This document shows, piece by piece, positions 1 to 64,000 of a DNA stretch of 64,000 nucleotides. Within the stretch, counting starts at the first letter, position 1, and every line of letters starts with the position of its first letter. The notes under the pieces are model-generated. The model did no database searches and had not been told where the DNA came from. It saw only the letters and a list, made by a program, of their open reading frames with translations. The stretch is from Chthoniobacteraceae bacterium (GTDB lineage: Bacteria > Verrucomicrobiota > Verrucomicrobiia > Chthoniobacterales > Chthoniobacteraceae): positions 1 to 64,000 of the forward strand of contig CANIWM010000024.1 in assembly GCA_947471505.1 (NCBI GenBank). Direction: 5' to 3'. A program made the position numbers and the translations under genes.

Positions 1-89
1 CGCTTGGTCAGGTCCGGCGGCAGGATTTTGCCCACCACTGCGGCCTCACCCAATAGGTGAACGTTTTTCGCGCTCGTTTCGTCGTGCAT
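1..89 (-). CDS. Partial hypothetical protein, N-terminal 29 residues
   Basis: An open frame on the minus strand starts with ATG at 89-87 and runs off the left edge without a stop. The visible protein begins MHDETSAKNVHLLGEAAVVG and continues with KILPPDLTK. Nothing in these residues allows a family call. The frame could be chance, but no competing frame looks better here. Confidence 0.35.
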   Translation of the reverse strand, partial: MHDETSAKNVHLLGEAAVVGKILPPDLTK

Positions 90-279
90 CTCTCTGTTGT
101 TGCACGACTTCCGCCATTTTCACATCCGGCTAACTGCTTTATTTAGGGTTAAAAAAGACCACGTCGCACCTGCCATCCAGCCGGCGCGCCATGATGTTCT
201 GCTAACGCGGGCAGCGAACCATATTTTTCTTACTGGGCAAGCGCTATTTTTCGGGGATTCCACCTATTTTACCGGCAAA

Positions 280-531
280 ACCCATTGAAACACCCCCGCC
301 AGCCGCCGGCCCCGCCCCTCCAGCCGCCAAAACTCGCCATCCAGCCGTTGAACCTGTAGAGCCAGCCGTTTGCCCCCTCCATCCCGCCGTTTAAAGTCCC
401 CCGATAGCCGTTTAAACTGGCACCGTAGCCGTTTAACCTACCCGTGCAGCCGGTGAAGGTGGGCAGGCAGCCGTTGAAGGCGGACGTACAGCGGATTAAG
501 GAGGTGGTACAGTGGGGAAAACGAAGCTGCT
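280..531. repeat. Degenerate tandem array with exact 21-bp period
   Basis: Successive units start at 280, 301, 322, 343, 364, 385, 406, 427, 448, 469, 490 and 511, with no slippage. The conserved head is AGCCGTTKAA, followed by about 11 variable bases. On the minus strand the open frame reads as heptapeptides such as LNGYGAS, LNGYRGT, FNGWMAS and FGGWRGG. The frame has no other protein-like features, so I treat it as a DNA repeat rather than a gene. A second array with the same period lies at 29827-30098. Confidence 0.8.
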
Positions 532-566
532 TGGGAACGCGATTCCCGGCGCGAGCTTGGAAGGGG

Positions 567-802
567 GTGACCGCGCTGTGATGTAAATCGGAGCGGGGAT
601 TTGCCGTTGGCTGTCTTCGGCTCCTAATCCCCGTTCTGCCACGCGCGCAGCGCCCAATCTGTTTCACGCTGCTCCCGGAGGGGAACGGTTTTCTAGTTGG
701 GCGCTCCGCGCTACGCGGGACGGGGATTAGGAAATCCCCGCTCCGGGCGAGCTTCGCTCGCATTTCAGGCGGGACGAGCGTCCTACATCACGCAGCGGTC
801 AC
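567..802. repeat. Inverted-repeat element with GTGACCGC ends
   Basis: The left end at 567-585 reads GTGACCGCGCTGTGATGTA. The right end at 784-802 is its near-perfect reverse complement. Inside are further inverted pairs: CTCCTAATCCCCGT near 631 against ACGGGGATTAGGA near 720, and GGAGCGGGGATT near 592 against AATCCCCGCTCC near 735. Read on the minus strand, the right end contains GTAG followed by the palindrome GGACGCTCGTCC. No transposase is present. It resembles a non-autonomous element or paired REP cluster. A related motif follows the second 21-bp array at 30162. Confidence 0.6.
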
Positions 803-927
803 ATCCGCTTTGAATTGTTCAATGCGTTGAAACTTCACTTCGCGGGGGGCGCTGTCGATTGGAACGCATGTGTCTTACGAAATGACCGAGCTGCTTTTGG
901 TTTCCGTGAAGCCCTTTGGAATTGGCG

Positions 928-1278
928 TCAGACGAATGAGCACTTGGGTTTGAAGATTAACTCACTCGGGAAGCAGATTCCGGGGGCGAGCAAGTAAGGC
1001 CAGACATCGTTCAGCGCATCGAAGGCGATATGCTCGCAAGCCCACGCCTCAAAACACTCCGCGATGCGCATCACCTCGCGCATCAATTGATCCATGCCGT
1101 TGTAGCACTCGCTCAAATTGATGCGAGGTTCGCGCTCTGCGTGGGATTCACAAGCGGCCCAGAGCGAATGGGCGACGGCAAAGACGGCGGCGGGATCGAC
1201 TGATTGCGATGTGGTGTTCACGATGGTGTGTAGTGACTCCGCAGCGGCCGCATTCCTGGAAGGAAATCCGCGAAACAC
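928..1278 (-). CDS. Small conserved-looking hypothetical protein
   Basis: The minus-strand frame encodes up to 116 residues with a balanced, protein-like composition (for example DPAAVFAVAHSLWAACE and RINLSECYNGMDQLMREV), unlike the overlapping plus frame at 815-997. It is probably helical and cytosolic with no signal peptide. The first ATG (1278) adds an unlikely N-terminus MFRGFPSRNAAAA; the core begins near SLHTIVN, so the true start may be a downstream non-ATG codon near 1230. The tail after DVWPYLL (APGICFPSELIFKPKCSFV) looks unlike the core, so C-terminal truncation is possible. Function is unknown. Confidence 0.5.
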   Translation of the reverse strand: MFRGFPSRNAAAAESLHTIVNTTSQSVDPAAVFAVAHSLWAACESHAEREPRINLSECYNGMDQLMREVMRIAECFEAWACEHIAFDALNDVWPYLLAPGICFPSELIFKPKCSFV

Positions 1279-1336
1279 CGGGGTGTGATTGAATGCGGAA
1301 TGGAAATCGGATGAATTGGAGGGCCGAAGGTCCGCA

Positions 1337-1523
1337 AATGTAATAGCCCAGGCAAAGCGAGGAACGAGCGCAGGCCTGGGTCATGCCGAAGTGACGGGCG
1401 AGCCCTGAAAGGGCGCAATCGAGCTGCAAGCACGCGGATATTTCGCCCTTGCAGGGCTGGTATCGTTCTCCTGCTGGAACCCAGGGCTGCGCTCGTTCCT
1501 CGCTGACCCTGGGCTATTACATT
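1337..1523. repeat. Paired hairpin (BIME-like) inverted repeat
   Basis: Arms of 44 bp at 1337-1380 and 1480-1523 are inverted copies of each other. Read outward to inward each arm is GTAATAG, a stem CCCAGGG/CCCTGGG, and an apical sequence containing GCGAGGAACGAGCGC. Between the arms lies a second inverted pair built on AGCCCTGAAAGGGCG (about 1400) and CGCCCTTGCAGGGCT (about 1444). Weaker inverted similarity continues outward on both sides. The structure fits two REP-type hairpins in opposite orientation. The stretch 1279-1627 holds nothing else recognisable. Confidence 0.75.
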
Positions 1524-1627
1524 GCCGGGCTTTCAGCCCTTCGCTTGTTCCACTTTATTCACACTCGAAATGCCGGAGGCGACCGGATGGCGATTGGCAA
1601 GGGAGGGCGTGCCTGCCACGTTCCGGC

Positions 1628-1870
1628 ATGGCAAAAGCAAAACCAGTCAAATGGACCCGCGAGCATTTCCTCATCGCACTGAATCTGTATTGCAAACTGC
1701 CGTTCGGAAAACTCGATCAGCGTAACCCGATCATCAAAGAAGTCTCCGCGAAGATGGGACGGACCCCGAGCAGTCTCGCGATGAAGCTCAGCAACTTCGC
1801 ATCGCTCGATCCGGTGCAGCAGGCGCGTGGAATCAAAGGCCTCTCCGGCGCGACGAATAGAGAGACGTAG
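1628..1870 (+). pseudogene. N-terminal fragment of an HNH restriction endonuclease-like protein
   Basis: The 80-residue frame MAKAKPVKWTREHFLIALNL, continuing YCKLPFGKLDQRNP, with GRTPSSLAMKLSNFASLDP, matches my recollection of the N-terminal domain of the family of putative HNH restriction endonucleases, which are normally about 300 residues. The C-terminal HNH nuclease part is absent: the frame ends at TAG 1868-1870 and no continuation is visible in the other plus frames down to the Bax-inhibitor gene at 2042. The catalytic domain is therefore lost and the product, if made, should be inactive as a nuclease. An independent small DNA-binding protein cannot be excluded. Confidence 0.65.
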
Positions 1871-2041
1871 CTGCGCGGGCATTTGTTCACAGCCTCTAAG
1901 CGGGGAAACTGTGGGCGGGGAAATCTGTGGCGGTTTCGTCGCAACGCATGACCATCGCGCTTGCGAGAAATCACTTCTCACCAATCACAAATTACAGCCG
2001 ATAGACACGGAGGCGACCATCGTCTGACGACGGGTAGAGCA

Positions 2042-2779
2042 TTAATCGCGGCGGGATGAGAGCTTCGCGAGCAGGCGGAGGATTTCGAGGTAGAGCCAGA
2101 CGAGCGTGACCAGGAGGCCGAACGCTCCGTACCATTCGAGATACTTCGGCGCACCGACTTGAGCGCCTTGCTCGATGAAGTCGAAATCCAGCACGAGATT
2201 GAGTGCGGCGATCACTACGACGAATGCGCTAATGCCGATGCTGAGCAGACCGCTGCCGTGCATGAATGACATGTTCACGTTAAACATACTGAGCACCCAG
2301 CTCACGAGATACATGATGCAGATCCCGCCGGTCGCAGCGACCACGCCGAGTTTGAAGTTCTCCGTGGCGCGAATCCAGCCGGTACGATACGCGGCGAGCA
2401 ACGCAAACAGCGTTCCGAAAGTGAGCATCCCCGCTTGAAGGACGATGCCGTTGAATTTCGCATTGTACATCGCCGAGATGCCACCGATGAGGAGACCCTC
2501 GCAGAGCGCATAAATCGGCGCAGTCACTGGCGACCATTCCTTTTTGAAAACCGTCACCAACCCGACGATGAAACCGACGATCGCCCCACCAATGGCCCAG
2601 GACATGGCTCCCGCCGGATTCGCTTCGAATTTCTGCCAGGTGAAGAGCGCCGCAAACATCGCGACTATGAGCAGGGCCGCCGTCTTATTGACCGTGCCTT
2701 GGATCGTCATACGCTGCTCACCGACGGCGACGCCCCCGGTGAATGTGTTCTCGTTGAGTGTCGGATTGGATGTTCTCAT
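2042..2779 (-). CDS. Bax inhibitor-1/YccA family membrane protein
   Basis: The 245-residue product begins with a polar N-terminus of about 28 residues (NPTLNENTFTGG) and is followed by about seven hydrophobic segments, such as KTAALLIVAMFAALFTW and AIGGAIVGFIVGLVTVF. The C-terminus includes YLEWYGAFGLLVTLVWLYLE, then ILRLLAKL. This order and length fit the prokaryotic Bax inhibitor-1/YccA-like family (PF12811 type), integral membrane proteins whose bacterial role is poorly defined (ion leak or stress are suggested for relatives). ATG at 2779 gives the expected short N-terminal tail. It stands alone, separated from the next minus-strand gene by about 200 bp. Confidence 0.85.
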   Translation of the reverse strand: MRTSNPTLNENTFTGGVAVGEQRMTIQGTVNKTAALLIVAMFAALFTWQKFEANPAGAMSWAIGGAIVGFIVGLVTVFKKEWSPVTAPIYALCEGLLIGGISAMYNAKFNGIVLQAGMLTFGTLFALLAAYRTGWIRATENFKLGVVAATGGICIMYLVSWVLSMFNVNMSFMHGSGLLSIGISAFVVVIAALNLVLDFDFIEQGAQVGAPKYLEWYGAFGLLVTLVWLYLEILRLLAKLSSRRD

Positions 2780-2976
2780 GGTGATGATAGCTTAGCGGGA
2801 AGCAAACCGGCGGCAACCCAGCATCGCGCCCGCCCCGCAGGAGACGGGGAAAGGTAAGAAAAACGAAATAGCTTCCACTCCGAAATAAACGCCACGAACC
2901 ACAATGGCGTGCAATTTTATCCCAAAAGCGCCCCCATTTCCCATAGCCCCAACGGACTCCGCGCAGTGCGGGCGCG

Positions 2977-3648
2977 CTACTTCTCTTTCTTCGACGGTGC
3001 GGCGGGTAAAAGGCGCAGGCTCTGCAAGGTCTCGGGGGTCTTGTAGTGGCGCTTGAGGCCGCTGTCTTTCAGCGCGGATGCGGGGACGTGGACGATGAAT
3101 TCTGCGAAGCATTTCTCTACCCGCTTCTTTTGCAGGTCGAGCCCCTTGCGCGTCTCCCAGAACTCCGCCTCGATGTTCGAGAGCGCGCGTGCGGCTTCGT
3201 CGGGGCCGAGGTCTTCGTGGCGGGCCATCACCCAGACAAGCTCCGGGTCTTCCGGCAGGGAGACGGGGAAGGGGACGAAGGGCACTTTGATTTCCTCCTC
3301 CAGCGCGATAGTCGCATCCACCTTCACTTCGCTCGTCACCGTGCGGTCGGGCAGCGTGATTTCTACGGCCACTTTCTTGCCTTCTTCGTCGGGGGTAATC
3401 TCCACGTTCTCCTCGCCGAATTTCGTCGCCATCTCGCGGGCGAACTCCTGCATCGTATCGGGCTCGATGTTGGGCAGCGCGCCCGTCTCGCAGAACTTGT
3501 CGAACGCTTGGAGATTTTTCAGCAGCCGGACTTCCTTCGCGACCTCATCATAGATGGTGGAGGCCAAGTGCGGGTCTTTGGTGGCCTTGGGCAGCACCTT
3601 TTCGAGCAGTGAGAGGAACATGGCCTCGTTCAATCCTTTGTTTTTCAT
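2977..3648 (-). CDS. Hypothetical cytosolic protein, 223 residues
   Basis: I place the start at ATG 3648-3646 (MKNKGLNEAMFLSLLEKVLP). The frame is open further upstream to 3741, but that extension overlaps the inverted repeat at 3724-3843 and has no protein-like character. The protein is charged, with a predicted helical first half (DEVAKEVRLLKNLQAFDKF), a middle beta-rich part (KKVAVEITLPDRTVTSEVKV) and a lysine-rich tail ending SKKEK. There is no signal peptide or membrane segment. I do not recognise the family. It is followed downstream by the Bax-inhibitor-like gene on the same strand. Confidence 0.65.
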   Translation of the reverse strand: MKNKGLNEAMFLSLLEKVLPKATKDPHLASTIYDEVAKEVRLLKNLQAFDKFCETGALPNIEPDTMQEFAREMATKFGEENVEITPDEEGKKVAVEITLPDRTVTSEVKVDATIALEEEIKVPFVPFPVSLPEDPELVWVMARHEDLGPDEAARALSNIEAEFWETRKGLDLQKKRVEKCFAEFIVHVPASALKDSGLKRHYKTPETLQSLRLLPAAPSKKEK

Positions 3649-3723
3649 CGGGCGGCGTTGGTAGTCGGGAACTGGAGAACTGCAAGCGATTGCGCAGATT
3701 GTTTCGCATGAACTCCGCATTTG

Positions 3724-3843
3724 AACCGCAGATAAACGCAAATCTCCGCAGATACTTTGAAGTCAGCACCTTTTGCACGGGACGGAATGGCACCGAGTCA
3801 TCAGTGCCACAACATCTGCGTTCATTCGCGTTTATCTGCGGTT
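3724..3843. repeat. Inverted repeat of the AACCGCAGATAAACGC type
   Basis: The left arm at 3724-3753 starts AACCGCAGATAAACGCAAAT. The right arm at 3814-3843 is its inverted counterpart with about five mismatches in 30 bases. It sits between two minus-strand genes. No ORF or target-site duplication is evident. Similar words recur in many bacterial intergenic regions, as far as I recall, so this is probably a dispersed repeat rather than a gene-specific regulator. Confidence 0.65.
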
Positions 3844-3864
3844 TATTCGCGGCGGTCGCGTTGG

Positions 3865-4845
3865 CTACTTCTTCTGCTGGAACATCTGTTTCCCCATCTT
3901 CAGGCCGAACTGCTGCATGTCGCGCATTTGGTTCAGCGACTTTCGGAAGACTTCGACTTGGTCGGGCGAGAGCACGGTGTTCGCTTGGTTGAGGACGCGG
4001 TTGTGTAGGTCTTCTTCCTTTTTGAGGAAGTCGGCGACGGCGTTGTCGTCCTGCAAAACCTTCATCGCTTCGGTGGGGTTTGTGTTTCCGGCTTCGAGTG
4101 CGGAGGCGGGCGTTTTGAGCCGCTCTTGCGACATGAGGGCGATGACGCCTTCGCGCTGCTCGGGGGAAAGCGGAGCGCCGGCGGCGCTGAATTGGCTCTC
4201 CACTTGGCCGAACATCATGCGGTCGCCCACGGTGCGCTCGTAGGCGGTGAGTTCGTTCATCTTTTCTTCGCCGACGAGGGATTTGAGCTTCTTGTCGAAC
4301 TCGTCTTTTTGCGCGGTGAGCTTGGCCTGTGCAGCTTTTGGATCGTCGGAGTTCATCAGTTCCATCCCGAGGGTCGCCATCATCCCTTGGCGCTCGGCGA
4401 GCAAGGCCATGAAGGCGTCGGCAGTCGTAGGGTCGAGCTTTTTGGTGAAGTCGCCATACATCATGCGAGCGCCCATTTCGGACTGCATTTTGAGCATCTT
4501 CTTGCCCTCCTCGCCCTTAAACATATCGGCCAAACCCTTCACCATATCGCCCGCTGCTGGGGCGGCGGGTTTCTCGGCGGAGGGTGTCGTTGCTGCGGGA
4601 GCTTCCTTGGCTTTGGCCAGCGCGGCGTCGCGCTCGGTGGCGAGACGCTTGGCGTTTTCTTCGGCAGTCTGCGCGTCCTCGGTGGCTTTCTTGAGGGCAG
4701 TCTCGATCTGCTTGGGGGCTGTGCGCATGGCGGCTACTTCAGCGCGGAGGGCGGCAAGCTCTGCGTCGCGAGCGGAGACTTGGCCGTAGAAAAAGAATGC
4801 GATGCCTGCGAATGCGACGGCGAGGATGGGAATGAGCGGCTTCAT
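3865..4845 (-). CDS. Membrane-anchored coiled-coil protein
   Basis: The real gene starts at ATG 4845-4843 (MKPLIPILAVAFAGIAFFFY) inside a longer open frame and encodes 326 residues. One N-terminal hydrophobic segment (residues 3-20) acts as a signal anchor. Residues about 25-75 form a coiled coil (ELAALRAEVAAM, IETALKKATEDAQTAEENAK), then an Ala/Pro linker, then a methionine-rich helical domain (MMYGDFTKKLDPTTADAFMA; SPEQREGVIALMSQERL). The topology suggests a periplasmic domain held in the inner membrane. Its start overlaps the stop of the upstream oxidoreductase gene (ATGA at 4845-4842), indicating translational coupling. I do not recognise a family. Confidence 0.75.
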   Translation of the reverse strand: MKPLIPILAVAFAGIAFFFYGQVSARDAELAALRAEVAAMRTAPKQIETALKKATEDAQTAEENAKRLATERDAALAKAKEAPAATTPSAEKPAAPAAGDMVKGLADMFKGEEGKKMLKMQSEMGARMMYGDFTKKLDPTTADAFMALLAERQGMMATLGMELMNSDDPKAAQAKLTAQKDEFDKKLKSLVGEEKMNELTAYERTVGDRMMFGQVESQFSAAGAPLSPEQREGVIALMSQERLKTPASALEAGNTNPTEAMKVLQDDNAVADFLKKEEDLHNRVLNQANTVLSPDQVEVFRKSLNQMRDMQQFGLKMGKQMFQQKK

Positions 4846-6356
4846 GCGACGGCAGGCACGATGTAAGGTGCGCGGTATTCGCGGGTGAGCATTTTGTCGG
4901 CGGCGGCGTTGCCGACGAACTTCTCGGTCTTCACATCCATGGTGAGGAATTCGCCGAGCGTGAGTTGTTCTTTTTCCAAATCTACGCCGTTCTTTTTGAG
5001 GTGATCGGCCATGCGCTCGTAGCTGTCGGCGGCTTCTTTGTTGCCCTTCACTTTTTCGAGGATTGCGCCGGGCGCTTGCTTGCTGCCGAGGCGGAGCGAG
5101 ATGTTGCCGGTGTGGCAGAGGCCGCTGCTGAGGTGGCCTTCGAGAATCTCCGCGTTTAGCTCCGGTGCTTTGCGGTTGCGGATGGCTTTGGTCCAGTTTT
5201 CGTGGTGCGAGCCTTGTCCGCTGTTGTCGGGTTTGCCGGGGTCTGTGCCGTCTTTCGGCGCGGGGAAATTGCCGAAGCGCTTCACCATCTTCTTGTCTTT
5301 GTCGAACGCGGCGGCGCTGTTGTAGTCGGGGACGACGACGGTGCCGTTCTCGTATTGGAGATAGACGCCGACGCCCGCGTAGCCGCGAAATTGGTCCATG
5401 TCGCCGCCGCCCCATTTGTCGTCCTTCCATTGCTCCTTCGAGCGCGGGAGGCCGCGCACTTCAAAAATGAGAGGCGCTTTCGCGTAGTCATGCACGACGA
5501 ACATCGTGTTCGGCGTCTCGCCGTCGTCCACGTAGCCGAGGCGTCCGCCGACGCTCCAGACCTTCGGGGAAAGCGTCTGCTCGCCCATGAACCAGCGGGC
5601 GATGTCCATCTGGTGAATGCCCTGATTGCCGAGGTCGCCGTTGCCGGTGTTCCAGTCCCAATGCCAATCGTAGTGCAGCTTCTTGCGCATGAGCGGCTTG
5701 ATGGCGGCGGGGCCAAACCACAGGTCTTTATCGATCCCCGCTGGCCAAGGTTGCTCGCCGTCCACCTTCCCAATGCTCGGGCGCGGCTTGTAGCAAGTGC
5801 CGCGCGCCCACAGGAGTTTGCCGAGGTTGCCGGCCTGAGTCCACGCAACGGCCTGATGCAGCCCGACGGTCGAGCGGCTCTGCGTGCCGCACTGGACGAT
5901 GCGCCCGTATTTCTTCGCGGCTTCGACGAGCACGCGGCCTTCGAAGACGTTGTGGGAGATAGGTTTTTCGATGTAGGAGTCTTTCCCCGCTTGGCAGGCC
6001 CAGACGCCGATGAGCGAGTGCCAGTGGTTTGGCGTGGCGGTGGAAATGGCGTCGATTTCTTTGCTTTCCAGCATCTTCCGAACGTCGGTGAACGTCTCGA
6101 CGGCTTGCCCACGCTTGCCCATCGCTTCCTTCTCCTTGCCGAGGATGCGTTCATCCACATCGCAGAGCGCGGTGATTTTCACGCCGTTGATTTTCCCGAG
6201 GTCGGAGATGTGGCTTTGCCCGCGACTGCCAAAGCCGATCATGCCGACGCGGATCTCGCTATTCGGAGACTGCGAGCGCGTGATGGCCGGGAAGCCGAGC
6301 GCGGCGACGGCGGTAGTTTTGAGGAAAGTACGACGGCTGAGTTGTGGTGTGTTCAT
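4842..6356 (-). CDS. Tat-exported Gfo/Idh/MocA family oxidoreductase
   Basis: The 504-residue protein starts MNTPQLSRRTFLKTTAVAAL, a twin-arginine signal (SRRTFLK, residues 7-13) with a hydrophobic core. A Rossmann NAD(P)-binding fold follows (VGMIGFGSRGQSH, residues 38-49). The family EKP motif is at 130-132 and the family C-terminal domain includes NQGIHQMDIARWF. Secreted Gfo/Idh proteins of this type are abundant in PVC bacteria and usually act on sugars or sugar derivatives; the substrate here cannot be read. The gene heads a two-gene minus-strand unit with the coiled-coil membrane protein, overlapping it by 4 bp. Confidence 0.88.
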   Translation of the reverse strand: MNTPQLSRRTFLKTTAVAALGFPAITRSQSPNSEIRVGMIGFGSRGQSHISDLGKINGVKITALCDVDERILGKEKEAMGKRGQAVETFTDVRKMLESKEIDAISTATPNHWHSLIGVWACQAGKDSYIEKPISHNVFEGRVLVEAAKKYGRIVQCGTQSRSTVGLHQAVAWTQAGNLGKLLWARGTCYKPRPSIGKVDGEQPWPAGIDKDLWFGPAAIKPLMRKKLHYDWHWDWNTGNGDLGNQGIHQMDIARWFMGEQTLSPKVWSVGGRLGYVDDGETPNTMFVVHDYAKAPLIFEVRGLPRSKEQWKDDKWGGGDMDQFRGYAGVGVYLQYENGTVVVPDYNSAAAFDKDKKMVKRFGNFPAPKDGTDPGKPDNSGQGSHHENWTKAIRNRKAPELNAEILEGHLSSGLCHTGNISLRLGSKQAPGAILEKVKGNKEAADSYERMADHLKKNGVDLEKEQLTLGEFLTMDVKTEKFVGNAAADKMLTREYRAPYIVPAVA

Positions 6357-6496
6357 GGTGCGTGAGATTGCGTGTATTAAAGCGCACAGTGCCAGCAGGA
6401 ATTAGAGCGAAGGTGTAGAATCGCGAGCTGTGGTCATTTTCATCACGCTCGGCTTTGGGCTTGGCCTTTGGCGTAGGGCTACAACATATTGAGGGC

Positions 6497-6979
6497 GTGA
6501 AACGCGTTATCTATGCAGGCTCCTTTGACCCGGTGACGAATGGCCATCTCGACGTGATCGAGCGGGCGGCGCGGTTGTGCGATGAGGTGATTGTGGCGGT
6601 GGCGTTTAATCCGCAGAAGCATGGTCTTTTTCTCCCGGAAGAGCGTGTGGTTCTGCTGAATGCTGCGGTGGCGGGGATTAAGAATGTGCGGGTGACTTCG
6701 TTCCATGGGCTGCTGGTGGAGTTTGCGCGGAGGGAGGGGGCGAGCGCGGTGATTCGGGGGTTGCGGGCCGTGAGTGATTTCGAGTTGGAGTTCCAGATGG
6801 CGCTGATGAATCGGCGGCTGGAGCCTCTGCTGGAGACGTTGTTTTTGATGCCGAAAGAAGAATACAGCTACGTGTCGTCGCGCTTGGTGAAAGAGGTGGC
6901 GAGCCTCGGCGGGGATGTGTCGCATTTTGTCCCTGCGGTGGTGGCGGCGGCGCTGCGAGCGAAGTACGGGCAGAAGTAG
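6497..6979 (+). CDS. coaD: Phosphopantetheine adenylyltransferase
   Basis: CoaD transfers AMP from ATP to 4'-phosphopantetheine, the penultimate step of coenzyme A synthesis, in the cytosol. The sequence shows the nucleotidyltransferase motif [12 protein letters not shown] near the N-terminus, [20 protein letters not shown] in the middle and [14 protein letters not shown] near the C-terminus, all family signatures. I chose the GTG at 6497 because it gives the usual 160 residues beginning (M)KRVIYAGSF; the frame is open further upstream (GTG/ATG-like codons to 6455) but that adds a non-family extension. The kinase gene follows after 6 bp. Confidence 0.93.
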
Positions 6980-6985
6980 AAAGCG

Positions 6986-9451
6986 ATGCCTTCCACCGCC
7001 ACCGCTTCGCGCCCGCCGATGGTGCCTCATCATACGATGGTGCGGGCAATCGGGCGTGGGAGCTATGGGGAGATTTGGCTGGCGCGGTCGCTGACGGGGG
7101 CTTGGCGGGCGGTGAAAATCGTGGACCGGCGGCGCTTTGAGGATGAGCGATCGTTCGAGCGGGAGTTCGCGGGGATGGCGAGCTTCGAGCCGGTGTCGCG
7201 GGAGCACGAGGGGTTCGTGGACATTTTGCATGTGGGGCGAAGCGACGATGACGCGTTCTTTTACTACGTGATGGAGCTGGCGGACGATGTGGTGCCGCGC
7301 TCGCCTTTCGACCCTGCGGCATACCAGCCGAAGACGCTGAAAAGTGAGCAGGCTCGGGTGGGCCGGATGAGTGCGAACGAAGCAATCGCGCTCGGGCTTT
7401 CGCTGACGGATGCACTGGCAGAGCTGCACGGGCACTCGCTGGTGCATCGCGACATTAAGCCGGCGAACATTATTTTTTGCGGAGGTGCGCCGAAGGTGGC
7501 GGACATCGGGCTGGTGTCGGCGATGGGGCAGGCGTCGTTCGTGGGGACGGAGGGGTATGTGCCGCCGGAGGGGCCGGGGAATGAGCAGTCGGACATTTAT
7601 AGCCTCGGCAAAGTGCTCTACGAAATCGCGATGGGGAAGGACCGGATGCAGTTCCCGGAGCTGCACACGGGGCTGGCGGATTTGCCCGACCGGGAGCTGC
7701 TGCTGAGGCTGAACGACGTGCTGCTGCGGGCGTGCGCGCATTCGCAAGCGGAGCGGTATGCGACGGCGCGAGAGATGCACGAGGACCTTCTGCGGGCGCG
7801 GGATGGCCGCCCGCTGGTGGGGCGTCCGCGCAGTCGGCGGAAGATGGTTCTCGTGGCTGCGATGCTCACTTTAGCCAGCCTCCTGGCGTATGCTTTTCTT
7901 CCGGCGGGAAAGGGCGGCGTCTTCCTAGAAGTGGAGCCCACGGAGGCGATGGTGTTCTTTCAGGATAAACTGCTGCGCTCGCCCGTGGAGCTAGGAGACA
8001 TCAGGGCGGGCGAGCACAAGCTGCGCATCGTTCACGGTGAGTATGAGCAGCTCGATACGACCATCGTGGTGAAGGCGGATGAGGTGACGCGCCCGGCGAA
8101 GTTCACGCTCCAGCGCGCGCTGCGTCCGCTGGCAATCGAGTCGGAGCCGCCGGGGCTGGCGTTCGAGCTGCGCGCGGGAGATACGGTCATCCAGAGCGGG
8201 ACTGCGCCGGCGACTGTGCCGCAGCTCCCCGTGGGCGAATACGCGCTGAGCATGAGCCACGAGGGGCGGAGCAAGACGCTGGGCGTCCACCTTGAGAAAG
8301 AAGGGACGCCGCCCGCGAAGATCGTGTTTGGCTCGAAGAAGTATCTCATCACGAGCGTGCCGAAGGGCGCGGAGATTTTCTGCGATGGTCGCTCCATCGG
8401 CAGGGCGAACTGTGAGGTGGAACTCCCCGAAGGGCCGCACACGCTGGTCGCACGCTACAAGACGTGGCCCGACGATAAGCGGGAAATCAATGCTGAACCC
8501 GGCGAGCCCGCTGCGATAGCGTTCGCATTTTTGCCCGGCAGTGTGAAGCTGGCCAGCAGTCCGAAAGGCGCGGCGGTTTACAAGGACGGTGTGCGCGTGG
8601 GTGTCGCGCCGAGCCAGATTGATAACTTGGAGCCGGGGGAGCTGACGCTCGTTTTCAAGCTCACATCGTATAAGGATGTCGTGGTGCCGGTGACTGTGCG
8701 ACCCGGCGGCACAGCGCTCGCGGAGGGTGAGTTCGACAAGCGCCCCGGCCCGCGCCCCGGCGAGTCGTGGACCAATGGACTGGGTATGAAATTTATCCCC
8801 GTGGGCGAGATCCTCGTATCCATCTGGCCGACGCGCGTCGGCGATTACACGGCCTACGAAGCGGCTGCCAGCATCGCGCCTCGCCTCGCCGACTTCACAC
8901 AGACGCCGGACCATCCGGTGATCAACGTGAACTCCGACGATGCGCGCGAGTTCTGCAAATGGCTCACCGCCAGCGAGCGCAAAGCGGGACGCCTCGACGA
9001 GAAACAAACTTACCGCCTCCCCACCGACGCGGAGTGGAGCGCGATCGCAGGCCTCCCCGATGAAGGCGGTAACACGCCCGAGCAGCGCGACGGCAAGTTC
9101 CGCAATTTCTTGTGGGGCACGGCGTGGCCGCCGCCCGCTGGTGCCGGGAATTTCGCCGATATGAAGAAGGGCGGCATCCCCGGTTACAGCGACGGTTGGG
9201 TGCAGACTTCGCCAGTGGGCAGTTTCCCAGCGATGGCAAACGGGCTTTTCGACGTGACGGGCAACGTGTGGCAGTGGGTCGAAGACAGCTACCGAGGCCC
9301 GCAAGCCCGCAAAACGTGGGGCGTGCTGCGCGGCGGCTCGTGGGGCACTTCGCAGCAAAACGAACTGCAACTCGGCTACCGTGACGTCGTGGACCCGAAG
9401 GAACGCGACCCGCTGTTCGGCTTCCGCTGTGTGATCGAGTTGGGGAACTAA
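6986..9451 (+). CDS. Ser/Thr protein kinase with PEGA repeats and FGE-sulfatase domain
   Basis: The 821-residue protein combines three modules. Residues about 18-270 are a eukaryotic-type kinase: glycine loop GRGSYGE (23-29), catalytic Lys44 (AVKIV), HRDIKPAN (154-161) and a DIG triad (173-175) in place of DFG, with the metal-binding Asp kept. A membrane segment follows (about 287-305). Residues about 311-590 hold about four PEGA-like repeats (VFLEVEPTEAMVFFQDK; ITSVPKGAEIFCDGRSIG; LASSPKGAAVYKDGVRVG). The C-terminus is an FGE-sulfatase/SUMF1 domain (YRLPTDAEWSAIAG; GLFDVTGNVWQWVED; VLRGGSW; GFRCV). A cytosolic kinase with an exported sensor part is likely. It is co-directional with coaD and the Hsp33-like gene. 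Confidence 0.9.
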   Translation: MPSTATASRPPMVPHHTMVRAIGRGSYGEIWLARSLTGAWRAVKIVDRRRFEDERSFEREFAGMASFEPVSREHEGFVDILHVGRSDDDAFFYYVMELADDVVPRSPFDPAAYQPKTLKSEQARVGRMSANEAIALGLSLTDALAELHGHSLVHRDIKPANIIFCGGAPKVADIGLVSAMGQASFVGTEGYVPPEGPGNEQSDIYSLGKVLYEIAMGKDRMQFPELHTGLADLPDRELLLRLNDVLLRACAHSQAERYATAREMHEDLLRARDGRPLVGRPRSRRKMVLVAAMLTLASLLAYAFLPAGKGGVFLEVEPTEAMVFFQDKLLRSPVELGDIRAGEHKLRIVHGEYEQLDTTIVVKADEVTRPAKFTLQRALRPLAIESEPPGLAFELRAGDTVIQSGTAPATVPQLPVGEYALSMSHEGRSKTLGVHLEKEGTPPAKIVFGSKKYLITSVPKGAEIFCDGRSIGRANCEVELPEGPHTLVARYKTWPDDKREINAEPGEPAAIAFAFLPGSVKLASSPKGAAVYKDGVRVGVAPSQIDNLEPGELTLVFKLTSYKDVVVPVTVRPGGTALAEGEFDKRPGPRPGESWTNGLGMKFIPVGEILVSIWPTRVGDYTAYEAAASIAPRLADFTQTPDHPVINVNSDDAREFCKWLTASERKAGRLDEKQTYRLPTDAEWSAIAGLPDEGGNTPEQRDGKFRNFLWGTAWPPPAGAGNFADMKKGGIPGYSDGWVQTSPVGSFPAMANGLFDVTGNVWQWVEDSYRGPQARKTWGVLRGGSWGTSQQNELQLGYRDVVDPKERDPLFGFRCVIELGN

Positions 9452-9498
9452 GCGCGCGCGGCTTGCGGTGGAGTCTGCGACCGTATTGAGTGCGCGTG

Positions 9499-10293
9499 AT
9501 GAATGAACCAATCGTGGAACCAACGGAGGGGCTGGAGGTGCGCACCTACTTTGTGCGGGAGCGGAATGCGCTCGTGGCACGCGCGCATTTCAGCGACTTG
9601 TTTGTGGAGTATTACCTGCACCAAGGGCAGCACGGCTACACGCACTCGCGGGCGCACGACACGCTCTTCAAAGACGCGTTGGCGGCTCTGACGCTGCATT
9701 GCGCGTCGCGTCCGTGGAATGAAGTGGCGGCGTGGACGATCCATTTTGCTCCGCTGAAGATGAACCTCTTCGTCACGGGCGATAATGTGCGCGGTGCGGT
9801 GACGGGGCAGATTTTCACCGAGGACGTGAAGGAGGATGGACGCATCCTTTTCGCCTGCGACACGGTGCGCGGCGACGGGCCGTCGCGCCGCAGTATGGTG
9901 GAGCTGGAGGTGCCGGATGTCTTCCTCGCGGTGGAGCAGTATTACGCGCAGAGCGAGCAGCTCCCGGCGCGGCTCTTTCGCCATGCGGAGGAGGATTTCG
10001 TGATGGTGACGGCGCACCCGGACATTGATATGGCGTGGTTCGAGGGGCTCACGGAGGAGTCGGTCCGCACGATGGATCAAACCAACACGCTGAGCCTGCT
10101 GGAGCGCCGCATTTATCGCTGGGACTGTGGGTGCAACGACAAGCGGATGATGAGCGTGCTGACGCCCCTTTTCACCAAAGACCCGGAGGCGCTGTTCGGC
10201 GACGAGCCGCTCATCCGCATGAGCTGCCCGCGCTGCGGGGCGAAGTATGTCATCACCCGCGAGGCGATGGAGGCGAACGCTTCGGCGAAGTAG
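9499..10293 (+). CDS. Hsp33-like redox-regulated chaperone
   Basis: The 264-residue protein carries a C-terminal cysteine arrangement CxC (residues 210 and 212, WDCGCNDKRM) and CxxC (243 and 246, MSCPRCGAKYVI), spaced by 30 residues. This is the zinc-binding redox switch of Hsp33, and the total length is close to the family's roughly 290. The N-terminal part is divergent but of compatible length (FSDLFVEYYLHQ; VRGAVTGQI). Hsp33 holds unfolding proteins when oxidative stress releases its zinc. ATG at 9499 is preferred to the GTG at 9490. It lies between the kinase gene and tcdA. Confidence 0.75.
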   Translation: MNEPIVEPTEGLEVRTYFVRERNALVARAHFSDLFVEYYLHQGQHGYTHSRAHDTLFKDALAALTLHCASRPWNEVAAWTIHFAPLKMNLFVTGDNVRGAVTGQIFTEDVKEDGRILFACDTVRGDGPSRRSMVELEVPDVFLAVEQYYAQSEQLPARLFRHAEEDFVMVTAHPDIDMAWFEGLTEESVRTMDQTNTLSLLERRIYRWDCGCNDKRMMSVLTPLFTKDPEALFGDEPLIRMSCPRCGAKYVITREAMEANASAK

Positions 10294-10296
10294 GCG

Positions 10297-11085
10297 ATGG
10301 GAGATTACGAGGAGCGATTCAGCGGCATTGGGCGACTGTACGGCACGGACGCGCTGCCACGGCTGCGGGCCGCGCATGTGTGCATCATCGGCGTGGGCGG
10401 CGTGGGCTCATGGATCGTCGAGGCGCTGGCCCGCTCGGGCATCGGCGCGCTGACGCTCATTGATGCCGACGATGTGTGCGTGACGAACACCAACCGCCAA
10501 CTCCCCGCGCTGGCGAACACCGTGGGACGGCCAAAAGTGGACGTTCTTGCAGAGCGTGCGCGCGCCATCTGGCCGGGGTGTGCAGTCACAGCGCGAGCTG
10601 AGTTTTTCACTCAATCGAACGCCGTCGAACTGCTGGCTCCCGCGTTCGATTTCGTCGTGGATGCGGTGGATCGGATGTCCACGAAGACGCATCTCATTCA
10701 CACCTGCCGCACGCTGAATCGCCGCGTGCTCGTCTGCGGCGCAGCGGGCGGGCGGCGCGACCCCACGGCCATCCGTGCGGTTGATCTGGGCTTCGCGGGG
10801 CAGGATGAATTGCTCCGCCAAGTCCGGCGGAAATTGCGGCGCGACTACGGCTGGGAGCATGGCACTTGCAAACACGCGACGCCGATGGGCGTGCCGTGCG
10901 TCTTTTCCCCGGAGCACCCCGTCTATCCTCACGCCGACGGCTCGTGCCGCCCGGTCGCTGAAGACGAGGCCAGCTTGCGAATGGACTGCGCCAGCGGCTT
11001 CGGCGCGGCCACGCACATCACGGGAGTCTTCGGCTTTATCGCAGCGTCGGAGATTATACGCCGCATCGCGTTGGAGGCGCCGTAG
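10297..11085 (+). CDS. tcdA: tRNA threonylcarbamoyladenosine dehydratase (TcdA/CsdL)
   Basis: This ThiF/E1-like enzyme converts t6A37 of tRNA to its cyclic form using ATP. Visible signatures are FSGIGRLYG near the N-terminus, the nucleotide loop GVGGVGSW (32-39), the acidic LIDADDVCVTNTNRQ segment and VVDAVDRMSTKTHLIHTC in the dehydratase core. The 262-residue length is normal for TcdA. It starts 3 bp after the Hsp33-like gene, so the two are probably cotranscribed. Its TAG stop (11083-11085) is part of the GTAG that opens the downstream REP cluster. Confidence 0.9.
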   Translation: MGDYEERFSGIGRLYGTDALPRLRAAHVCIIGVGGVGSWIVEALARSGIGALTLIDADDVCVTNTNRQLPALANTVGRPKVDVLAERARAIWPGCAVTARAEFFTQSNAVELLAPAFDFVVDAVDRMSTKTHLIHTCRTLNRRVLVCGAAGGRRDPTAIRAVDLGFAGQDELLRQVRRKLRRDYGWEHGTCKHATPMGVPCVFSPEHPVYPHADGSCRPVAEDEASLRMDCASGFGAATHITGVFGFIAASEIIRRIALEAP

Positions 11086-11164
11086 CTGCGACGCCCCGTC
11101 GCGAAGGGGGGACAGCAGCGGCGAGGCGCCGCTAGCACCTACTGCGACGAGGCGTCGCAGCTAC
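11082..11164. repeat. GTAG-type REP cluster overlapping the tcdA stop
   Basis: The plus strand shows GTAGCT followed by the hairpin GCGACGCCCCGTCGC. The minus strand, entering from 11164, shows GTAGCT with GCGACGCCTCGTCGC and then a second GTAG (about 11143) with the hairpin AGCGGCGCCTCGCCGCT. Outer ends are inverted copies with one mismatch over about 21 bases. A 5' GTAG next to a palindrome is the known hallmark of REP elements mobilised by REP-associated tyrosine transposases; none is encoded in this window. Confidence 0.75.
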
Positions 11165-11179
11165 GACTGCTGGAGCCGG

Positions 11180-11223
11180 AAAAAGGAACACCCGCAGCAG
11201 ACACATACGGTCCACTGCGGGTG
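11180..11223 (-). terminator. Probable intrinsic terminator of the outer-membrane protein gene
   Basis: CACCCGCAG (11189-11197) pairs with CTGCGGGTG (11215-11223), a 9-bp stem with a 17-base loop. On the minus strand it is followed four bases later by a run of five T (plus-strand A 11180-11184). It is 26 bp beyond the stop of the minus-strand gene ending at 11250, and it also faces tcdA. Confidence 0.5.
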
Positions 11224-11249
11224 AGTGAGAGTTGATTCGCGCTCGGAGA

Positions 11250-11786
11250 TTAGAACACGAGCCGGACGCCAGCGCGGATGTTCACGAAGTCATCGTGGTC
11301 ATCCACGAAGCCATAGGTGGCTTCCCCGAAGAGCCCGACGCGTGAGCTGACGCGCCATTCCAAACCACCGCCGATGGCGATGAATGGATTGCTGCCGTCT
11401 TCTGTCTGCACACCGCCAACAACCTTCGCGTAAGGCGAGAGGCAAAGATTCGCGATCTCGAAAGGGTAGCGGGCGACGAGGCCAGCGGAGTATTGCCACA
11501 CGGTATCCGTGTCGCTTTCGGTGATGCTCGCGTCGATCGTGAGACCGAAGTTGCGGTGGAAGAAATAGTTCAAGCCGATACCGCCACCGTACCCTTCGCC
11601 GACGACTCCCTCGGAGTCAAAGTAGCTGCCGAAGAGGTCGAGCTGGAGTTCGGTTTCGCCGAAGCAGGCTTCCTGCGGGATGACAGTTTTGCTCGGACGA
11701 GCAGGTGCTGCGGGTGCTGCGATTTCCTGACCCGCGAATGCGGTGGCGGAGATTGCGGTGAGTGCGAGGATAATGAGTTTGTTCAT
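11250..11786 (-). CDS. Outer-membrane beta-barrel protein
   Basis: The 178-residue product has a clear signal peptide (MNKLIILALTAISATAFAGQ, cleavage after AFA). An Ala/Pro-rich stretch follows. The rest alternates polar and apolar residues as in beta strands (LQLDLFGSYF; GGGIGLNYFFHRNFGLTIDA; IRAGVRLVF), with a terminal Phe after a Val-Arg-Leu-Val strand, typical of small eight-stranded barrels. The family is OmpA/OprF-like or OMP_b-brl by appearance; no function can be assigned. It faces tcdA with a probable terminator between them. Confidence 0.8.
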   Translation of the reverse strand: MNKLIILALTAISATAFAGQEIAAPAAPARPSKTVIPQEACFGETELQLDLFGSYFDSEGVVGEGYGGGIGLNYFFHRNFGLTIDASITESDTDTVWQYSAGLVARYPFEIANLCLSPYAKVVGGVQTEDGSNPFIAIGGGLEWRVSSRVGLFGEATYGFVDDHDDFVNIRAGVRLVF

Positions 11787-12048
11787 GTTGTTGATTGGTC
11801 TTGGGTTGAATGAATCGTCCGAATTAGCACCAAAGAAGGCGCGGCGGACAAGCGAAATTTACATCGAATCTGGATGTTGCACGGCAAGGTAAACGACGAC
11901 ATCGCCACAATAACCGACTGCACCCACGCCACCGTAAGAAACACATCATCCACATCTTTGAAAAACTCAGCATCAAATCCTGCGCCGCTGCGCCGCTTAT
12001 AGCGATCGAGGCGCTTTCCTCACCGTGATGTCTTGAAGGGCTCGGGCC

Positions 12049-13134
12049 TCAATCACAAATCCACCGCATCCATTTTTCCACGCCGCCGCGGCCGGTGCGG
12101 TCCATCCAGCGGAAGAGGAAATATGCGGCGACGATGAAGACGAAAGCGAGGGCGATGGAGAGTTGGGTCGGGAGGGCTTTGCCCCAGTAGTAGGTGGCTT
12201 CCTGGCCTTTCGCGATGCCGTAGATCCAGAGCGGCCAGAGGTGGACGACGTGGTGCAGGATGTAGATGGAGAGCGAGTGTCGGCTGAAAGTTCCGGCGAT
12301 GGCGGCGGCGCGGCCTTTGCGCGGGAATCGTGGATTCAAGTCGATCCAGCGATGCGTGAGCGCGAAGGCGAGGAGCGCGAAGCCGAGCGTGCAGAGGACG
12401 TATTCGACGGTGGCGGGGAACATTTTCCATCCGAGCAAGAGATGCTTTTGCACGGCGACCGGTGTGTGCGTCCGCAGGATGAGGCAGAGCACGCTGGCGG
12501 CAATCAATGAGCCGCCGATGATCGCGGGGCGCGTCGTGGGCGTTTTGTTGTCCGGCGAAAACACAGCGCGCGCGGTCATCATGCCGACGAGCGGGTAGAT
12601 GATCCACGGGAGGAGCGGGAAAAAGCCGGTTACGCTGAAGCCGAGCAGCACTTGCGAGAGCGTGAGGTCGCACTCGAAGTATCCGCCTACCCAATAGCTC
12701 GGATAGTCGGCCACGGCGCGGGCGACGGGGCTGATGACGAACACGAGCACGCAGATAACCAGCAGCACGACGGACGGCATTCGACGCGCGACATTCAGGA
12801 AAACCATCGCCGCGCCAATGAACGTAAGCACGTCCCAATTGTATGTGTCCTCGGGCAGCCAAACGAGGATGTTGAATGCGAAGCCGAGTGCAAAAAGAAA
12901 GAGCCCGCGGCGGATGGTGGTCTTCGAGATTTGTTCGTCGCTGCGCCCTTTCGCTTCCTGCGACGAGAGCCAGATGTGGTAGCTCATGCCCATGAGGAAC
13001 GAGAACACGGGCGCGCCAAATCCCGTGGGATTCCACAGACTGCTCTGCACGCCGGAGAGGTTTTCTACGAAGTGGACGAGCACCATCAGGAAGATGGCGT
13101 ACGTCCGCAGGAAATCGATCGACGAATAGCGCAT
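12049..13134 (-). CDS. Multi-pass membrane acyltransferase (HGSNAT-like domain)
   Basis: The 361-residue protein has about ten membrane segments. It opens with RYSSIDFLRTYAIFLMVLVH, which resembles the heparan-alpha-glucosaminide N-acetyltransferase catalytic domain and related acyltransferase families (DUF1624 type). A conserved-looking SRHSLSIYILHH segment near residue 285 fits the C-terminal transmembrane part of these enzymes. Such proteins move acetyl groups across the inner membrane onto sugars; the acceptor is unknown. Stop and start of the flanking RMD1-like gene are 4 bp apart, so the two are likely cotranscribed. DUF418-type membrane proteins are an alternative. Confidence 0.75.
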   Translation of the reverse strand: MRYSSIDFLRTYAIFLMVLVHFVENLSGVQSSLWNPTGFGAPVFSFLMGMSYHIWLSSQEAKGRSDEQISKTTIRRGLFLFALGFAFNILVWLPEDTYNWDVLTFIGAAMVFLNVARRMPSVVLLVICVLVFVISPVARAVADYPSYWVGGYFECDLTLSQVLLGFSVTGFFPLLPWIIYPLVGMMTARAVFSPDNKTPTTRPAIIGGSLIAASVLCLILRTHTPVAVQKHLLLGWKMFPATVEYVLCTLGFALLAFALTHRWIDLNPRFPRKGRAAAIAGTFSRHSLSIYILHHVVHLWPLWIYGIAKGQEATYYWGKALPTQLSIALAFVFIVAAYFLFRWMDRTGRGGVEKWMRWICD

Positions 13135-13138
13135 GGAG

Positions 13139-13882
13139 CTATTCCGTCGTCAGCTTCGACAGTAGCTCGACGATTTGAAGAATGATCTGCGCGCAGAGCA
13201 CGGCGATGATGATCATCTCCAGCGTGTGCCCCTTTCGCGAATGCATGTAGTCGCTCGCTCGCTGGCTGCACATTTCATAGACGTGCTCGAAGACTTCGAT
13301 CTGGCCGCCGATGAACTCCAGCCGGTCGATGAGCCGTGTGCGTTCGCGCAGTCGCTCGGAGACCTGACTCGCCAGCGTCGGCGGATGAATGAGCGGGCGA
13401 TGCACCTGCGGAACGAGCCGCGCCAGCCGCGCCCGTAGTCCGATGACCCGCTGAAATCGCCGCGCCAGTTCTTCGCGGCGGCCCAGCGCTTTTTCCTGAA
13501 AATCAAACGCGAGCGGAGAGTCCGCCTCCAAGTCGGGCCAGCCCGCTTCGACCTCGCGCTCGATGTCGCGCAGAGCAGCTTCGTGCTGCGAGAACTCGAT
13601 GAGCGCAGGCTGCACCGCGGGAAGACGTTCCGCCGGCGCGAGCACCGCCGCGCGGCCCGGAGACCACAGGATCTGCGCGCCTTGCAGCGAGATGAGCAGG
13701 CATTTTTGCGCGGAGTCGGAGTCGCCGTCCACCCAGGCGCGGGCGCGTTCCAGCAAGGCCGCGTCATCGCGGTCGGGGCAGGGGACCATCAGCAATGCAA
13801 GCGATGTGTTGCCGAGCGGGATGTCTTCGGTTTCCGCGCCGTCGGGCAATGCGCCCGGTAGTTGTTCGTTTGCGATCGTCAT
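13139..13882 (-). CDS. RMD1/DUF155 family protein
   Basis: The 247-residue protein has a charged, helix-rich body and ends in a single membrane segment (TLEMIIIAVLCAQIILQIVELL, residues about 219-240). The C-terminal region with SERLRERTRLIDRLEFIG, then YMHSRKGHTLEMIIIAVL, matches the pattern of the RMD1/Sif2 (PF02582) family, in which a helical domain precedes one C-terminal transmembrane helix. Members occur in bacteria and eukaryotic mitochondria; the bacterial role is unknown. It lies 3 bp from the FAD oxidoreductase stop codon side, within a three-gene minus-strand run. Confidence 0.7.
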   Translation of the reverse strand: MTIANEQLPGALPDGAETEDIPLGNTSLALLMVPCPDRDDAALLERARAWVDGDSDSAQKCLLISLQGAQILWSPGRAAVLAPAERLPAVQPALIEFSQHEAALRDIEREVEAGWPDLEADSPLAFDFQEKALGRREELARRFQRVIGLRARLARLVPQVHRPLIHPPTLASQVSERLRERTRLIDRLEFIGGQIEVFEHVYEMCSQRASDYMHSRKGHTLEMIIIAVLCAQIILQIVELLSKLTTE

Positions 13883-13885
13883 TGA

Positions 13886-15298
13886 TTAAAGTGTTGGTTG
13901 TTCCGCCATCCGTGCTGCGAGCCACGAGGCGACGTAATCGGCGGAGTCGAGCACGCCGTTGATGGTGGAATCGAAAAGATAATCGCCCACCACAAAAAAA
14001 TCGGGATGCTCCACCGGTTCGGGCTGATGCCGCCGGTCCACCGGCTGCTGCGCGATTCCGCCGGGGATGCCGTTCACCGCGCCGACCCAGCGATGCACGT
14101 GGCCTTCGAGAAAAAACTCGCGCCCGCCGCTCATCATTTCCGGCAGAGAACCCAGCGCTTCGGCGATGAGCGCTTCATCGGAAAGCGCGCTCTTTTTCAG
14201 CGCCGCCTCGCCGCCGAGCAGCCATCCGAGAACGCCGTGCTCCTCGCTCGGATCACGCGACGATTCATCGTAAAGACAGCACCCGCCAAACGCATCGACC
14301 ATGAAAAACGAATCGCTCACACGGCTCCGCCAAAACGGTCGGCTGAACAAAATCGTGATGCGCAGATAGTGCGCGGGATGGTCGTAGTATGCGTGATGCC
14401 GCGCCATCGCATCGGCGAGTCGCGCGCCGCGAAACGTCACCGACGGCACATGATTATTCGGCAGCGCCACCACCACGAAATCAAACTCCTGTTCCCGCGC
14501 CTCCGCGTCGTGCGTCGTGCAAATCTGCATCCGCCCGTCCGGCCCGCGGCCCACGTGCGTCGCGCGATGACCGAGCTTCACGTCCGCCCGGATGCGGCGC
14601 GCCAGTTCGCGCGGCAGCCCCTCGATTCCGCCTTCGATGCTGTACAGCGTCATGTAAGCGGGGTCGTTCATCAGGTAATTTTGCAGACCATACGAAACGC
14701 TCGTCCGCTCCGGCTCCGTCGCCAGATCGCTGTGGATCGTATTTTCGATAAACCCGCGCGTGGACGGCGAGCGCAGCCTGTCCAGCACCTCCGCAAACCG
14801 CCGCCCTTCCAGCGGACGCGCCGCCAGCTCCGGCTGGTCCGCATCGTAAAATTCCCGCGGGCTCATCCAGTCCTTGCCCATCCGATCAAACGCCACGAGC
14901 TCATCCGCCGCCGCATCGCCGAGGTGCTCGCGCAAATCCTCCACGCTCGAAAGCACATGCCCGCCCATGATCACCGCCGAACCGCCCATCGGCCGGATCG
15001 ACAGCCCCAACTCCGCCACCAATTCCCGCAGCGGGTCCTCATCCACGCCCGAGTAATCATACAGCTCCGCCGCCCCCGCCTCATAGCTCGCCGACGCGAG
15101 CTGAAACCGCTTCGAATGAATCTTCCCGCCCAGCCGATCCGCCGCTTCAAAGATCGTCACCCGCACCGGCACATCCGACATCTTTTGCAGAAAATAAGCC
15201 GTCATCAGCCCGCCCGGCCCGCCCCCGACAATCCCGACTTCCCACACCCGTCCCGGCGAAAGGCCGGGCATGGTGTTTGGCAGAAAGAAGTTCGTCAT
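13886..15298 (-). CDS. FAD-dependent amine oxidase-like oxidoreductase
   Basis: The 470-residue protein has an N-terminal dinucleotide-binding motif (VGIVGGGPGGLMTAYFLQ, residues about 22-39), a following EAADRLGGKIHS segment, and a C-terminal FAD-contact region (FFVVGDYLFDSTINGVLDSA). This is the flavin-containing amine oxidase/protoporphyrinogen oxidase/phytoene desaturase superfamily. There is no signal peptide. The substrate cannot be told from sequence. It is the first gene of the minus-strand run and is divergent from the DUF1552 gene; the roughly 105-bp gap at 15299-15404 should hold both promoters. Confidence 0.83.
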   Translation of the reverse strand: MTNFFLPNTMPGLSPGRVWEVGIVGGGPGGLMTAYFLQKMSDVPVRVTIFEAADRLGGKIHSKRFQLASASYEAGAAELYDYSGVDEDPLRELVAELGLSIRPMGGSAVIMGGHVLSSVEDLREHLGDAAADELVAFDRMGKDWMSPREFYDADQPELAARPLEGRRFAEVLDRLRSPSTRGFIENTIHSDLATEPERTSVSYGLQNYLMNDPAYMTLYSIEGGIEGLPRELARRIRADVKLGHRATHVGRGPDGRMQICTTHDAEAREQEFDFVVVALPNNHVPSVTFRGARLADAMARHHAYYDHPAHYLRITILFSRPFWRSRVSDSFFMVDAFGGCCLYDESSRDPSEEHGVLGWLLGGEAALKKSALSDEALIAEALGSLPEMMSGGREFFLEGHVHRWVGAVNGIPGGIAQQPVDRRHQPEPVEHPDFFVVGDYLFDSTINGVLDSADYVASWLAARMAEQPTL

Positions 15299-15404
15299 TT
15301 GGTCAACAGTAGAAGCACTACCTTAAACCGTGATGAAGACTCGAGATCGCTCAGTTATGTAAATCTGCCGATAATTTTTGTTCCGCCTGAGCGTTTTCAG
15401 CATA

Positions 15405-16796
15405 ATGAAAGTAATGAAACCTCTCATGACTCGTCGTTCTGCAATTAAGGGACTCACACTCGGTGCCGGGGCTTCGCTGCTCGGGCCGGTGCTTGCGCAA
15501 CTCACTGCGCAGGCGGCGGGGGCTCCGGCGCGGCAGCGGTTTGTGTTTGTGGTGCAGAGCAATGGGATCGATCCGAATCACATCATCCCGTCGGGGCTCG
15601 CGGTACGGAAGGACAAGGAATTGCCGGGGAATGATTCTGCTATCGAGATGGCGCTTGCGGGACGGGAATTGCCTGCGGCGATTGCGGACCTCGCGCCGTT
15701 CTCGGAGCGGCTCACGCTTTTGCGCGGTCTGTCGGGGCGGAGTTCGGAAGGCGGGACCGGCGGGCATTCGACGAACCACGGAGCGCTGGGGTGCTATCCG
15801 GGGAGTCAGGGGCCGATGGCGCAGACGATCGATTGCGCGCTGGGAGAGGCGCTTCCTTCCATCGTGCAGAACGTGGGGCTGGGGATTTTGAAGAAGCCCG
15901 ATCAAACGCTGAACTACCAAATCTCCGCATCGGGCGCAGGCAAGGCGATGCCGATCCAGTGTGACCCGGAGCAGGCGTTTCGCGGATTGTTCGGCAGCGT
16001 GGTCGGTGGACAAAATCGCGCCGCTTTCGACCGCCGGACAAATCTCCTCGATTTTATGCGCGACGACGTGAAGCGTGCGAGGACATCGCTTGCCGGCGAG
16101 GAGCGGGCAAAGCTCGATGACTATCTCGGTTCATTCGAATCGCTGTATTTGAGGCAGGGAAAAATCGACGCAATCAAGCCCGCGATGATCGGTGCATTGC
16201 CAAGGCTCGACGCTCAATTTGCCCAGCCCACCGAGGTGAACCGGCTGCAAGCGCAGTTCGAGCTCGGAGCGGCCGCGCTCATCGCGGGGCTGACGAATGT
16301 GCTCACGCTCACCAGCGGCGGGGGCGGGCAGCAATACCTCGCGTGGCCGGATCTCGGCATTCCCATCGACGGACACGAAATCGGCCACGGTAAAGGAGTG
16401 AACGGACTCACTTCGGCGGACTGTTTTGTGAAAGTGCGGCAGTATCACTGCAAGCTCATCGCAGCGCTCGCAGCACGCTTGAAGAGCATCCCTGAAGGAG
16501 ACGGCACGATGCTCGACAACACGCTCATCGTTTACCTCAGCGACAGCGGAGAGGCGCATCACCCAAACCTTCGCGAGTGGCCGGTTGTGCTGCTCGGTGG
16601 ACTGCGTGGGAAGCTGAAGCCCGGCGGTCGTTTCGTGCAACTGCCGTCATACGGACAGAAAAAGCACCGCACGCTCTCGAATCTCTACCTCACGCTGCTG
16701 CAAGCCGCCGGCAAACCCCGCGACAAGTTCGGCGTCCCGGACACGGGGCTGCGGGACATCGATCAAGGCGGCATTGTTTCAGAGCTGCTCGCATAG
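15405..16796 (+). CDS. DUF1552 secreted protein (first copy)
   Basis: The protein has a Tat-like leader (TRRSAIKGLTLGAGASLL). The mature part shows FVFVVQSNGIDPNHIIPSGL, then GHSTNHGALGCYPG, DDYLGSFESLYLRQ and DNTLIVYLSDSGEAHH. This order is that of DUF1552 proteins, which are frequent in PVC bacteria beside DUF1592-type cytochrome proteins. Function is unproven; the fold is related to alkaline-phosphatase-like/DUF1501 proteins. I use ATG 15405; ATG 15414 or 15426 are equally possible. The C-terminus GGIVSELLA is echoed by the remnant at 23029-23124. Confidence 0.85.
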   Translation: MKVMKPLMTRRSAIKGLTLGAGASLLGPVLAQLTAQAAGAPARQRFVFVVQSNGIDPNHIIPSGLAVRKDKELPGNDSAIEMALAGRELPAAIADLAPFSERLTLLRGLSGRSSEGGTGGHSTNHGALGCYPGSQGPMAQTIDCALGEALPSIVQNVGLGILKKPDQTLNYQISASGAGKAMPIQCDPEQAFRGLFGSVVGGQNRAAFDRRTNLLDFMRDDVKRARTSLAGEERAKLDDYLGSFESLYLRQGKIDAIKPAMIGALPRLDAQFAQPTEVNRLQAQFELGAAALIAGLTNVLTLTSGGGGQQYLAWPDLGIPIDGHEIGHGKGVNGLTSADCFVKVRQYHCKLIAALAARLKSIPEGDGTMLDNTLIVYLSDSGEAHHPNLREWPVVLLGGLRGKLKPGGRFVQLPSYGQKKHRTLSNLYLTLLQAAGKPRDKFGVPDTGLRDIDQGGIVSELLA

Positions 16797-17279
16797 AAAC
16801 TCCACGATGAAGTCAAACCGCCGGGCAACGAGAATAATTGGCAGGGCATGGTCGGGCCTTGGCTATTTGGGCAGGAGCGGGACACTACCATCATCCGGTT
16901 GGTGGATGGCGCGGCGGGCTTCGGCGACCCAGCCAAGCCGCAGGAACTGATTCGCGGCCACTGGCGGGCGGATGGAGGGAAGATGAACGCGGATTTTTTC
17001 GACCGGACGCTGGTGAATTTCACCGTGGACTGCGGGAAGACTCCGACGATTGTCCCGCTGGCCGGGTCATTTGGCCACGCCATCATCCACACCACGCTTC
17101 CCGCGCTACCCGCCCGCAGCCCCATCAGCTTCCAGAAGGAACACGGCCACGAGCAATTCCGCACCGTTGCCGTGGCGGAGCTCCCGCGACCGCAAACACG
17201 TCACGAGCGAAGAGCGCGGTTGATGGCAAAGGGTGCTGCCATGAGCGGGTTGGAGTCGGTGCGGAGAAGGTTACGATGA
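16797..17279 (+). pseudogene. Open, protein-like frame without a convincing start
   Basis: Directly after the DUF1552 TAG stop, the same frame stays open to TGA 17277-17279. It reads like real protein (LHDEVKPPGNENNWQGMVGP, then WLFGQERDTTIIRLVDGAAG; DFFDRTLVNFTVDCGKTPTI) but has no ATG before 16848, no clear ribosome site, and the end degrades into basic residues. I read it as the internal part of a lost gene. The first ATG, MVGPWLFGQERD, would give 143 residues and could be an alternative intact gene. I do not recognise the family. Confidence 0.4.
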
Positions 17280-19993
17280 ACCAAATGATGATATTTAGAC
17301 ACCAAAGCCACGACTTGAGTCGGGGCAGCAAAGTGAGGGCACGCCGGCTGCGCCGCCCCTGCATCCTGATTCCGCTGTCCTTCATCCTCATCATTCTGCC
17401 TCTAATGATTCTGTGCCCCCGCGCGGTCGCACAGCAGGCATTTTTTGAAAAGCACTGCACCGACTGCCACGACGCGACGGACAAAAAGGGCGGGCTCGAC
17501 CTCACGGCGCTCAAGGCGGATTTCACGAATGCGGAAAACTTTACGCGCTGGGTGAAAGTCCACGACGCCATCGCGAGCGGCGAGATGCCGCCGAAGAAGA
17601 AGGCGCGTCCGGCTGCGAAGGACGCGGCGGCGGTGACGAAGTGGCTGCGCGATTCGCTCGTGGCGGCGGAGCGGGCGCGGATGCAGGACGGGCGCACGCG
17701 GATTCGTCGGCTCACGCGGGGCGAATACGAGAACACGATGCGCGATCTCTTCGACATGCCGGGACTGGCCGTGGCGGGCGAGTTGCCGCCGGATGGCTCG
17801 GCGCATGGCTTCGATAACAACAGCGACGCGCTCGACATCTCGCATGTGAATCTCGCGAAGTATCTCGAAGCCGCTGATCACACGCTCCATTTGGCGACGG
17901 CCACCCAGCCGCAGGCTCCCGTTTTGCGAAAGACACGCCTCTCGCTCTCGCAGCCCGGCAGCTCCGTCGCGCATGTGCTACTGCATGGGGATGGCGTCCT
18001 GCTACGCGACAAAAAGCCCGACCCGGAATTCCCGCCTGCGGGTGCGCAGGAGCACCTCGACGAAGGCGCGCACGAACGGATGGGCACCTTCGAGCGCGGG
18101 AGCACGGTCGGACTTTTCCGGCCCGAGGATGAATCGTTCAGTCCTTACTTCGCGGCGCATGTGACGATTTATCCGGGGCGCTATCGGGTGCGGACTTCGT
18201 TGTGGAGCTTCCAATGGGACAAAGGCCAGGTGCGGCCGTCGCGCGGCACGGAGACCGCGCGCTTGTCGGTGGTGCAGCTCACGGGCGACGGTCGCGGCGG
18301 GCAGCATCCGAGTTATGTGCTCGGCTACTTCGACGCCCCGTCCATCGAGTCGAAAGAACACGAAGTCACGGTGTGGATGAACCATAACGAAATCCTCGGC
18401 TTCAACACCGCCTCGCTCTCCCCTGCGGAGACGCGCGGCAAACTGCGGGCGATGGGTGCCACCGTGCCCGCCATCGCCTGCGACTGGCTCGACATCGAAG
18501 GCCCGCTCCATGACGTGTGGCCGCCGCGCTCGCATCGTGCGCTGTTCGGCGAACTGCCGCTCGTGGAGTGGAAAGCGGACGCGAATCCCGGCGTGCGCGC
18601 TCCGCTGCGGAAAACGGTGCAGCAAATCGGCGCGGGGAAAAACCGGCCCGACCCGACCAAGGGCCTGTGGACGGTGCGCAGTGAGCAGCCGCTCGTGGAC
18701 GCGGACAAATTGCTCGCCGCTTTTTTGCCAAAGGCCTTCCGGCGTCCTGTCGCGGAGGAGCTGCGAAAGGATTACGTCGCGAAAGTGGAGGACCGGCTCA
18801 AGGCGGGCGAGTGTTTCGAGTCGGCGATGCGCTGGGCGTATCGCGCGGCACTTTGCTCGCCAGATTTTCTCTATCATGTGGAAAGTGGCACAGGCGTCCC
18901 GCCTGTGTTGCCCGAGAAGGCAGGCGAGACGCCTGCCACACTCACAGCCGAGACGGCTGTGCCACTTTCCGACCACGCGCTCGCCTGCCGGCTCTCCTAT
19001 TTCCTGTGGAACTCCATGCCCGATGCGCGGCTCACGGAACTCGCCGCCTCCGGCAAACTCCGCGCGGCGCTGCACGAGGAAGTGGAACGGATGCTCAAGG
19101 ACGCCAAGTCCCAGCGGTTCATCGAGGATTTCTGCGGCCAGTGGCTGAAATTGCGCGCCATCGCCGCCAACGACCCGGACAAAAAACTTTACCCCGAATT
19201 CAGCCCCTACCTCCAGGACTCGATGGTCGCCGAGACCCGCGCCTATCTCCGGGAAACGATTGAGAAGAATCTCGATGCGTCCCAGGTTGTCCGCTCGGAC
19301 TTTGCGATGCTGAATGAAAAGCTCGCCGTGCATTACGGCATTCCTGGAGTGACCGGCTCACAAATTCGCCGGGTCGCGCTGCCGCCGGACTGCCCGCGCG
19401 GCGGATTCCTGACCCAGGCGTCCGTTTTGAAAGTCACCGCCAACGGCACCACGACATCGCCCGTGCCGCGTGGCGCATTCGTCATGGCGCGCCTGCTGGG
19501 CCGACCGCCCGAGCCGCCGCCGCCGGGCACTCCCGCTGTCGAACCCGACGTGCGCGGCGCGACGACGATCCGCGAGCAACTCGACAAGCACCGCGCCGAT
19601 CCGTCCTGCGCCGGCTGCCATGCAAAGATGGACCCGCCCGGATTCGCGCTGGAGTCGTTTGATGTCACCGGAGGCTTTCGGGACCATTACCGCGTCATGG
19701 GCGCCAACGGCGGCATGAAAAAAGACGGCCCGCCCGTGGACGCCAGCGGCGTGCTGCCGGACGAACGGAAATTCTCCGGCATCCGCAAGTTCCAAACCCT
19801 GCTCGCCGCCGATACGCCGCAACTTTTGAAGAATCTCGCGCAGCAACTCGCCATCTACTCCACGGGCCGCGACATCACCTTCAGCGACCGTGCCGAAATC
19901 GCCGGCATCATCCAGCGAACGCAAAAAAATGGCGGCGGCCTCCGCACCCTCATCCACGAGCTGACCGCGAGCGCACTTTTCCAAACCCGATGA
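17276..19993 (+). CDS. DUF1587/DUF1592/DUF1588/DUF1585 planctomycete-type cytochrome c protein
   Basis: The 905-residue product starts at ATG 17276, followed by a basic stretch and a hydrophobic segment (residues 30-48) for export. A haem site CTDCH lies at 61-65. DUF1587 (RRLTRGEYENTMRDLFDM), DUF1592 (ALACRLSYFLWNSMPD), DUF1588 (RGGFLTQASVLKVTANGTTT) with a second CxxCH (CAGCHAKMDPPG), and DUF1585 (QLAIYSTGRDITFSDRAE) follow in order. About residues 535-565 are encoded by an in-frame REP-like cluster. Its ATG lies inside the end of the preceding remnant and its stop overlaps the HMA-like gene start (ATGA). The partner DUF1552 gene follows. Function unknown, probably periplasmic redox. Confidence 0.88.
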   Translation: MNQMMIFRHQSHDLSRGSKVRARRLRRPCILIPLSFILIILPLMILCPRAVAQQAFFEKHCTDCHDATDKKGGLDLTALKADFTNAENFTRWVKVHDAIASGEMPPKKKARPAAKDAAAVTKWLRDSLVAAERARMQDGRTRIRRLTRGEYENTMRDLFDMPGLAVAGELPPDGSAHGFDNNSDALDISHVNLAKYLEAADHTLHLATATQPQAPVLRKTRLSLSQPGSSVAHVLLHGDGVLLRDKKPDPEFPPAGAQEHLDEGAHERMGTFERGSTVGLFRPEDESFSPYFAAHVTIYPGRYRVRTSLWSFQWDKGQVRPSRGTETARLSVVQLTGDGRGGQHPSYVLGYFDAPSIESKEHEVTVWMNHNEILGFNTASLSPAETRGKLRAMGATVPAIACDWLDIEGPLHDVWPPRSHRALFGELPLVEWKADANPGVRAPLRKTVQQIGAGKNRPDPTKGLWTVRSEQPLVDADKLLAAFLPKAFRRPVAEELRKDYVAKVEDRLKAGECFESAMRWAYRAALCSPDFLYHVESGTGVPPVLPEKAGETPATLTAETAVPLSDHALACRLSYFLWNSMPDARLTELAASGKLRAALHEEVERMLKDAKSQRFIEDFCGQWLKLRAIAANDPDKKLYPEFSPYLQDSMVAETRAYLRETIEKNLDASQVVRSDFAMLNEKLAVHYGIPGVTGSQIRRVALPPDCPRGGFLTQASVLKVTANGTTTSPVPRGAFVMARLLGRPPEPPPPGTPAVEPDVRGATTIREQLDKHRADPSCAGCHAKMDPPGFALESFDVTGGFRDHYRVMGANGGMKKDGPPVDASGVLPDERKFSGIRKFQTLLAADTPQLLKNLAQQLAIYSTGRDITFSDRAEIAGIIQRTQKNGGGLRTLIHELTASALFQTR
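18880..18970. repeat. REP-like triple hairpin inside the DUF1592 gene
   Basis: Ends GGAAAGTGGCACAGGCGTC and, inverted, GGAAAGTGGCACAGCCGTC bound the 91 bp. Three hairpins follow one another: ACAGGCGTCCCGCCTGT, GGCAGGCGAGACGCCTGCC and ACAGCCGAGACGGCTGT. The reading frame is kept, adding residues GTGVPPVLPEKAGETPATL between the expected SPDFLYHVES and LSDHALACRLSYFLW segments. I recall similar translated words in PVC proteins, so it is likely a dispersed element. Confidence 0.75.
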
Positions 19994-20538
19994 AAACACT
20001 TTGCCTGTTCCTGCTCAGCCTCGCCGCCGCTTTTGCGGGCGAGGAAAATGTGCCGCACCGAGTCACCGGACTTTTTTCCCCGCAGCGTGAGGCGGCCTTG
20101 CGCGCGGCGATGGAAAAGCTGCCGGGCGTGAAGCTGGTGAGCGTGGACTTCGAGCACGCGGAGGCGGTGTTCGCCTACGATGAGAAGGTGGCTTTCAAGG
20201 AGACGAAGCCGGAGCAGGTCGTCGAGCGGTTCAACGACCTGCTGCGCGGCGCCACTCGCCACACCATCGGCATCGCGCCGCTGGATGCGACGCCGAAGGA
20301 CAAGCTCGCGCGCATCGAAATCGCCGCCGCGGGCTGCGATTGCCCGGCGTGCGGGCTGGCGGCTTACGAGAGTATTTTCAAAATCGCGGGCGTCGCGGCG
20401 GCGACGGTGGACTTCAAAGACGGGCGCATCGTCGCGCTCGTGGATGCGGAGAAAACCAACCGCGCGGCGCTGGAGGCCGCGCTGAAAAAACGCGGGGTGG
20501 AAATGAAAACCCCTCATATCGCACCGCCTGCCAAATAA
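19990..20538 (+). CDS. Exported heavy-metal-associated (HMA)-like protein
   Basis: The 182-residue protein has a signal peptide (MKTLCLFLLSLAAAFAGEEN). It seems to contain two ferredoxin-like HMA folds: residues about 21-95 without a metal motif (MEKLPGVKLVSVDFEHAEAV) and residues about 105-175 with GCDCPAC (Cys116, Cys118, Cys121) where classical HMA domains have GMTCxxC. Metal binding is therefore possible but not canonical. ATG 19990 overlaps the stop of the DUF1592 gene, and the DUF1552 gene follows after about 26 bp, so it is part of that operon and perhaps serves it. Confidence 0.75.
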   Translation: MKTLCLFLLSLAAAFAGEENVPHRVTGLFSPQREAALRAAMEKLPGVKLVSVDFEHAEAVFAYDEKVAFKETKPEQVVERFNDLLRGATRHTIGIAPLDATPKDKLARIEIAAAGCDCPACGLAAYESIFKIAGVAAATVDFKDGRIVALVDAEKTNRAALEAALKKRGVEMKTPHIAPPAK

Positions 20539-20564
20539 CCCATTCAACTCAATCCACCACGCTC

Positions 20565-21821
20565 ATGACATCCATCATTACTTCACGCTCACTCAATCGC
20601 CGCACGTTCCTGCGCGGCGCAGGCATCACGCTCGCGCTGCCCTTTCTCGAAGCGATGCTGCCGCGCTTTGCCACTGCCGCGACCGACGTAGCGAAGCCGC
20701 GGCGCATGATTTGCATCGAGACGAACATGGGCATCATGCCGCAGTTCTTTTTCCCGGAGAAAGCAGGCGCGGATTACGCGGCGACGCCGTATCTCGAAAA
20801 GCTCGCGGCGCATCGCTCGCAGATGACGGTGTTTTCCGGCGTGAGCCATCCCGGCGTGACGGGCGGGCACAATGCGGAGAAGTGCTTTGCCACGGGCACG
20901 CCGCATCCAGATCGCGGCGGGTTTCGGAATTGGATTTCGCTCGATCAATTTGCGGCGGAGCAAGTGGGCAATCGCACGCGGCACCCCTCGCTCGTGCTCG
21001 CGATGACGACGGAAGGCTCGACGCTCAGCTACACCCGCAGCGGCGCGCCGATTCCGGCGGAGCGCAGCCCGAAGAAATTATTCCAGCGGCTCTTCGTGCA
21101 GGGCAAGCCGGAGGAGGTCGAGGCGAACGTCGAGGCGCTGCGGCAGGGGCGCTCGATGCTCGATTTTGTGGGCGAGCAATCGAAGCGGTTGAACCGCTCC
21201 CTTTCCAAAAGCGACCAGCAGCGGATGGACGAATACTTCACCTCGGTGCGCGAGCTGGAAGGCCGCCTGCACAGCTCGGAGGAATGGGAGCACAAGCCGA
21301 AACCCGTCGTCACCGCGAAGGCGCCGGACGACATCGAGGACGGGCGCGAGTTCGTCGCGAAGACGCGGCTGATGTTCGACGTGATGAAGCTCGCATTGGA
21401 AACCGACAGCACGCGCATCATCTCGCTCTTCATTGATACGACCGTCATCCACAACATCACGCACCACGGCAACCGGCCCGAGGCCATCGCCGAGCTGCGC
21501 GCGAAAGAAGAAGCGCAGTTCGACGCGCTCGCCGGTTTTCTTTCCGCGCTCGCCGCCACGCGCGAGGAAAACGAAACGCTGCTTGACCGCTCGATGGTCC
21601 TCTACGGCACGCCGATGGGCAGCGCGAATTCCCACAGCAACGTGAACCTCCCCGTGCTGCTCGCGGGCGGCGGCTTTAAGCACGGGCAGCATCTCGCTTT
21701 CGACACAGTTAACAATTACCCGTTGGCGAATCTTTTCGTCTCCATGCTGCAACGGCTGGGCATTGAGAGCGGCGCGTTTTCCACCTCAAAGGGCACGATG
21801 CGCGGGCTTGAGATGGCGTAG
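20565..21821 (+). CDS. DUF1552 secreted protein (second copy)
   Basis: The start at ATG 20565 gives a twin-arginine leader (LNRRTFLRGAGITLALPFLE), although the frame is open upstream as far as 20340. The 418-residue product shows DUF1552 markers RRMICIETNMGIMPQFFFPE, GVTGGHNAEKCFATG, DEYFTSVRELEGRL, TRIISLFIDTTVIHNITHHG and SMVLYGTPMGSANSHSNVNL. It is clearly paralogous in type to the copy at 15405-16796 but not close. It sits in the classical PVC pairing downstream of the DUF1592 cytochrome protein. Role unknown, exported. Confidence 0.88.
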   Translation: MTSIITSRSLNRRTFLRGAGITLALPFLEAMLPRFATAATDVAKPRRMICIETNMGIMPQFFFPEKAGADYAATPYLEKLAAHRSQMTVFSGVSHPGVTGGHNAEKCFATGTPHPDRGGFRNWISLDQFAAEQVGNRTRHPSLVLAMTTEGSTLSYTRSGAPIPAERSPKKLFQRLFVQGKPEEVEANVEALRQGRSMLDFVGEQSKRLNRSLSKSDQQRMDEYFTSVRELEGRLHSSEEWEHKPKPVVTAKAPDDIEDGREFVAKTRLMFDVMKLALETDSTRIISLFIDTTVIHNITHHGNRPEAIAELRAKEEAQFDALAGFLSALAATREENETLLDRSMVLYGTPMGSANSHSNVNLPVLLAGGGFKHGQHLAFDTVNNYPLANLFVSMLQRLGIESGAFSTSKGTMRGLEMA

Positions 21822-21827
21822 TCATAG

Positions 21828-23015
21828 ATGCGGCTTTTCACGGTGAAAACAATCCTGACACTTCTCATCATCCTCTCCGCTGGTTGGCTGTGTCCGCTCA
21901 TCGCTGCGGATTCGCCGGAGGAAAATCTAGCCGCTTACCGCGGCGAGCTGGCGGACTGCCGTGCGGCACATGGCGGGAGCTACGACGTGCCGGACGTGAA
22001 GTTCTTCCTCTTCGGCATGGGCGCGCGCACGAAGCTGCTCTACCGCGACGGGATTCTTTTCGACGCGGTGAGCGGGCGCGAATTGCACCGCTGGAAAGTG
22101 CGGAGTGAAATCATCGTGCCGTCGGATTATGCCGTTTCGCTGGAGACTGAAGACGGCGGCGCGGTCACGCTGCGCGAGGATTCCGAGGCGGTGTGGCTGG
22201 AGCAGGATGGAAAGCGCGCGGCGGTCGAGGGAACGAAATCGCCGGTGAAGTTGCCGGACTTTGCGGGAAAAAAATTCCCGCGCGTGCTGCGCGTGCTGCA
22301 TCAGGAATTGCTCGTGAACATCACCGAGGCCGGGCCGGTGCCGAGTTTCTTCGTGTATCCAAAACCGTGGTATCGCGACGGCGCGATGGTGGCGCTGGCG
22401 CTCAAGGAAACCGGCAACCTCGACCTGCTGAAGCCGTGGATTCTCGGCCTGCGCGAGCCGTTCGACAAAAACAACAAAGGCGAAACCGAGGCGGACAATC
22501 TCGGCCAGGCGCTCTTCCTTACCTCGCTCGTGTCCGACAAAAATCATCCGCTCGTCGCGAAGGTGCTCGCGGAAGTGCCGCGCTTTGAAAAGACCAATGC
22601 CGCTGGAAAATACATCCTCGGTCGTTCCGATTTCGCCAACCATCCCGTGTATCAAACCAAGTGGCTCAAATACGGCCTGCGCGCGCTCGGCCTGCCCGAC
22701 CCTTACATCGTCCCGAAGGTCCCCGACAGCTACGGCGCGCTGTTCTGGATGGATTACAAGGACCAGCACGTCGGCGGAAAAGACAGCGATGACCGTGGCG
22801 CGTATCCGTATCTCGGCTGGGCCTGCGATCATTTTCACGGCACGAAGAAAAGCCCGCTGAGCAATCGCGATTATCCACTGACTTGGGAAGAGCGCGCCAG
22901 CGAGGCCCACTATGACGGATTGAAAATCGTCTCCCCGGCCCTCGTGAAAAAACGCCTCTCTCCACCGCACACCTGGCACGCCGCCGAAGCTTTTCTTCTG
23001 CTGCTTGCTGAGTAA
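21828..23015 (+). CDS. Secreted six-hairpin glycosidase-like protein
   Basis: The 395-residue product has an N-terminal signal (TVKTILTLLIILSAGWLCPL). The mature part includes VPSFFVYPKPWYRDGAMVAL, ALKETGNLDLLKPWILGLR and DNLGQALFLTSLVSDKNHPL, an alternation of helices and Trp/Asp-rich loops typical of the alpha/alpha six-hairpin glycosidase fold. No catalytic pair can be assigned with confidence. It follows the DUF1552 gene by 6 bp and is co-directional with the island, so it may be cotranscribed. A non-enzymatic role is also possible. Confidence 0.6.
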   Translation: MRLFTVKTILTLLIILSAGWLCPLIAADSPEENLAAYRGELADCRAAHGGSYDVPDVKFFLFGMGARTKLLYRDGILFDAVSGRELHRWKVRSEIIVPSDYAVSLETEDGGAVTLREDSEAVWLEQDGKRAAVEGTKSPVKLPDFAGKKFPRVLRVLHQELLVNITEAGPVPSFFVYPKPWYRDGAMVALALKETGNLDLLKPWILGLREPFDKNNKGETEADNLGQALFLTSLVSDKNHPLVAKVLAEVPRFEKTNAAGKYILGRSDFANHPVYQTKWLKYGLRALGLPDPYIVPKVPDSYGALFWMDYKDQHVGGKDSDDRGAYPYLGWACDHFHGTKKSPLSNRDYPLTWEERASEAHYDGLKIVSPALVKKRLSPPHTWHAAEAFLLLLAE

Positions 23016-23028
23016 AAGCCGCAATACC

Positions 23029-23124
23029 ATGAATACACCTATCACTCGCCGCCACGCTGTTGGGACCGGTTCAGGCCAGCGGGATGCGGAGCAAAGCGGC
23101 GTGATTGCAGAATTGCTCGCTTAG
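23029..23124 (+). pseudogene. Internally deleted remnant of a DUF1552/DUF1501-type gene
   Basis: A 31-residue frame starts at ATG 23029 with a Tat-like beginning (MNTPITRRHAVGTGSG) and ends GVIAELLA, TAG at 23122-23124. The end matches the C-terminus of the first DUF1552 protein (GGIVSELLA) and the DNA after both stops is similar (AGAAAC then CTCCA then TGAA). The best reading is that nearly the whole body of a second exported protein has been deleted in frame, leaving both termini. The next gene starts 10 bp later. Confidence 0.6.
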
Positions 23125-23134
23125 AAACATCTCC

Positions 23135-24802
23135 ATGAAATTCATACTCTCCTTCCGATTTCAGACCCTCACGATGCTGTGGCTCGCCGTTTCCACCGCC
23201 ACATTGCTTGCCATTGCCACCGCTGCTTTTGCAGACACGCGCTTCGATGAATTTACAAAAAAGAACGCCACACCGACCGAGCCGGTGCGAGTGCTCTCCG
23301 CCGGGTTGCTCGGCGGCGCGGGGACGGAATGGCTCGCGGGCGGCGGGTTTCAACCGGACGGCACGGTGGTCATCGCGGGCGTGGCGCTGGGTCCCGTGTT
23401 GGAACTGGGCGTGAAGGAAACGGTGCTCGGACGCGACGGGGCTATTACTCCGCCGTCGCCTGCCGCTAAGAAGGACAAGAAAGGCCAGCCGGAACTGGAC
23501 AAGGAGGGCAAACCCAAGTTCGAGCCGTTCGCGTGGAATCACGAGAATGCCACGGCGTTTCTCGCGCGGATGTCCGGCGATTTGAAAACTATCAAGTCCG
23601 TGACGCGGCTTGCCTGGAAATCCGGCGGACTGACCGACACTGCGGTGGATGCGGCGGGAAATATTTTCATCTGCGGCCCGGCCACGGACGGCATCGCCAC
23701 GCTCGCCGGTGATGTGCAGGAGTTGCCTGCGCCCGCGGAAGATTCGAAACGCACCGGCTGCACGCACAGCTACATCGCGCGGCTCACGCCGGACGCGGCG
23801 AAGGTCGTCTGGGTGCGTCATGTGAAGGGCGCATCCGGCGCGCCGGCGCTTTCACTCGACGCGGCGGGGCGGCTGCATTTTCACGGGCCGGATTTTCGTG
23901 TGCTCGATGCGAACGGGAAGCAGCTTTCGTCGATGCCCATTCCCGGCGGCGCGGGCGGGTTTGCGGCGGTGAATCCCGTGGACGGCACCATCGCGCGCGG
24001 CGGCGAGCATCATTGGCCCACGGGCCGTGAGCCGTGGCGCTGTCCCACGCTGAACATTTTCAAGCCGGATGGCTCGTTGCTTTACCAGCTCTACGATTGG
24101 GGCGGGCCGTTCGTCGGCTTGAACAATCTGCGGCTCGTGAGCGACACGGCCATTCGCGGCGTGTCGTATGACCCGCAAGGAAACCTGTTGCTGCACGCGT
24201 GGTCGGATGGCGGCAACAGCGTGGCTTTGCGCGAGCCGATGGACATTCGCGCGAACGCGAAGATGAACGGCCTCGGTTTCAGCGCGTGGGGCGCGGGCGT
24301 TCTCAGTCTCGCCTACGTGGTGAAAGTGGACACGAAGACATGGAAGGTCATCGGCGGCACGCCGTGGATGGCCTACATGAAGGACAAAAACAAACCGAAC
24401 AGCGCGCGCATCCATACGCTCGCGCCGGCTGTGGATGGCTCGGTGTGCTTCGCGGGCGGGTCGTCGCACGGACTCATCCAGACCGGCAACGCCATCGGTG
24501 GCGGAGAGCCGGGCGGGGAATTCGTGGCCGTCCTCAACGGAGATTGTTCCGCGCTGCGTTTCTCGTCAGCCATGCCCGCGTGCGCGCAGACCATCGTGAA
24601 CGACAGTTCCGCCGACAAGGCGCGCTGGGCCATCGCCTCGGGGAAACTAAACGGCAAACCCGTCGCACTCTTCCTCGGCAGCGCAGTGGAGAAAAACGAC
24701 GGCTATGACCAAAATCCGCCGCCATCCATCAACGCCCGCCAACCCGCTTTCGGCGGCGGCGCGACCGACGGCTACGCTCTGCTAATCGACTTTTCCAAGT
24801 AG
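23135..24802 (+). CDS. Secreted propeller-like hypothetical protein
   Basis: The start at ATG 23135 gives a signal peptide (MKFILSFRFQTLTMLWLAVS, then TATLLAIATAAFAD). The 555-residue product has repeated motifs of about 40-60 residues (WLAGGGFQPDGTVVIAGVAL; DTAVDAAGNIFICGP; LSLDAAGRLHFHGPDFRV; HTLAPAVDGSVCFAGGSS), as in SBBP- or NHL-type beta-propellers. Residues about 115-140 form a lysine-rich insertion (KKDKKGQPELDKEGKPKFE). It lies right after the deleted DUF1552-type remnant and is followed by the YceI-like gene after 7 bp. Family not recognised. Confidence 0.65.
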   Translation: MKFILSFRFQTLTMLWLAVSTATLLAIATAAFADTRFDEFTKKNATPTEPVRVLSAGLLGGAGTEWLAGGGFQPDGTVVIAGVALGPVLELGVKETVLGRDGAITPPSPAAKKDKKGQPELDKEGKPKFEPFAWNHENATAFLARMSGDLKTIKSVTRLAWKSGGLTDTAVDAAGNIFICGPATDGIATLAGDVQELPAPAEDSKRTGCTHSYIARLTPDAAKVVWVRHVKGASGAPALSLDAAGRLHFHGPDFRVLDANGKQLSSMPIPGGAGGFAAVNPVDGTIARGGEHHWPTGREPWRCPTLNIFKPDGSLLYQLYDWGGPFVGLNNLRLVSDTAIRGVSYDPQGNLLLHAWSDGGNSVALREPMDIRANAKMNGLGFSAWGAGVLSLAYVVKVDTKTWKVIGGTPWMAYMKDKNKPNSARIHTLAPAVDGSVCFAGGSSHGLIQTGNAIGGGEPGGEFVAVLNGDCSALRFSSAMPACAQTIVNDSSADKARWAIASGKLNGKPVALFLGSAVEKNDGYDQNPPPSINARQPAFGGGATDGYALLIDFSK

Positions 24803-24809
24803 TCACCCG

Positions 24810-25454
24810 ATGAAATCCAACTCTCCTTTCGCCTTGCTCATCGCACTGTCGCTATCGACCCACGCGCAGGAGGTCGGCACGAGTTTCACAGTCACTTCTG
24901 CGTTTCCGAAATACGTCACCGCGGACATCGAGTTTCGCGATCCGACCGGTGCGAAGTGGCCTAACTTCTTCTACGGAAAGCCCTCGGGCGACGTCGGTGC
25001 CATCGAGCTCAATCCGACAAAACCGTCCGCGAGCTTCACGCTTGTCTGCGATAAGATGGCGCAGGATCGCGGAGATCAAAGCAGGCGTGTCATCGGCGAA
25101 CTTTGCGGGCCGGAAAAGTTCCCCGTCGTCACGCTTGCCGTCACTGGAGTCGGCTCGTTCCAGCCTGCCGTCGGCGGTTCAAAGGACAAGAACAAGCCCG
25201 CCACCACCGCCGAACTCTCCGGAACCCTCGAACTCGCAGGACGCAAATTTCCCGTGAAAGCGCTCACCTCATTCCGCCAGCACGACGGCAAGGGCGACGA
25301 GAAAAACGCGGCGCTAATGATCGACGGAAAGTTCACAATCAAAGCATCAACCCTCGGACTGAAAACGCTCGCTCCGACCGCCGATATCGAAGTCCGCTTC
25401 GGCCTGACCGCCTACCCGCCGGAGGTGGCTGCGAGCGGTGGAAAACAGAAGTGA
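24810..25454 (+). CDS. Secreted YceI-like protein
   Basis: The 214-residue product starts with a short signal peptide (MKSNSPFALLIALSLSTHAQ). The mature part has YceI-like features: RRVIGELCGPEKFPVVTLAV, GTLELAGRKFPVKALTSF, then FTIKASTLGLKTLAPT and DIEVRFGL, the lipocalin-like barrel pattern in which a ligand (often an isoprenoid) is bound. Divergence is high, so I rate the family as probable only. It is co-directional with the preceding propeller-like gene and ends the packed part of the island. Confidence 0.6.
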   Translation: MKSNSPFALLIALSLSTHAQEVGTSFTVTSAFPKYVTADIEFRDPTGAKWPNFFYGKPSGDVGAIELNPTKPSASFTLVCDKMAQDRGDQSRRVIGELCGPEKFPVVTLAVTGVGSFQPAVGGSKDKNKPATTAELSGTLELAGRKFPVKALTSFRQHDGKGDEKNAALMIDGKFTIKASTLGLKTLAPTADIEVRFGLTAYPPEVAASGGKQK

Positions 25455-25770
25455 AACTTTGACTGATGCCACATCGAACCAACACTGGGTTCACCGCGAG
25501 AATCGGAATTTCCATCTTCGGCACGTTTAACTTCACCGCCAACGAAACAGCAGCAAGGCCGAACGATCGAGGAACCTTTCCCGCACCAAGCTCACGTCTC
25601 GCTTTGGCGGTCGCAACTACCGTCTCACGGACGTTCACGGGAACGTCGTAAAAGACATTCTCGCGTAATGTTAATCGCGAGGGAGTGATTTTACGTTCGT
25701 TCCGCTGATGCCCGGCATATTCAGAGCACAATCTTCCGGCACACCGTCCTGCCGCACCACGAACTCGACT
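25455..25770. other. Intergenic stretch, nothing recognisable
   Basis: About 316 bp between the YceI-like and beta-helix genes. A 61-residue plus frame at 25466-25651 is threonine-rich and has no recognisable feature; a minus frame crossing it is part of a long shadow of the next gene. No strong hairpin or promoter was identified. Confidence 0.4.
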
Positions 25771-28700
25771 ATGAAACCGCAAATCCGAATCCTCACGCTG
25801 CTCCTCATTCCCGCCGCTCTGCACGGCGCCACTTTTATCTCCGCAGAGCGGGGACTGCACGAGAAATTTGGAGAGCATTGGTCGCTTGAACCCGGCGTTG
25901 TTGTGTCGGCGGCAATCACCGAAATGGCGCGTTCGCTCGACGTGGGCGGCGCGCTTGACCTCGGCGATGTTGCGTGTGGCACGCTTGATTTGCGGGGCAT
26001 CGCGGATGGCGTGCAGATTTCCGGCGGTCGCGAGGGTTCGGTGATTTTCGGGAGCGGGCAGCACGGGATTTCGCTGATGTTTTCGCAGCTCAATCAAGTC
26101 GTTGATGCGGGGGTTCCGCGCGCTTTGACAAAGCTCGACCCGCACCGGGCAGACCGACAGTTCGCTGCGAAGGATTGGGCGTTCAAAGACGGCGCGTTGT
26201 TTGGCGACAAGCTCGCGCCGATGTCGGACTACCTCGCGCTGTTTTGCAGCGGTGGCATTCGGATCAAGGCTGATGTGAAGGGTTGTGCGTGGATTGCGGG
26301 GGACAATGCGTTCGGCGACCACGTCGTGACGGCGGAGGCTCGGGTGGATGATTCGCTGTTCCTTTGGTTTGGGATCAACTGGCCCTTTCGCGACTACAAC
26401 GCGCATTGGACGGATGGCGGGAAGACCGACTGGGTGAAGCGCGGGGCGCAAATGCACTTCGACCTGAAAGGCGGCGGGACGGGCACGCGCATCTATCACA
26501 TTGTCGAGACGAACTACGGGAATCCGGGGCCGGGCGTGGTGATCGAAAATGCGAAGGGACTCACGCTCATGCAGGGCAGCACGGAGCGCAGCAGCGCGCA
26601 GGGGCCGGGTGTCTATTGGCTGAAGAATTGCGAGAACACGCTGCTCGGGCTCCGGGGAATCAATGGGTTTGGCAGCAACAGCGGCGATTCGCGCAATGCG
26701 GATGCGAACCGTGACATCACCATCGAGGGCGGACGCGGCAACGTGCTCTACGCCCTGCGGACGTGGAGCAACTCGAACGAGGTCTCGCTTTGGAATAGCG
26801 ACCCCGCGCTGCAACTGTGGGCGATCTGTTCGCAATACGGGCACAAAGGCACCGAGAGCGCGCTGCGGTTCGCGGTGACGCCTTACTACAACAGGCCGAC
26901 GGCGGAATGGCTGGCGGGCTTCGACGTGAAGGCGCGGGCTCAGTCGATTTACGACAAGCGGGCGGCGTTTCTGAAAAAGGATTGGGAGAAAAAGAAGGCG
27001 GACGCGGAGAAAAAGAAACAATCCTTCACTGCGCCCGAGCCTCAGCCGCACGAGAGCGTGGAGCAGCTCATCGCGAAGATCAAAACCGGGCGTCACATCA
27101 ACTGTCCCGGCGAGATGGACATGAACGCGACGGACGAGGAGACGTTCATGTGGGGCGAGGATGATTATACAAAGCCCCTCCGCGCTGGCGCGAAACGGCA
27201 CGCGGTTCCCGCTCCGCCGGATGTTCCGCCCACGGATGCTCCGCGCACACGGCGGCCTGTGGCATTCACGCAGCAGCCGGACTTTGGAAAAGCGCTCATC
27301 GCCGCCGGGGTAGACCCGACGGGCAAGAAGCCGAGCGATGATGCTTTTGCGAAGCTGATGTATGGGATGACGCGCGCTGATTTGCAGAAGTTGCTCGATG
27401 AGGCGGACGTGGCCGACAAGGCGATTTGGGCCATGCACGGCGGCGTGGAGGAAAAGCTGAAGGCCGCGAGGGAGACGGATGAATTCAAAGCGCAGCGAGC
27501 GAAAATGAGCGACGTGATGAAGCGCATCGCAACCCGCCGCGACGAATCGAAGAAGGTTGCGGACGAGCGAGCGAAGGCACTCGGAACCGAGCTGGAGGCC
27601 GCGAAGCGCGCGAAGGACGAAACGAAGCGGGCGGCGCTCGAAGCGGAGAAGGAACTCGCCGAGCGCGCAGCGCGTGGCGGGAACATCCGGCTAGAAATCC
27701 CGGCGGGGACTTTTCTGTTGCGGCAGCCGCTCTATTTACTCGGCGGCATCAGCGGCGTGTGGGGCACGGGGGACAAGTCGGTCTTGAAAACCGACGCGCC
27801 CATTCAAGTCGTGAAGATGCAGGAGCGCACGACGGTCGCGCAGATTGCTATCGAAGGCGGCAGCGTCGGCCTGGCTCTCACGGGCGCGGACCATGGCTAC
27901 GGCGACGGTTCGCCGACGAAGAAGAGCTACATCGCGGGCGAGAACTTCTACGCGCTCACATTTCGCAATCAGACGCTCGCCGGGATGCTCGTGGGCAATG
28001 ACGACCCCGGCGTCAGCGGCGGCGCGGAGCACGATCAGAACAAGTATGTGGATTTGAAATTCGAAAACACCGGCGACTACGGCATCTGCATGAACGGCAC
28101 GATGCTCGACAAGTGGCTCGTCCTTCACAGCGAGTTTCGCGGTCAGAAAAAGGCGGGCATCGCCGTGAAGTTCAACAACCTCATCCACGGCATGATCGTC
28201 GGTTCGCACTTTGAAAACATCAGCGGGCCGGGCGTTGATACGTTTGGCGGCAACGTCGAAATCGGCTACCGCCCGTGGGAAGTCTGGGTGGACCAGTGCA
28301 ACTTCATCGAGTGCGGCAACGAGCAGGAATTCGCCGTGGAGATGGGCATCACAGAGCTGAGCGCATTTACGCACAACACGATCGCGACGAAGAAAAAGCG
28401 CATCGCTGGCGGCTACGCGGGCAGTCCGCAGATCTTCGAGGACTGCACGATTGATGTGAATCTATCCGCGAACGCGCCCGCTGTGAAACTGCGCGGCGTG
28501 CGGACGGAAAGCGTCGTGCGGGCGAACGGCCACGTCATCCGCAACGTGAAGGCGAACGGCCCACTCGTATTCGTGAACGATGCGAACTCGCAGACCGAGC
28601 ACTTTGCCAAGACCGTGGCGGTGCTCACCGCGCAGGGAAAGCCGCACGTCGAGAAATGGGACACGAATAGTATGGCCCACGCGCTCGCGCCGAAGAACGG

Positions 28701-28824
28701 CTGGGTGCATCCCTTTGTCTTCTACCACTCCGAGTTTGGCGCGGAGAAGTTCGTCTATTCGTTGCTCAACGTGGATGTGGACGCGGGGAAGGTGAAAGAG
28801 CGGGTGGAGTTGGGGACGCAGTAA
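25771..28824 (+). CDS. Secreted right-handed beta-helix protein with coiled-coil insertion
   Basis: Starting at ATG 25771 gives a signal peptide (MKPQIRILTLLLIPAALHGA) and 1017 residues. The first part (about 20-380) and the last part (about 636-1010) show short repeated beta-turn units of pectate-lyase-like helices (LDLRGIADGVQISGG; GVVIENAKGLTLMQGSTE; DLKFENTGDYGICMNG; GIAVKFNNLIHGMIVGSHFE). Between them are two highly charged coiled-coil stretches (about 388-415, DKRAAFLKKDWEKKKAD; about 563-635, RRDESKKVADERAKALG) and a proline-rich linker. Family members usually bind or cut polysaccharides; no active site is identifiable. It ends 18 bp from the convergent sterol-desaturase-like gene. Confidence 0.75.
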   Translation: MKPQIRILTLLLIPAALHGATFISAERGLHEKFGEHWSLEPGVVVSAAITEMARSLDVGGALDLGDVACGTLDLRGIADGVQISGGREGSVIFGSGQHGISLMFSQLNQVVDAGVPRALTKLDPHRADRQFAAKDWAFKDGALFGDKLAPMSDYLALFCSGGIRIKADVKGCAWIAGDNAFGDHVVTAEARVDDSLFLWFGINWPFRDYNAHWTDGGKTDWVKRGAQMHFDLKGGGTGTRIYHIVETNYGNPGPGVVIENAKGLTLMQGSTERSSAQGPGVYWLKNCENTLLGLRGINGFGSNSGDSRNADANRDITIEGGRGNVLYALRTWSNSNEVSLWNSDPALQLWAICSQYGHKGTESALRFAVTPYYNRPTAEWLAGFDVKARAQSIYDKRAAFLKKDWEKKKADAEKKKQSFTAPEPQPHESVEQLIAKIKTGRHINCPGEMDMNATDEETFMWGEDDYTKPLRAGAKRHAVPAPPDVPPTDAPRTRRPVAFTQQPDFGKALIAAGVDPTGKKPSDDAFAKLMYGMTRADLQKLLDEADVADKAIWAMHGGVEEKLKAARETDEFKAQRAKMSDVMKRIATRRDESKKVADERAKALGTELEAAKRAKDETKRAALEAEKELAERAARGGNIRLEIPAGTFLLRQPLYLLGGISGVWGTGDKSVLKTDAPIQVVKMQERTTVAQIAIEGGSVGLALTGADHGYGDGSPTKKSYIAGENFYALTFRNQTLAGMLVGNDDPGVSGGAEHDQNKYVDLKFENTGDYGICMNGTMLDKWLVLHSEFRGQKKAGIAVKFNNLIHGMIVGSHFENISGPGVDTFGGNVEIGYRPWEVWVDQCNFIECGNEQEFAVEMGITELSAFTHNTIATKKKRIAGGYAGSPQIFEDCTIDVNLSANAPAVKLRGVRTESVVRANGHVIRNVKANGPLVFVNDANSQTEHFAKTVAVLTAQGKPHVEKWDTNSMAHALAPKNGWVHPFVFYHSEFGAEKFVYSLLNVDVDAGKVKERVELGTQ

Positions 28825-28842
28825 TGACGTCGTGCCCGGCGC

Positions 28843-29739
28843 TCACTCTGGGCTCGGCTGTTTGGCGGCTTCTTGTTGGTATTTTTTCCAGCGGAAAGGG
28901 GCGGCGATTTGGCCGAGGAACTTCTCGGGCATGGCTTCGCGGATGCCGATTTCGGCGGGCGGGCGGCGGGTGGCGTCGTTGAAGTAGGTGCGGAAGATGA
29001 GGTCCCAGAGGACGAGGTTTTCGCCGTAGTTTTTGTTGCCTTCGCGGAGGTCCATGGAGTGGTGCCAGCGGTGGAGGCCGGGGGTGTTGAAAATGTAGTT
29101 CAGCCAGCCGAATCGCATCTGCACGTTGCAGTGGGTGAGGATGCCGATGAAGGCGGTGATGGCCGCGCCCCAGAGGAGGACATCGCCGGGGGCTCCAGCG
29201 AGGACGACGAGGGGCGTGCCGAAGACCATGCTCTTGATCGTATCCACGATGTGAAAGCGCCCGGTATTAAAGAACCAGAGCCTTTTCGAGCTGTGGTGGA
29301 CGGCGTGGAAGCGCCAGAGCGGCATCCATTCGTGGGCGATGCGGTGGGCCCAGTAGAGGCCAAATTCGGCGACGATGAGGCCGAGGATGACTTGCGCGAG
29401 CATGGGCCAGTGCGCGGGCCAGATGCCGGTGCTGGGCTTGTCGCCGAGTCCCTTGTCTATGCCGACGAAAGTGAGGGAGACGATGATGACTTTCACCATG
29501 ACTTTGGTGAGGAGGGTATGGGCGAGGTCGGGGAGCATCTGTCCGTCGTCGGCGAGCCACTTGCGCTCGTGGGGGCGGAAGCGTTCGAGGAAGAAAAGCG
29601 CGGCGGCGATGGAGAGGTAGGCGATGTTGAAAGCCTGCGGGCCGCGCCCTTGGGCTATGCCAAAGTGCATGGCGATGAGCCCGGCGGCGAGGATGCCGGG
29701 CCAGAGGAGGTAGTCCAAAAGTGTAGTCAAACGGTGCAT
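28843..29739 (-). CDS. Sterol desaturase/fatty acid hydroxylase family membrane protein
   Basis: The product has several membrane segments and the histidine-box pattern of the di-iron fatty acid hydroxylase superfamily: HRIAHEWMP, HAVHHSSKRLW, and HRWHHSMD near residue 240. These clusters bind two irons for O2-dependent hydroxylation or desaturation of lipids or sterol-like molecules in the membrane. I prefer ATG 29739 (MHRLTTLLDYLLWPGILAAG) to ATG 29778, which would add a basic leader. It faces the beta-helix gene and points away from the repeat region. Confidence 0.88.
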   Translation of the reverse strand: MHRLTTLLDYLLWPGILAAGLIAMHFGIAQGRGPQAFNIAYLSIAAALFFLERFRPHERKWLADDGQMLPDLAHTLLTKVMVKVIIVSLTFVGIDKGLGDKPSTGIWPAHWPMLAQVILGLIVAEFGLYWAHRIAHEWMPLWRFHAVHHSSKRLWFFNTGRFHIVDTIKSMVFGTPLVVLAGAPGDVLLWGAAITAFIGILTHCNVQMRFGWLNYIFNTPGLHRWHHSMDLREGNKNYGENLVLWDLIFRTYFNDATRRPPAEIGIREAMPEKFLGQIAAPFRWKKYQQEAAKQPSPE

Positions 29740-29826
29740 GTGCGCGGGCAGATACCGGAAGCGGGGGCGGATGACCATAGTTCAAGCGCACAAAAAGCAC
29801 TTTAGGGGTGTGATGATCCATGCCTC

Positions 29827-30098
29827 AGCCACGCCGTCCCCAGGTCCAGCGACCGTACCATTAAGCCTGATCGTACACGATCAAGACGAGCCACCGTACC
29901 GCTGGCCCCAGCCGTACGGCCGCTGGACCGCGCCACCGCGTCCCTCGCCCCAGCCGTGCCACCGCTCGCCCGCGCCACGCGGTGGCTGGACCGAGCGACG
30001 CCGCGCCGCGCCCGCGCCACCCGACCGCTTGCCCTCCGCGTTCATTCCCTAAGCCCAGCGACGCCGTCATTAGCCCCAGCCACGCCGCCGCTGGGCTT
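29827..30098. repeat. Second tandem array with 21-bp period
   Basis: Units begin at 29827, 29848, 29889, 29910, 29931, 29952, 29973, 29994, 30015, 30036, 30057 and 30078; all steps are 21 bp except 29848-29889, which is 41 (two units less one base). The head is AGCCACGCCG or AGCGACGCCG, and a second word GCTGG occurs in several units. On the minus strand it reads as heptapeptides such as ATAWRGR, AVARLGR and GTRWRGP. The period matches the array at 280-531, but the consensus differs. Confidence 0.8.
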
Positions 30099-30161
30099 AG
30101 GAAAAGGGTGCCTTTCTCTGAAAACGCCCCATTTACCCTAAAAACGGCTGTTGGCTCGGGT

Positions 30162-30181
30162 GTGACCGCAGCGTGAGGTAG
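30162..30181. repeat. GTGACCGC motif following the array
   Basis: The word GTGACCGCAGCGTGAGGTAG starts 64 bp after the end of the second array. The first array is followed at 57 bp (567) by GTGACCGCGCTGTGATGTA, and its inverse is at 784-802. This shared downstream position suggests that the array and the motif form one composite element. Confidence 0.5.
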
Positions 30182-30211
30182 CTCGACTGAAGTTTGAGCA
30201 TTCACGAGGCG

Positions 30212-30391
30212 CGACCTTGTAGTGCGGTGGGAAGCGAGGAACGAGCGCCACGCCGCCTTCGCCAGCCGAACGGTGGTGAGAACGACCGAACGCCCGCGAC
30301 CACCGAGAAAACCACACGCGCCCGTTGCACAGCGCGGCGCTCCCAAGGCGGTGTCGCGCTCGTTCCTCGCTCGCCACCGCACTACAAGGTC
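30212..30391. repeat. Inverted pair of REP-type hairpins
   Basis: Arms at 30212-30259 and 30345-30391 are inverted copies with a few mismatches. Each arm reads GTAG then GCGGTG, an apical part that contains GCGAGGAACGAGCGC, and CACCGC closing the stem. The apical word is identical to that in the arms at 1337-1523, while the stems differ. The 85-bp centre has no recognisable feature. Confidence 0.7.
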
Positions 30392-30505
30392 GTCGCTCGC
30401 TTTCTACACCGGGTCCAGTGACACGACGCAACATCGCAGCGCGGCCACACCCGTTGGCTCCGCAGATGACATCATCACACCCTCATCAGGCGCAGGCGCA
30501 AAAAC

Positions 30506-30603
30506 GTAGCTCGACATTCCAATGTCGAGTGAAGGTCCCGTCGAAGCTGGACCTTCTCTCTGATGGAAACGTCCAAACTCGACATTGGAATGTCGAGCTA
30601 CGC
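30506..30603. repeat. Inverted pair of near-perfect palindromes
   Basis: A 25-bp sequence beginning GTAG and containing CTCGACATTCCAATGTCGAG (30506-30530) recurs as an exact inverted copy at 30579-30603. Each copy can itself fold into a 9-bp hairpin with a CC/GG centre. Similar flanks (GCGCAAAAA and its inverse) extend the relation outward. The 5' GTAG plus hairpin again fits REP elements. Confidence 0.75.
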
Positions 30604-30711
30604 CGCGCCTCCGACTTTTTGCGCCCGCATCTCATCACACCCCGTTCGGCATTTTCGATTGCTGAATTTCGATGGTTGATTGTTGAAGTCGCGGAAGACA
30701 CCGTGCGCCCG

Positions 30712-31554
30712 ATGAAACGCTTCATTTTTTCGCTACTCGCTTGTGCTACCACTTCGTTTGCTGGGGATTTTGCCGGGGATGCCGGGCTCCAGCTTTACAG
30801 TTTGAGGGATATTTTTAAGACGGACGCGGCTGGGGCGCTGGATAAGGTGAAAGAGTTCGGGGTGAAGAGTGTGGAGACTTACAATACGCCGGTGCCTGCG
30901 CCTGCGGAGCTGCGCAAGATGCTGGATGAGCGGGGGATCAAAGCGGCGAGCGGGCACTTTGGGTATGATGCTTTTCAGAAGGACTTGGCGGCTGTCGCGG
31001 CGTCGGGCAAGGCGCTGGGGCTGGAGTATGTGGGGGTGGCGTGGATTCCGCATACGGCGGCGGAGTTCGATATGGCGACGGCGGAGAAGGCGGCGGCGGA
31101 TTTTAATACGTGGGGCGAGGCGCTCTCGAAGCAGGGGCTCAAGTTCATGTATCACTGCCACGGGTATGAGTTTAAGCCGGTGGCGGAGGGCTCGGAGAAG
31201 ACGTTTATGGATGTGCTCATGGAGAAGACGAAGCCGGAGTTTGTGGCGTTCGAGATGGATGTTTTCTGGGTGGTGCATCCCGGCGCGGACCCGGTGAAGT
31301 ATCTGGCGAAATATCCGGGGCGCTGGCAGCTCATGCACATCAAGGACATGGCGAAGACGGCGCGGGTGGGCGTTTTCACGGGCCATACGGATGTGAAGGA
31401 AGGCGTGGCGGCGGGGACGGGGCGGATGGATTGGCCCGCGATTTTCAAGGCGGCGTCGGCGAGCGGGGTGAAGCATTACTTTATCGAAGATGAGCATCCC
31501 GACGCGGTGACGCAGATTCCGCAGAGCCTGAAGTATCTGAACACGCTGAAGTAG
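30712..31554 (+). CDS. Secreted sugar phosphate isomerase/epimerase-like TIM-barrel protein
   Basis: ATG 30712 gives a signal peptide (MKRFIFSLLACATTSFAGDF) and 280 residues. The barrel resembles xylose isomerase-like (AP endonuclease 2 family) proteins: GLQLYSLRDIFKTDAAGALD, EYVGVAWIPHTAAEFDMATA, KFMYHCHGYEFKP, FEMDVFWVVHPGADP, WQLMHIKDMA and HYFIEDEHPDA, with His/Glu/Asp residues that bind metal in this superfamily. Exported versions are common in PVC bacteria. Substrate unknown. The stop is followed 6 bp later by rsmE, so the run 30712-36774 is probably one transcription unit. Confidence 0.8.
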   Translation: MKRFIFSLLACATTSFAGDFAGDAGLQLYSLRDIFKTDAAGALDKVKEFGVKSVETYNTPVPAPAELRKMLDERGIKAASGHFGYDAFQKDLAAVAASGKALGLEYVGVAWIPHTAAEFDMATAEKAAADFNTWGEALSKQGLKFMYHCHGYEFKPVAEGSEKTFMDVLMEKTKPEFVAFEMDVFWVVHPGADPVKYLAKYPGRWQLMHIKDMAKTARVGVFTGHTDVKEGVAAGTGRMDWPAIFKAASASGVKHYFIEDEHPDAVTQIPQSLKYLNTLK

Positions 31555-31560
31555 CCGGAG

Positions 31561-32292
31561 ATGCCACGTTTTTACATCCCGCCGTTTGCTTGGAATCCCG
31601 ACCGTCTGGCGCTCGATAGTGCCGAGGCGCATCACGCAGTGGATGTGCTGCGGATGAAGGAAGGGGACCGGGCGACGGTGTTTAATGGCGAGGGCTCGGA
31701 GGCAGAGGTGGAGTTTGCGAAAGTGGGGCGGCAAGGCGTGGAACTGCGCCGTTTATCCGTGCATAAAGCGCCGCCGCTCGCGTGTCGGGTGACGCTTGGA
31801 CAGGCGATCCCGAAGGGGAAAAACATGGAGCTGATCTTGGAGAAAGCGACGGAGCTAGGAGCGGCGGAAATCGTCCCGCTGCTGAGCGAGCGGACGGTGG
31901 TAAAGGGGACGGAGGCGGAGCACGAGCGCAAGCAGCACAAATGGCAGCGCACCGTGGTAGAGGCGTGCAAGCAGTGTGGGCAGAACTGGGTGCCACGGGT
32001 GCATCCGGCGCGGACTCCGAAGGCGTTCTTCGAGGGCGGGGCGAAGTATGACCTGATGCTGATCGCCTCGCTGCAAGGCGATGCGCGCTCGCTCAAGGAG
32101 CGGCTCGCGGAGTTTGGCGGGCGTCCGAAGAGTGTGCTGATCTTGGTGGGGCCGGAGGGGGACTTCACACCTGCGGAGATCGCGCTGGCAAAGAGCCACG
32201 GCTGCCGGGCGCTGACGCTGGGACCGATCATTTTGAGGACAGAAACGGCGGCGCTTTACTGCCTGAGTGTGCTGAATCACGAGCTGCAATAG
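31561..32292 (+). CDS. rsmE: 16S rRNA m3U1498 methyltransferase
   Basis: RsmE methylates N3 of uridine 1498 in 16S rRNA using S-adenosylmethionine. The sequence has the N-terminal PUA-like region (MPRFYIPPFAW), LGQAIPKGKNMELILEKATE in the core and the SPOUT knot VGPEGDFTPAEIALAKSHG, ending with TLGPIILRTETAALYCLSVL, the SAM-binding knot of this family. The 243-residue length is typical. It lies between the exported TIM-barrel gene and sufT in a co-directional run. Confidence 0.92.
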   Translation: MPRFYIPPFAWNPDRLALDSAEAHHAVDVLRMKEGDRATVFNGEGSEAEVEFAKVGRQGVELRRLSVHKAPPLACRVTLGQAIPKGKNMELILEKATELGAAEIVPLLSERTVVKGTEAEHERKQHKWQRTVVEACKQCGQNWVPRVHPARTPKAFFEGGAKYDLMLIASLQGDARSLKERLAEFGGRPKSVLILVGPEGDFTPAEIALAKSHGCRALTLGPIILRTETAALYCLSVLNHELQ

Positions 32293-32382
32293 GGCCGCGC
32301 GGGGTCGGTGGAAGCGGCTGTAAAGCGGCGGGCCCCGTTCCTTTGCTGGACGGCGCGGGCATTTCTCCTGATAAGTAGCCGC

Positions 32383-32940
32383 ATGGAAAACACTGAAAAA
32401 ATACTGACCCGCGAATGCGAGGCGATCCGCATCCCGAGCGGCGAAACATTTACACTCGCAGCCGGGAGCCGCGTCCAAGTCATGCAGGCGCTCGGCGGCA
32501 GCTACACGATTTCGCTGCTCGAAGGCTTCGGCGGGCTGGCGCGAATCACGGATGAAAACGCCGACGCACTCGGGCTGGAGGCTTCTATTAAAGAGACGCC
32601 GGTTGCGGCCAGCGGACCCTCGCCGAAAGTGGACGAACAGGCGGTTTGGGACCAACTCAAGACGTGCTACGACCCAGAGATTCCGGTCAACATCGTGGAC
32701 CTCGGGCTCGTGTATGATTGCGCGATCGAGCAAGTGGAATCCGAGCCCGCTAAAGTGCAGGTGAAGATGACGCTCACTGCGCCCGGTTGCGGCATGGGCC
32801 CGACGATTGCCGCCGAAGCGCGTGGAAAAATCATGAGCCTTCCTGGAGTCGGCGACGCTAGCGTGGACCTCGTGTGGGACCCGGCGTGGAGCCAGACGAT
32901 GATTTCCGAGGCGGGGAAAATGAAGCTCGGGCTGATCTAG
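32383..32940 (+). CDS. sufT: SufT-like Fe-S cluster assembly protein
   Basis: ATG 32383 gives 185 residues. The N-terminal third (residues 1-75) carries the extension seen in SufT proteins (VQVMQALGGSYTISLLEGFG). The C-terminal MIP18/DUF59 domain shows YDPEIPVNIVDLGLVYD and MTLTAPGCGMGPTIAAEARG. SufT helps maturation of iron-sulfur proteins; no other suf gene is in the window. It stands between rsmE and a small membrane protein, spaced a few bases from both. Confidence 0.82.
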   Translation: MENTEKILTRECEAIRIPSGETFTLAAGSRVQVMQALGGSYTISLLEGFGGLARITDENADALGLEASIKETPVAASGPSPKVDEQAVWDQLKTCYDPEIPVNIVDLGLVYDCAIEQVESEPAKVQVKMTLTAPGCGMGPTIAAEARGKIMSLPGVGDASVDLVWDPAWSQTMISEAGKMKLGLI

Positions 32941-32941
32941 C

Positions 32942-33193
32942 GTGAGACTCTACGCGATGTTTTGCTACGCCGGAGCGGTCTTCTATGTCTGGACGGCCAT
33001 CGAGACGATGCGCACCGGCATCGCTACTCCACTGCGCGGCGAGACGACTGTGGAGCACCGTAGAGAGGACCCTGCTTCGAACTACCAGAAATACCTCCTC
33101 GCCCGATGGCTGCTTGCGGGCGGGCTCGTGGCGACGGGCATCGTCATGTCGGTCATCGCGGGGAGGTTCGAGAAGTTGGAGGAAAAGAAATGA
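32942..33193 (+). CDS. Small two-helix membrane protein
   Basis: The 83-residue frame opens with GTG at 32942 and has two hydrophobic segments (MFCYAGAVFYVWTAI, about residues 6-20, and WLLAGGLVATGIVMSVIAG, about residues 56-74). A second start at ATG 32957 is possible. Its stop overlaps the next start (ATGA at 33190-33193), so it is translated with the phosphatase gene. No family recognised. Confidence 0.65.
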   Translation: MRLYAMFCYAGAVFYVWTAIETMRTGIATPLRGETTVEHRREDPASNYQKYLLARWLLAGGLVATGIVMSVIAGRFEKLEEKK

Positions 33194-33879
33194 CGCACAG
33201 CAAGCCACGCGAAGTCTGGTTTATCCGACACGGCGAGAGTGTCGCCAACGCGGGTGCGCGCACGGTCGAGGCGTCTGGCTACGCGCTCACGGACCTCGGC
33301 TTTCGGCAAGCCGAACAAGTCGGGAGATTACTGCACATCGAGCCGGAGTTGATTATCCATTCGCCCTACGTCCGCGCACGGCAGACTGCGGAGCCCGCGA
33401 TAGCGCGGTTCGCACACGTCCCTGTGGAAGAATGGCCCGTGCAGGAGGTGCAGTATTTGGCTCCGGCGAAATGCGTCGGCACCACGCAAGACGAGCGCCG
33501 TGCGTTCTCGGTGGAATACTGGGATCGCTGCGACCCCGAGCACGCGGAGGAAGAGGCGGAGTCGTTCGTGGTCTTCATCGAGCGTGTCCGGCAGGCGTTG
33601 GCCGGGCTTTCGCAGCGGCGTGAGCGGCGGATTTTCGTCTTCAGCCACGGCCAGTTTATGAGCGCAGCGGCGTGGCTCGTTTTGTCGCGCCCGGCAGTCT
33701 TGGACCGCACGGCGATGAAGCGCTTCTTTCAATTCATCCACGGCTACGGCGTGCCCAATTGCTCGGTGATGCCGCTCTACTTCCACCCCGAAGGCCATTA
33801 CTCGCTCGGCGGCCTGTGGCTCCCCGAGGGCGTGGATGTCGCCGACGCGAATCTCGCTGGAGGCCTCGCGGGAGTATGA
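33190..33879 (+). CDS. Histidine phosphatase family protein
   Basis: The 229-residue protein begins with the phosphohistidine signature VWFIRHGESVANAG and has the second catalytic histidine region FVFSHGQFMSAA. PVC relatives act on sugar phosphates or phosphoproteins; the substrate is not readable from this sequence. It overlaps the upstream small membrane protein and the downstream binding protein by 4 bp each (ATGA at 33190 and at 33876), placing it within the molybdate-type transporter operon. Confidence 0.87.
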   Translation: MTHSKPREVWFIRHGESVANAGARTVEASGYALTDLGFRQAEQVGRLLHIEPELIIHSPYVRARQTAEPAIARFAHVPVEEWPVQEVQYLAPAKCVGTTQDERRAFSVEYWDRCDPEHAEEEAESFVVFIERVRQALAGLSQRRERRIFVFSHGQFMSAAAWLVLSRPAVLDRTAMKRFFQFIHGYGVPNCSVMPLYFHPEGHYSLGGLWLPEGVDVADANLAGGLAGV

Positions 33880-35333
33880 AGCGGCGGCACATGGAATGGA
33901 TTTCAAGCGCGGTGTTTCTCAGCATGGTTGCGTTCTCTATTTTGGGCTGGCTGCGCCCGCGCAAAGCCCACTCCGCGCCCATCTTGGTCCACTGCGCTGC
34001 TGGGCTGCGGATGCCCGTCGAGGAACTCGCTCGCCAGTTTGAAAAGGAAACGGGCGTGCCCGTGCAGCTTCAGTTTGGCGGCTCTCAGCAGCTCCTCGCT
34101 GCCATCGTCACCGCAAAGCGCGGCGACCTTTTTATCCCCGGCGATGACAGCTATCTCGCGAAGGCCGAAGTCGCTGAGACGATCCCGCTGGCGCAGATGG
34201 ACGTCGTCGTCGTCGTGCGAAAAGGGAACCCGCTCAAAGTCGCCACGCTTGCCGACTTGATGCAGCCCGCCGTGCGCGTCGCCTTGCCCGACCCGGAGTC
34301 CGCAGCGACGGGGAAACTCGCTCGCGCGGCACTCGGCGCGCAGTGGGAGCCGCTGCTGAAAAAGGCCATCGTGACCAAGCCCACCGTGAACGAAATCGCG
34401 AACGACCTCAAACTCGGCAGCGCCGACGCCGGGATCGTCTTCGATGCCGTGGCCTCGCAATACACCGAGCTGGAAGTCGTCCCGTTCCCCGAACTCGCCA
34501 CCGCAAAAGCAAACGTCGCCGCTGGCGTGCTGGCCGTGAGCACGCACCCCACGGATGCGCTGCGTTTCGCCCGCTTCCTCGCCGCGACGGATCGGGGCGC
34601 GAAGGTCTTCAAGGCCCACGGCTACAAGCCCACCGGGCGGGAAACGTGGGCGCTCACGCCGGAATTGAAGCTCTTCGCAGGAGCGATGCTGCGGCCCGCG
34701 ATCGAGAAGACGCTCGCCGATTTTCAGCAACGCGAGGGCGTGAAAATTGTCACCGTCTATAATGGCTGCGGGATTCTCGTCGGTCAGATGAAGACGGGGG
34801 AAAAGCCCGACGCATACTTCGCTTGCGAGACCTCGTTCATGAAGGACGTGAAGGACCTTTTCCTCGATGCGCAGGAGATTTCCACGAACCAGCTCGTCAT
34901 CCTCGTGCCGAAAGAAAACCCCTTCCGCATCGCGACCCTACGCGACCTCGGCAAGCCCGGTGTGCGCCTCGGCGTGGGGCATGAGAAGCAGTGCGCGCTC
35001 GGCGCTTTGACCAAGACGACGCTGCTCCAAGACGGCACGTACGACGCCGTTCAAAAGAACATCGCCGTGCAATCGCCCACCGGCGATCTGCTCGTGAACC
35101 AACTGCGCACCGGCTCGCTCGACGCCGTCGTCGCCTACGTCAGCAACGCCGTCGGCTCCGGCGACAAGCTCTCCGCCATCGCCGTGGACCTCCCATGCGC
35201 CATCGCCGCGCAGCCCCTCGCCGCCTCGCGGGAGACGGCGTACCCCGAGACAGCGCGACGGCTCATCGAGGCGCTGAAATCCGCAGACTCCCGCAAGCGA
35301 TTCGAGGCGCAGGGATTCCACTGGGCGAGATGA
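33876..35333 (+). CDS. Tandem-duplicated ModA-like substrate-binding protein
   Basis: The 485-residue protein has an N-terminal membrane/signal segment (SAVFLSMVAFSILGWL, residues 11-26). Two ModA-type periplasmic binding modules follow. Module 1 (about 36-250) contains VHCAAGLRMPVEELARQFEK and GDLFIPGDDSYLAKAE. Module 2 (about 260-485) contains LFAGAMLRPAIEKTLADFQ and DAYFACETSFMKDVKDLF. Each is about the length of a usual ModA protein (about 230 residues). Substrate is molybdate- or tungstate-like by family. It is coupled by ATGA overlaps to the phosphatase upstream and the permease downstream. Confidence 0.85.
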   Translation: MKRRHMEWISSAVFLSMVAFSILGWLRPRKAHSAPILVHCAAGLRMPVEELARQFEKETGVPVQLQFGGSQQLLAAIVTAKRGDLFIPGDDSYLAKAEVAETIPLAQMDVVVVVRKGNPLKVATLADLMQPAVRVALPDPESAATGKLARAALGAQWEPLLKKAIVTKPTVNEIANDLKLGSADAGIVFDAVASQYTELEVVPFPELATAKANVAAGVLAVSTHPTDALRFARFLAATDRGAKVFKAHGYKPTGRETWALTPELKLFAGAMLRPAIEKTLADFQQREGVKIVTVYNGCGILVGQMKTGEKPDAYFACETSFMKDVKDLFLDAQEISTNQLVILVPKENPFRIATLRDLGKPGVRLGVGHEKQCALGALTKTTLLQDGTYDAVQKNIAVQSPTGDLLVNQLRTGSLDAVVAYVSNAVGSGDKLSAIAVDLPCAIAAQPLAASRETAYPETARRLIEALKSADSRKRFEAQGFHWAR

Positions 35334-36139
35334 AGACGCATCCGAGCGAGCGCCCATTTTACCTCGCGCTGTCGGTGCTGGGCGGCGGATACGCGCTGCT
35401 CGTCGTGCTGATGATTGTCGCGAATGTCGCCTACACTTCGCCCGCGCACATCATCGACACGCTTCGTCAGCCTGCCATCCAAGCATCGCTGTGGCTCACG
35501 CTGTGGTCGTGCATTTTGGCGGCGGCGTTCTCGCTGCTTGTCGGCGTGCCGATGGGCTATTTGCTGGCGCGCACGAAGTTTCGGGGCAAGGCGCTGCTGG
35601 AGGCGATCATGGATATTCCTGTCGTCCTCCCGCCGCTCATCGTCGGGCTTTCGCTGCTGATTATCTTTAACCATTTCCGCATCGGCGGGGTCTCGCTGGA
35701 GCAGTGGTTGAACGCGCACGGCGTCCAGTTCACGTTCGCCGCAGCGGGGGTCGTGCTGGCGCAATTCTCCGTCGCCGCAGCGTTCGCTGTGCGGACGATG
35801 CGCGGGACGTTCGAGCAAATGCCCGCGCGCATCGAGGAAGTCGCGCTCACTCTCGGCTGCACGCGCTGGCAGGCGTTTCGCCGCGTCACTCTTCCACTCG
35901 CACGGCGGGGGATGATGGCCGCGTTCACCGTCGCTTGGGCGCGGTCGCTCGGCGAGTTTGGCCCGCTGCTCATCTTCGCCGGGACGACTCGCGGGCGGAC
36001 GGAAGTGCTCTCCAGCTCCGTCTTTCTGGAGCTGAGCGTGGGTAGGCTGGAAGGAGCCGTCGCCGTTTCGCTCATCATGATCGTCGTCGCCGTGGGTGTG
36101 CTGCTGCTCGTGCGCAAAACCGGAGGGACTCGGATATGA
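35330..36139 (+). CDS. modB: Molybdate-type ABC transporter permease
   Basis: The 269-residue protein has about six membrane segments and the permease loop EVALTLGCTRWQAFRRVTLP, where the EAA-like motif contacts the ATPase. The segment MDIPVVLPPLIVGLSLLIIF and ARSLGEFGPLLIFAG resemble ModB/CysT-type permeases. ATG 35330 overlaps the stop of the binding protein and its own stop overlaps the ATPase start (ATGA at 36136). Substrate by family: molybdate or tungstate; the exact ion is not resolved. Confidence 0.85.
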   Translation: MKTHPSERPFYLALSVLGGGYALLVVLMIVANVAYTSPAHIIDTLRQPAIQASLWLTLWSCILAAAFSLLVGVPMGYLLARTKFRGKALLEAIMDIPVVLPPLIVGLSLLIIFNHFRIGGVSLEQWLNAHGVQFTFAAAGVVLAQFSVAAAFAVRTMRGTFEQMPARIEEVALTLGCTRWQAFRRVTLPLARRGMMAAFTVAWARSLGEFGPLLIFAGTTRGRTEVLSSSVFLELSVGRLEGAVAVSLIMIVVAVGVLLLVRKTGGTRI

Positions 36140-36774
36140 TTAGGGTCAACGATCTCTGCCTGCGCAGCGATTCATTCGCGTTAAGCGACATCGCGTTCAC
36201 CGTCCCCACCGGCGCGTATGCCGTGCTGATGGGCCGCTCGGGTTGCGGGAAGACGACCATTCTCGAAGCCATCTGCGGACTGCGCCCCATTCAGAGCGGG
36301 AGCATTTATCTCGGCACTCTTGAGGTCACCGCGCTTTCGCCTGCCGAGCGCAAAATCGGTTACGTCCCGCAAGACCACGCGCTTTTCCCCCATCTCAATG
36401 TCCACGAAAATCTCGCCTTTGGCCTTCACGCACGCGGGCTGCCGAGCGAGGAGCGCGTGGAGGAAATCGGCGTCCTGCTCGGCATCTCCGACCTCTTCGG
36501 GCGCACGACGGCGGGCCTCAGCGGTGGCGAGGCGCAGCGCGTGGCGCTCGGCAGAGCGCTGGCATTTCGTCCCGGCGTGCTCCTCCTCGATGAACCCCTC
36601 TCCGCCCTCGACGAATCCACCCGCGACGAGATGCACAGCGTCCTCCGCTCCATCCGCGAAAAAACGGGCGTCACCACGCTCCACGTCACGCACCTCCGCG
36701 AAGACGCGAAAGCCCTCGCCGATGTCGTGCTGGAGCTGCACGGAGGCAAAGTGAGGCCGGTGCATTCCGACTGA
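36136..36774 (+). CDS. ABC transporter ATP-binding protein, short ModC-like
   Basis: The 212-residue protein has Walker A (GRSGCGKTT, 33-41), signature LSGGE (128-132) and Walker B (VLLLDEP, 148-154). At 212 residues it lacks the C-terminal TOBE/molybdate-binding domain that ModC normally has, so its partner specificity comes from the permease and binding protein. It overlaps the permease gene by 4 bp and completes the transport system. Confidence 0.85.
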   Translation: MIRVNDLCLRSDSFALSDIAFTVPTGAYAVLMGRSGCGKTTILEAICGLRPIQSGSIYLGTLEVTALSPAERKIGYVPQDHALFPHLNVHENLAFGLHARGLPSEERVEEIGVLLGISDLFGRTTAGLSGGEAQRVALGRALAFRPGVLLLDEPLSALDESTRDEMHSVLRSIREKTGVTTLHVTHLREDAKALADVVLELHGGKVRPVHSD

Positions 36775-36826
36775 GGCAAATCTTCGGACTTCTCGCGCTC
36801 GCGGCGCTCTGCGTATATCGGGGGAT

Positions 36827-37864
36827 ATGTCACAAACAGTTCGTTTCGCACTCATCGGCACCGGCAACATTTCTGGAATCCACGCGGAGGCGATCCGCGA
36901 TATTCCGGGCGCAGAACTCACGGCGGCTTACTCGCTCGCGGGGATGGATGCTTTTTGCGCCAAGTGGGGTTGCGCGCCGACGGCTTCGCTGGAGGCACTG
37001 CTGGCGCGCACGGACGTGGATGCGGTTTGCATCACCACGCCGAGCGGGATGCACGGGGAGCCTGCGATTGCTGCACTAAAGGCGGGGAAGCATGTGCTTT
37101 GTGAGAAACCGATCGAGATTACGGTGGAGAAGATCGATGCGATGTTGGCAGCGGCGGCGGAGAGCGGGTGCATTCTCTCGGCGGTGTTTCAGAGCCGATT
37201 TGGCGAGGGCGCGCTGACGGTGAAAAAGGCAGTGGACGAGGGGCGCTTCGGACGCCTGACGCTGTGCAGTGCATACATCAAGTGGTTCCGTACGCAGGCT
37301 TACTATGACAGCGGCGCGTGGCGGGGGACTTGGGAAATCGACGGCGGTGGCGCGCTGATGAATCAGGGCGTTCACGCGATTGATTTGCTCACATGGTTTG
37401 CGGGCGTGCCGTGCGAGGTGAAAGCGCACATGGCCACGCTGGCGCACGAGCGCATCGCGGTGGAAGACACCGCCGTGGCCGCGCTGAAATTCCCCAGCGG
37501 CGCACTCGGCGTCGTGGAAGGCGCGACGAGCGCGTATCCCGGCTGGAATAAGCGCGTGGAGCTGAGCGGGGACAAGGGCTCGGTCATTTTGGAGGACGAC
37601 GAGATCAAGTTCTGGCAGTTCGAAGAGGAGCGCCCGGAGGACGCAAAGATTCGCAGTGGCGGCGGCGCAAATATCGGCGGCGGCGCGGCGAACCCACTGG
37701 CCATCAGCACCGAGGGCCATCGCCGCCAGATCGAAGACCTCTGCAATGCCATCCGCGAAAAGCGCCAGCCAGCCATCGGCGGACGCGATGCGCGTAACGC
37801 CGTCGCCGTGATCCGCGCCATCTATAAGAGCGCGCAGACCGGCGAGACGGTCGCGGTCGTTTGA
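36827..37864 (+). CDS. Gfo/Idh/MocA family oxidoreductase
   Basis: The 345-residue cytosolic protein begins with a Rossmann fold (FALIGTGNISGIHAEAIRDI) and has the family EKP motif (HVLCEKPIEIT) and a GALMNQGVHAIDLLTWFAG segment of the C-terminal substrate domain. There is no Tat leader, unlike the protein at 4842-6356. It precedes the nagA-like gene by 4 bp, which suggests a role on amino-sugar or related derivatives. Confidence 0.87.
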   Translation: MSQTVRFALIGTGNISGIHAEAIRDIPGAELTAAYSLAGMDAFCAKWGCAPTASLEALLARTDVDAVCITTPSGMHGEPAIAALKAGKHVLCEKPIEITVEKIDAMLAAAAESGCILSAVFQSRFGEGALTVKKAVDEGRFGRLTLCSAYIKWFRTQAYYDSGAWRGTWEIDGGGALMNQGVHAIDLLTWFAGVPCEVKAHMATLAHERIAVEDTAVAALKFPSGALGVVEGATSAYPGWNKRVELSGDKGSVILEDDEIKFWQFEEERPEDAKIRSGGGANIGGGAANPLAISTEGHRRQIEDLCNAIREKRQPAIGGRDARNAVAVIRAIYKSAQTGETVAVV

Positions 37865-37868
37865 TGCA

Positions 37869-38993
37869 ATGAACATCGTCGCAGCGCATTACCGGACGGG
37901 CGAGACGTGGGAGTTTTCGTTGGCCGGGCGGCGCGTGAAGTCACGGCGGCGGGTGAAAGCGAAAGCGGACGCGCTCTTCGGCCCCGGCTTTGTGGACTTG
38001 CAGTGCAACGGATTTCAGGGCGTGGACTTCAACCACCCCGACGACACTTCGGAAGTCTGTGCTGAGGCCATCCGCGCCATGTGGGAGACGGGCGTCGCAC
38101 ACGTCCTGCCCACGCTCATCACCGCATCGAAGCAGTGGTTTAAGGAGAACATCCGCCAGCTCAACGAGGCGCTCGCTTTAGACCCCGATGTGCGCCGCAG
38201 CGTGCCGGGGTATCATCTCGAAGGGCCGTTCATCAGCCCGGTGGAGGGCGCTCGCGGGGCGCATCCGCTGGAGGACATCGTGCCTATTTCCACGAAGCTG
38301 TGGCGTGAGTTGCAGCGGCTTGCGGAAGGGCGATTCCGGCTCGTCACGCTTGCGCCCGAGCTGCGTGGCGCGTGTGCATTCATCGCCGCGTTGCGGAAAG
38401 AGAACGTTCTCCCTGCGCTCGGCCACACCCTTGCCACGCACGCGCAAGTCGCTGCGGCGTGCGATGCGGGTGCGTTGATGACGACGCATCTCGGCAACGG
38501 TTGCCCGCAGATGGTTCACCGCCACGCGAACCCCATCTTTGCCCAACTCGGCGAGCCGCGCCTCGCTGCCAGCCTCATCGCCGACGGCGCGCATCTTCCG
38601 CCGGAAGTGCTGCGCTCTTTTGCCGCCGCGCTCGGCGCTCGTGCGGTGTTGGTGACGGATGCGATGTCCGCTGCCGCAGCGCCGCCGGGGCGGTATAGCA
38701 TCGGCAAGCTCGTCATTGAGGTCGGCACCGATGGCGTCGTCCGCCAGCCCGGATCGCCGAATCTCGCCGGCTCCTCGCTCACGATGGACCGCGCTGTTTT
38801 GAACTTCGCGAAGCTCGCAGGAGTTTCCCTCGCCGATGCTTGGGACGCGGCCTCGTTGCGCCCGTGGGGGCTGCTGCGCAAAGCGGGCGTAGTCCGCACT
38901 TCACAGCCCGGCAGCACGGTGATCGCGACGAGCGAGTTGAAGGTGCTCGCCGCGATGCACGGCTCGCGTGTGCTGTGGTCCTGCGAGCGTTAA
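37869..38993 (+). CDS. N-acetylglucosamine-6-phosphate deacetylase-like protein
   Basis: The 374-residue amidohydrolase shows PGFVDLQCNGFQGVDF, the metal-site glutamate in YHLEGPFISP, a histidine in GHTLATHAQV, another in THLGNGCPQMVHRHANP (typical NagA proteins have THLFNAM here), IADGAHLPP and the general-base Asp in VLVTDAMSAAA. This order is that of NagA, which removes the acetyl group from GlcNAc-6-P. It follows the oxidoreductase gene directly and precedes ruvC. Related deacetylases cannot be excluded. Confidence 0.8.
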   Translation: MNIVAAHYRTGETWEFSLAGRRVKSRRRVKAKADALFGPGFVDLQCNGFQGVDFNHPDDTSEVCAEAIRAMWETGVAHVLPTLITASKQWFKENIRQLNEALALDPDVRRSVPGYHLEGPFISPVEGARGAHPLEDIVPISTKLWRELQRLAEGRFRLVTLAPELRGACAFIAALRKENVLPALGHTLATHAQVAAACDAGALMTTHLGNGCPQMVHRHANPIFAQLGEPRLAASLIADGAHLPPEVLRSFAAALGARAVLVTDAMSAAAAPPGRYSIGKLVIEVGTDGVVRQPGSPNLAGSSLTMDRAVLNFAKLAGVSLADAWDAASLRPWGLLRKAGVVRTSQPGSTVIATSELKVLAAMHGSRVLWSCER

Positions 38994-38996
38994 ATC

Positions 38997-39500
38997 ATGC
39001 GCATTATCTCCATCGACCCATCGCTCCGAGGCACCGGGTTTGCCGTCATGGAGAAGCTCGGCGGCAAAGTGCGGGCGCTCGAATGGGGCACCATTAAAAA
39101 CAAGCAGACTCTTTTGCCCAGCGAGTGCCTCGTGGCGATCCGAGCGCAGATTGCCGATGTGATCGCCCGGCATAAACCGGAGGCGGCAGCTATCGAGGGC
39201 GTTATCTTTGTGCAGAGCTACAAGACCGCCATCACCCTCGGCGCAGCGCGCGGGGCGGCGCTCGTCACGGCGGCGGAAAGTGGGCTGCCGATCTACGAAT
39301 ACGCGCCCCGTCGGGTAAAGCAGAGCGTGGTCGGGCGGGGCGGCGCGCAGAAGGACCAAGTTGGCTTCATGGTCCGCGTTCTTCTTGGCCTCACCGAGAC
39401 GCCGGAGCCGGATGCGGCGGACGCGCTGGCCATCGGCCTCACGCACTTTCAGGCGTGGGAAACGGCAAAACTGGGTGCGGGGGAGTTGGTGCGGATTTAG
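38997..39500 (+). CDS. ruvC: Crossover junction endodeoxyribonuclease RuvC
   Basis: RuvC cuts Holliday junctions at the end of recombination. The 167-residue protein retains the acidic catalytic residues: Asp7 (IISIDPS), Glu67 (AAIEGVIF), and the pair near the C-terminus in PDAADALAIGLTH (Asp139 and Asp142). Length and motif spacing match the family. It starts 3 bp after the nagA-like stop, so the two are probably cotranscribed; no ruvA or ruvB is nearby. Confidence 0.93.
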   Translation: MRIISIDPSLRGTGFAVMEKLGGKVRALEWGTIKNKQTLLPSECLVAIRAQIADVIARHKPEAAAIEGVIFVQSYKTAITLGAARGAALVTAAESGLPIYEYAPRRVKQSVVGRGGAQKDQVGFMVRVLLGLTETPEPDAADALAIGLTHFQAWETAKLGAGELVRI

Positions 39501-39548
39501 GGCCATTTCTAATACACCCGCCCGTTCGTCCGTCTTGTGATTGCTCGC

Positions 39549-39586
39549 GTGTGTGCCGTTGCCTTGGGTGAGGAGGGGGCACACAC
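39549..39586. other. Hairpin in the leader before the giant gene
   Basis: GTGTGTGCC (39549-39557) can pair with GGCACACAC (39578-39586). It lies 39 bp before the ATG at 39625 and about 50 bp after the ruvC stop. There is no U-rich tail right after it, so it may be a weak ruvC terminator or a leader structure. Confidence 0.35.
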
Positions 39587-39624
39587 TGCGGGCGCTCGAT
39601 TTCAACCAATCATTCCTTTTTACC

Positions 39625-42600
39625 ATGAACGCTTTCCTGCCGCTGATTCTCGCTGGGGTTTCCTCTCTTGTTTTGTCCCGTGTCTCGTGGGCGGAGGAGG
39701 AGGTGGGATTTATCGAGAAGTTCGCGCTGGCGGCGGACCGCGAGAAGGCGCTGGCCGAGCTGGTGCCGGGGTCGGAGGACTATTACTTTTTCCATGCGCT
39801 GCATTATCAAAACACCCGCAATGCGCCGAAGCTCACGGAGACTCTGAAGCAGTGGGCGAAGCGCTTCCCGGAGGAGAGCGATCGGCGGCGCGAGATCATG
39901 GACCGGGAGGCGCTGCTCAACTACGACAAGGATGCGAAGGGCACGCTGCGGTATTTGAAGGAGCGGCTGGGGCTGGAGTTTAATCACGAGCGCGAGGTGC
40001 GCGATGCGGCCCCGGATTTGCCGGAGAAATTGGACGCGGCGCTGATCGCACGCGCCGTATTCGAGGCGGATGCGCTGGCGAATGACAACAGCTTGGAGTC
40101 GTTCTCGCAGAGCGCGCTGGAGCGGCTCGTGCCGCAGGCGGCAAAGCTCAATGAGCAGCAGCGCGCGGCGCTTGGGCAGAAGTTGCAGCGTCCTGATGTG
40201 GAGGGGCTCGTGCCTTTTCTCGCGGCGGAGTTGAAGGCGTCGGAAGGCTCGGACTTTGGGAAGTGGGACATCCATAAGGCGCTGCTGCCGGAGCAGCTCG
40301 ATGCGCTGGCGAAACTCGTGCCCACGCTGGTCGGCTACACGCCGTTCGTCTTCACGAAGCTGCGCAAGCTGGCCCCCGGTGCGGATGAAGACGTGGAGTT
40401 CGACGCCAAGGCTCGCGAGGCGTGGCTGGACCGCGTGTGGGCGTATGCGCAGACGTTGCCGACGGCGTTTAATACGGTGAAGGCCAGCGTGCTTTATCGG
40501 CGTCTCGACCACGACCGGAAGCGCGGGGTGTACGACGCGGCGCGCTTCGGCGAGTATCTGAAATTGCCGCGCGCGATGGGCTACGTGAACGAGAAGTGGC
40601 TGGCGGGAAAGCTGGAGCGTGAGAGCGGCGTGGACTTCAACGCGGGGCTGGGCGACGCGCTCTTAGTCGAGCGCCCTATCGGCAACGATGAGCCGCTGGT
40701 GCGCGAGTATTTCCTAGAGCTGTTCGCGAAGGGCGCGGCGTGGGAGCCGTATGCGGACTTGGTGCGCGAGACGTGGCTGAAGCCTGTCTTTGCCGAGGCC
40801 ATGATCACGCACGGGAAGGGCAAGGCGGAGGAGTGGGCGTCGCTGCTTTCCCCGGCGGAATTTGCACGGCTGAAGGAGCGCGTGGACATCGAGTTCCCGG
40901 CGACGAACAGCCAGTTCACACAGCCGGGCGACGAGGTGGCGTTCGATGTGGTGCTCAAGAATACGCCGAAGCTGCTGGTGCGAATCTATGAGCTGAACAC
41001 GCTCAATTTCTACCAGACGGAGCAGCGGCAGTTGAACACCGATGTGAAGCTCGATGGGCTCGTGGCCAACAGCGAGCGCACGGAGGAGGTGGAGTCGGGG
41101 CCCTTCGTGCGGACGCGCAAGACGTTCACTTTCCCCGAGCTGAAAGGGAAGCGCGGGGCGTGGGTGGTGGAGTTCATAGGGGGCGGGCGCAGCAGCCGCG
41201 CGCTCATCCGCGTGGGCCAGTGGCAGGTGCTCCAGCAGACGGGGGCAGCCGGGGTGCTGCTCACGGTGATTGATGAAAAGAAACAGCCCGTGCCCGACGC
41301 CGCTGTGTGGCTGGATGGGCGGAAGTTCACGCGCGATGAAAAAACGGGCGTGCTCACGGTGCCCTTTAGCGCAATCCCCGGTCCGCATCCGCTGGTGGTG
41401 TCGGACGCGGCGGGGAGCTTCGCATCGCTGACGGAGTTCCAGCACTCCGGCGAGGAATACACGCTGGACGCGCATTTCCACATCGAGCGGGAGCAGCTCC
41501 TCGCCGGACGAAAGGCCACGCTGGCCGTGCGCACGGACTTGCTGCTCGGCGAGCTGCACCTCGACCCGGCGCTCCTCCAAGAGCCCAAGCTGACCATCAC
41601 TTCCACGACGCACGACGGCATCTCGACGACGCGAGAAGTCAAAGACATCAAGCTCCGCCCCGACGCCGTGCTGACGTATGAACTCGCCGTGCCGGAACGG
41701 CTACGAGGACTCATCGTGAAGCTGACGGGGAAGATGGATGTGCTGTCGAAGGGAGGAGAGAAGAAGGAAGTCGAGGCTTCGCGGGTATGGAGGCTGAATG
41801 GGATAGATAAGACGGCAGAGACGAACGCCGGGCATCTGTCGAAGCTCGGCGGGAACTATGTGTATGAGCTGCTGGGCAAGAACGGCGAGCCTGTGGCGGA
41901 CCGTCAGGTGGAGCTGGAGTTCACGCACGAGGGCTTTGAGCGGACGACGACCGCATCGCTCAAGACGGATGCGAAAGGGCGCATCATGCTGGGGGCGTTG
42001 CCGGGGATTTCCGACGTGAAAGGGCCGGGAGAAGAGGATCGGAGCCAGTGGACGTTGAGTGAGTTCGCGCGGACTTGGCCGACGGTGCTCAATGCCAAGG
42101 CTGGCGAAGTGGTGAGGCTCCCCCTGCCGCCGAAGCTCACACTGCCGGAGGTTTCGCTGCTGGAAGTGAAAGCGGACACCTTCACCGCGAATCACGCTGC
42201 GAATATGAAGGTGCTCAACGGCTTTCTGGTCATCGAAGCACTGCCGCCGGGCGACTACTCGCTTCGGCTTCGGGGCGACGGGCGCACGGTGTCTATCCGG
42301 GTGACTGAGGCGACGCGGACGGGCTCTTGGCTCCTCGGCGCGACCCGCAATCTCCAGCAGCGCGACGCGGCTCCGCTGCACATCGGCGACGTGGTGGAAG
42401 ACAAAGAGTTCCTCGCCGTGAAGCTGGCAAACGTGACGCCCTTCACGCGTGTCCACATCGCGGCGACGCGCTTCTATCCGGGGATGGGACTGTTTAATGG
42501 ACTTGGTGGTTTCAAACGCGCCGCTGGAGCATCTGGGACGCCCGGCAACACGCCGAATCTCTTCTCCACAGGGCGTGAGATCGGGGACGAGTATCGCTAC

Positions 42601-45600
42601 ATCCTTGAGCGGCGCTACACGAAGCTCTTCCCCGGCAACATGCTCGCTCGCCCCGGACTGCTGCTGAATCCGTGGGAGGTGCGAGAGACGGGGACGACGG
42701 AGCTGTCGCAGGCTACGGGCGCGATGGAAGGTAGGAGCGGCCATGGGCGCGCTGCGGCGATGGCTAGTAATAAGATGAAGGGTTTCCATGATACACGCGG
42801 CATCTCCGGTGCGGTGTTGGAGGCGAACCTCGACTTCCTCGCCGAGGCTGCGCCGGTGCTCTACAACCTTGTGCCGGACAAGGATGGCGTCGTCCGTATT
42901 GAGCGCAAGGCGCTCGGCGACCGGCAGCATGTGCAGGTGTATGCGGAGGATGCGACGGATGCCGTGTGGCGCTCGTTCGCGCTGGCAGAGCAGGCGACGA
43001 AGTTCGCTGATCAACGGCTGGTGCGGAACCTCGAACCCGCACGCGCATTCACGCAGAAGAAGCAGGTGACGGTGCTGGAGAAAGGCAAGGCGCTGACGCT
43101 GGCCGACATCCTCACGAGCGAGCTGGAGACTTACGATACGCTCGGCGGCATCTACACGCTCTTCGCCACGATGAGCAGCGGGGGCGATGGAAAGCTGGAG
43201 GAGTTTGCATGGCTGCTGGAGTGGCCGCAGCTCAAGGACGAGGAGAAGCGCGCGAAGTACAGCGAGTTTGCGTGTCACGAACTGAGCTTCTTCCTCTCGC
43301 GCAAAGACCCCGCCTTTTTCGACGCAGTCGTGAAGCCCTACCTCGCGAACAAGAAGGACCGGACGTTCATGGACGACTTCCTCCTCGCCCGCGACCTCTC
43401 CGCCTACCGCGAGCCGTGGGCCTACGAGCGGCTCAACGCAGTCGAGCGCATCCTGCTCGCCACCCGAATCCCCGGCGAGCCCGAGAACGCCGCACGCCGA
43501 CTCCGCGAGCAGTGGGAGATGATCCCGCCGGATGTGGAAGAGCAAGACAGGCTGTTCGAAACGGCGCTTCATGGGCGCTCGCTTGCGCACAGCGAGGGAG
43601 GAGCGGGAGCGGACCTTGGAGAAGCGCGCGACGAGGCGAAGCCGGGAGAGTTTCTCACGCGGAACCCCAGCCCAGTAACGCTTGAGCCGGAACCCGCCGA
43701 GGCTGGCGACCATCCAACACCCAAAACCGCGCCAGTCATGCTATCGTCAGGCTCCATCTCAAATATAGCAGCCAAGGAGAAGCGCTCGCTTTCGCTGAGT
43801 GTCGAGGAGTCGGAAGTCGTGCGCGACGCGCTCAAGCGTGAAGGCAAGGGCGAGCTGAAGGAGCGGAATGTGGAGCTTTGGAATGATCTGAAGGAATCCG
43901 GTGCGGTCGCGGACAAGCGGGTGTATTTCCGCAGACTCCCTGGGACCGATGGATCAGGGGCCATCGTTGCGGAGGCTGCCGGTGAACAGGCCGTCGCGAA
44001 CTTCGCCTTTGTGGGAGCGGATGCCGCTGCCGCTCAGCGGGTGGCGACGCGCATCTACTATCGCCAACTCGGGGTGACGAAGGAGTGGGCGGAGAACAAT
44101 TACTACAAGCTGCGTATCGCCGAACAGGGTGCCGAGTTGGTGACGGCAAACGCCTTCTGGCGCGACTACGCGAAGCATGTGGCCGATGGCGCGAAGACGC
44201 CGTTTGTCTCGGAGCACGTCGCGGAGGCGGCGCGCAGCTTCACGGAGATGATGCTGGCGCTGGCCGTGCTCGACTTCCCTTTCGCCGAGCCGAAGCACGC
44301 GACGAAAACGGAGGGCGGGCAATTTTCCCTCACCGCTGCGGGGCCGGTGCTCGTGTATCACAAGGAGATCAAACCCGCCGCCCCCGCAGCCGCAGAGCAG
44401 GCCGGGCTGATGGTGTCGCAGAGCTTCTACCGTCACGACGACCGCTACCGGCAGGAGGGGAATGAGCAGTTTGAGAAAGTGGTGACGGAGGAGTTTCTCA
44501 CGGGCGTCGTGTATGGCGCGAGCGTCGCGGTGACGAATCCCACGAGCGCGCCGGTGAAGGCCGAGGTGCTCCTGCAAATCCCGCAGGGCGCGTTGCCCGT
44601 GCTGGGCAGCAAGGCGACGGGCTCGCTCTTGCTGCGCCTCGTGCCCTACACGACGCAGACGTTCGAGTATGCGTTCTATTTCCCCAGCACGCCGGTGAAG
44701 GCGGGCGCGAAGTTCCCGCACTATCCGGTGAACGTGGCCATCGGCGGCAAGCAAGCGGCAGCCGCGAAGCCGTTCGAGTTCAACGTCGTGGGCAAGCTCA
44801 CGCAGTTCGACAAAGCGTCGTGGGACTACGTCTCGCAATACGGCACGGCGGCGGACGTGTTCACCTTCCTCGCGAAGAATAATCTGGAAGCCCTCGACCT
44901 GGAGCGCGTGGCGTGGCGCTGCAAGGACGCGGCGTTCTTCAAAAAGCTCACCGCTTTCCTCAATGCGCATCATGTGTGGGACGAGACGATCTACAGCTAC
45001 GCCGTCGTCCACAACGATGCCGCCGCGCTGCGCGAGTGGCTCAAACATAACGATGAGTTCGTGGCTGGGTGCGGCTCGTGGCTCTCCAGCAAGCTCGTGG
45101 TGCTCGACCCGATTGAGCGCCGGGCCTACGAGCACCTCGAATACTCGCCGCTGGTGAATCAGCGCGCGCACCGCGTGGGCAACGATTGGCGCATCGCGAA
45201 CCCAGCGGTCCACGAGCAATACACGGCGTTCCTCGACATCCTCGCGCACAAGCCGAAGCTCGACGCCGCCGACACGATGAGCACGGCGTATTACCTCTTC
45301 CTGCAAGACCGCAACGAAGAGGCGCTCGCGCGCTTTCGCAGCGTGGATGCGAAGGCGCTGCCGACGCAGCTCCAGCACGACTACTTCCGCTGCTACGCCG
45401 ACTTTTACGAAGGCAACCTCGCCGACGCCCGCACCGTTGCAGCGAAGTATGCAGACTATCCCATCGCCCGTTGGCGCACGCTTTTCGCCGAGGTGAGCAG
45501 CCAGCTCGACGAGATCGAAGGCAAAGCTCCCGCCGGGAAAGGAGATAAGCCCGACCGCGAGAAACAGCAGGCGGAACTCGCGGCGACGGAGCCGACGTTC

Positions 45601-46236
45601 GACTTCAAAGTGGAGAAGCAGAGCATCGCGCTGACCTACAAGAACGTCGCCGAAGTGACGGTGAACTACTACCTCATGGACCCGGAGTTCTCGTTCAGCA
45701 GCAGCCCGTTCGCGAGCGAGGACGCGTCGCGCTTTAGCATCATCAAGCCGAACAAAACGGCCACGCAGCCGCTCCCCAAAGACAAGGACACGCTCGACCT
45801 CGCGCTGCCCGCCGAGTTTGCAAAAGCCAACGTGCTCGTGGAACTCGTCGCCGCCGGGCAGCGCAAGGCGCACCCGTATCACGCCAACACGCTCAAGCTC
45901 GCGCTGACGGAAAACTACGGACGCCTCGAAGCCCGCGACCTTGCAAGCGACAAGCCCATTCCCCGCGCCTACGTGAAGGTCTATGCGCGGCTGAAAAACG
46001 GCACGGTGCGCTTTTACAAAGACGGCTACACGGACCTGCGCGGGCGCTTCGACTACGCCAGCCTGAACGGCGGCGGCCATGCAGCCGAGACGCCCGCCGA
46101 GCCTGCGCCGAAGAACGGCCTCGACTACCAAATGCTCAAGCCCGCCGAACTCGGCAGCGTGGAGAAGCTGGCCATCTTGATCCTCAGCGACACGAACGGC
46201 GCGACCACGCGCGAGGTGGGCCCGCCGAAGGAGTGA
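39625..46236 (+). CDS. Giant exported multidomain protein, 2203 residues
   Basis: ATG 39625 gives a signal peptide (MNAFLPLILAGVSSLVLSRV, then SWAEEE). The region of about 430-900 has beta-sandwich-like segments with DEKKQPVPDAAVWLDGRKFT and GEPVADRQVELEFTHEGFER, reminiscent of the macroglobulin domains of alpha-2-macroglobulin-like proteins, but no thioester Cys-Gly-Glu-Gln motif is visible. Residues about 1315-1390 form a low-complexity linker (rich in Glu, Pro, Ala, Gly). Downstream parts include helical repeats and another sandwich-like end. Function unknown. It ends one base from the stop of the convergent lpxB. A pair GTGTGTGCC/GGCACACAC at 39549-39586 precedes it. Confidence 0.75.
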   Translation: MNAFLPLILAGVSSLVLSRVSWAEEEVGFIEKFALAADREKALAELVPGSEDYYFFHALHYQNTRNAPKLTETLKQWAKRFPEESDRRREIMDREALLNYDKDAKGTLRYLKERLGLEFNHEREVRDAAPDLPEKLDAALIARAVFEADALANDNSLESFSQSALERLVPQAAKLNEQQRAALGQKLQRPDVEGLVPFLAAELKASEGSDFGKWDIHKALLPEQLDALAKLVPTLVGYTPFVFTKLRKLAPGADEDVEFDAKAREAWLDRVWAYAQTLPTAFNTVKASVLYRRLDHDRKRGVYDAARFGEYLKLPRAMGYVNEKWLAGKLERESGVDFNAGLGDALLVERPIGNDEPLVREYFLELFAKGAAWEPYADLVRETWLKPVFAEAMITHGKGKAEEWASLLSPAEFARLKERVDIEFPATNSQFTQPGDEVAFDVVLKNTPKLLVRIYELNTLNFYQTEQRQLNTDVKLDGLVANSERTEEVESGPFVRTRKTFTFPELKGKRGAWVVEFIGGGRSSRALIRVGQWQVLQQTGAAGVLLTVIDEKKQPVPDAAVWLDGRKFTRDEKTGVLTVPFSAIPGPHPLVVSDAAGSFASLTEFQHSGEEYTLDAHFHIEREQLLAGRKATLAVRTDLLLGELHLDPALLQEPKLTITSTTHDGISTTREVKDIKLRPDAVLTYELAVPERLRGLIVKLTGKMDVLSKGGEKKEVEASRVWRLNGIDKTAETNAGHLSKLGGNYVYELLGKNGEPVADRQVELEFTHEGFERTTTASLKTDAKGRIMLGALPGISDVKGPGEEDRSQWTLSEFARTWPTVLNAKAGEVVRLPLPPKLTLPEVSLLEVKADTFTANHAANMKVLNGFLVIEALPPGDYSLRLRGDGRTVSIRVTEATRTGSWLLGATRNLQQRDAAPLHIGDVVEDKEFLAVKLANVTPFTRVHIAATRFYPGMGLFNGLGGFKRAAGASGTPGNTPNLFSTGREIGDEYRYILERRYTKLFPGNMLARPGLLLNPWEVRETGTTELSQATGAMEGRSGHGRAAAMASNKMKGFHDTRGISGAVLEANLDFLAEAAPVLYNLVPDKDGVVRIERKALGDRQHVQVYAEDATDAVWRSFALAEQATKFADQRLVRNLEPARAFTQKKQVTVLEKGKALTLADILTSELETYDTLGGIYTLFATMSSGGDGKLEEFAWLLEWPQLKDEEKRAKYSEFACHELSFFLSRKDPAFFDAVVKPYLANKKDRTFMDDFLLARDLSAYREPWAYERLNAVERILLATRIPGEPENAARRLREQWEMIPPDVEEQDRLFETALHGRSLAHSEGGAGADLGEARDEAKPGEFLTRNPSPVTLEPEPAEAGDHPTPKTAPVMLSSGSISNIAAKEKRSLSLSVEESEVVRDALKREGKGELKERNVELWNDLKESGAVADKRVYFRRLPGTDGSGAIVAEAAGEQAVANFAFVGADAAAAQRVATRIYYRQLGVTKEWAENNYYKLRIAEQGAELVTANAFWRDYAKHVADGAKTPFVSEHVAEAARSFTEMMLALAVLDFPFAEPKHATKTEGGQFSLTAAGPVLVYHKEIKPAAPAAAEQAGLMVSQSFYRHDDRYRQEGNEQFEKVVTEEFLTGVVYGASVAVTNPTSAPVKAEVLLQIPQGALPVLGSKATGSLLLRLVPYTTQTFEYAFYFPSTPVKAGAKFPHYPVNVAIGGKQAAAAKPFEFNVVGKLTQFDKASWDYVSQYGTAADVFTFLAKNNLEALDLERVAWRCKDAAFFKKLTAFLNAHHVWDETIYSYAVVHNDAAALREWLKHNDEFVAGCGSWLSSKLVVLDPIERRAYEHLEYSPLVNQRAHRVGNDWRIANPAVHEQYTAFLDILAHKPKLDAADTMSTAYYLFLQDRNEEALARFRSVDAKALPTQLQHDYFRCYADFYEGNLADARTVAAKYADYPIARWRTLFAEVSSQLDEIEGKAPAGKGDKPDREKQQAELAATEPTFDFKVEKQSIALTYKNVAEVTVNYYLMDPEFSFSSSPFASEDASRFSIIKPNKTATQPLPKDKDTLDLALPAEFAKANVLVELVAAGQRKAHPYHANTLKLALTENYGRLEARDLASDKPIPRAYVKVYARLKNGTVRFYKDGYTDLRGRFDYASLNGGGHAAETPAEPAPKNGLDYQMLKPAELGSVEKLAILILSDTNGATTREVGPPKE

Positions 46237-46237
46237 G

Positions 46238-47362
46238 CTACATCGCGCACGCTGCCAGCACTGCATCCGCCGCTCTCCCGGCGGCTCCGCAGTCTCCGAG
46301 GCTGGTGATGATTTTTGCGTAGGCGCTCTGCTGCATTGCGCGGGTTCCTTGGTGCTCCGAGAGCTGAATCAACTCGTTGGCGATGTGGTGCGGCTCGGCT
46401 TCGTCTTGGATGAACTCGGGCGCGACCATCGAGCCTGCGAGGACGTTCGGCAGGCCGAGGAAGGGGATTTTGATTACACGTTTCCCGATGGCGTATGTGA
46501 GCCACGCGGTCTTGTATAAAATGACCATCGGCAGCGCGAAGTATGTCGCCTCCAGCGTGGCTGTGCCGCTGCATACCATGCCGCTGCCCGCGCGCTGCAT
46601 GAGGGCGTGTGCGTTGCCCACGGTGACGGGGCAAAAGCTGTCGTCGCCCACGCGGCGGCGCATGATTTCTAGCATCTCTTCGCGCAGCGCCTCGCTGGCG
46701 GCGGATGCCTCAAATCGCATCCGCTGCCGGGCGCTGCGGAGATGCACGGCGGCGTCGAGCATGATGGGGAAAATGCGGCGGACTTCTTTGCTGCGACTGC
46801 CGGGGAGCAGGGCGGTGAGCATCGGGTCGCGCTCGGAGCCGGGGATGCGGCGGGCGGCGAGTGTGTCGAGTAGGGGATGCCCGGTGCAGATCGCCTTGAG
46901 CCCCACGCCTTCATACATCGGCACTTCAAAGGGGAAGAGGCAGAGCATGAGGTCGAGATACTTCGTCATCTTGGGGATGCGGTCCTGTTTCCACGCCCAG
47001 ACTTGCGGGGAGATGTATTGGATGCAGCGCAGCTTCGGCATCCGGGCTTTCGCCGCTTTGGCGAGGCGCAGATTGAAGCCGGGGTAGTCTATGGTGATGA
47101 GCGCGTCGGGTTGCTCTTTCTCGATGTCGTCGAGCATCCGGTCCATCTGGCGTTTGAAATAGCCGTATTTCTTCAGCACATCCCAAATCCCCACGACGGC
47201 CTCATCCGCCCAATCGAAAATCTGCTCGCCCGCGAAGGCGCGCATCTCCTTTCCACCGGCACCGACAAACTCCGTGCCCGGCGCGCGCTCGCGGATGGCC
47301 CTCATCAGCTCCACGCCGCGCGAGTCTCCGCTGGCCTCGCCCGCTACGAGGTAGAGCTTCAT
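46238..47362 (-). CDS. lpxB: Lipid-A-disaccharide synthase
   Basis: LpxB joins UDP-2,3-diacylglucosamine and lipid X to form the lipid A disaccharide at the inner membrane, showing that this cell makes lipopolysaccharide. Family signs are LVAGEASGDSRGVELMRAI at the N-terminus, TIDYPGFNLRLAKAAKAR, YISPQVWAWKQDRIPKM, TALLPGSRSKEVRRIFP and SGTATLEATYFALPMVILYK. ATG 47362 gives 374 residues, the usual length. Its start overlaps the stop of the upstream Gfo/Idh gene (ATGA at 47362-47359). It is convergent with the giant gene. Confidence 0.93.
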   Translation of the reverse strand: MKLYLVAGEASGDSRGVELMRAIRERAPGTEFVGAGGKEMRAFAGEQIFDWADEAVVGIWDVLKKYGYFKRQMDRMLDDIEKEQPDALITIDYPGFNLRLAKAAKARMPKLRCIQYISPQVWAWKQDRIPKMTKYLDLMLCLFPFEVPMYEGVGLKAICTGHPLLDTLAARRIPGSERDPMLTALLPGSRSKEVRRIFPIMLDAAVHLRSARQRMRFEASAASEALREEMLEIMRRRVGDDSFCPVTVGNAHALMQRAGSGMVCSGTATLEATYFALPMVILYKTAWLTYAIGKRVIKIPFLGLPNVLAGSMVAPEFIQDEAEPHHIANELIQLSEHQGTRAMQQSAYAKIITSLGDCGAAGRAADAVLAACAM

Positions 47363-48372
47363 TGCTGGCCGTCCTCGATCCGGCGCGTGATTTCTAGCGC
47401 CAGCTCCAGTGCGGCGGTGGCTTGGTGGCCGGTGACTTTCGGCTGCACGCCAGCGCGGGCGCACTCGACGAAGCTCGTGAGTTCCAGCTTGAGCGGCTCG
47501 TCTTTTTCAATCGAAACGGGCTCGCGCACGATGCGCTTCCCCGCAAATTCCGTGACGATGGTGCTGCCCGCCGCGACGCCGAGGAGTTTGCCGAAGAGCG
47601 TGCTCTCTTTCTCATCCTCGCGGGCGATGCGGAGGAGGTAGCCGTCTTGTTTTTGGTAATCGAGCGAGAGGTAAGCGTCGGGCTGGAAGACGCGGATTTT
47701 GCGCACCTTCTCCTGGCTCATCCGGCTGGCGGTGATGTTCGCCACGCAGCCATTTTCAAAGCGGATGCGGACGTTCGCGATGTCCTCGCGCTTGCTCAAA
47801 ATGGGCACGCCCACCGCATCCACCTGCACCCACGGCGAGCGGACGAGGTGCAGGATGATTTCTAAATCGTGGATCATCACGTCCAGCACCACGCCGACAT
47901 CGAGGCTGCGACCGGGATACGGCGAGAGCCTCGTCGCCTCGATAAAGCGCGGCGCGGTGAGTCGCGATTCCAGCGCGGACATCACCGGATTGAACCGCTC
48001 GATGTGCCCCACTTGCAGCACGAGTTTGCGCTCCTGCGCGATGGCGCACAGCTCATGCGCCTGCTCGGGTGTCTCGGTGAAGGGCTTCTCCACGAGCACA
48101 TGCTTCCCGCGCTCCAGTAGCGCCTTCGCGAGTTCAAAATGCGTCACCGTCGGCGTGGCCACCGTCACCGCATCCACCGCATCCGCAAACGCCCCCAGCT
48201 CGCTGAACGGCTGCGCGCCATACTTCCCCGCAATGTCCCGCGCCGTCTCCTCGCGGGAGTCGAGCACAGCGGTAAAGCGCGCGTCCTTCATTTCGCTAAA
48301 GATGCGCGCATGATTGCGGCCCATACTGCCCGTGCCGACGACGCCGAGGCGGATGGCGGGATGAGTGCTCAT
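47359..48372 (-). CDS. Gfo/Idh oxidoreductase, GnnA-like
   Basis: The protein (337 residues from ATG 48372) has a Rossmann fold (LGVVGTGSMGRNHARIFSEM), the EKP motif (HVLVEKPFTET) and the segment QVGHIERFNPVMSALE. It is translationally coupled to lpxB. In bacteria such as Acidithiobacillus and Leptospira, a Gfo/Idh enzyme encoded beside the lpx genes (GnnA) oxidises UDP-GlcNAc at C3 for a diamino lipid A sugar. The aminotransferase GnnB is not in this window, so the assignment is by context and motif only. Confidence 0.7.
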   Translation of the reverse strand: MSTHPAIRLGVVGTGSMGRNHARIFSEMKDARFTAVLDSREETARDIAGKYGAQPFSELGAFADAVDAVTVATPTVTHFELAKALLERGKHVLVEKPFTETPEQAHELCAIAQERKLVLQVGHIERFNPVMSALESRLTAPRFIEATRLSPYPGRSLDVGVVLDVMIHDLEIILHLVRSPWVQVDAVGVPILSKREDIANVRIRFENGCVANITASRMSQEKVRKIRVFQPDAYLSLDYQKQDGYLLRIAREDEKESTLFGKLLGVAAGSTIVTEFAGKRIVREPVSIEKDEPLKLELTSFVECARAGVQPKVTGHQATAALELALEITRRIEDGQQ

Positions 48373-48533
48373 GCCTGAGCGCCACAAAAGGCGGGCGATG
48401 TAAATAGATCGGGCGTTTCCAAAGAGACTGACTAGTAACGGGGCAGAGCGACTTCTTGCAAGCAGGTCTTCGCCGACGAGTCATCGGCGCAGCCACGTTC
48501 GCTGGGTAAATTAGGTCTTCGGGGGATGCCCGT

Positions 48534-50228
48534 TTACTCGAAGCGCGCTCCGGTGAAATCGAGCTGGTAAATCGAGCCCTCAAATCCGACGGCGTAGAGG
48601 TTGCCGGCTTCGTCTTCGGTGAATGAAACGACTCTTTGCGGCAGCACGCCGATTTGGCGGACGGTCTTGAATGCTCCGCCTTCTTGCTTGAGCCCGAAGA
48701 TGCGCTTGGAGGTGTAGTCGGCGAAGACATAGACGCCGTAGAACGACGAGGTTTTGTCGCCGCGATAGACGTGCCCGCCGGTGATCGAGTTGCCGTATTT
48801 GCGGCGGTAGGTGAAGACGGGCTTGGTGAAGGCGCGGCCTTCTTTGCGGAACTGATTGGAGAACGGCTCGAAGCCCTCGAAGACGTTCCAGCCGTAGTTC
48901 TCGCCGCGATGCACGAGGTCCACTTCCTCCACGCGATCTTGCCCGACATCGGCCAGCCAGAGGTCGCCGGTGAGCCGGTCAAAGCTGAAGCGCCACGGAT
49001 TGCGGAAGCCGTATGCCCATATCTCGGGCCGCGCTCCGGGCTGGCAGAGAAATGGATTATCCGCAGGGATGGCGTAGGGCTCCGCGTGGTCCACATCAAT
49101 GCGCAGCACTTTCCCCAGCAGGAGGTCGAGATTCTGCGCGTGGCCGTTCGGGTCGTTGTGCGGCCCGGTGTCGCCCATGACGATGTAAAGAAAGCCGTCC
49201 GGCCCGAATTGCAGGCACCCGCCGCTGTGGTCCTCGGCGACGCTGGCGATTTTCAAAATGCGGCGCGGCGGTTTGCCCGAGTCGCTTTTGAAATCCTTGG
49301 AGAATTGTTTCTCGACGATGATGGAGGTCACTTTCCCGTCCTCGAAGACTTGGTAAAAAAGGTAGTATTTTCGGTTCTCGCGGAACTTCGGATGAAACGT
49401 CACGTCGAGCATCCCGTTCGGCCCGCGCTCGCTGAACACCTCGGCGGGGAGCTCAGCAAAGGTGGTCCGCACGTCACCAGTCGCCGTTTTCTCCACTCTC
49501 CAAATCACACCCTTTTGATGCAGCACGAGGAAGGCATCCGGGGTGCCGGGGATTTGCCGCAGCGAGGTGAGGCCCGCCTCCACCTTGCCGCGCGGAAGCG
49601 TAAATCCGTCTGCGAAAAATGGCCGGACGCTCGCTGGTTTTGCGAGCATGGGAATTTCTCGCGGCATCGCACGGTCGCTCGCGAGCGTGGACTCCGCCTG
49701 CTTGAGCGAGGTGAGGTATTCGATGAGGTCGGTAAATTCCTCGCGCGAAACATTCGCGAAAAGTCCCTCCGGCATCAGCGAAACGGCGTTGCCCGTCTGC
49801 TCTTTGATGTCGGCCTTTGCGACGGAAACCAACTTCCCATCCACGCCCATGAGTTGAAGGCCGTCGGCATTAGCCCCCTTCAAGACACCCACGAAACTCG
49901 CTCCGGCCTTCGTCTCCACGATGACGGTGCCGTAGCCCGGCGAGATGGAGAGCGACGGGGTCAACACCGCATCCACAATATCGCGCCGCCCAAACGCATC
50001 CCCGGCGGCGGAGAGATCAGGCCCCGCCTTGTTGGCCTTACCATCTACAGAATGGCAATTCGCGCAGAGCAGTTTTGGATCATTGAAAAGCTTCGCACCG
50101 CGGGCGGCATCGCCTTCGTGAGTCAGAGCGTGCTTGCGGTAGGCGTCGAGGTCTGCGGCGTGCAGCCCAGCGCTTTCCACTAGTGCCAGAAGTGAGAGTG
50201 TGAAAAGGCGTCGGATCATGGCGTTCAT
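48534..50228 (-). CDS. Cytochrome c fused to a PQQ-dependent sugar dehydrogenase-like domain
   Basis: The start at ATG 50228 gives a signal (MNAMIRRLFTLSLLALVESA), then a c-type haem site CANCH (55-59) within a small cytochrome module with CANCHSVDGKANKAGPDLS. The remainder is a six-bladed beta-propeller of the glucose/sorbosone dehydrogenase family (GVIWRVEKT; GGCLQFGPDGFLYIVMGDTG; LRIDVDHAEPYAIPADNPF; FRNPWRFSFDRLTGDLWLAD). The fusion suggests electron transfer from sugar oxidation to cytochromes, probably periplasmic. A second GSDH-like gene begins at 63588. Confidence 0.85.
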   Translation of the reverse strand: MNAMIRRLFTLSLLALVESAGLHAADLDAYRKHALTHEGDAARGAKLFNDPKLLCANCHSVDGKANKAGPDLSAAGDAFGRRDIVDAVLTPSLSISPGYGTVIVETKAGASFVGVLKGANADGLQLMGVDGKLVSVAKADIKEQTGNAVSLMPEGLFANVSREEFTDLIEYLTSLKQAESTLASDRAMPREIPMLAKPASVRPFFADGFTLPRGKVEAGLTSLRQIPGTPDAFLVLHQKGVIWRVEKTATGDVRTTFAELPAEVFSERGPNGMLDVTFHPKFRENRKYYLFYQVFEDGKVTSIIVEKQFSKDFKSDSGKPPRRILKIASVAEDHSGGCLQFGPDGFLYIVMGDTGPHNDPNGHAQNLDLLLGKVLRIDVDHAEPYAIPADNPFLCQPGARPEIWAYGFRNPWRFSFDRLTGDLWLADVGQDRVEEVDLVHRGENYGWNVFEGFEPFSNQFRKEGRAFTKPVFTYRRKYGNSITGGHVYRGDKTSSFYGVYVFADYTSKRIFGLKQEGGAFKTVRQIGVLPQRVVSFTEDEAGNLYAVGFEGSIYQLDFTGARFE

Positions 50229-50352
50229 TGTGGGCGGAACGTGGGGAAGTTGCTTGCCGTGTGTCAACGCGTGAACCCTCTCTCTCGCGCTCGGGATGTC
50301 ATGGCTCGTTTCAATTGCCTGTCGTCGGAGCACCCCATAGACAGTCGGCTTT

Positions 50353-52383
50353 ATGAAAGTTGTATCTGTTTTGTGTGCCTTGTTTTTCTTCGCGGTGAGT
50401 TGTGGAGGGCAGACGATTTCCGATGAGGCTTTCGAGGCTCACACGAAGGCTTTTTACCGGGAACGCGACGACCGCGCCTGGTACGCGAAAGACACGGAGG
50501 GCGGGAAGGCGGATTTTTGGACGCAGGCGGAGCAACTGGAGATGGTCCTAGACGTTTATGAGCGGACAAAAAACCAGCAGCACATGGCGATGTTCACGAA
50601 GCTGTTTCGCGGGTTCCTCGCGGACCACGGGAGGACGTGGGAGCGGAACGAGTTCAACGACGACATCATGTGGATGGTCATCGCTTGCGCGCGGGCGCAT
50701 CTCATGACGGGCAATGCGGAGTTTCGCGATGTGGCGAAGGCGAACTTCGACCTTTGCTATGCGCGGGCGGCGTCCCCGGACCTCGGGGGCGGGCTGTGGT
50801 GGAAGGTGGATAACAAATCGAAGAATGCGTGCGTGAATGGGCCGGGAGCCATCGCGGCGTTTCTGCTGGGGAAGGCGACGGGCGAGGCGGGATACCTTGC
50901 GAAAGCGAAGGAGCTTTTCCTTTGGGAACGCGCCACTTTGTTCGAACCAGCGACGGGCCGCGTGGCCGATAACATCAGTCTGAGCGGACGAGTGGCTCGC
51001 TTTGCTTTGACTTACAATCAGGGCACCTTCATCGGCGCGGCCCATCTGCTCGGTTATGATGACGATGCCCGTCTCGCGGCGCTCTACACGATGAATCAAA
51101 TGTGCCGCGACGGGTATCTCCCTGCTGGCGGGGAAAAGGGCGACGGTGGCGGGTTTAATGGGATCGGCGTGCGGTGGATCGCGCGGTTTATGAAAGACTG
51201 TGGAGAGCAGGCGACGTTTGAGCCGTGGTTGCAGAAAAACGCCGACGCCGCTTGGAAGGCTCGTCGGGCCACGGACAATCTTTCTTGGTGTCGCTGGCCA
51301 GAGCCGACGCCGGAGGGTAAACGCTACTCGTGGGGATGCAGCAATGCCGTCGTGCTGCTCCAGTATGTGCGCCCGCTCGAACGCGTCACACTAGCCGACT
51401 TCGGAAAAGCGCAGGACGGCGCCGTGGTGAAACTCATCACCCTGCGGAACGGAAGAGGCATGAGTGCTGAAATCATCAGCTACGGCGCAATCATCAAGGA
51501 ACTGCGGGCTCCCGACCGCGATGGGAAATTCACGAACATCGTGCTCACGACGGACAGCTTGGAGAAATATCAGCGGGGGTTCAACGGAGCCGCTGCCATC
51601 ATTGGCCGGGTGATCAATCGCATTGGTGGTGCGCAATTTGAGTTGGACGGGACGACTTACAAACTGACGGCGAACAGTGGCAAGAACACCATTCACGGCG
51701 GACGAAAAGGTTTCGCGCAATCGGTGTGGACGGTCGAGGACGCTCCGCAAAAGGACGGCGCATCCTCGGTGAAGCTTTCATACTTGAGCAAAGACGGAGA
51801 GGAGGGATTTCCCGGCAACCTCAAGACTACGGTGACTTACACTTTGACCGATCGCAATGAACTCGAACTCGATTACGAAGCCGAGACGGACAAGCCGACC
51901 ATCGCGAACCTCACCAACCACGCCTACTGGAATCTCGCGGGCCGCGGGAGCTGTCTGGACAATGTCCTTTTTATCCCCGCCGCGAACTACACGCCGCAAG
52001 ATGCGGAGTTGATTTCCACCGGAGAAATCCTGCCGCTGAAAGGCACGCCCATGGATTTTAACGAGCCCACCCGCATCGGCGACCGCATCGAGCAGTTGAA
52101 TCCGAAGCTCGGTGGCTATGACTTCAATTTCATCCTCGGCGAGGGCAAAGCCATGAAGCTGGCGGCCCGCCTTTCCGAGCCAAAAAGCGGGCGCATCCTA
52201 GAAGTGCGCACCACTCAGCCCGCCGTGCAGCTCTACACGGGTAATCATCTCGGCCACACTGCCGTTTGTCTGGAGACGCAGCATTTCCCCGACGCGATCC
52301 ACCATCAGAATTTCCCGTCCATTGTGATTCGGCCCGGCGAGCCGTTGAGGGAGACGACGGTGTTCACTTTTCTGGCGAAGTAA
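50353..52383 (+). CDS. GH76-like glycosidase fused to aldose 1-epimerase
   Basis: The 676-residue secreted protein (signal MKVVSVLCALFFFAVSCGGQ, a possible lipoprotein-like Cys) has an N-terminal alpha/alpha-toroid domain (residues about 30-340). That part has a paired Asp in FNDDIMWMVIACARAHLMTG, the place where GH76 alpha-1,6-mannanases carry their catalytic pair, and LGGGLWWKVDNKSKNACVNG. The second half (about 355-676) is a GalM fold (NTIHGGRKGFAQSVW, NLTNHAYWNLAG, VCLETQHFPDA), with the catalytic-type His of NHAYWNL and the Glu in CLETQ. Together this suggests release and anomer conversion of a sugar. Confidence 0.8.
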   Translation: MKVVSVLCALFFFAVSCGGQTISDEAFEAHTKAFYRERDDRAWYAKDTEGGKADFWTQAEQLEMVLDVYERTKNQQHMAMFTKLFRGFLADHGRTWERNEFNDDIMWMVIACARAHLMTGNAEFRDVAKANFDLCYARAASPDLGGGLWWKVDNKSKNACVNGPGAIAAFLLGKATGEAGYLAKAKELFLWERATLFEPATGRVADNISLSGRVARFALTYNQGTFIGAAHLLGYDDDARLAALYTMNQMCRDGYLPAGGEKGDGGGFNGIGVRWIARFMKDCGEQATFEPWLQKNADAAWKARRATDNLSWCRWPEPTPEGKRYSWGCSNAVVLLQYVRPLERVTLADFGKAQDGAVVKLITLRNGRGMSAEIISYGAIIKELRAPDRDGKFTNIVLTTDSLEKYQRGFNGAAAIIGRVINRIGGAQFELDGTTYKLTANSGKNTIHGGRKGFAQSVWTVEDAPQKDGASSVKLSYLSKDGEEGFPGNLKTTVTYTLTDRNELELDYEAETDKPTIANLTNHAYWNLAGRGSCLDNVLFIPAANYTPQDAELISTGEILPLKGTPMDFNEPTRIGDRIEQLNPKLGGYDFNFILGEGKAMKLAARLSEPKSGRILEVRTTQPAVQLYTGNHLGHTAVCLETQHFPDAIHHQNFPSIVIRPGEPLRETTVFTFLAK

Positions 52384-52453
52384 GGAGCATGGAGGCAAAT
52401 CGGGAATAGCATTGGCAGCACGCTGCTTCACGCGTTACCTCTTGGCCCTTACA

Positions 52454-53269
52454 ATGACCGAGATACCAAAACTCATTTCCGCCGAAGGCTGGCACGTCCT
52501 GCATCTTTTCTACAAAGTCGATCACAGCGCATGGGCGTTTCTTTCGGACGAGGAGAAATTCTGCGCTCGCACCAATCTGAGCGAACTCGTGCAGGAGATC
52601 CGCTCCACGGATGACTGTCAGTTGCTCACGTTTGCGATGGTCACGCCGAAGTCTGATGTGGGCTTTATGCTCCTTTGCTCGGACCTTCAGGCGGCGAACG
52701 CGTTTGAAAAGAAGCTCACCATTTCCCTCGGGCCGGATGTGCTGGTGCCCGCGTATTCGTTCTACTCGATGACGGAGAAAAGCGAATACTCCACCCCCGA
52801 ATCGGAGTTCATCGCGGAGCTGAAAGCGACGAGTGCCGAGGGCACGCCGGAATACGACAAGTCCCTCGCCGAGTGGCGCGAGCGCATGGCGCATTATCAA
52901 AAGCACCGCCTCTACCCCGTCCTCCCGCCGTGGGAGGTGATGTGCTTTTACCCCATGTCCAAGCGCCGGGGGATGCCGGGGCAAAACTGGTATGCGACGC
53001 CGTTTGAGGCGCGCAAGCAGCTCATGTCCGGCCACGCGAAAGTGGGCCGCCAGTGGAGCGGGAAGATCCTCCAGCTCATCACGGGCTGCACGGGCCTCGA
53101 TGATTGGGAGTGGGGCGTCACGCTGCTGGCGCACGACCCGATGGACGTGAAGGGAATCGTCTATCAAATGCGCTTCGACGAAGTGACGGCGCAGTATGGC
53201 GAATTCGGCGAGTTTTTCATCGGCCTGCAACTTCCCATCGAGGAAGTCTTCCGCCGGAATTTGCTGTGA
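52454..53269 (+). CDS. hemQ: Coproheme decarboxylase (chlorite dismutase family, HemQ/ChdC)
   Basis: The 271-residue protein belongs to the chlorite dismutase-like family; the ChdC version turns coproheme III into haem b. Key residues appear by motif: Tyr166 (CFYPMSKRRG), Lys170, a likely proximal His194 (MSGHAKVGRQW), and Gln207 (KILQLITG) where ChdC relatives have a conserved Gln, with GLDDWEWGVTL. I prefer ATG 52454 to a longer frame from 52412. Its stop overlaps the larE start (GTGA at 53266-53269), so it is translationally coupled to larE. Confidence 0.85.
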   Translation: MTEIPKLISAEGWHVLHLFYKVDHSAWAFLSDEEKFCARTNLSELVQEIRSTDDCQLLTFAMVTPKSDVGFMLLCSDLQAANAFEKKLTISLGPDVLVPAYSFYSMTEKSEYSTPESEFIAELKATSAEGTPEYDKSLAEWRERMAHYQKHRLYPVLPPWEVMCFYPMSKRRGMPGQNWYATPFEARKQLMSGHAKVGRQWSGKILQLITGCTGLDDWEWGVTLLAHDPMDVKGIVYQMRFDEVTAQYGEFGEFFIGLQLPIEEVFRRNLL

Positions 53270-54057
53270 GCAAACGCGACCAGCTCTCGGAAATCCTGCG
53301 CGCCCACGCGCCACTCGTCATCGCATACAGCGGGGGAGTGGATAGCGCGTTCCTGCTCGCCGAGGCCCACCGGGCCTTGGGGGGGAAGGTGCTGGGCGTC
53401 ATCGCCGACAGCCCCAGCCTCCCTCGTGCGGCGCTGGCGGAAGCGCTCGCCGTCGCTCGTGGGTTTGGTGCAAATGTGGAAGTCGTCAAAACGCTGGAGC
53501 TCGATAATCCCGACTACGCCGCGAACCCGCCGAACCGCTGCTATTTCTGCAAAGCCGAGCTTTTTCAACGTCTCGACACCCTCGCCGCCACACGCGGCTA
53601 TCGCGCCATCGCCTATGGCGAAAATGCCGACGACATGGGCCACGACCGCCCCGGTCGCGTCGCCGCCGCTGAGTTCCAAATCATCGCCCCACTCCGCGAT
53701 GCCGGGCTCACCAAGGCGGAAATCCGCGCCTTTTCCCGCGAGCTTGGGCTGCCGACGGCGGACGCTCCCGCGCAGCCGTGCCTCAGCTCCCGCATCCCGT
53801 GGGGCACGCCCGTGACGCCCGATGCGCTCGCCATGGTCGAGCGCGGCGAAGCGCACCTCAAAGCACTTGGGTTCCGAGTTTTTCGAGTCCGCCACATCGT
53901 AGAGCCCGCCGCTGCTCCTCGGGCCAAAGTCCTCATCGCCCCGGATGAACTCCCTCGTGCTCGCGAACTCGCCACAGAACTCGAACGCGGCATCCTCGCC
54001 GCCGGATACGCCAGCGCCGAGCTAGACCCCGATGGCTATCGCGGTCCTTCGCTCTAA
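53266..54057 (+). CDS. larE: ATP-dependent sulfur transferase LarE
   Basis: LarE supplies sulfur for the nickel-pincer cofactor of lactate racemase-type enzymes. The sequence has the PP-loop SGGVDS (22-27), Cys92 and Cys95 (NRCYFCKAELF) and Cys172 in PCLSSRIPWG, the conserved site that donates sulfur in the sacrificial enzymes. Three cysteines leave open a [4Fe-4S] version. The GTG at 53266 is within the hemQ stop. The gene meets the metallo-beta-lactamase gene tail to tail and shares 4 bp with it. Confidence 0.88.
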   Translation: MSKRDQLSEILRAHAPLVIAYSGGVDSAFLLAEAHRALGGKVLGVIADSPSLPRAALAEALAVARGFGANVEVVKTLELDNPDYAANPPNRCYFCKAELFQRLDTLAATRGYRAIAYGENADDMGHDRPGRVAAAEFQIIAPLRDAGLTKAEIRAFSRELGLPTADAPAQPCLSSRIPWGTPVTPDALAMVERGEAHLKALGFRVFRVRHIVEPAAAPRAKVLIAPDELPRARELATELERGILAAGYASAELDPDGYRGPSL

Positions 54058-55001
54058 AACACAAACGGCGTCCCCTCGCTCATCACCTGCACGCGGTCGG
54101 AGAGGCCGTGGCGGCGGGCGCAGGAAATGAGGCGGCGGAGCGGCTCGTCGAGCGGTTCGTAGCTGAGGCGGAACGTGCCGTAGTGCATGGGCACCATCAT
54201 CTTTGCGCCGAGGTCGGTGAGGGCTTGGATGGATTGCTCGGGGTTCATGTGGACTTCGCGCCCGCTCGGCGGGTCGTAGGCCCCGATGGGGAGAAGGGCC
54301 ACATCAATGTCGAACCGCCGCCCGATTTCTTTGAAGCCAGGGAAGTAGGCCGTGTCGCCGCAGTGATACACCGTTTTCCCGCCGCCCTGGATGATGAAGC
54401 CGCCGAAGCCGCGATGCGTATCGTGCAGCACGCGCGCGCCCCAATGATGGCAGGGCGTGAGCGTGATTTTCAGCGGCCCGAGCTTGAACGTCTCCCAGTA
54501 TCCAAGCTCGTGGACGCTGCGAAAGCCGAGGTCGTGGACCAAGTTCCCGACTTCAAAAGGGACGACGATGGGCTGGTCGGCGGCGACCTTACGCAGCGTG
54601 CGGCGGTCGAGGTGGTCAAAGTGCGCGTGCGTCACGAGCACGAGATCGATCTCCGGCAAATCGCCGATGCTCAGGCCGGGGTGTTTGAGGCGCTTGATGA
54701 CCTTCAGCCACTTCGCCCAATTCGGGTCCACGAGCAGATTGTGGTTTGGGAATTGCAGGAGAAATGAAGCGTGACCGATCCACGTCACGCCGACTTGGCC
54801 CTTGCGCACCTCGGGGAAAGCGGGCGCTGCCTCGCGCCCGACGCGCGCTTTGAAAATGGAAGGCAGCCAGACTTGCGCGACGAAGCTGCGCTTGGTCCAC
54901 ATCTTCTTCGGCTTTAGCCCGACGTGCGTGGCATCCTCCGAATGCCCGCCGTTCACGGCCTTCTCGATGACGGCCTTGGGTTTTCGTTTTTTGGGGATCA
55001 C
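54054..55001 (-). CDS. Metallo-beta-lactamase fold hydrolase (NAPE-PLD/UPF0173-like)
   Basis: The 315-residue protein has the metal-binding motif THAHFDHLD and downstream ligands in LTPCHHWGARV, YHCGDTAYFPG and VPMHYGTFRLSYEPLD, all of the metallo-beta-lactamase superfamily. WIGHASFLLQFPNHNLLVDP and the HFGTF-like end resemble NAPE-PLD-type phospholipases and related lactonases. GTG at 55001 is chosen because a purine-rich GGGAG lies upstream, within the end of larA, and gives coupling (2 bp after the larA stop). The end overlaps the larE stop by 4 bp. Substrate unknown. Confidence 0.78.
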   Translation of the reverse strand: MIPKKRKPKAVIEKAVNGGHSEDATHVGLKPKKMWTKRSFVAQVWLPSIFKARVGREAAPAFPEVRKGQVGVTWIGHASFLLQFPNHNLLVDPNWAKWLKVIKRLKHPGLSIGDLPEIDLVLVTHAHFDHLDRRTLRKVAADQPIVVPFEVGNLVHDLGFRSVHELGYWETFKLGPLKITLTPCHHWGARVLHDTHRGFGGFIIQGGGKTVYHCGDTAYFPGFKEIGRRFDIDVALLPIGAYDPPSGREVHMNPEQSIQALTDLGAKMMVPMHYGTFRLSYEPLDEPLRRLISCARRHGLSDRVQVMSEGTPFVF

Positions 55002-55003
55002 GA

Positions 55004-56287
55004 TTACATCTCCCGCGCCCAATCGGGCCGTTGGCGGAGGTGGTAGAGCATCTCGCCCGCCTTTGGAACGTAGAGCACGCCTTCGTCTTCGCGGTCTGCG
55101 TAGCTCGCCGGATCGATCGAGCGCCAGTCGCGCCAGCCGAGATTGATGGCGGCGCATTCTTCCGGCGGGATGCTGGTGGCCAGCGTCACTCGGACGCGGC
55201 AGTGCTCGACGCCGTCGCGCATCTCTCCGATTCCTCGAACGTGTGTGCTGTGGGCGATGACGCCGCGCGGCACATCTGCGAACCGTGAAAGCTGCGAGGT
55301 GAAGTAATCGCGGCAGTGGTAGCCGATTTCGCGGATGAATTTCCCGTGCGTTACCGATAGCTCGTGGATGTGCGGCGCGTAGATGATCAGCTCGCCGCCG
55401 TCGGCGACGACGGGCTCTAGTTTATACATGCACTTCCCGCCCACCCACAGCTCGTCATACATCTTCGGCGCGCAGGAGAGGACGGTGTGAAAGGGGCGCT
55501 CTTTATACGTGATGTGGACTTGCCGCGAGAGGTCGCTCGCCGCATCCCACGCCTCGACGGGTCCGCCGAAAAAGAGGCCTGCGAGTTCATTTGTGCCGGG
55601 CTGCACGACCATGCAGAAGCACCGCTTCGGCACGGGCACGAGCGACGCCGCGTAGTCCACGACGCGGCGCACGGGCGTCCACTTGTTGCCGATGATCATC
55701 GGGTTCGTCACGAGCGCGCCGAGCCAGTGGAAGTAGTTCAGCACGGTCGGCCCGCCCACGCCGGGGAAGAGGTATTTATTCCCGCCGGAAAACCCGACGA
55801 CCTCGTGCGGGAAAACGGGGCCGACAATCATCAATTCATCGTAGTCGAAAACCCGCGCATTGATCTCCACCGGCACCTCCTCCGCCAGCAATCCGCCCGT
55901 CAGTTCGAGACTCTTTTCTTTCGTGATGCGCCCGATTTCGCGGAGCGCCGTGAAGTCGTCCCAAGCGTGATTGTGAAACTGCACGCCCGCATAAACCGAC
56001 CGCCGCTCTTTCATCGAAATCTCCAGTCGCTCGCAGATCGCCTCCTCGCTCATCGGCTGGTGCGTGCCGAGCGCGATCATCACATCCACCGCCTTCGCCG
56101 CGTCGCCAATGCGCGCTACGACGGCCTTAAACAGAAGACCCAGCGGGCAAGTGCGCGTGCCATCCGGGACGATGAGCAGCACGCGCTTGCCGCGATAGTC
56201 GTCCGGCGAAAGCGCGCGGCCTACGAGTTCCTGAATCTGCGCGACGGAAAGTAGCTGACCGTTTTCAGCGGCAAGAGAATGCGTCAT
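55004..56287 (-). CDS. larA: LarA family nickel-dependent racemase/epimerase
   Basis: The 427-residue protein has the LarA arrangement, in which a lysine holds the pincer cofactor and two histidines support it. By spacing, His161 (VGPVFPHEVVGFSGG), Lys171 (GGNKYLFPG) and His187 (LNYFHWLG) align with His174, Lys184 and His200 of the Lactiplantibacillus enzyme (steps of 10 and 16 residues). His76 (GTHQPMS) is also conserved-looking. The racemised hydroxy acid is not known. ATG 56287 gives a family-like length; the longer frame upstream is unlikely. LarB and LarC are absent from the window. Confidence 0.85.
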   Translation of the reverse strand: MTHSLAAENGQLLSVAQIQELVGRALSPDDYRGKRVLLIVPDGTRTCPLGLLFKAVVARIGDAAKAVDVMIALGTHQPMSEEAICERLEISMKERRSVYAGVQFHNHAWDDFTALREIGRITKEKSLELTGGLLAEEVPVEINARVFDYDELMIVGPVFPHEVVGFSGGNKYLFPGVGGPTVLNYFHWLGALVTNPMIIGNKWTPVRRVVDYAASLVPVPKRCFCMVVQPGTNELAGLFFGGPVEAWDAASDLSRQVHITYKERPFHTVLSCAPKMYDELWVGGKCMYKLEPVVADGGELIIYAPHIHELSVTHGKFIREIGYHCRDYFTSQLSRFADVPRGVIAHSTHVRGIGEMRDGVEHCRVRVTLATSIPPEECAAINLGWRDWRSIDPASYADREDEGVLYVPKAGEMLYHLRQRPDWAREM

Positions 56288-56401
56288 GCCCTGACTTATC
56301 CACGCACCCCGCGCCCGACGCCACGCAAATTTACACCTTCGCTCGCCGTTCACCGCAATGAGTTGTCAAACGCCGTCACCTTTCGGTAAAGCGGACTCCT
56401 C

Positions 56402-57511
56402 ATGTCTGGATACGATCCTTCACGACTACTCACAATCTCACGCCAGTTTCACATTTACGGTGAGCTCTCCCACGCCGAACCGTGCAAAGTCGGCCACATC
56501 AACGAAACCTACACGGCGACCTATGAGCAAGGCGGCACCAACGTCCGCTACATCCACCAACGCATCAACCACGAGGTCTTCAAGGACCCCGTCGGCCTGA
56601 TGGACAACCTCCAGCGCGTCACCACGCACCAGCACCGCAAAAACGCCGAACGCGGCGTCCGCGACACCACTCGTCGTGCCCTCACTCTCATCCCTGCCCG
56701 CGACGGCAAGAGCTACTACAAGACCCCCGACGGCGAATACTGGCGCACGTTCGTTTTCATCGAAAACGTCCGCACGTTCGAGGCCGTGGAAAGCGCTGAG
56801 CAAGCGTACGAAGCAGGGAAAGCCTTCGGCGAATTTCAGCACCAGCTCGTCGATCTCCCTGGTCCCCGTCTTCACGACACCATTCCGCATTTTCACAACA
56901 CCCGCAAACGGTTCGAGGCATTCACCACGGCACTCGCCGAGGATCGGCTCAACCGCGCAGTCACTGCTCGAAAAGAGATCGCATGGGTGATGGCGCACGA
57001 GAAACTCTGCGATGTGATCCTCAAAGCGATGGCCGCCAAGAAAATCCCCGAGCGCATCACGCACAACGACACGAAGTTTAACAACGTCATGCTCGACACC
57101 GAAAACGGACGCGCCATGTGCGTCGTCGATCTCGATACTGTCATGCCTGGTTGTGCCCTATACGACTTTGGCGACCAAGTCCGCACGACTACCAGCCCCA
57201 CGCTCGAAGACGAACTTGACCTTGCGAAAGTTGAGATGCGGATGCCCATGTTCAAGGCGCTCTGCCGAGGCTACCTTGAGAGCGCAGCCGACTTCCTGAA
57301 CAAGGCCGAGCGCGCGCATATCGCCTTCAGCGGCAAGCTCATCACCCTCACCATCGGCCTACGTTTCTTGACGGACTACCTGAACGGCGACACCTACTTC
57401 CGCATCCACCGGCCTCACCACAACCTCGACAGGAGCCGCACCCAGTTTCGCCTCGTCGAAAGCATTGAGCGCCAAGAAGCCGCGATGCAGAAGTTTGCAG
57501 ACAGCCTGTAG
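56402..57511 (+). CDS. Aminoglycoside phosphotransferase-fold kinase, NahK-like
   Basis: The 369-residue protein has the APH-type catalytic loop ITHNDTKFNNVMLD (about 217-230) and the metal-binding VVDLDTVMPGCALYDFGD. This pattern resembles N-acetylhexosamine 1-kinase (NahK), which phosphorylates GlcNAc or GalNAc at the anomeric carbon. With the nagA-like gene 18 kb away it fits amino-sugar use, but the two are not in one operon. The C-terminal about 45 residues (DYLNGDTYFRIHR to KFADSL) recur as a broken copy at 61744-61878. Confidence 0.8.
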   Translation: MSGYDPSRLLTISRQFHIYGELSHAEPCKVGHINETYTATYEQGGTNVRYIHQRINHEVFKDPVGLMDNLQRVTTHQHRKNAERGVRDTTRRALTLIPARDGKSYYKTPDGEYWRTFVFIENVRTFEAVESAEQAYEAGKAFGEFQHQLVDLPGPRLHDTIPHFHNTRKRFEAFTTALAEDRLNRAVTARKEIAWVMAHEKLCDVILKAMAAKKIPERITHNDTKFNNVMLDTENGRAMCVVDLDTVMPGCALYDFGDQVRTTTSPTLEDELDLAKVEMRMPMFKALCRGYLESAADFLNKAERAHIAFSGKLITLTIGLRFLTDYLNGDTYFRIHRPHHNLDRSRTQFRLVESIERQEAAMQKFADSL

Positions 57512-57639
57512 CGCCTCGCACCGCATGGAATGAGGGGCTTTTCGTAGAACCCGCACATTTCAGTTAAAAAACTAACGCTTTCCGCTTGCCGTCATATCCC
57601 AGGACCGATAAAAAAATAACGCATCATCCAACTCACACT

Positions 57640-58023
57640 ATGCCAAACCCATCCGACCTCAGTCGCCGCGAACGCCAAATCATGGACCTCGTCTTTGCCA
57701 AAGGCGAAGCGACCGTGAACCAAATTTGCGCTGAACTTCCCGACCCACCCACCACGATGGCCGTGCGTCGCATGATGCACATCCTCGAAGAAAAAGGGCA
57801 TCTCAACCGCCGCGAGGAAGGCCGTGAAGTCGTCTATTCGCCGACGGAAGCAAAGGCCGAAGCGGGAATGAGCGCATTTCAGCGCGTGCTGGAGACATTC
57901 TTCGGCGGCTCGCTGGAAAACGCGCTTGCTGCGCATCTCGTGGGCCGCAAAGACAAAGTCCTTCCCGAAGAACGCGCGCGCCTCGTGAAGCTCATTGAGC
58001 AGGCGAAAAAGGAGGGTCGCTAA
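57640..58023 (+). CDS. BlaI/MecI/CopY family transcriptional regulator
   Basis: The 127-residue protein has the family winged helix (LSRRERQIMDLVFAKGEATV, NQICAELP, then AVRRMMHILEEKGHLNRREE) and a C-terminal dimerisation part. BlaI-type repressors are inactivated by the M56 protease partner encoded next to them. Here the expected partner survives only as a fragment directly downstream (58066), so the regulator has probably lost its antirepressor. I start at ATG 57640. Confidence 0.85.
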   Translation: MPNPSDLSRRERQIMDLVFAKGEATVNQICAELPDPPTTMAVRRMMHILEEKGHLNRREEGREVVYSPTEAKAEAGMSAFQRVLETFFGGSLENALAAHLVGRKDKVLPEERARLVKLIEQAKKEGR

Positions 58024-58065
58024 CATGATCGCCTTCCCAACCGTCTCAACAACCTCGCCACTGCC

Positions 58066-58167
58066 ATGAACCGCATCCTTTTCTCACTCGCCGCGCTGCT
58101 CGGCGTGCTCATGCCGCTGGTCTTCGACTCCGCGTTGAAAGGCGCGGCGCTGCTCGGTGCGCGGTGA
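58066..58167 (+). pseudogene. N-terminal stub of a BlaR1/M56 peptidase
   Basis: A 33-residue frame from ATG 58066 reads MNRILFSLAALLGVLMPLVF, then DSALKGAALLGAR, TGA at 58165-58167. A hydrophobic helix followed by DSALKGAALL is the typical beginning of M56 (BlaR1-type) membrane peptidases that follow blaI. The other membrane helices and the HExxH protease site are missing. A sigma factor gene begins at once, so the rest was removed by deletion. Confidence 0.6.
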
Positions 58168-58182
58168 TTTCGGAGGGTGCGC

Positions 58183-58866
58183 GTGAGCACGCCTCGGGAG
58201 TTTTTGACGACGCGGTGGAGCATTGTGCTCGCGGCCCAGGACGGTAGTTCCCGCGATGCGATGGAGCGACTGTGCCGCAATTATTGGTATCCGCTCTACG
58301 CTTATGTGCGGCGTGCGGGGGATTTGCCGGAGGACGCTCAGGACCTCACTCAGGAGTTCTTTGCGCGACTGCTGGCGAAGTCGTGGCTCGACGAGGTGAA
58401 GCAGGAACGCGGGCGCTTTCTCTCGTGGCTGCTCGCGGCGATGCGGCACTTTCTCACGAACGAATGGCACCGCTCGCGCACGCAAAAACGCGGCGGCGGT
58501 GCGGTGGTCTTTGCGCTCGACTCGGAGGATGCCGAGCGCCGCTACCACGAGGAGCCTTCGCCCGACGCTGCGCCCGATGAACTTTACGACCGGCGCTGGG
58601 CACTCACGCTCATCGATACCGTGCTGGAGCGTCTCGGCGGGGAGTTTTCTGTCGCGGGAAAAGCGGCGCTTTTTGCAGAGCTGCGCGGCGATGGACGCGA
58701 AGAAGTGGTTCACGATTCGAACGGACAAGGATGTGCCCTACGCGAAAGTCATCGAAGTAATGAACGCGCTGCGGAAGGCGGGCGTGGTGCGGATTTCGTT
58801 GAAGGAAGGACGGGCGGGCGACGGGAAGTTCCGCGTGGCGAGCAGCACCGGCAGTTACAAAATTGA
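58183..58866 (+). pseudogene. ECF sigma factor truncated after region 2
   Basis: The first about 165 residues match the PVC-type ECF sigma factor pattern (LTTRWSIVLAAQDG; RLCRNYWYPLYAYVRR; EDAQDLTQEFFARLLAKSWL; ERGRFLSWLLAAMRHFL; DRRWALTLIDTVLERL) up to GKAALFAEL. There, family proteins continue into the region 4 DNA-binding helices. Here the frame instead runs into the DNA of the next gene in another frame (GDGREEVVHDSNG and so on) to 58866. Region 4 is gone, so promoter recognition should be lost. A ribosome site GGAGGG (58172-58177) precedes GTG 58183. Confidence 0.75.
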
Positions 58867-61468
58867 CGACCAGCGGACGTTTTCCATCTGCAAGCTCGCC
58901 AGCGGCCCCGGCTTCTTCACCGTGCACTGGCGGGCGAAAGAAGGCGACCCCGTGTCGCAGTGGGTGCGGATTTCTCCAGTCGAGCCGGAAGGCGTTCGCG
59001 GCACTTGGGCCGTGGCGTGGGAGCCGGGCACGGATGTGCTGTGGTGGATGGACGCCGCCGACATCGGCAGGATGAATCTGTCCGATCCAAAACAGGTCAT
59101 CGTCGAGCGCAGCGCGCGCGTGGGCGCAAGGCCGCCCGGTTTTGTTCCGCCCGACGGAGTGAGCGAATTGTTTGAGAGCCTCGGATTCTTCAAAGGGCTT
59201 TGGAACAGGGGCACGGTCGGTGGTGACGGCAATCTGTCGAAGCGGGTGATGGAAGCGACACCAGCGAAGGCGTCGGGCGACGGCAAGGCGCAGCCGGAGG
59301 ATGCTGCGGACGACGTCGAGGAAAGTCCTCCCGCGCCGCCCGAGTCCCCTCGCGCGGACGTGAAGCCGGACTCGAGGCACCTCTTCAACGAAGACTATGC
59401 AGCCATCGCCGTGCAGTCGGCGAAGGACGTGAACTTTGTGCTCTTCTATAAAGGATTTCTTTCCAGCGGGATCACCGAGTGGTCGTCGGGCAAGAAGTGG
59501 AGATTTGAGGGGAGCCTGCATCTCGTGGATGTTTGGAAGTCGCAGATAGCGGGCAAAACGGTGTCGAAGCGCGTCGTCGCCGTAAAATACACATCCGACG
59601 AGCCGACGAAGCTGTATCTCGATGGTAAAGCCTACGACCTCGCGAGGCCGGTTGGCGCGACGGGAAAAGGGGCGCTGGAGTTGCTGGGCCGCATTTTTAT
59701 CCTACGCGATGAAGGCGAGCCGATTCAGACCGCGCGCACGCTGCCGCTGCGAAACGAGAAGGACCTTGTGACCATCGGCGACTTCGCGGTGCACGATCGC
59801 TACATGGCCGAGACGTATGCGGACAATCGTCGCGTGTTGAAGATGGAGGGCTGGTCGCTCGCGTGGGACACACAGGAGCCAGTCCAGCACGGGAGCGGTG
59901 AGTTGGAGGCGCGGATGCGGATTTTTCCCGACGGGCGCGTGTTGACGCTGAACGGCGGGCGGGAGTTGAAGGAGTTCAAAATCACGCCCGCCGAACTCGC
60001 GGAGCTGACGCGCTGGCTCGTGGAGGATCAGCAAGTCGGCGAGTGGAAGCCACAGAAAGCGAAGCTCGCGGATACCGGCGAGGAGATCGAGTTGTCGCCC
60101 GTGAAGAACATGTGGGACAAAGAAACGGACATCCTCATTTTCACCCGCGACGGCAAACGCCATGGCATCGCCGTCGAGCACGGCAGCGCGGGGCCGACGT
60201 TCGATGCGATTCGCGAGCGGCTGTGGGAGGTGAAGCGGAAGGCGCAGATAGCAGACGCATCGGCTCCGGCTACGGGTGCCGAAGCAACGCCCAAGCCGCA
60301 AGTCGAGCACGTGTCGGTGCGCATCGGCAGGGACGGCGAGATTTACCTCGACCGTAAAAAAGTGACGCTGGACGAATTGAAAGCGCAGGCAGCAAAGGAC
60401 GCGAAGAAGTGGTTCACCATCGAAGCGGATAAGGACGTGCCCTACGCGAAAGTCATCGAAGTGGTGGAGGCGCTCAAGGCGGCGGGCGTCACGGCGTTGT
60501 CGTTTGCGGAAGCGCGTGTCGGCGATGGCAAGTATCGTGTGGCGAACCTGACGGCCAATTACGATTTCGACGGCAAGCATCACTTCTCCATCTGCCGACC
60601 GAGCGAGCGGCCACAGTGGTTCACGGTCGGCTGGCCCGCCGAAGGAGAGCGTCCGGCGTGTGCGCTGAGGACCTTTCCCAACGTGAGCGAACAGACGCAA
60701 GGCAAGTGGGCCGTCGTGTGGGAGCCGGGGACGGATGTGCTTTGGTGGGTGGATGATTCGGACGTTGGGAAGATGACGCTGACCGACCCGGCGCGCGTCA
60801 TCGTGGACCGCGAAGGGCGGAGGAATAATTTCTCGCGGGACTTCGCGCTGCCCGATGGCGTGGTGACGGAATTTCGGCGGCTGGGTTTTGAAGTCGGGCG
60901 CAAGCAAGTGGAAGGCGAACGGCCTGTCATCGGCGGCAACACCGGCGGGCGGGAGATTCTTTCGGCGGAGCCGGTGGATGCGAAGGGGAGTCCAAACAAA
61001 GAGGGTGCCGCTGCGCCGAAGCCGGATGGGGTGCAAGGCGGGCCGCGCGCGGATGTGCAGCCGGTGCAGGCCCGCCAATCGAACGACAAATACTCCGCCG
61101 TGGCCTACCAGACCGAGAATGATGTGAACTTTGTGCTCTTCTATGAGGGCTTCCTCTCGACCGGGCTGAGCGAGAGTTGGTCGGAGACGACGAAGCAATG
61201 GCGCATCGAGGGGAACATTCATCTCGTGGACCTGGAGAAGACCAGGGAGGAGGGCAAGAACGTGGACAAGCGCGTCATCGCGGTGAAATACACCTCGGAC
61301 GCACCGGGCACGTTGTTCCTCGATGGCAAAGCCTACGACCTTACGCACGATGCGAAGCCGGGACGTGTTTTCATTTTGCATGATGAAGGTGAACCGGTGC
61401 AGTCCGACCACACTTTGCCGCTGCGCGATGAAAAAGACTTTGCGGAACTGGCGAAAGCGGCGAAGTGA
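58691..61468 (+). CDS. Headless duplicated protein with ExbD/TolR-like repeats
   Basis: The 925-residue frame opens MDAKKWFTIRTDKDVPYAKV, continuing IEVMNALRKAG. The same motif recurs at about residues 567-600 (KDAKKWFTIEADKDVPYAKV), there preceded by VSVRIGRDGEIYLDRKKVTL, the usual ExbD/TolR periplasmic pattern. So the first copy starts mid-domain: the gene has lost its N-terminus (and any membrane anchor). Both halves continue with a similar unit including DVNFVLFYKGFLSSG or DVNFVLFYEGFLSTG, then VVAVKYTSDEPTKLYLDGKA or VIAVKYTSDAPGTLFLDGKA. ATG 58691 may be a chance start created by the deletion. Function unknown. Confidence 0.6.
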   Translation: MDAKKWFTIRTDKDVPYAKVIEVMNALRKAGVVRISLKEGRAGDGKFRVASSTGSYKIDDQRTFSICKLASGPGFFTVHWRAKEGDPVSQWVRISPVEPEGVRGTWAVAWEPGTDVLWWMDAADIGRMNLSDPKQVIVERSARVGARPPGFVPPDGVSELFESLGFFKGLWNRGTVGGDGNLSKRVMEATPAKASGDGKAQPEDAADDVEESPPAPPESPRADVKPDSRHLFNEDYAAIAVQSAKDVNFVLFYKGFLSSGITEWSSGKKWRFEGSLHLVDVWKSQIAGKTVSKRVVAVKYTSDEPTKLYLDGKAYDLARPVGATGKGALELLGRIFILRDEGEPIQTARTLPLRNEKDLVTIGDFAVHDRYMAETYADNRRVLKMEGWSLAWDTQEPVQHGSGELEARMRIFPDGRVLTLNGGRELKEFKITPAELAELTRWLVEDQQVGEWKPQKAKLADTGEEIELSPVKNMWDKETDILIFTRDGKRHGIAVEHGSAGPTFDAIRERLWEVKRKAQIADASAPATGAEATPKPQVEHVSVRIGRDGEIYLDRKKVTLDELKAQAAKDAKKWFTIEADKDVPYAKVIEVVEALKAAGVTALSFAEARVGDGKYRVANLTANYDFDGKHHFSICRPSERPQWFTVGWPAEGERPACALRTFPNVSEQTQGKWAVVWEPGTDVLWWVDDSDVGKMTLTDPARVIVDREGRRNNFSRDFALPDGVVTEFRRLGFEVGRKQVEGERPVIGGNTGGREILSAEPVDAKGSPNKEGAAAPKPDGVQGGPRADVQPVQARQSNDKYSAVAYQTENDVNFVLFYEGFLSTGLSESWSETTKQWRIEGNIHLVDLEKTREEGKNVDKRVIAVKYTSDAPGTLFLDGKAYDLTHDAKPGRVFILHDEGEPVQSDHTLPLRDEKDFAELAKAAK

Positions 61469-61743
61469 CGTCTCCGCGCCCTTGGAGTTTCCCGAAGGGC
61501 ACCAGATTGAATTTGCTGACGGTGCTGCGTGCTGGTGGTGGATGGACGGGGAAGGCGGACATCACACGCGTGAAAGTGGTGCGGATGCGAAACTCCGAGC
61601 CAACGACGACGACCGAGAATTTTCGGGAAATCATAGACGGCAAGCAGGCGGACGTGCCGCTGGAAAATGGCGACGTGATTGTCGTCCCGCTGCTGGGCGG
61701 GAATGCCGAGGTCATCACGAGCGGTTCCGTCCGCTCGAAGTGA
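61465..61743 (+). pseudogene. C-terminal fragment of an SLBB/polysaccharide-export-like protein
   Basis: A 92-residue frame starting at GTG 61465 (overlapping the previous stop as GTGA) reads FPKGTRLNLLTVLRAGGGWT, GKADITRVKVVRMRN, REIIDGKQADVPLENGDVIV, VPLLGG. This resembles the SLBB beta-grasp domain at the C-terminus of outer-membrane polysaccharide-export proteins. Signal peptide and the first domain are missing. It is followed immediately by the broken kinase copy. Confidence 0.6.
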
Positions 61744-61878
61744 CTACCTTAACGGCGACACTTACCTCCGCATTCACCGCCTCGACCGCAGCCGCACGCG
61801 ATTCCGCCTCGTCGAAAGCATCGAGCGCCAAGAAGCCGCGATGCAGAGATTTGCGGACAGTCTGCGAGGTGGAATAAA
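61744..61878 (+). pseudogene. Duplicated C-terminal piece of the NahK-like kinase
   Basis: The DNA from 61744 encodes DYLNGDTYLRIHRLDRSRTR, FRLVESIERQEAAMQRFADS, in near identity to the end of the kinase at 56402-57511 except that the four residues PHHN are missing. There is no start codon or upstream part. The shared start of homology is near GACTACCT at 61742 and the end near GACAG about 61862. The parent lies about 4.3 kb upstream, so this is a partial duplication. Confidence 0.8.
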
Positions 61879-61925
61879 TGCGCATTGCTCCGGCGAACGC
61901 GGGAGAGCAATTAATCGTCGATTCC

Positions 61926-63416
61926 ATGAAACCAAACACATTCACCTTTATCGTCGTGGCGGCCCTGATGCTGGTGCGACTCCCTGCTGCCGAGAACACG
62001 CCAGCCAAGCCCAACGTCCTCTTTATCCTCTGCGATGACCTGCGACCTGCGGCGCTCGGCTGCTACGGCTCGGCGAATGTAAAGACGCCGAATATCGATG
62101 CGCTGGCGAGCGGCGGCGTTCGGTTTGCGAATGCCTTTTGCACCACGTCGCTTTGTTCGCCAAGCCGCGCATCGATTCTCACCGGGTTGTATGCGAGCAG
62201 CCACGGTGTGAGGGATAATTTTACGGAGCTTCCCGCTGCTTTGCCGCACTGGCCGGGGCGGTTGCGGGAGAGTGGCTACGCCACGGCTTACATCGGCAAG
62301 TGGCACATGGGCGAAAATAATGACGCGCCGCGTGAGGGTTTTGACTTTTTCGCCACCCACAAAGGGCAGGGGAAATACTTCGACACGGAATGGAACCTCC
62401 ACGGTGCTGGCGCGAAAATCATCCCCGGTTACTACACCACGGTCGTCACGGACCTCGCGCTCGACTGGCTCGCCAAACGGGACACCGCGAAGCCGTGGGC
62501 ATTGTGTATCGGGCAGAAAGCGCCGCACAGCTTTTACACGCCGGAAGAAAAATACGCGCACACGTTCGACGCGGTGCGCGTGCCGTATCCCGCGAGCGCC
62601 TTCGCCCTCGATGGTAAGCCGGCGTGGATGAAGCAGCGTCTTACAACGTGGCACGGCATCTACGGACCTCTATTCGAGTGGCGTAAAACTTTCCCCGACG
62701 AACGACCCGAGGCGGTCCGCGATTTCGAGAACATGGTCCACGGTTACTGGGGGACCATTCTCAGCGTGGACGATAGCGTCGCGCGCTGCGTCGAGTTTTT
62801 GAAAAAGAGCGGGCAGTTTGAAAACACGCTCATCGTCTTTATGGGCGACAACGGTCTGCTCGAAGGCGAACACGGGATGGTGGATAAACGCACCATGCAC
62901 GAGCCGAGCATCCGCATCCCGATCATCGCGCGCGGCCCAGGTCTTCCGGTAGGCAAAGCGATCGCGCAACAAGTGCTCACCGAGGACATCGCGCCCAGCA
63001 TCCTCGACCTGTGTGGCGTAGCCGCGCTGGAGAAAGCGCAAGGACGCTCATGGCGCTCGCTCGCCAACGGGGGCGACCCGGCGTGGCGCTCAGCGTGGTT
63101 TTACGAATACAACTACGAGAAGCAATTTCCCTACACGCCGAACGTGCGAGGCATTCGCACGGACGAGTGGAAATTTATCCACTATCCGCCGGGCGATGGC
63201 ACACCGGATAAACATCTCGCCGAACTTTACCACGTCTCTGCCGACCCCTTGGAACTCCACAACCTTGCCGCCGACCCCGCCCATGCCGCGACTCGCGCCG
63301 ATCTTGAAAAGCAACTCGCGGCACTCCTCGCGGCTGAGGGGCTGACTCCAGACAAAGACAAAATGCCGCTTGATGAAGGCATCAAATCGCAACTTCCCGA
63401 TCAGAAAATTCGATGA
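61926..63416 (+). CDS. Secreted type I sulfatase
   Basis: ATG 61926 gives a signal peptide (MKPNTFTFIVVAALMLVRLP) and 496 residues. The alkaline-phosphatase-like sulfatase pattern includes PNVLFILCDDLRPAALGCYG with two metal-binding Asp (37-38), and LCSPSRAS, where Cys77 would be converted to formylglycine. Downstream metal site VFMGDNGLLEGEHGMVDK and C-terminal WKFIHYPPG complete the fold. It removes sulfate from an unknown sulfated polysaccharide. Maturation needs a formylglycine-generating enzyme; the FGE-like domain in this window is a kinase appendage. Confidence 0.88.
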   Translation: MKPNTFTFIVVAALMLVRLPAAENTPAKPNVLFILCDDLRPAALGCYGSANVKTPNIDALASGGVRFANAFCTTSLCSPSRASILTGLYASSHGVRDNFTELPAALPHWPGRLRESGYATAYIGKWHMGENNDAPREGFDFFATHKGQGKYFDTEWNLHGAGAKIIPGYYTTVVTDLALDWLAKRDTAKPWALCIGQKAPHSFYTPEEKYAHTFDAVRVPYPASAFALDGKPAWMKQRLTTWHGIYGPLFEWRKTFPDERPEAVRDFENMVHGYWGTILSVDDSVARCVEFLKKSGQFENTLIVFMGDNGLLEGEHGMVDKRTMHEPSIRIPIIARGPGLPVGKAIAQQVLTEDIAPSILDLCGVAALEKAQGRSWRSLANGGDPAWRSAWFYEYNYEKQFPYTPNVRGIRTDEWKFIHYPPGDGTPDKHLAELYHVSADPLELHNLAADPAHAATRADLEKQLAALLAAEGLTPDKDKMPLDEGIKSQLPDQKIR

Positions 63417-63502
63417 TCCATGTCGTCATTCTCGCCGACGATGAAGGAAGCGGCGAACAAGCCCTGACGAAGCCGGAAGTGAAAGTAGTAACCATCGCCT
63501 GA
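63413..63502 (+). CDS. Possible 29-residue small ORF
   Basis: The ATG at 63413 overlaps the sulfatase stop (ATGA) and the frame reads MIHVVILADDEGSGEQALTK, then PEVKVVTIA, TGA at 63500-63502. The composition is protein-like but too short to judge. It might be a remnant of a third gene or a coupled small peptide. Confidence 0.3.
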   Translation: MIHVVILADDEGSGEQALTKPEVKVVTIA

Positions 63503-63587
63503 TGAGTTGCGAACGGTAGGGGCGACCTTGAGGGGCTAATCACTAACGGTTTCTCAGCGCGGAGGTATTACGAGGGTCAATTTACCT

Positions 63588-64000
63588 ATGTCCACGCGCA
63601 TTACCGCTCTACTCGCTCTCACCGCCACATTCGCCGCCGCAGATGTCCCGCCGGATTTCCGCTATAAAGTGGAGACGTTCCTCGAAGGGATGCCGCAGCC
63701 GATGCAGCTCCAGTTTGCACCGGATGGCCGCATCTTTTTTATCGAAATCGCGGGCAAGGTGAAGGTGCTCTATCCCGACACGAAGAAGGTCGTGGAAGCG
63801 GGCTCGCTGGCTGTGTTTAATGATCAGGAAAACGGACTGCTCGGCATGGCGCTGGACCCGGGGTTTGCGCAGAACCATTGGATCTACCTGCTGCACTCGC
63901 CGAAGAACTTCACGGGGCAGCACCTCAGCCGGTTCACGATGAACGGCGATACGATGGACATGGCGAGTGAGAAGATCGTGATCAGTTACGATGAGCAGCG
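63588..64000 (+). CDS. PQQ-dependent sugar dehydrogenase-like protein, partial
   Basis: ATG 63588 opens a frame that runs off the right edge. The 137 visible residues have a signal peptide (MSTRITALLALTATFAAADV) followed by the first propeller blades of the glucose/sorbosone dehydrogenase family (MPQPMQLQFAPDGRIFFIEI; GLLGMALDPGFAQNHWIYLL). No cytochrome site is in the visible part. It is the second member of this family in the window besides 48534-50228, there with an N-terminal cytochrome. A purine-rich CGAGGG lies about 12 bases before the ATG. Confidence 0.8.
   Translation, partial: MSTRITALLALTATFAAADVPPDFRYKVETFLEGMPQPMQLQFAPDGRIFFIEIAGKVKVLYPDTKKVVEAGSLAVFNDQENGLLGMALDPGFAQNHWIYLLHSPKNFTGQHLSRFTMNGDTMDMASEKIVISYDEQ

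Follow-up and report, generated by a model that had tools for sequence, protein, structure and literature searches.

The stretch of DNA analysed here (64,000 nucleotides, referred to as the window) contains two short tandem arrays with the same 21-bp period and different consensus words. The question raised by the second of them, array 2 at positions 29827-30098, is whether such arrays form a genome-wide family, as the original prediction had proposed, and what the members of such a family have in common. Array 2 is made up of 13 units arranged head-to-tail, a layout called type I below; all are 21 bp long except for one of 20 bp. Its consensus is AGCCACGCCGCCGCTnGCCCn, with partial dyad symmetry. 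The unit starts are found at positions 29827, 29848, 29889, 29910, 29931, 29952, 29973, 29994, 30015, 30036, 30057 and 30078, and the array ends at 30098; the 41 bp from 29848 to 29889 correspond to one 21-bp and one 20-bp unit. The units are identical to the consensus at 14-17 of the 21 positions, with a single outlier at 7/21. Among lags 10-49 the autocorrelation peaks at lag 21, with a score of 0.63 (maximum over 1000 Markov copies, 0.48; p = 0.001), which confirms the twelve starts in register, with one unit one base short, that had been read from the sequence. The array was not called by TRF because the divergence of its units is too high. The p-value of its dyad is 0.011-0.015, and the folding z-scores are -3.1/-4.7. 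Array 1 (positions 294-515) is built of roughly 10.6 repeats of a 21-bp unit, which has the core AGCCGTTTAA and a variable half; the array is also of type I, is without a dyad, and has a lag-21 score of 0.61 against a maximum of 0.42 in Markov copies. These two arrays are the top two periodicity-21 signals in the window, while ten Markov copies of the whole window score no more than 0.41 at every lag from 10 to 70.

Array 2 is located between a gene of the fatty acid hydroxylase / sterol desaturase family (PF04116; 28843-29778, minus strand), the start of which is 49 bp from the array, and a gene for a xylose-isomerase-like TIM barrel protein (PF01261; 30676-31554, plus strand) on the other side of the gap. 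The segment 29774-30696 contains the array and two dispersed hairpin repeats. In the related genome G006 the same two genes are 92-94% identical to those described here, and the gap between them is 66 bp compared with 923 bp; this difference may reflect a loss in G006. The MITE-like hairpin repeat B (30158-30408, plus strand) has 55-nt arms that are 87% complementary, with one further copy in the sample (L044:3558-3815). The palindromic repeat C (30482-30632) has 26-nt perfect arms and the core TCGACATTCCAATGTCGA, with copies at L043, L054, L211, L212 and L213. Hairpin elements (567-802 and 30158-30408) are found within about 65 bp after arrays 1 and 2, and have in common a terminal motif like GTGACCGCnGCGTGAnGTA, which has only four matches across 1.25 Mb. 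A coupling of repeat B to the arrays was considered and rejected, since the third copy of the element, at L044, has no clear array beside it.

The period of the arrays was compared between the present genome and its relatives. The sample of the genome itself is about 1.25 Mb of a 6.07-Mb draft, or about a fifth; the relatives are represented by draft genomes, and the other-phyla sample is 1.0 Mb, mainly of Alphaproteobacteria. Gene calls for the TRF census were hexamer-based and made for the present analysis, and TRF was run independently of the autocorrelation scan. The period is 21, 42 or 63 in 13 of the 14 non-coding TRF arrays of the genome itself, in all four from the genus and in both from the family, in neither of two from the rest of the order, in one of two at other named Verrucomicrobia loci, and in none of four from other phyla. 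When the non-coding arrays are pooled, multiples of 21 account for 19/20 in the genome, genus and family, as against 0/6 in the order and other-phyla samples. The autocorrelation scan agrees, with periods of 21, 42 or 63 in 15 of 22 arrays of the genome itself (scanned at free lag over the first 0.85 Mb), 6 of 8 in the genus, 3 of 5 in the family, 1 of 9 in the order and 0 of 14 in other phyla. In the free-lag scan, all arrays of the genome with other periods are found within genes. A period of 69 bp (23 amino acids) occurs in three coding arrays (L069:1047-1583, L031:3691-4254 and L055:296-731), treated here as a separate class of protein repeats. Extrapolation from 22 arrays per 1.25 Mb suggests an estimate of about 100 arrays per genome. 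The bias towards a 21-bp period is thus genome-wide and, within these samples, restricted to the present lineage. The pair of arrays would have been a coincidence if such periods were absent elsewhere in the genome and its relatives, and they were found across the genome, genus and family samples. The verrucomicrobial scope that had been suggested holds, but the class is seen within the genus and the family to which the genome belongs and is not clearly seen in the remaining order.

The arrays have the period in common and not the sequence. The all-against-all comparison of the 22 arrays of the genome gave one related pair, L039 and L051, which are inverted relative to each other and 87% identical; the remaining arrays are unique, range in GC content from 0.43 to 0.82 and contain from 8 to 20 units. 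A consensus common to many loci, as in the transposed satellite family of the Leptospira type, was not found beyond this sole pair, and the comparison revealed no motif common to the arrays of the kind expected for phased protein binding. A 10.5-bp half-repeat was not found within the 21-bp unit. The two scans and this comparison together support a family of 21-bp arrays that extends across the genome and whose consensus words are unrelated.

Two layouts can be distinguished. Type I arrays, arrays 1 and 2 among them, have units that are as similar to the adjacent unit as to the next but one. In the eight type II arrays (L034, L037, L039, L049, L051, L224, L256 and L282) the identity to the adjacent unit is 0.13-0.40, near chance in several, while to the next but one it is 0.61-0.93. 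All eight have 42-bp dyad symmetry in a permutation test (p ≤ 0.018). A 42-bp repeat with such a dyad corresponds to a 21-bp module alternating with its own reverse complement. In agreement with this, neighbouring modules of L034 have an identity of 0.55 when inverted and 0.11 when read directly, and those of L256 0.58 and 0.19; the two readings are equal in L051. Because the control module lengths in this comparison do not keep register with the 42-bp period, the dyad permutation test is the stronger evidence for alternation. Type II arrays therefore appear to be one 21-bp module set down in either orientation. Over both layouts, a dyad at p < 0.05 (nominal, per array) is found in 18 of 34 arrays, with a combined p of 5e-18. 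Covariation within the dyads is weak, with 6/36 at p < 0.05 and p = 0.064 for array 2, and the choice of phase for it is poor in type II.

The arrays are found in intergenic DNA and in frame within genes; four of the genome itself and one in G003 are in frame. Since 21 is a multiple of three, arrays would be able to survive within genes too. Intergenic placement tracks the available intergenic space, with no significant bias of orientation. Placement at promoters only can be rejected, as the sites are 8 divergent, 7 codirectional and 0 convergent, near the length-weighted background of 33/58/9%. In the alanyl-tRNA synthetase (AlaRS) of the present genome (G000), a variable loop contains an in-frame type II array, and the same loop in G003 has a different array, in which ASSPTGG is repeated. 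The loop is short and without arrays in seven other members of the genus. By this comparison the two AlaRS arrays are independent of each other. An in-frame array is also found in the L216 gene, for a PVC-type heme-binding CxxCH protein, and is missing from three relatives.

The same alaS gene (L034:14549-18199) has, at amino acids 520-738, an in-frame match to a REP-associated tyrosine transposase (NF047646, PF01797). The NF047646 match has an E-value of 2e-20, yet is below the family cut-off, and the host gene is the only full alaS found; an essential gene thus carries a transposase domain. A Y1 transposase match is also located within alaS of L244 (G004) and of L245 (G008). In the genus genomes, several Y1 transposase matches are located within open frames of more than 1100 codons, for example at G000:C42:5744-6019, G008:C86:3986-4213 and G008:C17:25892-26125; these suggest that RAYTs have repeatedly been inserted in frame into other genes. 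The alaS loop of G014 (L322) contains an insert that, judged by eye, is like an alkyltransferase-like (MGMT/ATL) domain.

Comparison with G006 gives some indication of how arrays arise and are lost. As at the array 2 site, the arrays at L220 and L216 are missing in G006, and the empty sites retain 66-259 bp of unalignable DNA. The L039 array and its G006 counterpart L279 have the same consensus, and the array is longer in the present genome; at this one locus, copy number differs between species as it does in minisatellites. G006 also has another copy of the L039-type gene, and the 42-bp array that comes after it, L282, is of quite different sequence; this suggests that arrays beside this gene family have turned over or been gained independently. 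L040 and its G006 counterpart L285 have equal length and register; their units differ and their stems match, with a double change from A-U to C-G in the stem. Within arrays, the identity to the consensus is 0.69 in the middle compared with 0.60 in the outer fifths. The missing array 2 in G006 and the differing alaS arrays of two species indicate that the arrays are recent or fast-changing.

Two readings take the arrays to be expressed, as protein or as RNA. Minus-strand coding of heptapeptides had been proposed for array 2, and 21 bp does equal seven codons. However, all three minus frames of array 2 contain stops (1, 1 and 4) with no codon-position signature, and variability with a period of three reaches p < 0.05 in only 1 of 30 intergenic arrays. 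A few arrays, such as those in alaS and the heme-binding protein gene, do lie in frame, and the idea is already contradicted for the intergenic ones; that the arrays as a class encode heptapeptide-repeat proteins is scarcely credible. Strings of small RNA hairpins (mRNA stabilisers, attenuators or small-RNA sponges) would account for the folding, which has z < -2 against shuffles in 24 of 35 arrays and in 5% of random stretches, although repetition inflates z. In many arrays each of the two strands folds better than its shuffles, and the two are often equally structured, as DNA dyads would give. Array 1, L031 and L226 (plus strand) show no structure by this measure, and the neighbouring genes are unrelated in function. 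Known RNA families were not found at the arrays by Rfam, the matches in the flanks being miRNA models on long hairpins, under the cut-offs. We consider an RNA-level role quite improbable.

At the DNA level, a dimeric DNA-binding or nucleoid protein of weak sequence specificity might use the arrays as phased landing sites, with selection maintaining the two-turn spacing and the dyads. The significant dyads and the changed units of L040 and L285 in an unchanged register and stem agree with this, as does the register kept over 10-17 copies though units are only 45-60% identical. The lack of a shared motif argues against one sequence-specific protein. In addition, arrays are missing at orthologous sites despite flanks that are 93-95% identical, occur within essential coding sequence, are no more biased in orientation than the available intergenic space, and are without the 10.5-bp half-period. 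Such binding sites are possible, although the balance is against them. The dyads could also belong to mobile palindromic elements, either like those of Rickettsia or REP/BIME moved by a RAYT transposase, and Y1/RAYT genes are found in every member of the genus, one in frame in the alaS that bears an array. Insertion between as well as within genes, and the presence of a single array family at both L039 and L051, oriented oppositely, are in line with mobility; the uniqueness of all other arrays and the unalignable DNA retained at empty sites make it unlikely. Ordinary minisatellites formed by replication slippage, with a common period that is accidental or a by-product of codon length, would have the decay at the edges and the copy-number differences that are usual for slippage, and bacterial satellites prefer repeat lengths divisible by three (Subirana & Messeguer 2019, PMC6749651). 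Non-coding arrays need no multiple of three, yet their periods are multiples of 21 in all but one case in the genome, genus and family and in none of the six from the order and other phyla. Slippage is already largely contradicted by these counts and is highly improbable.

The reading that we prefer, with about an even chance of being right, is that these are minisatellite-like arrays produced by lineage-specific duplication with a fixed 21-bp step and tolerated where insertion is harmless. The fixed step and the lineage restriction are observed within the samples, and the property passed on within the family is module length (two helix turns), not sequence. We infer a lineage-specific activity that would copy or duplicate DNA in 21-bp steps, with a fold-back (hairpin) intermediate that might sometimes yield inverted modules. 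Local duplication would homogenise the centre of an array while the edges decay through substitution, and arrays would persist at harmless sites, the neighbouring gene needing no role. Against this account, no enzyme is picked out: Y1 transposases are found in all ten genomes of the genus and reverse transcriptase in three, and the latter was rejected as the array maker because it is missing from G007 and G009, which bear arrays. Simple duplication leaves the dyads unexplained, the equal length and register of the L040 and G006 arrays with different units could mean selection on spacing, and about a fifth of the draft genome is covered by the sample. More tentatively, a putative dedicated enzyme may write 21-bp modules in either orientation at many sites, its two-turn footprint setting the step and the local template setting the sequence.

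The arrays show no alternation of repeat and spacer, which rejects a CRISPR array. Iterons of the plasmid type are direct repeats of about 20-22 bp, or two helical turns, with one consensus and located beside a rep gene. The arrays are likewise two-turn direct repeats, but have neither a common consensus nor an adjacent replication initiator gene. REPs are palindromic intergenic sequences conserved genome-wide. The arrays resemble REP/BIME in having palindromic repeats in intergenic DNA and RAYT-type genes in the genus, and differ in that their sequence is not conserved. Rickettsia palindromic elements are 105-146-bp copies of shared sequences that are tolerated in frame (PMC2229807); the arrays also occur between genes and in frame within conserved genes, apparently tolerated, but are tandem 21-bp modules without shared sequence. 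The intergenic heptamer TAACTGA repeats of Beggiatoaceae (PMC4679880) are similarly many scattered direct-repeat arrays of one lineage with an unproven role; in those repeats a 7-base word is fixed, whereas the present arrays keep a fixed period with varying words. The bacterial satellites and minisatellites (PMC6749651) are the likewise short tandem arrays of mostly unique sequence in intergenic and coding DNA, and type I arrays share with minisatellites head-to-tail repeats beyond chance. The present arrays differ from them in that one period dominates and that modules, in type II, also alternate in orientation. Neither Verrucomicrobia nor a 21-bp class is mentioned in the main text of that study, and no earlier account of 21-bp arrays, or of tandem repeats in Verrucomicrobia, was found in the open-access literature searched.

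Repeat families are normally recognised by shared sequence. Here the period is the shared property, and a family that shares the period alone is missed by sequence-based repeat finders. If a dedicated enzyme does write the modules, this would be a new repeat-forming system, defined by period alone; and if an enzyme sets the period, the arrays would record its step size in readable form and provide a simple screen for the responsible gene. Pairs of species with and without an array at one site, alaS included, allow direct tests of how bacterial minisatellites are born and decay.
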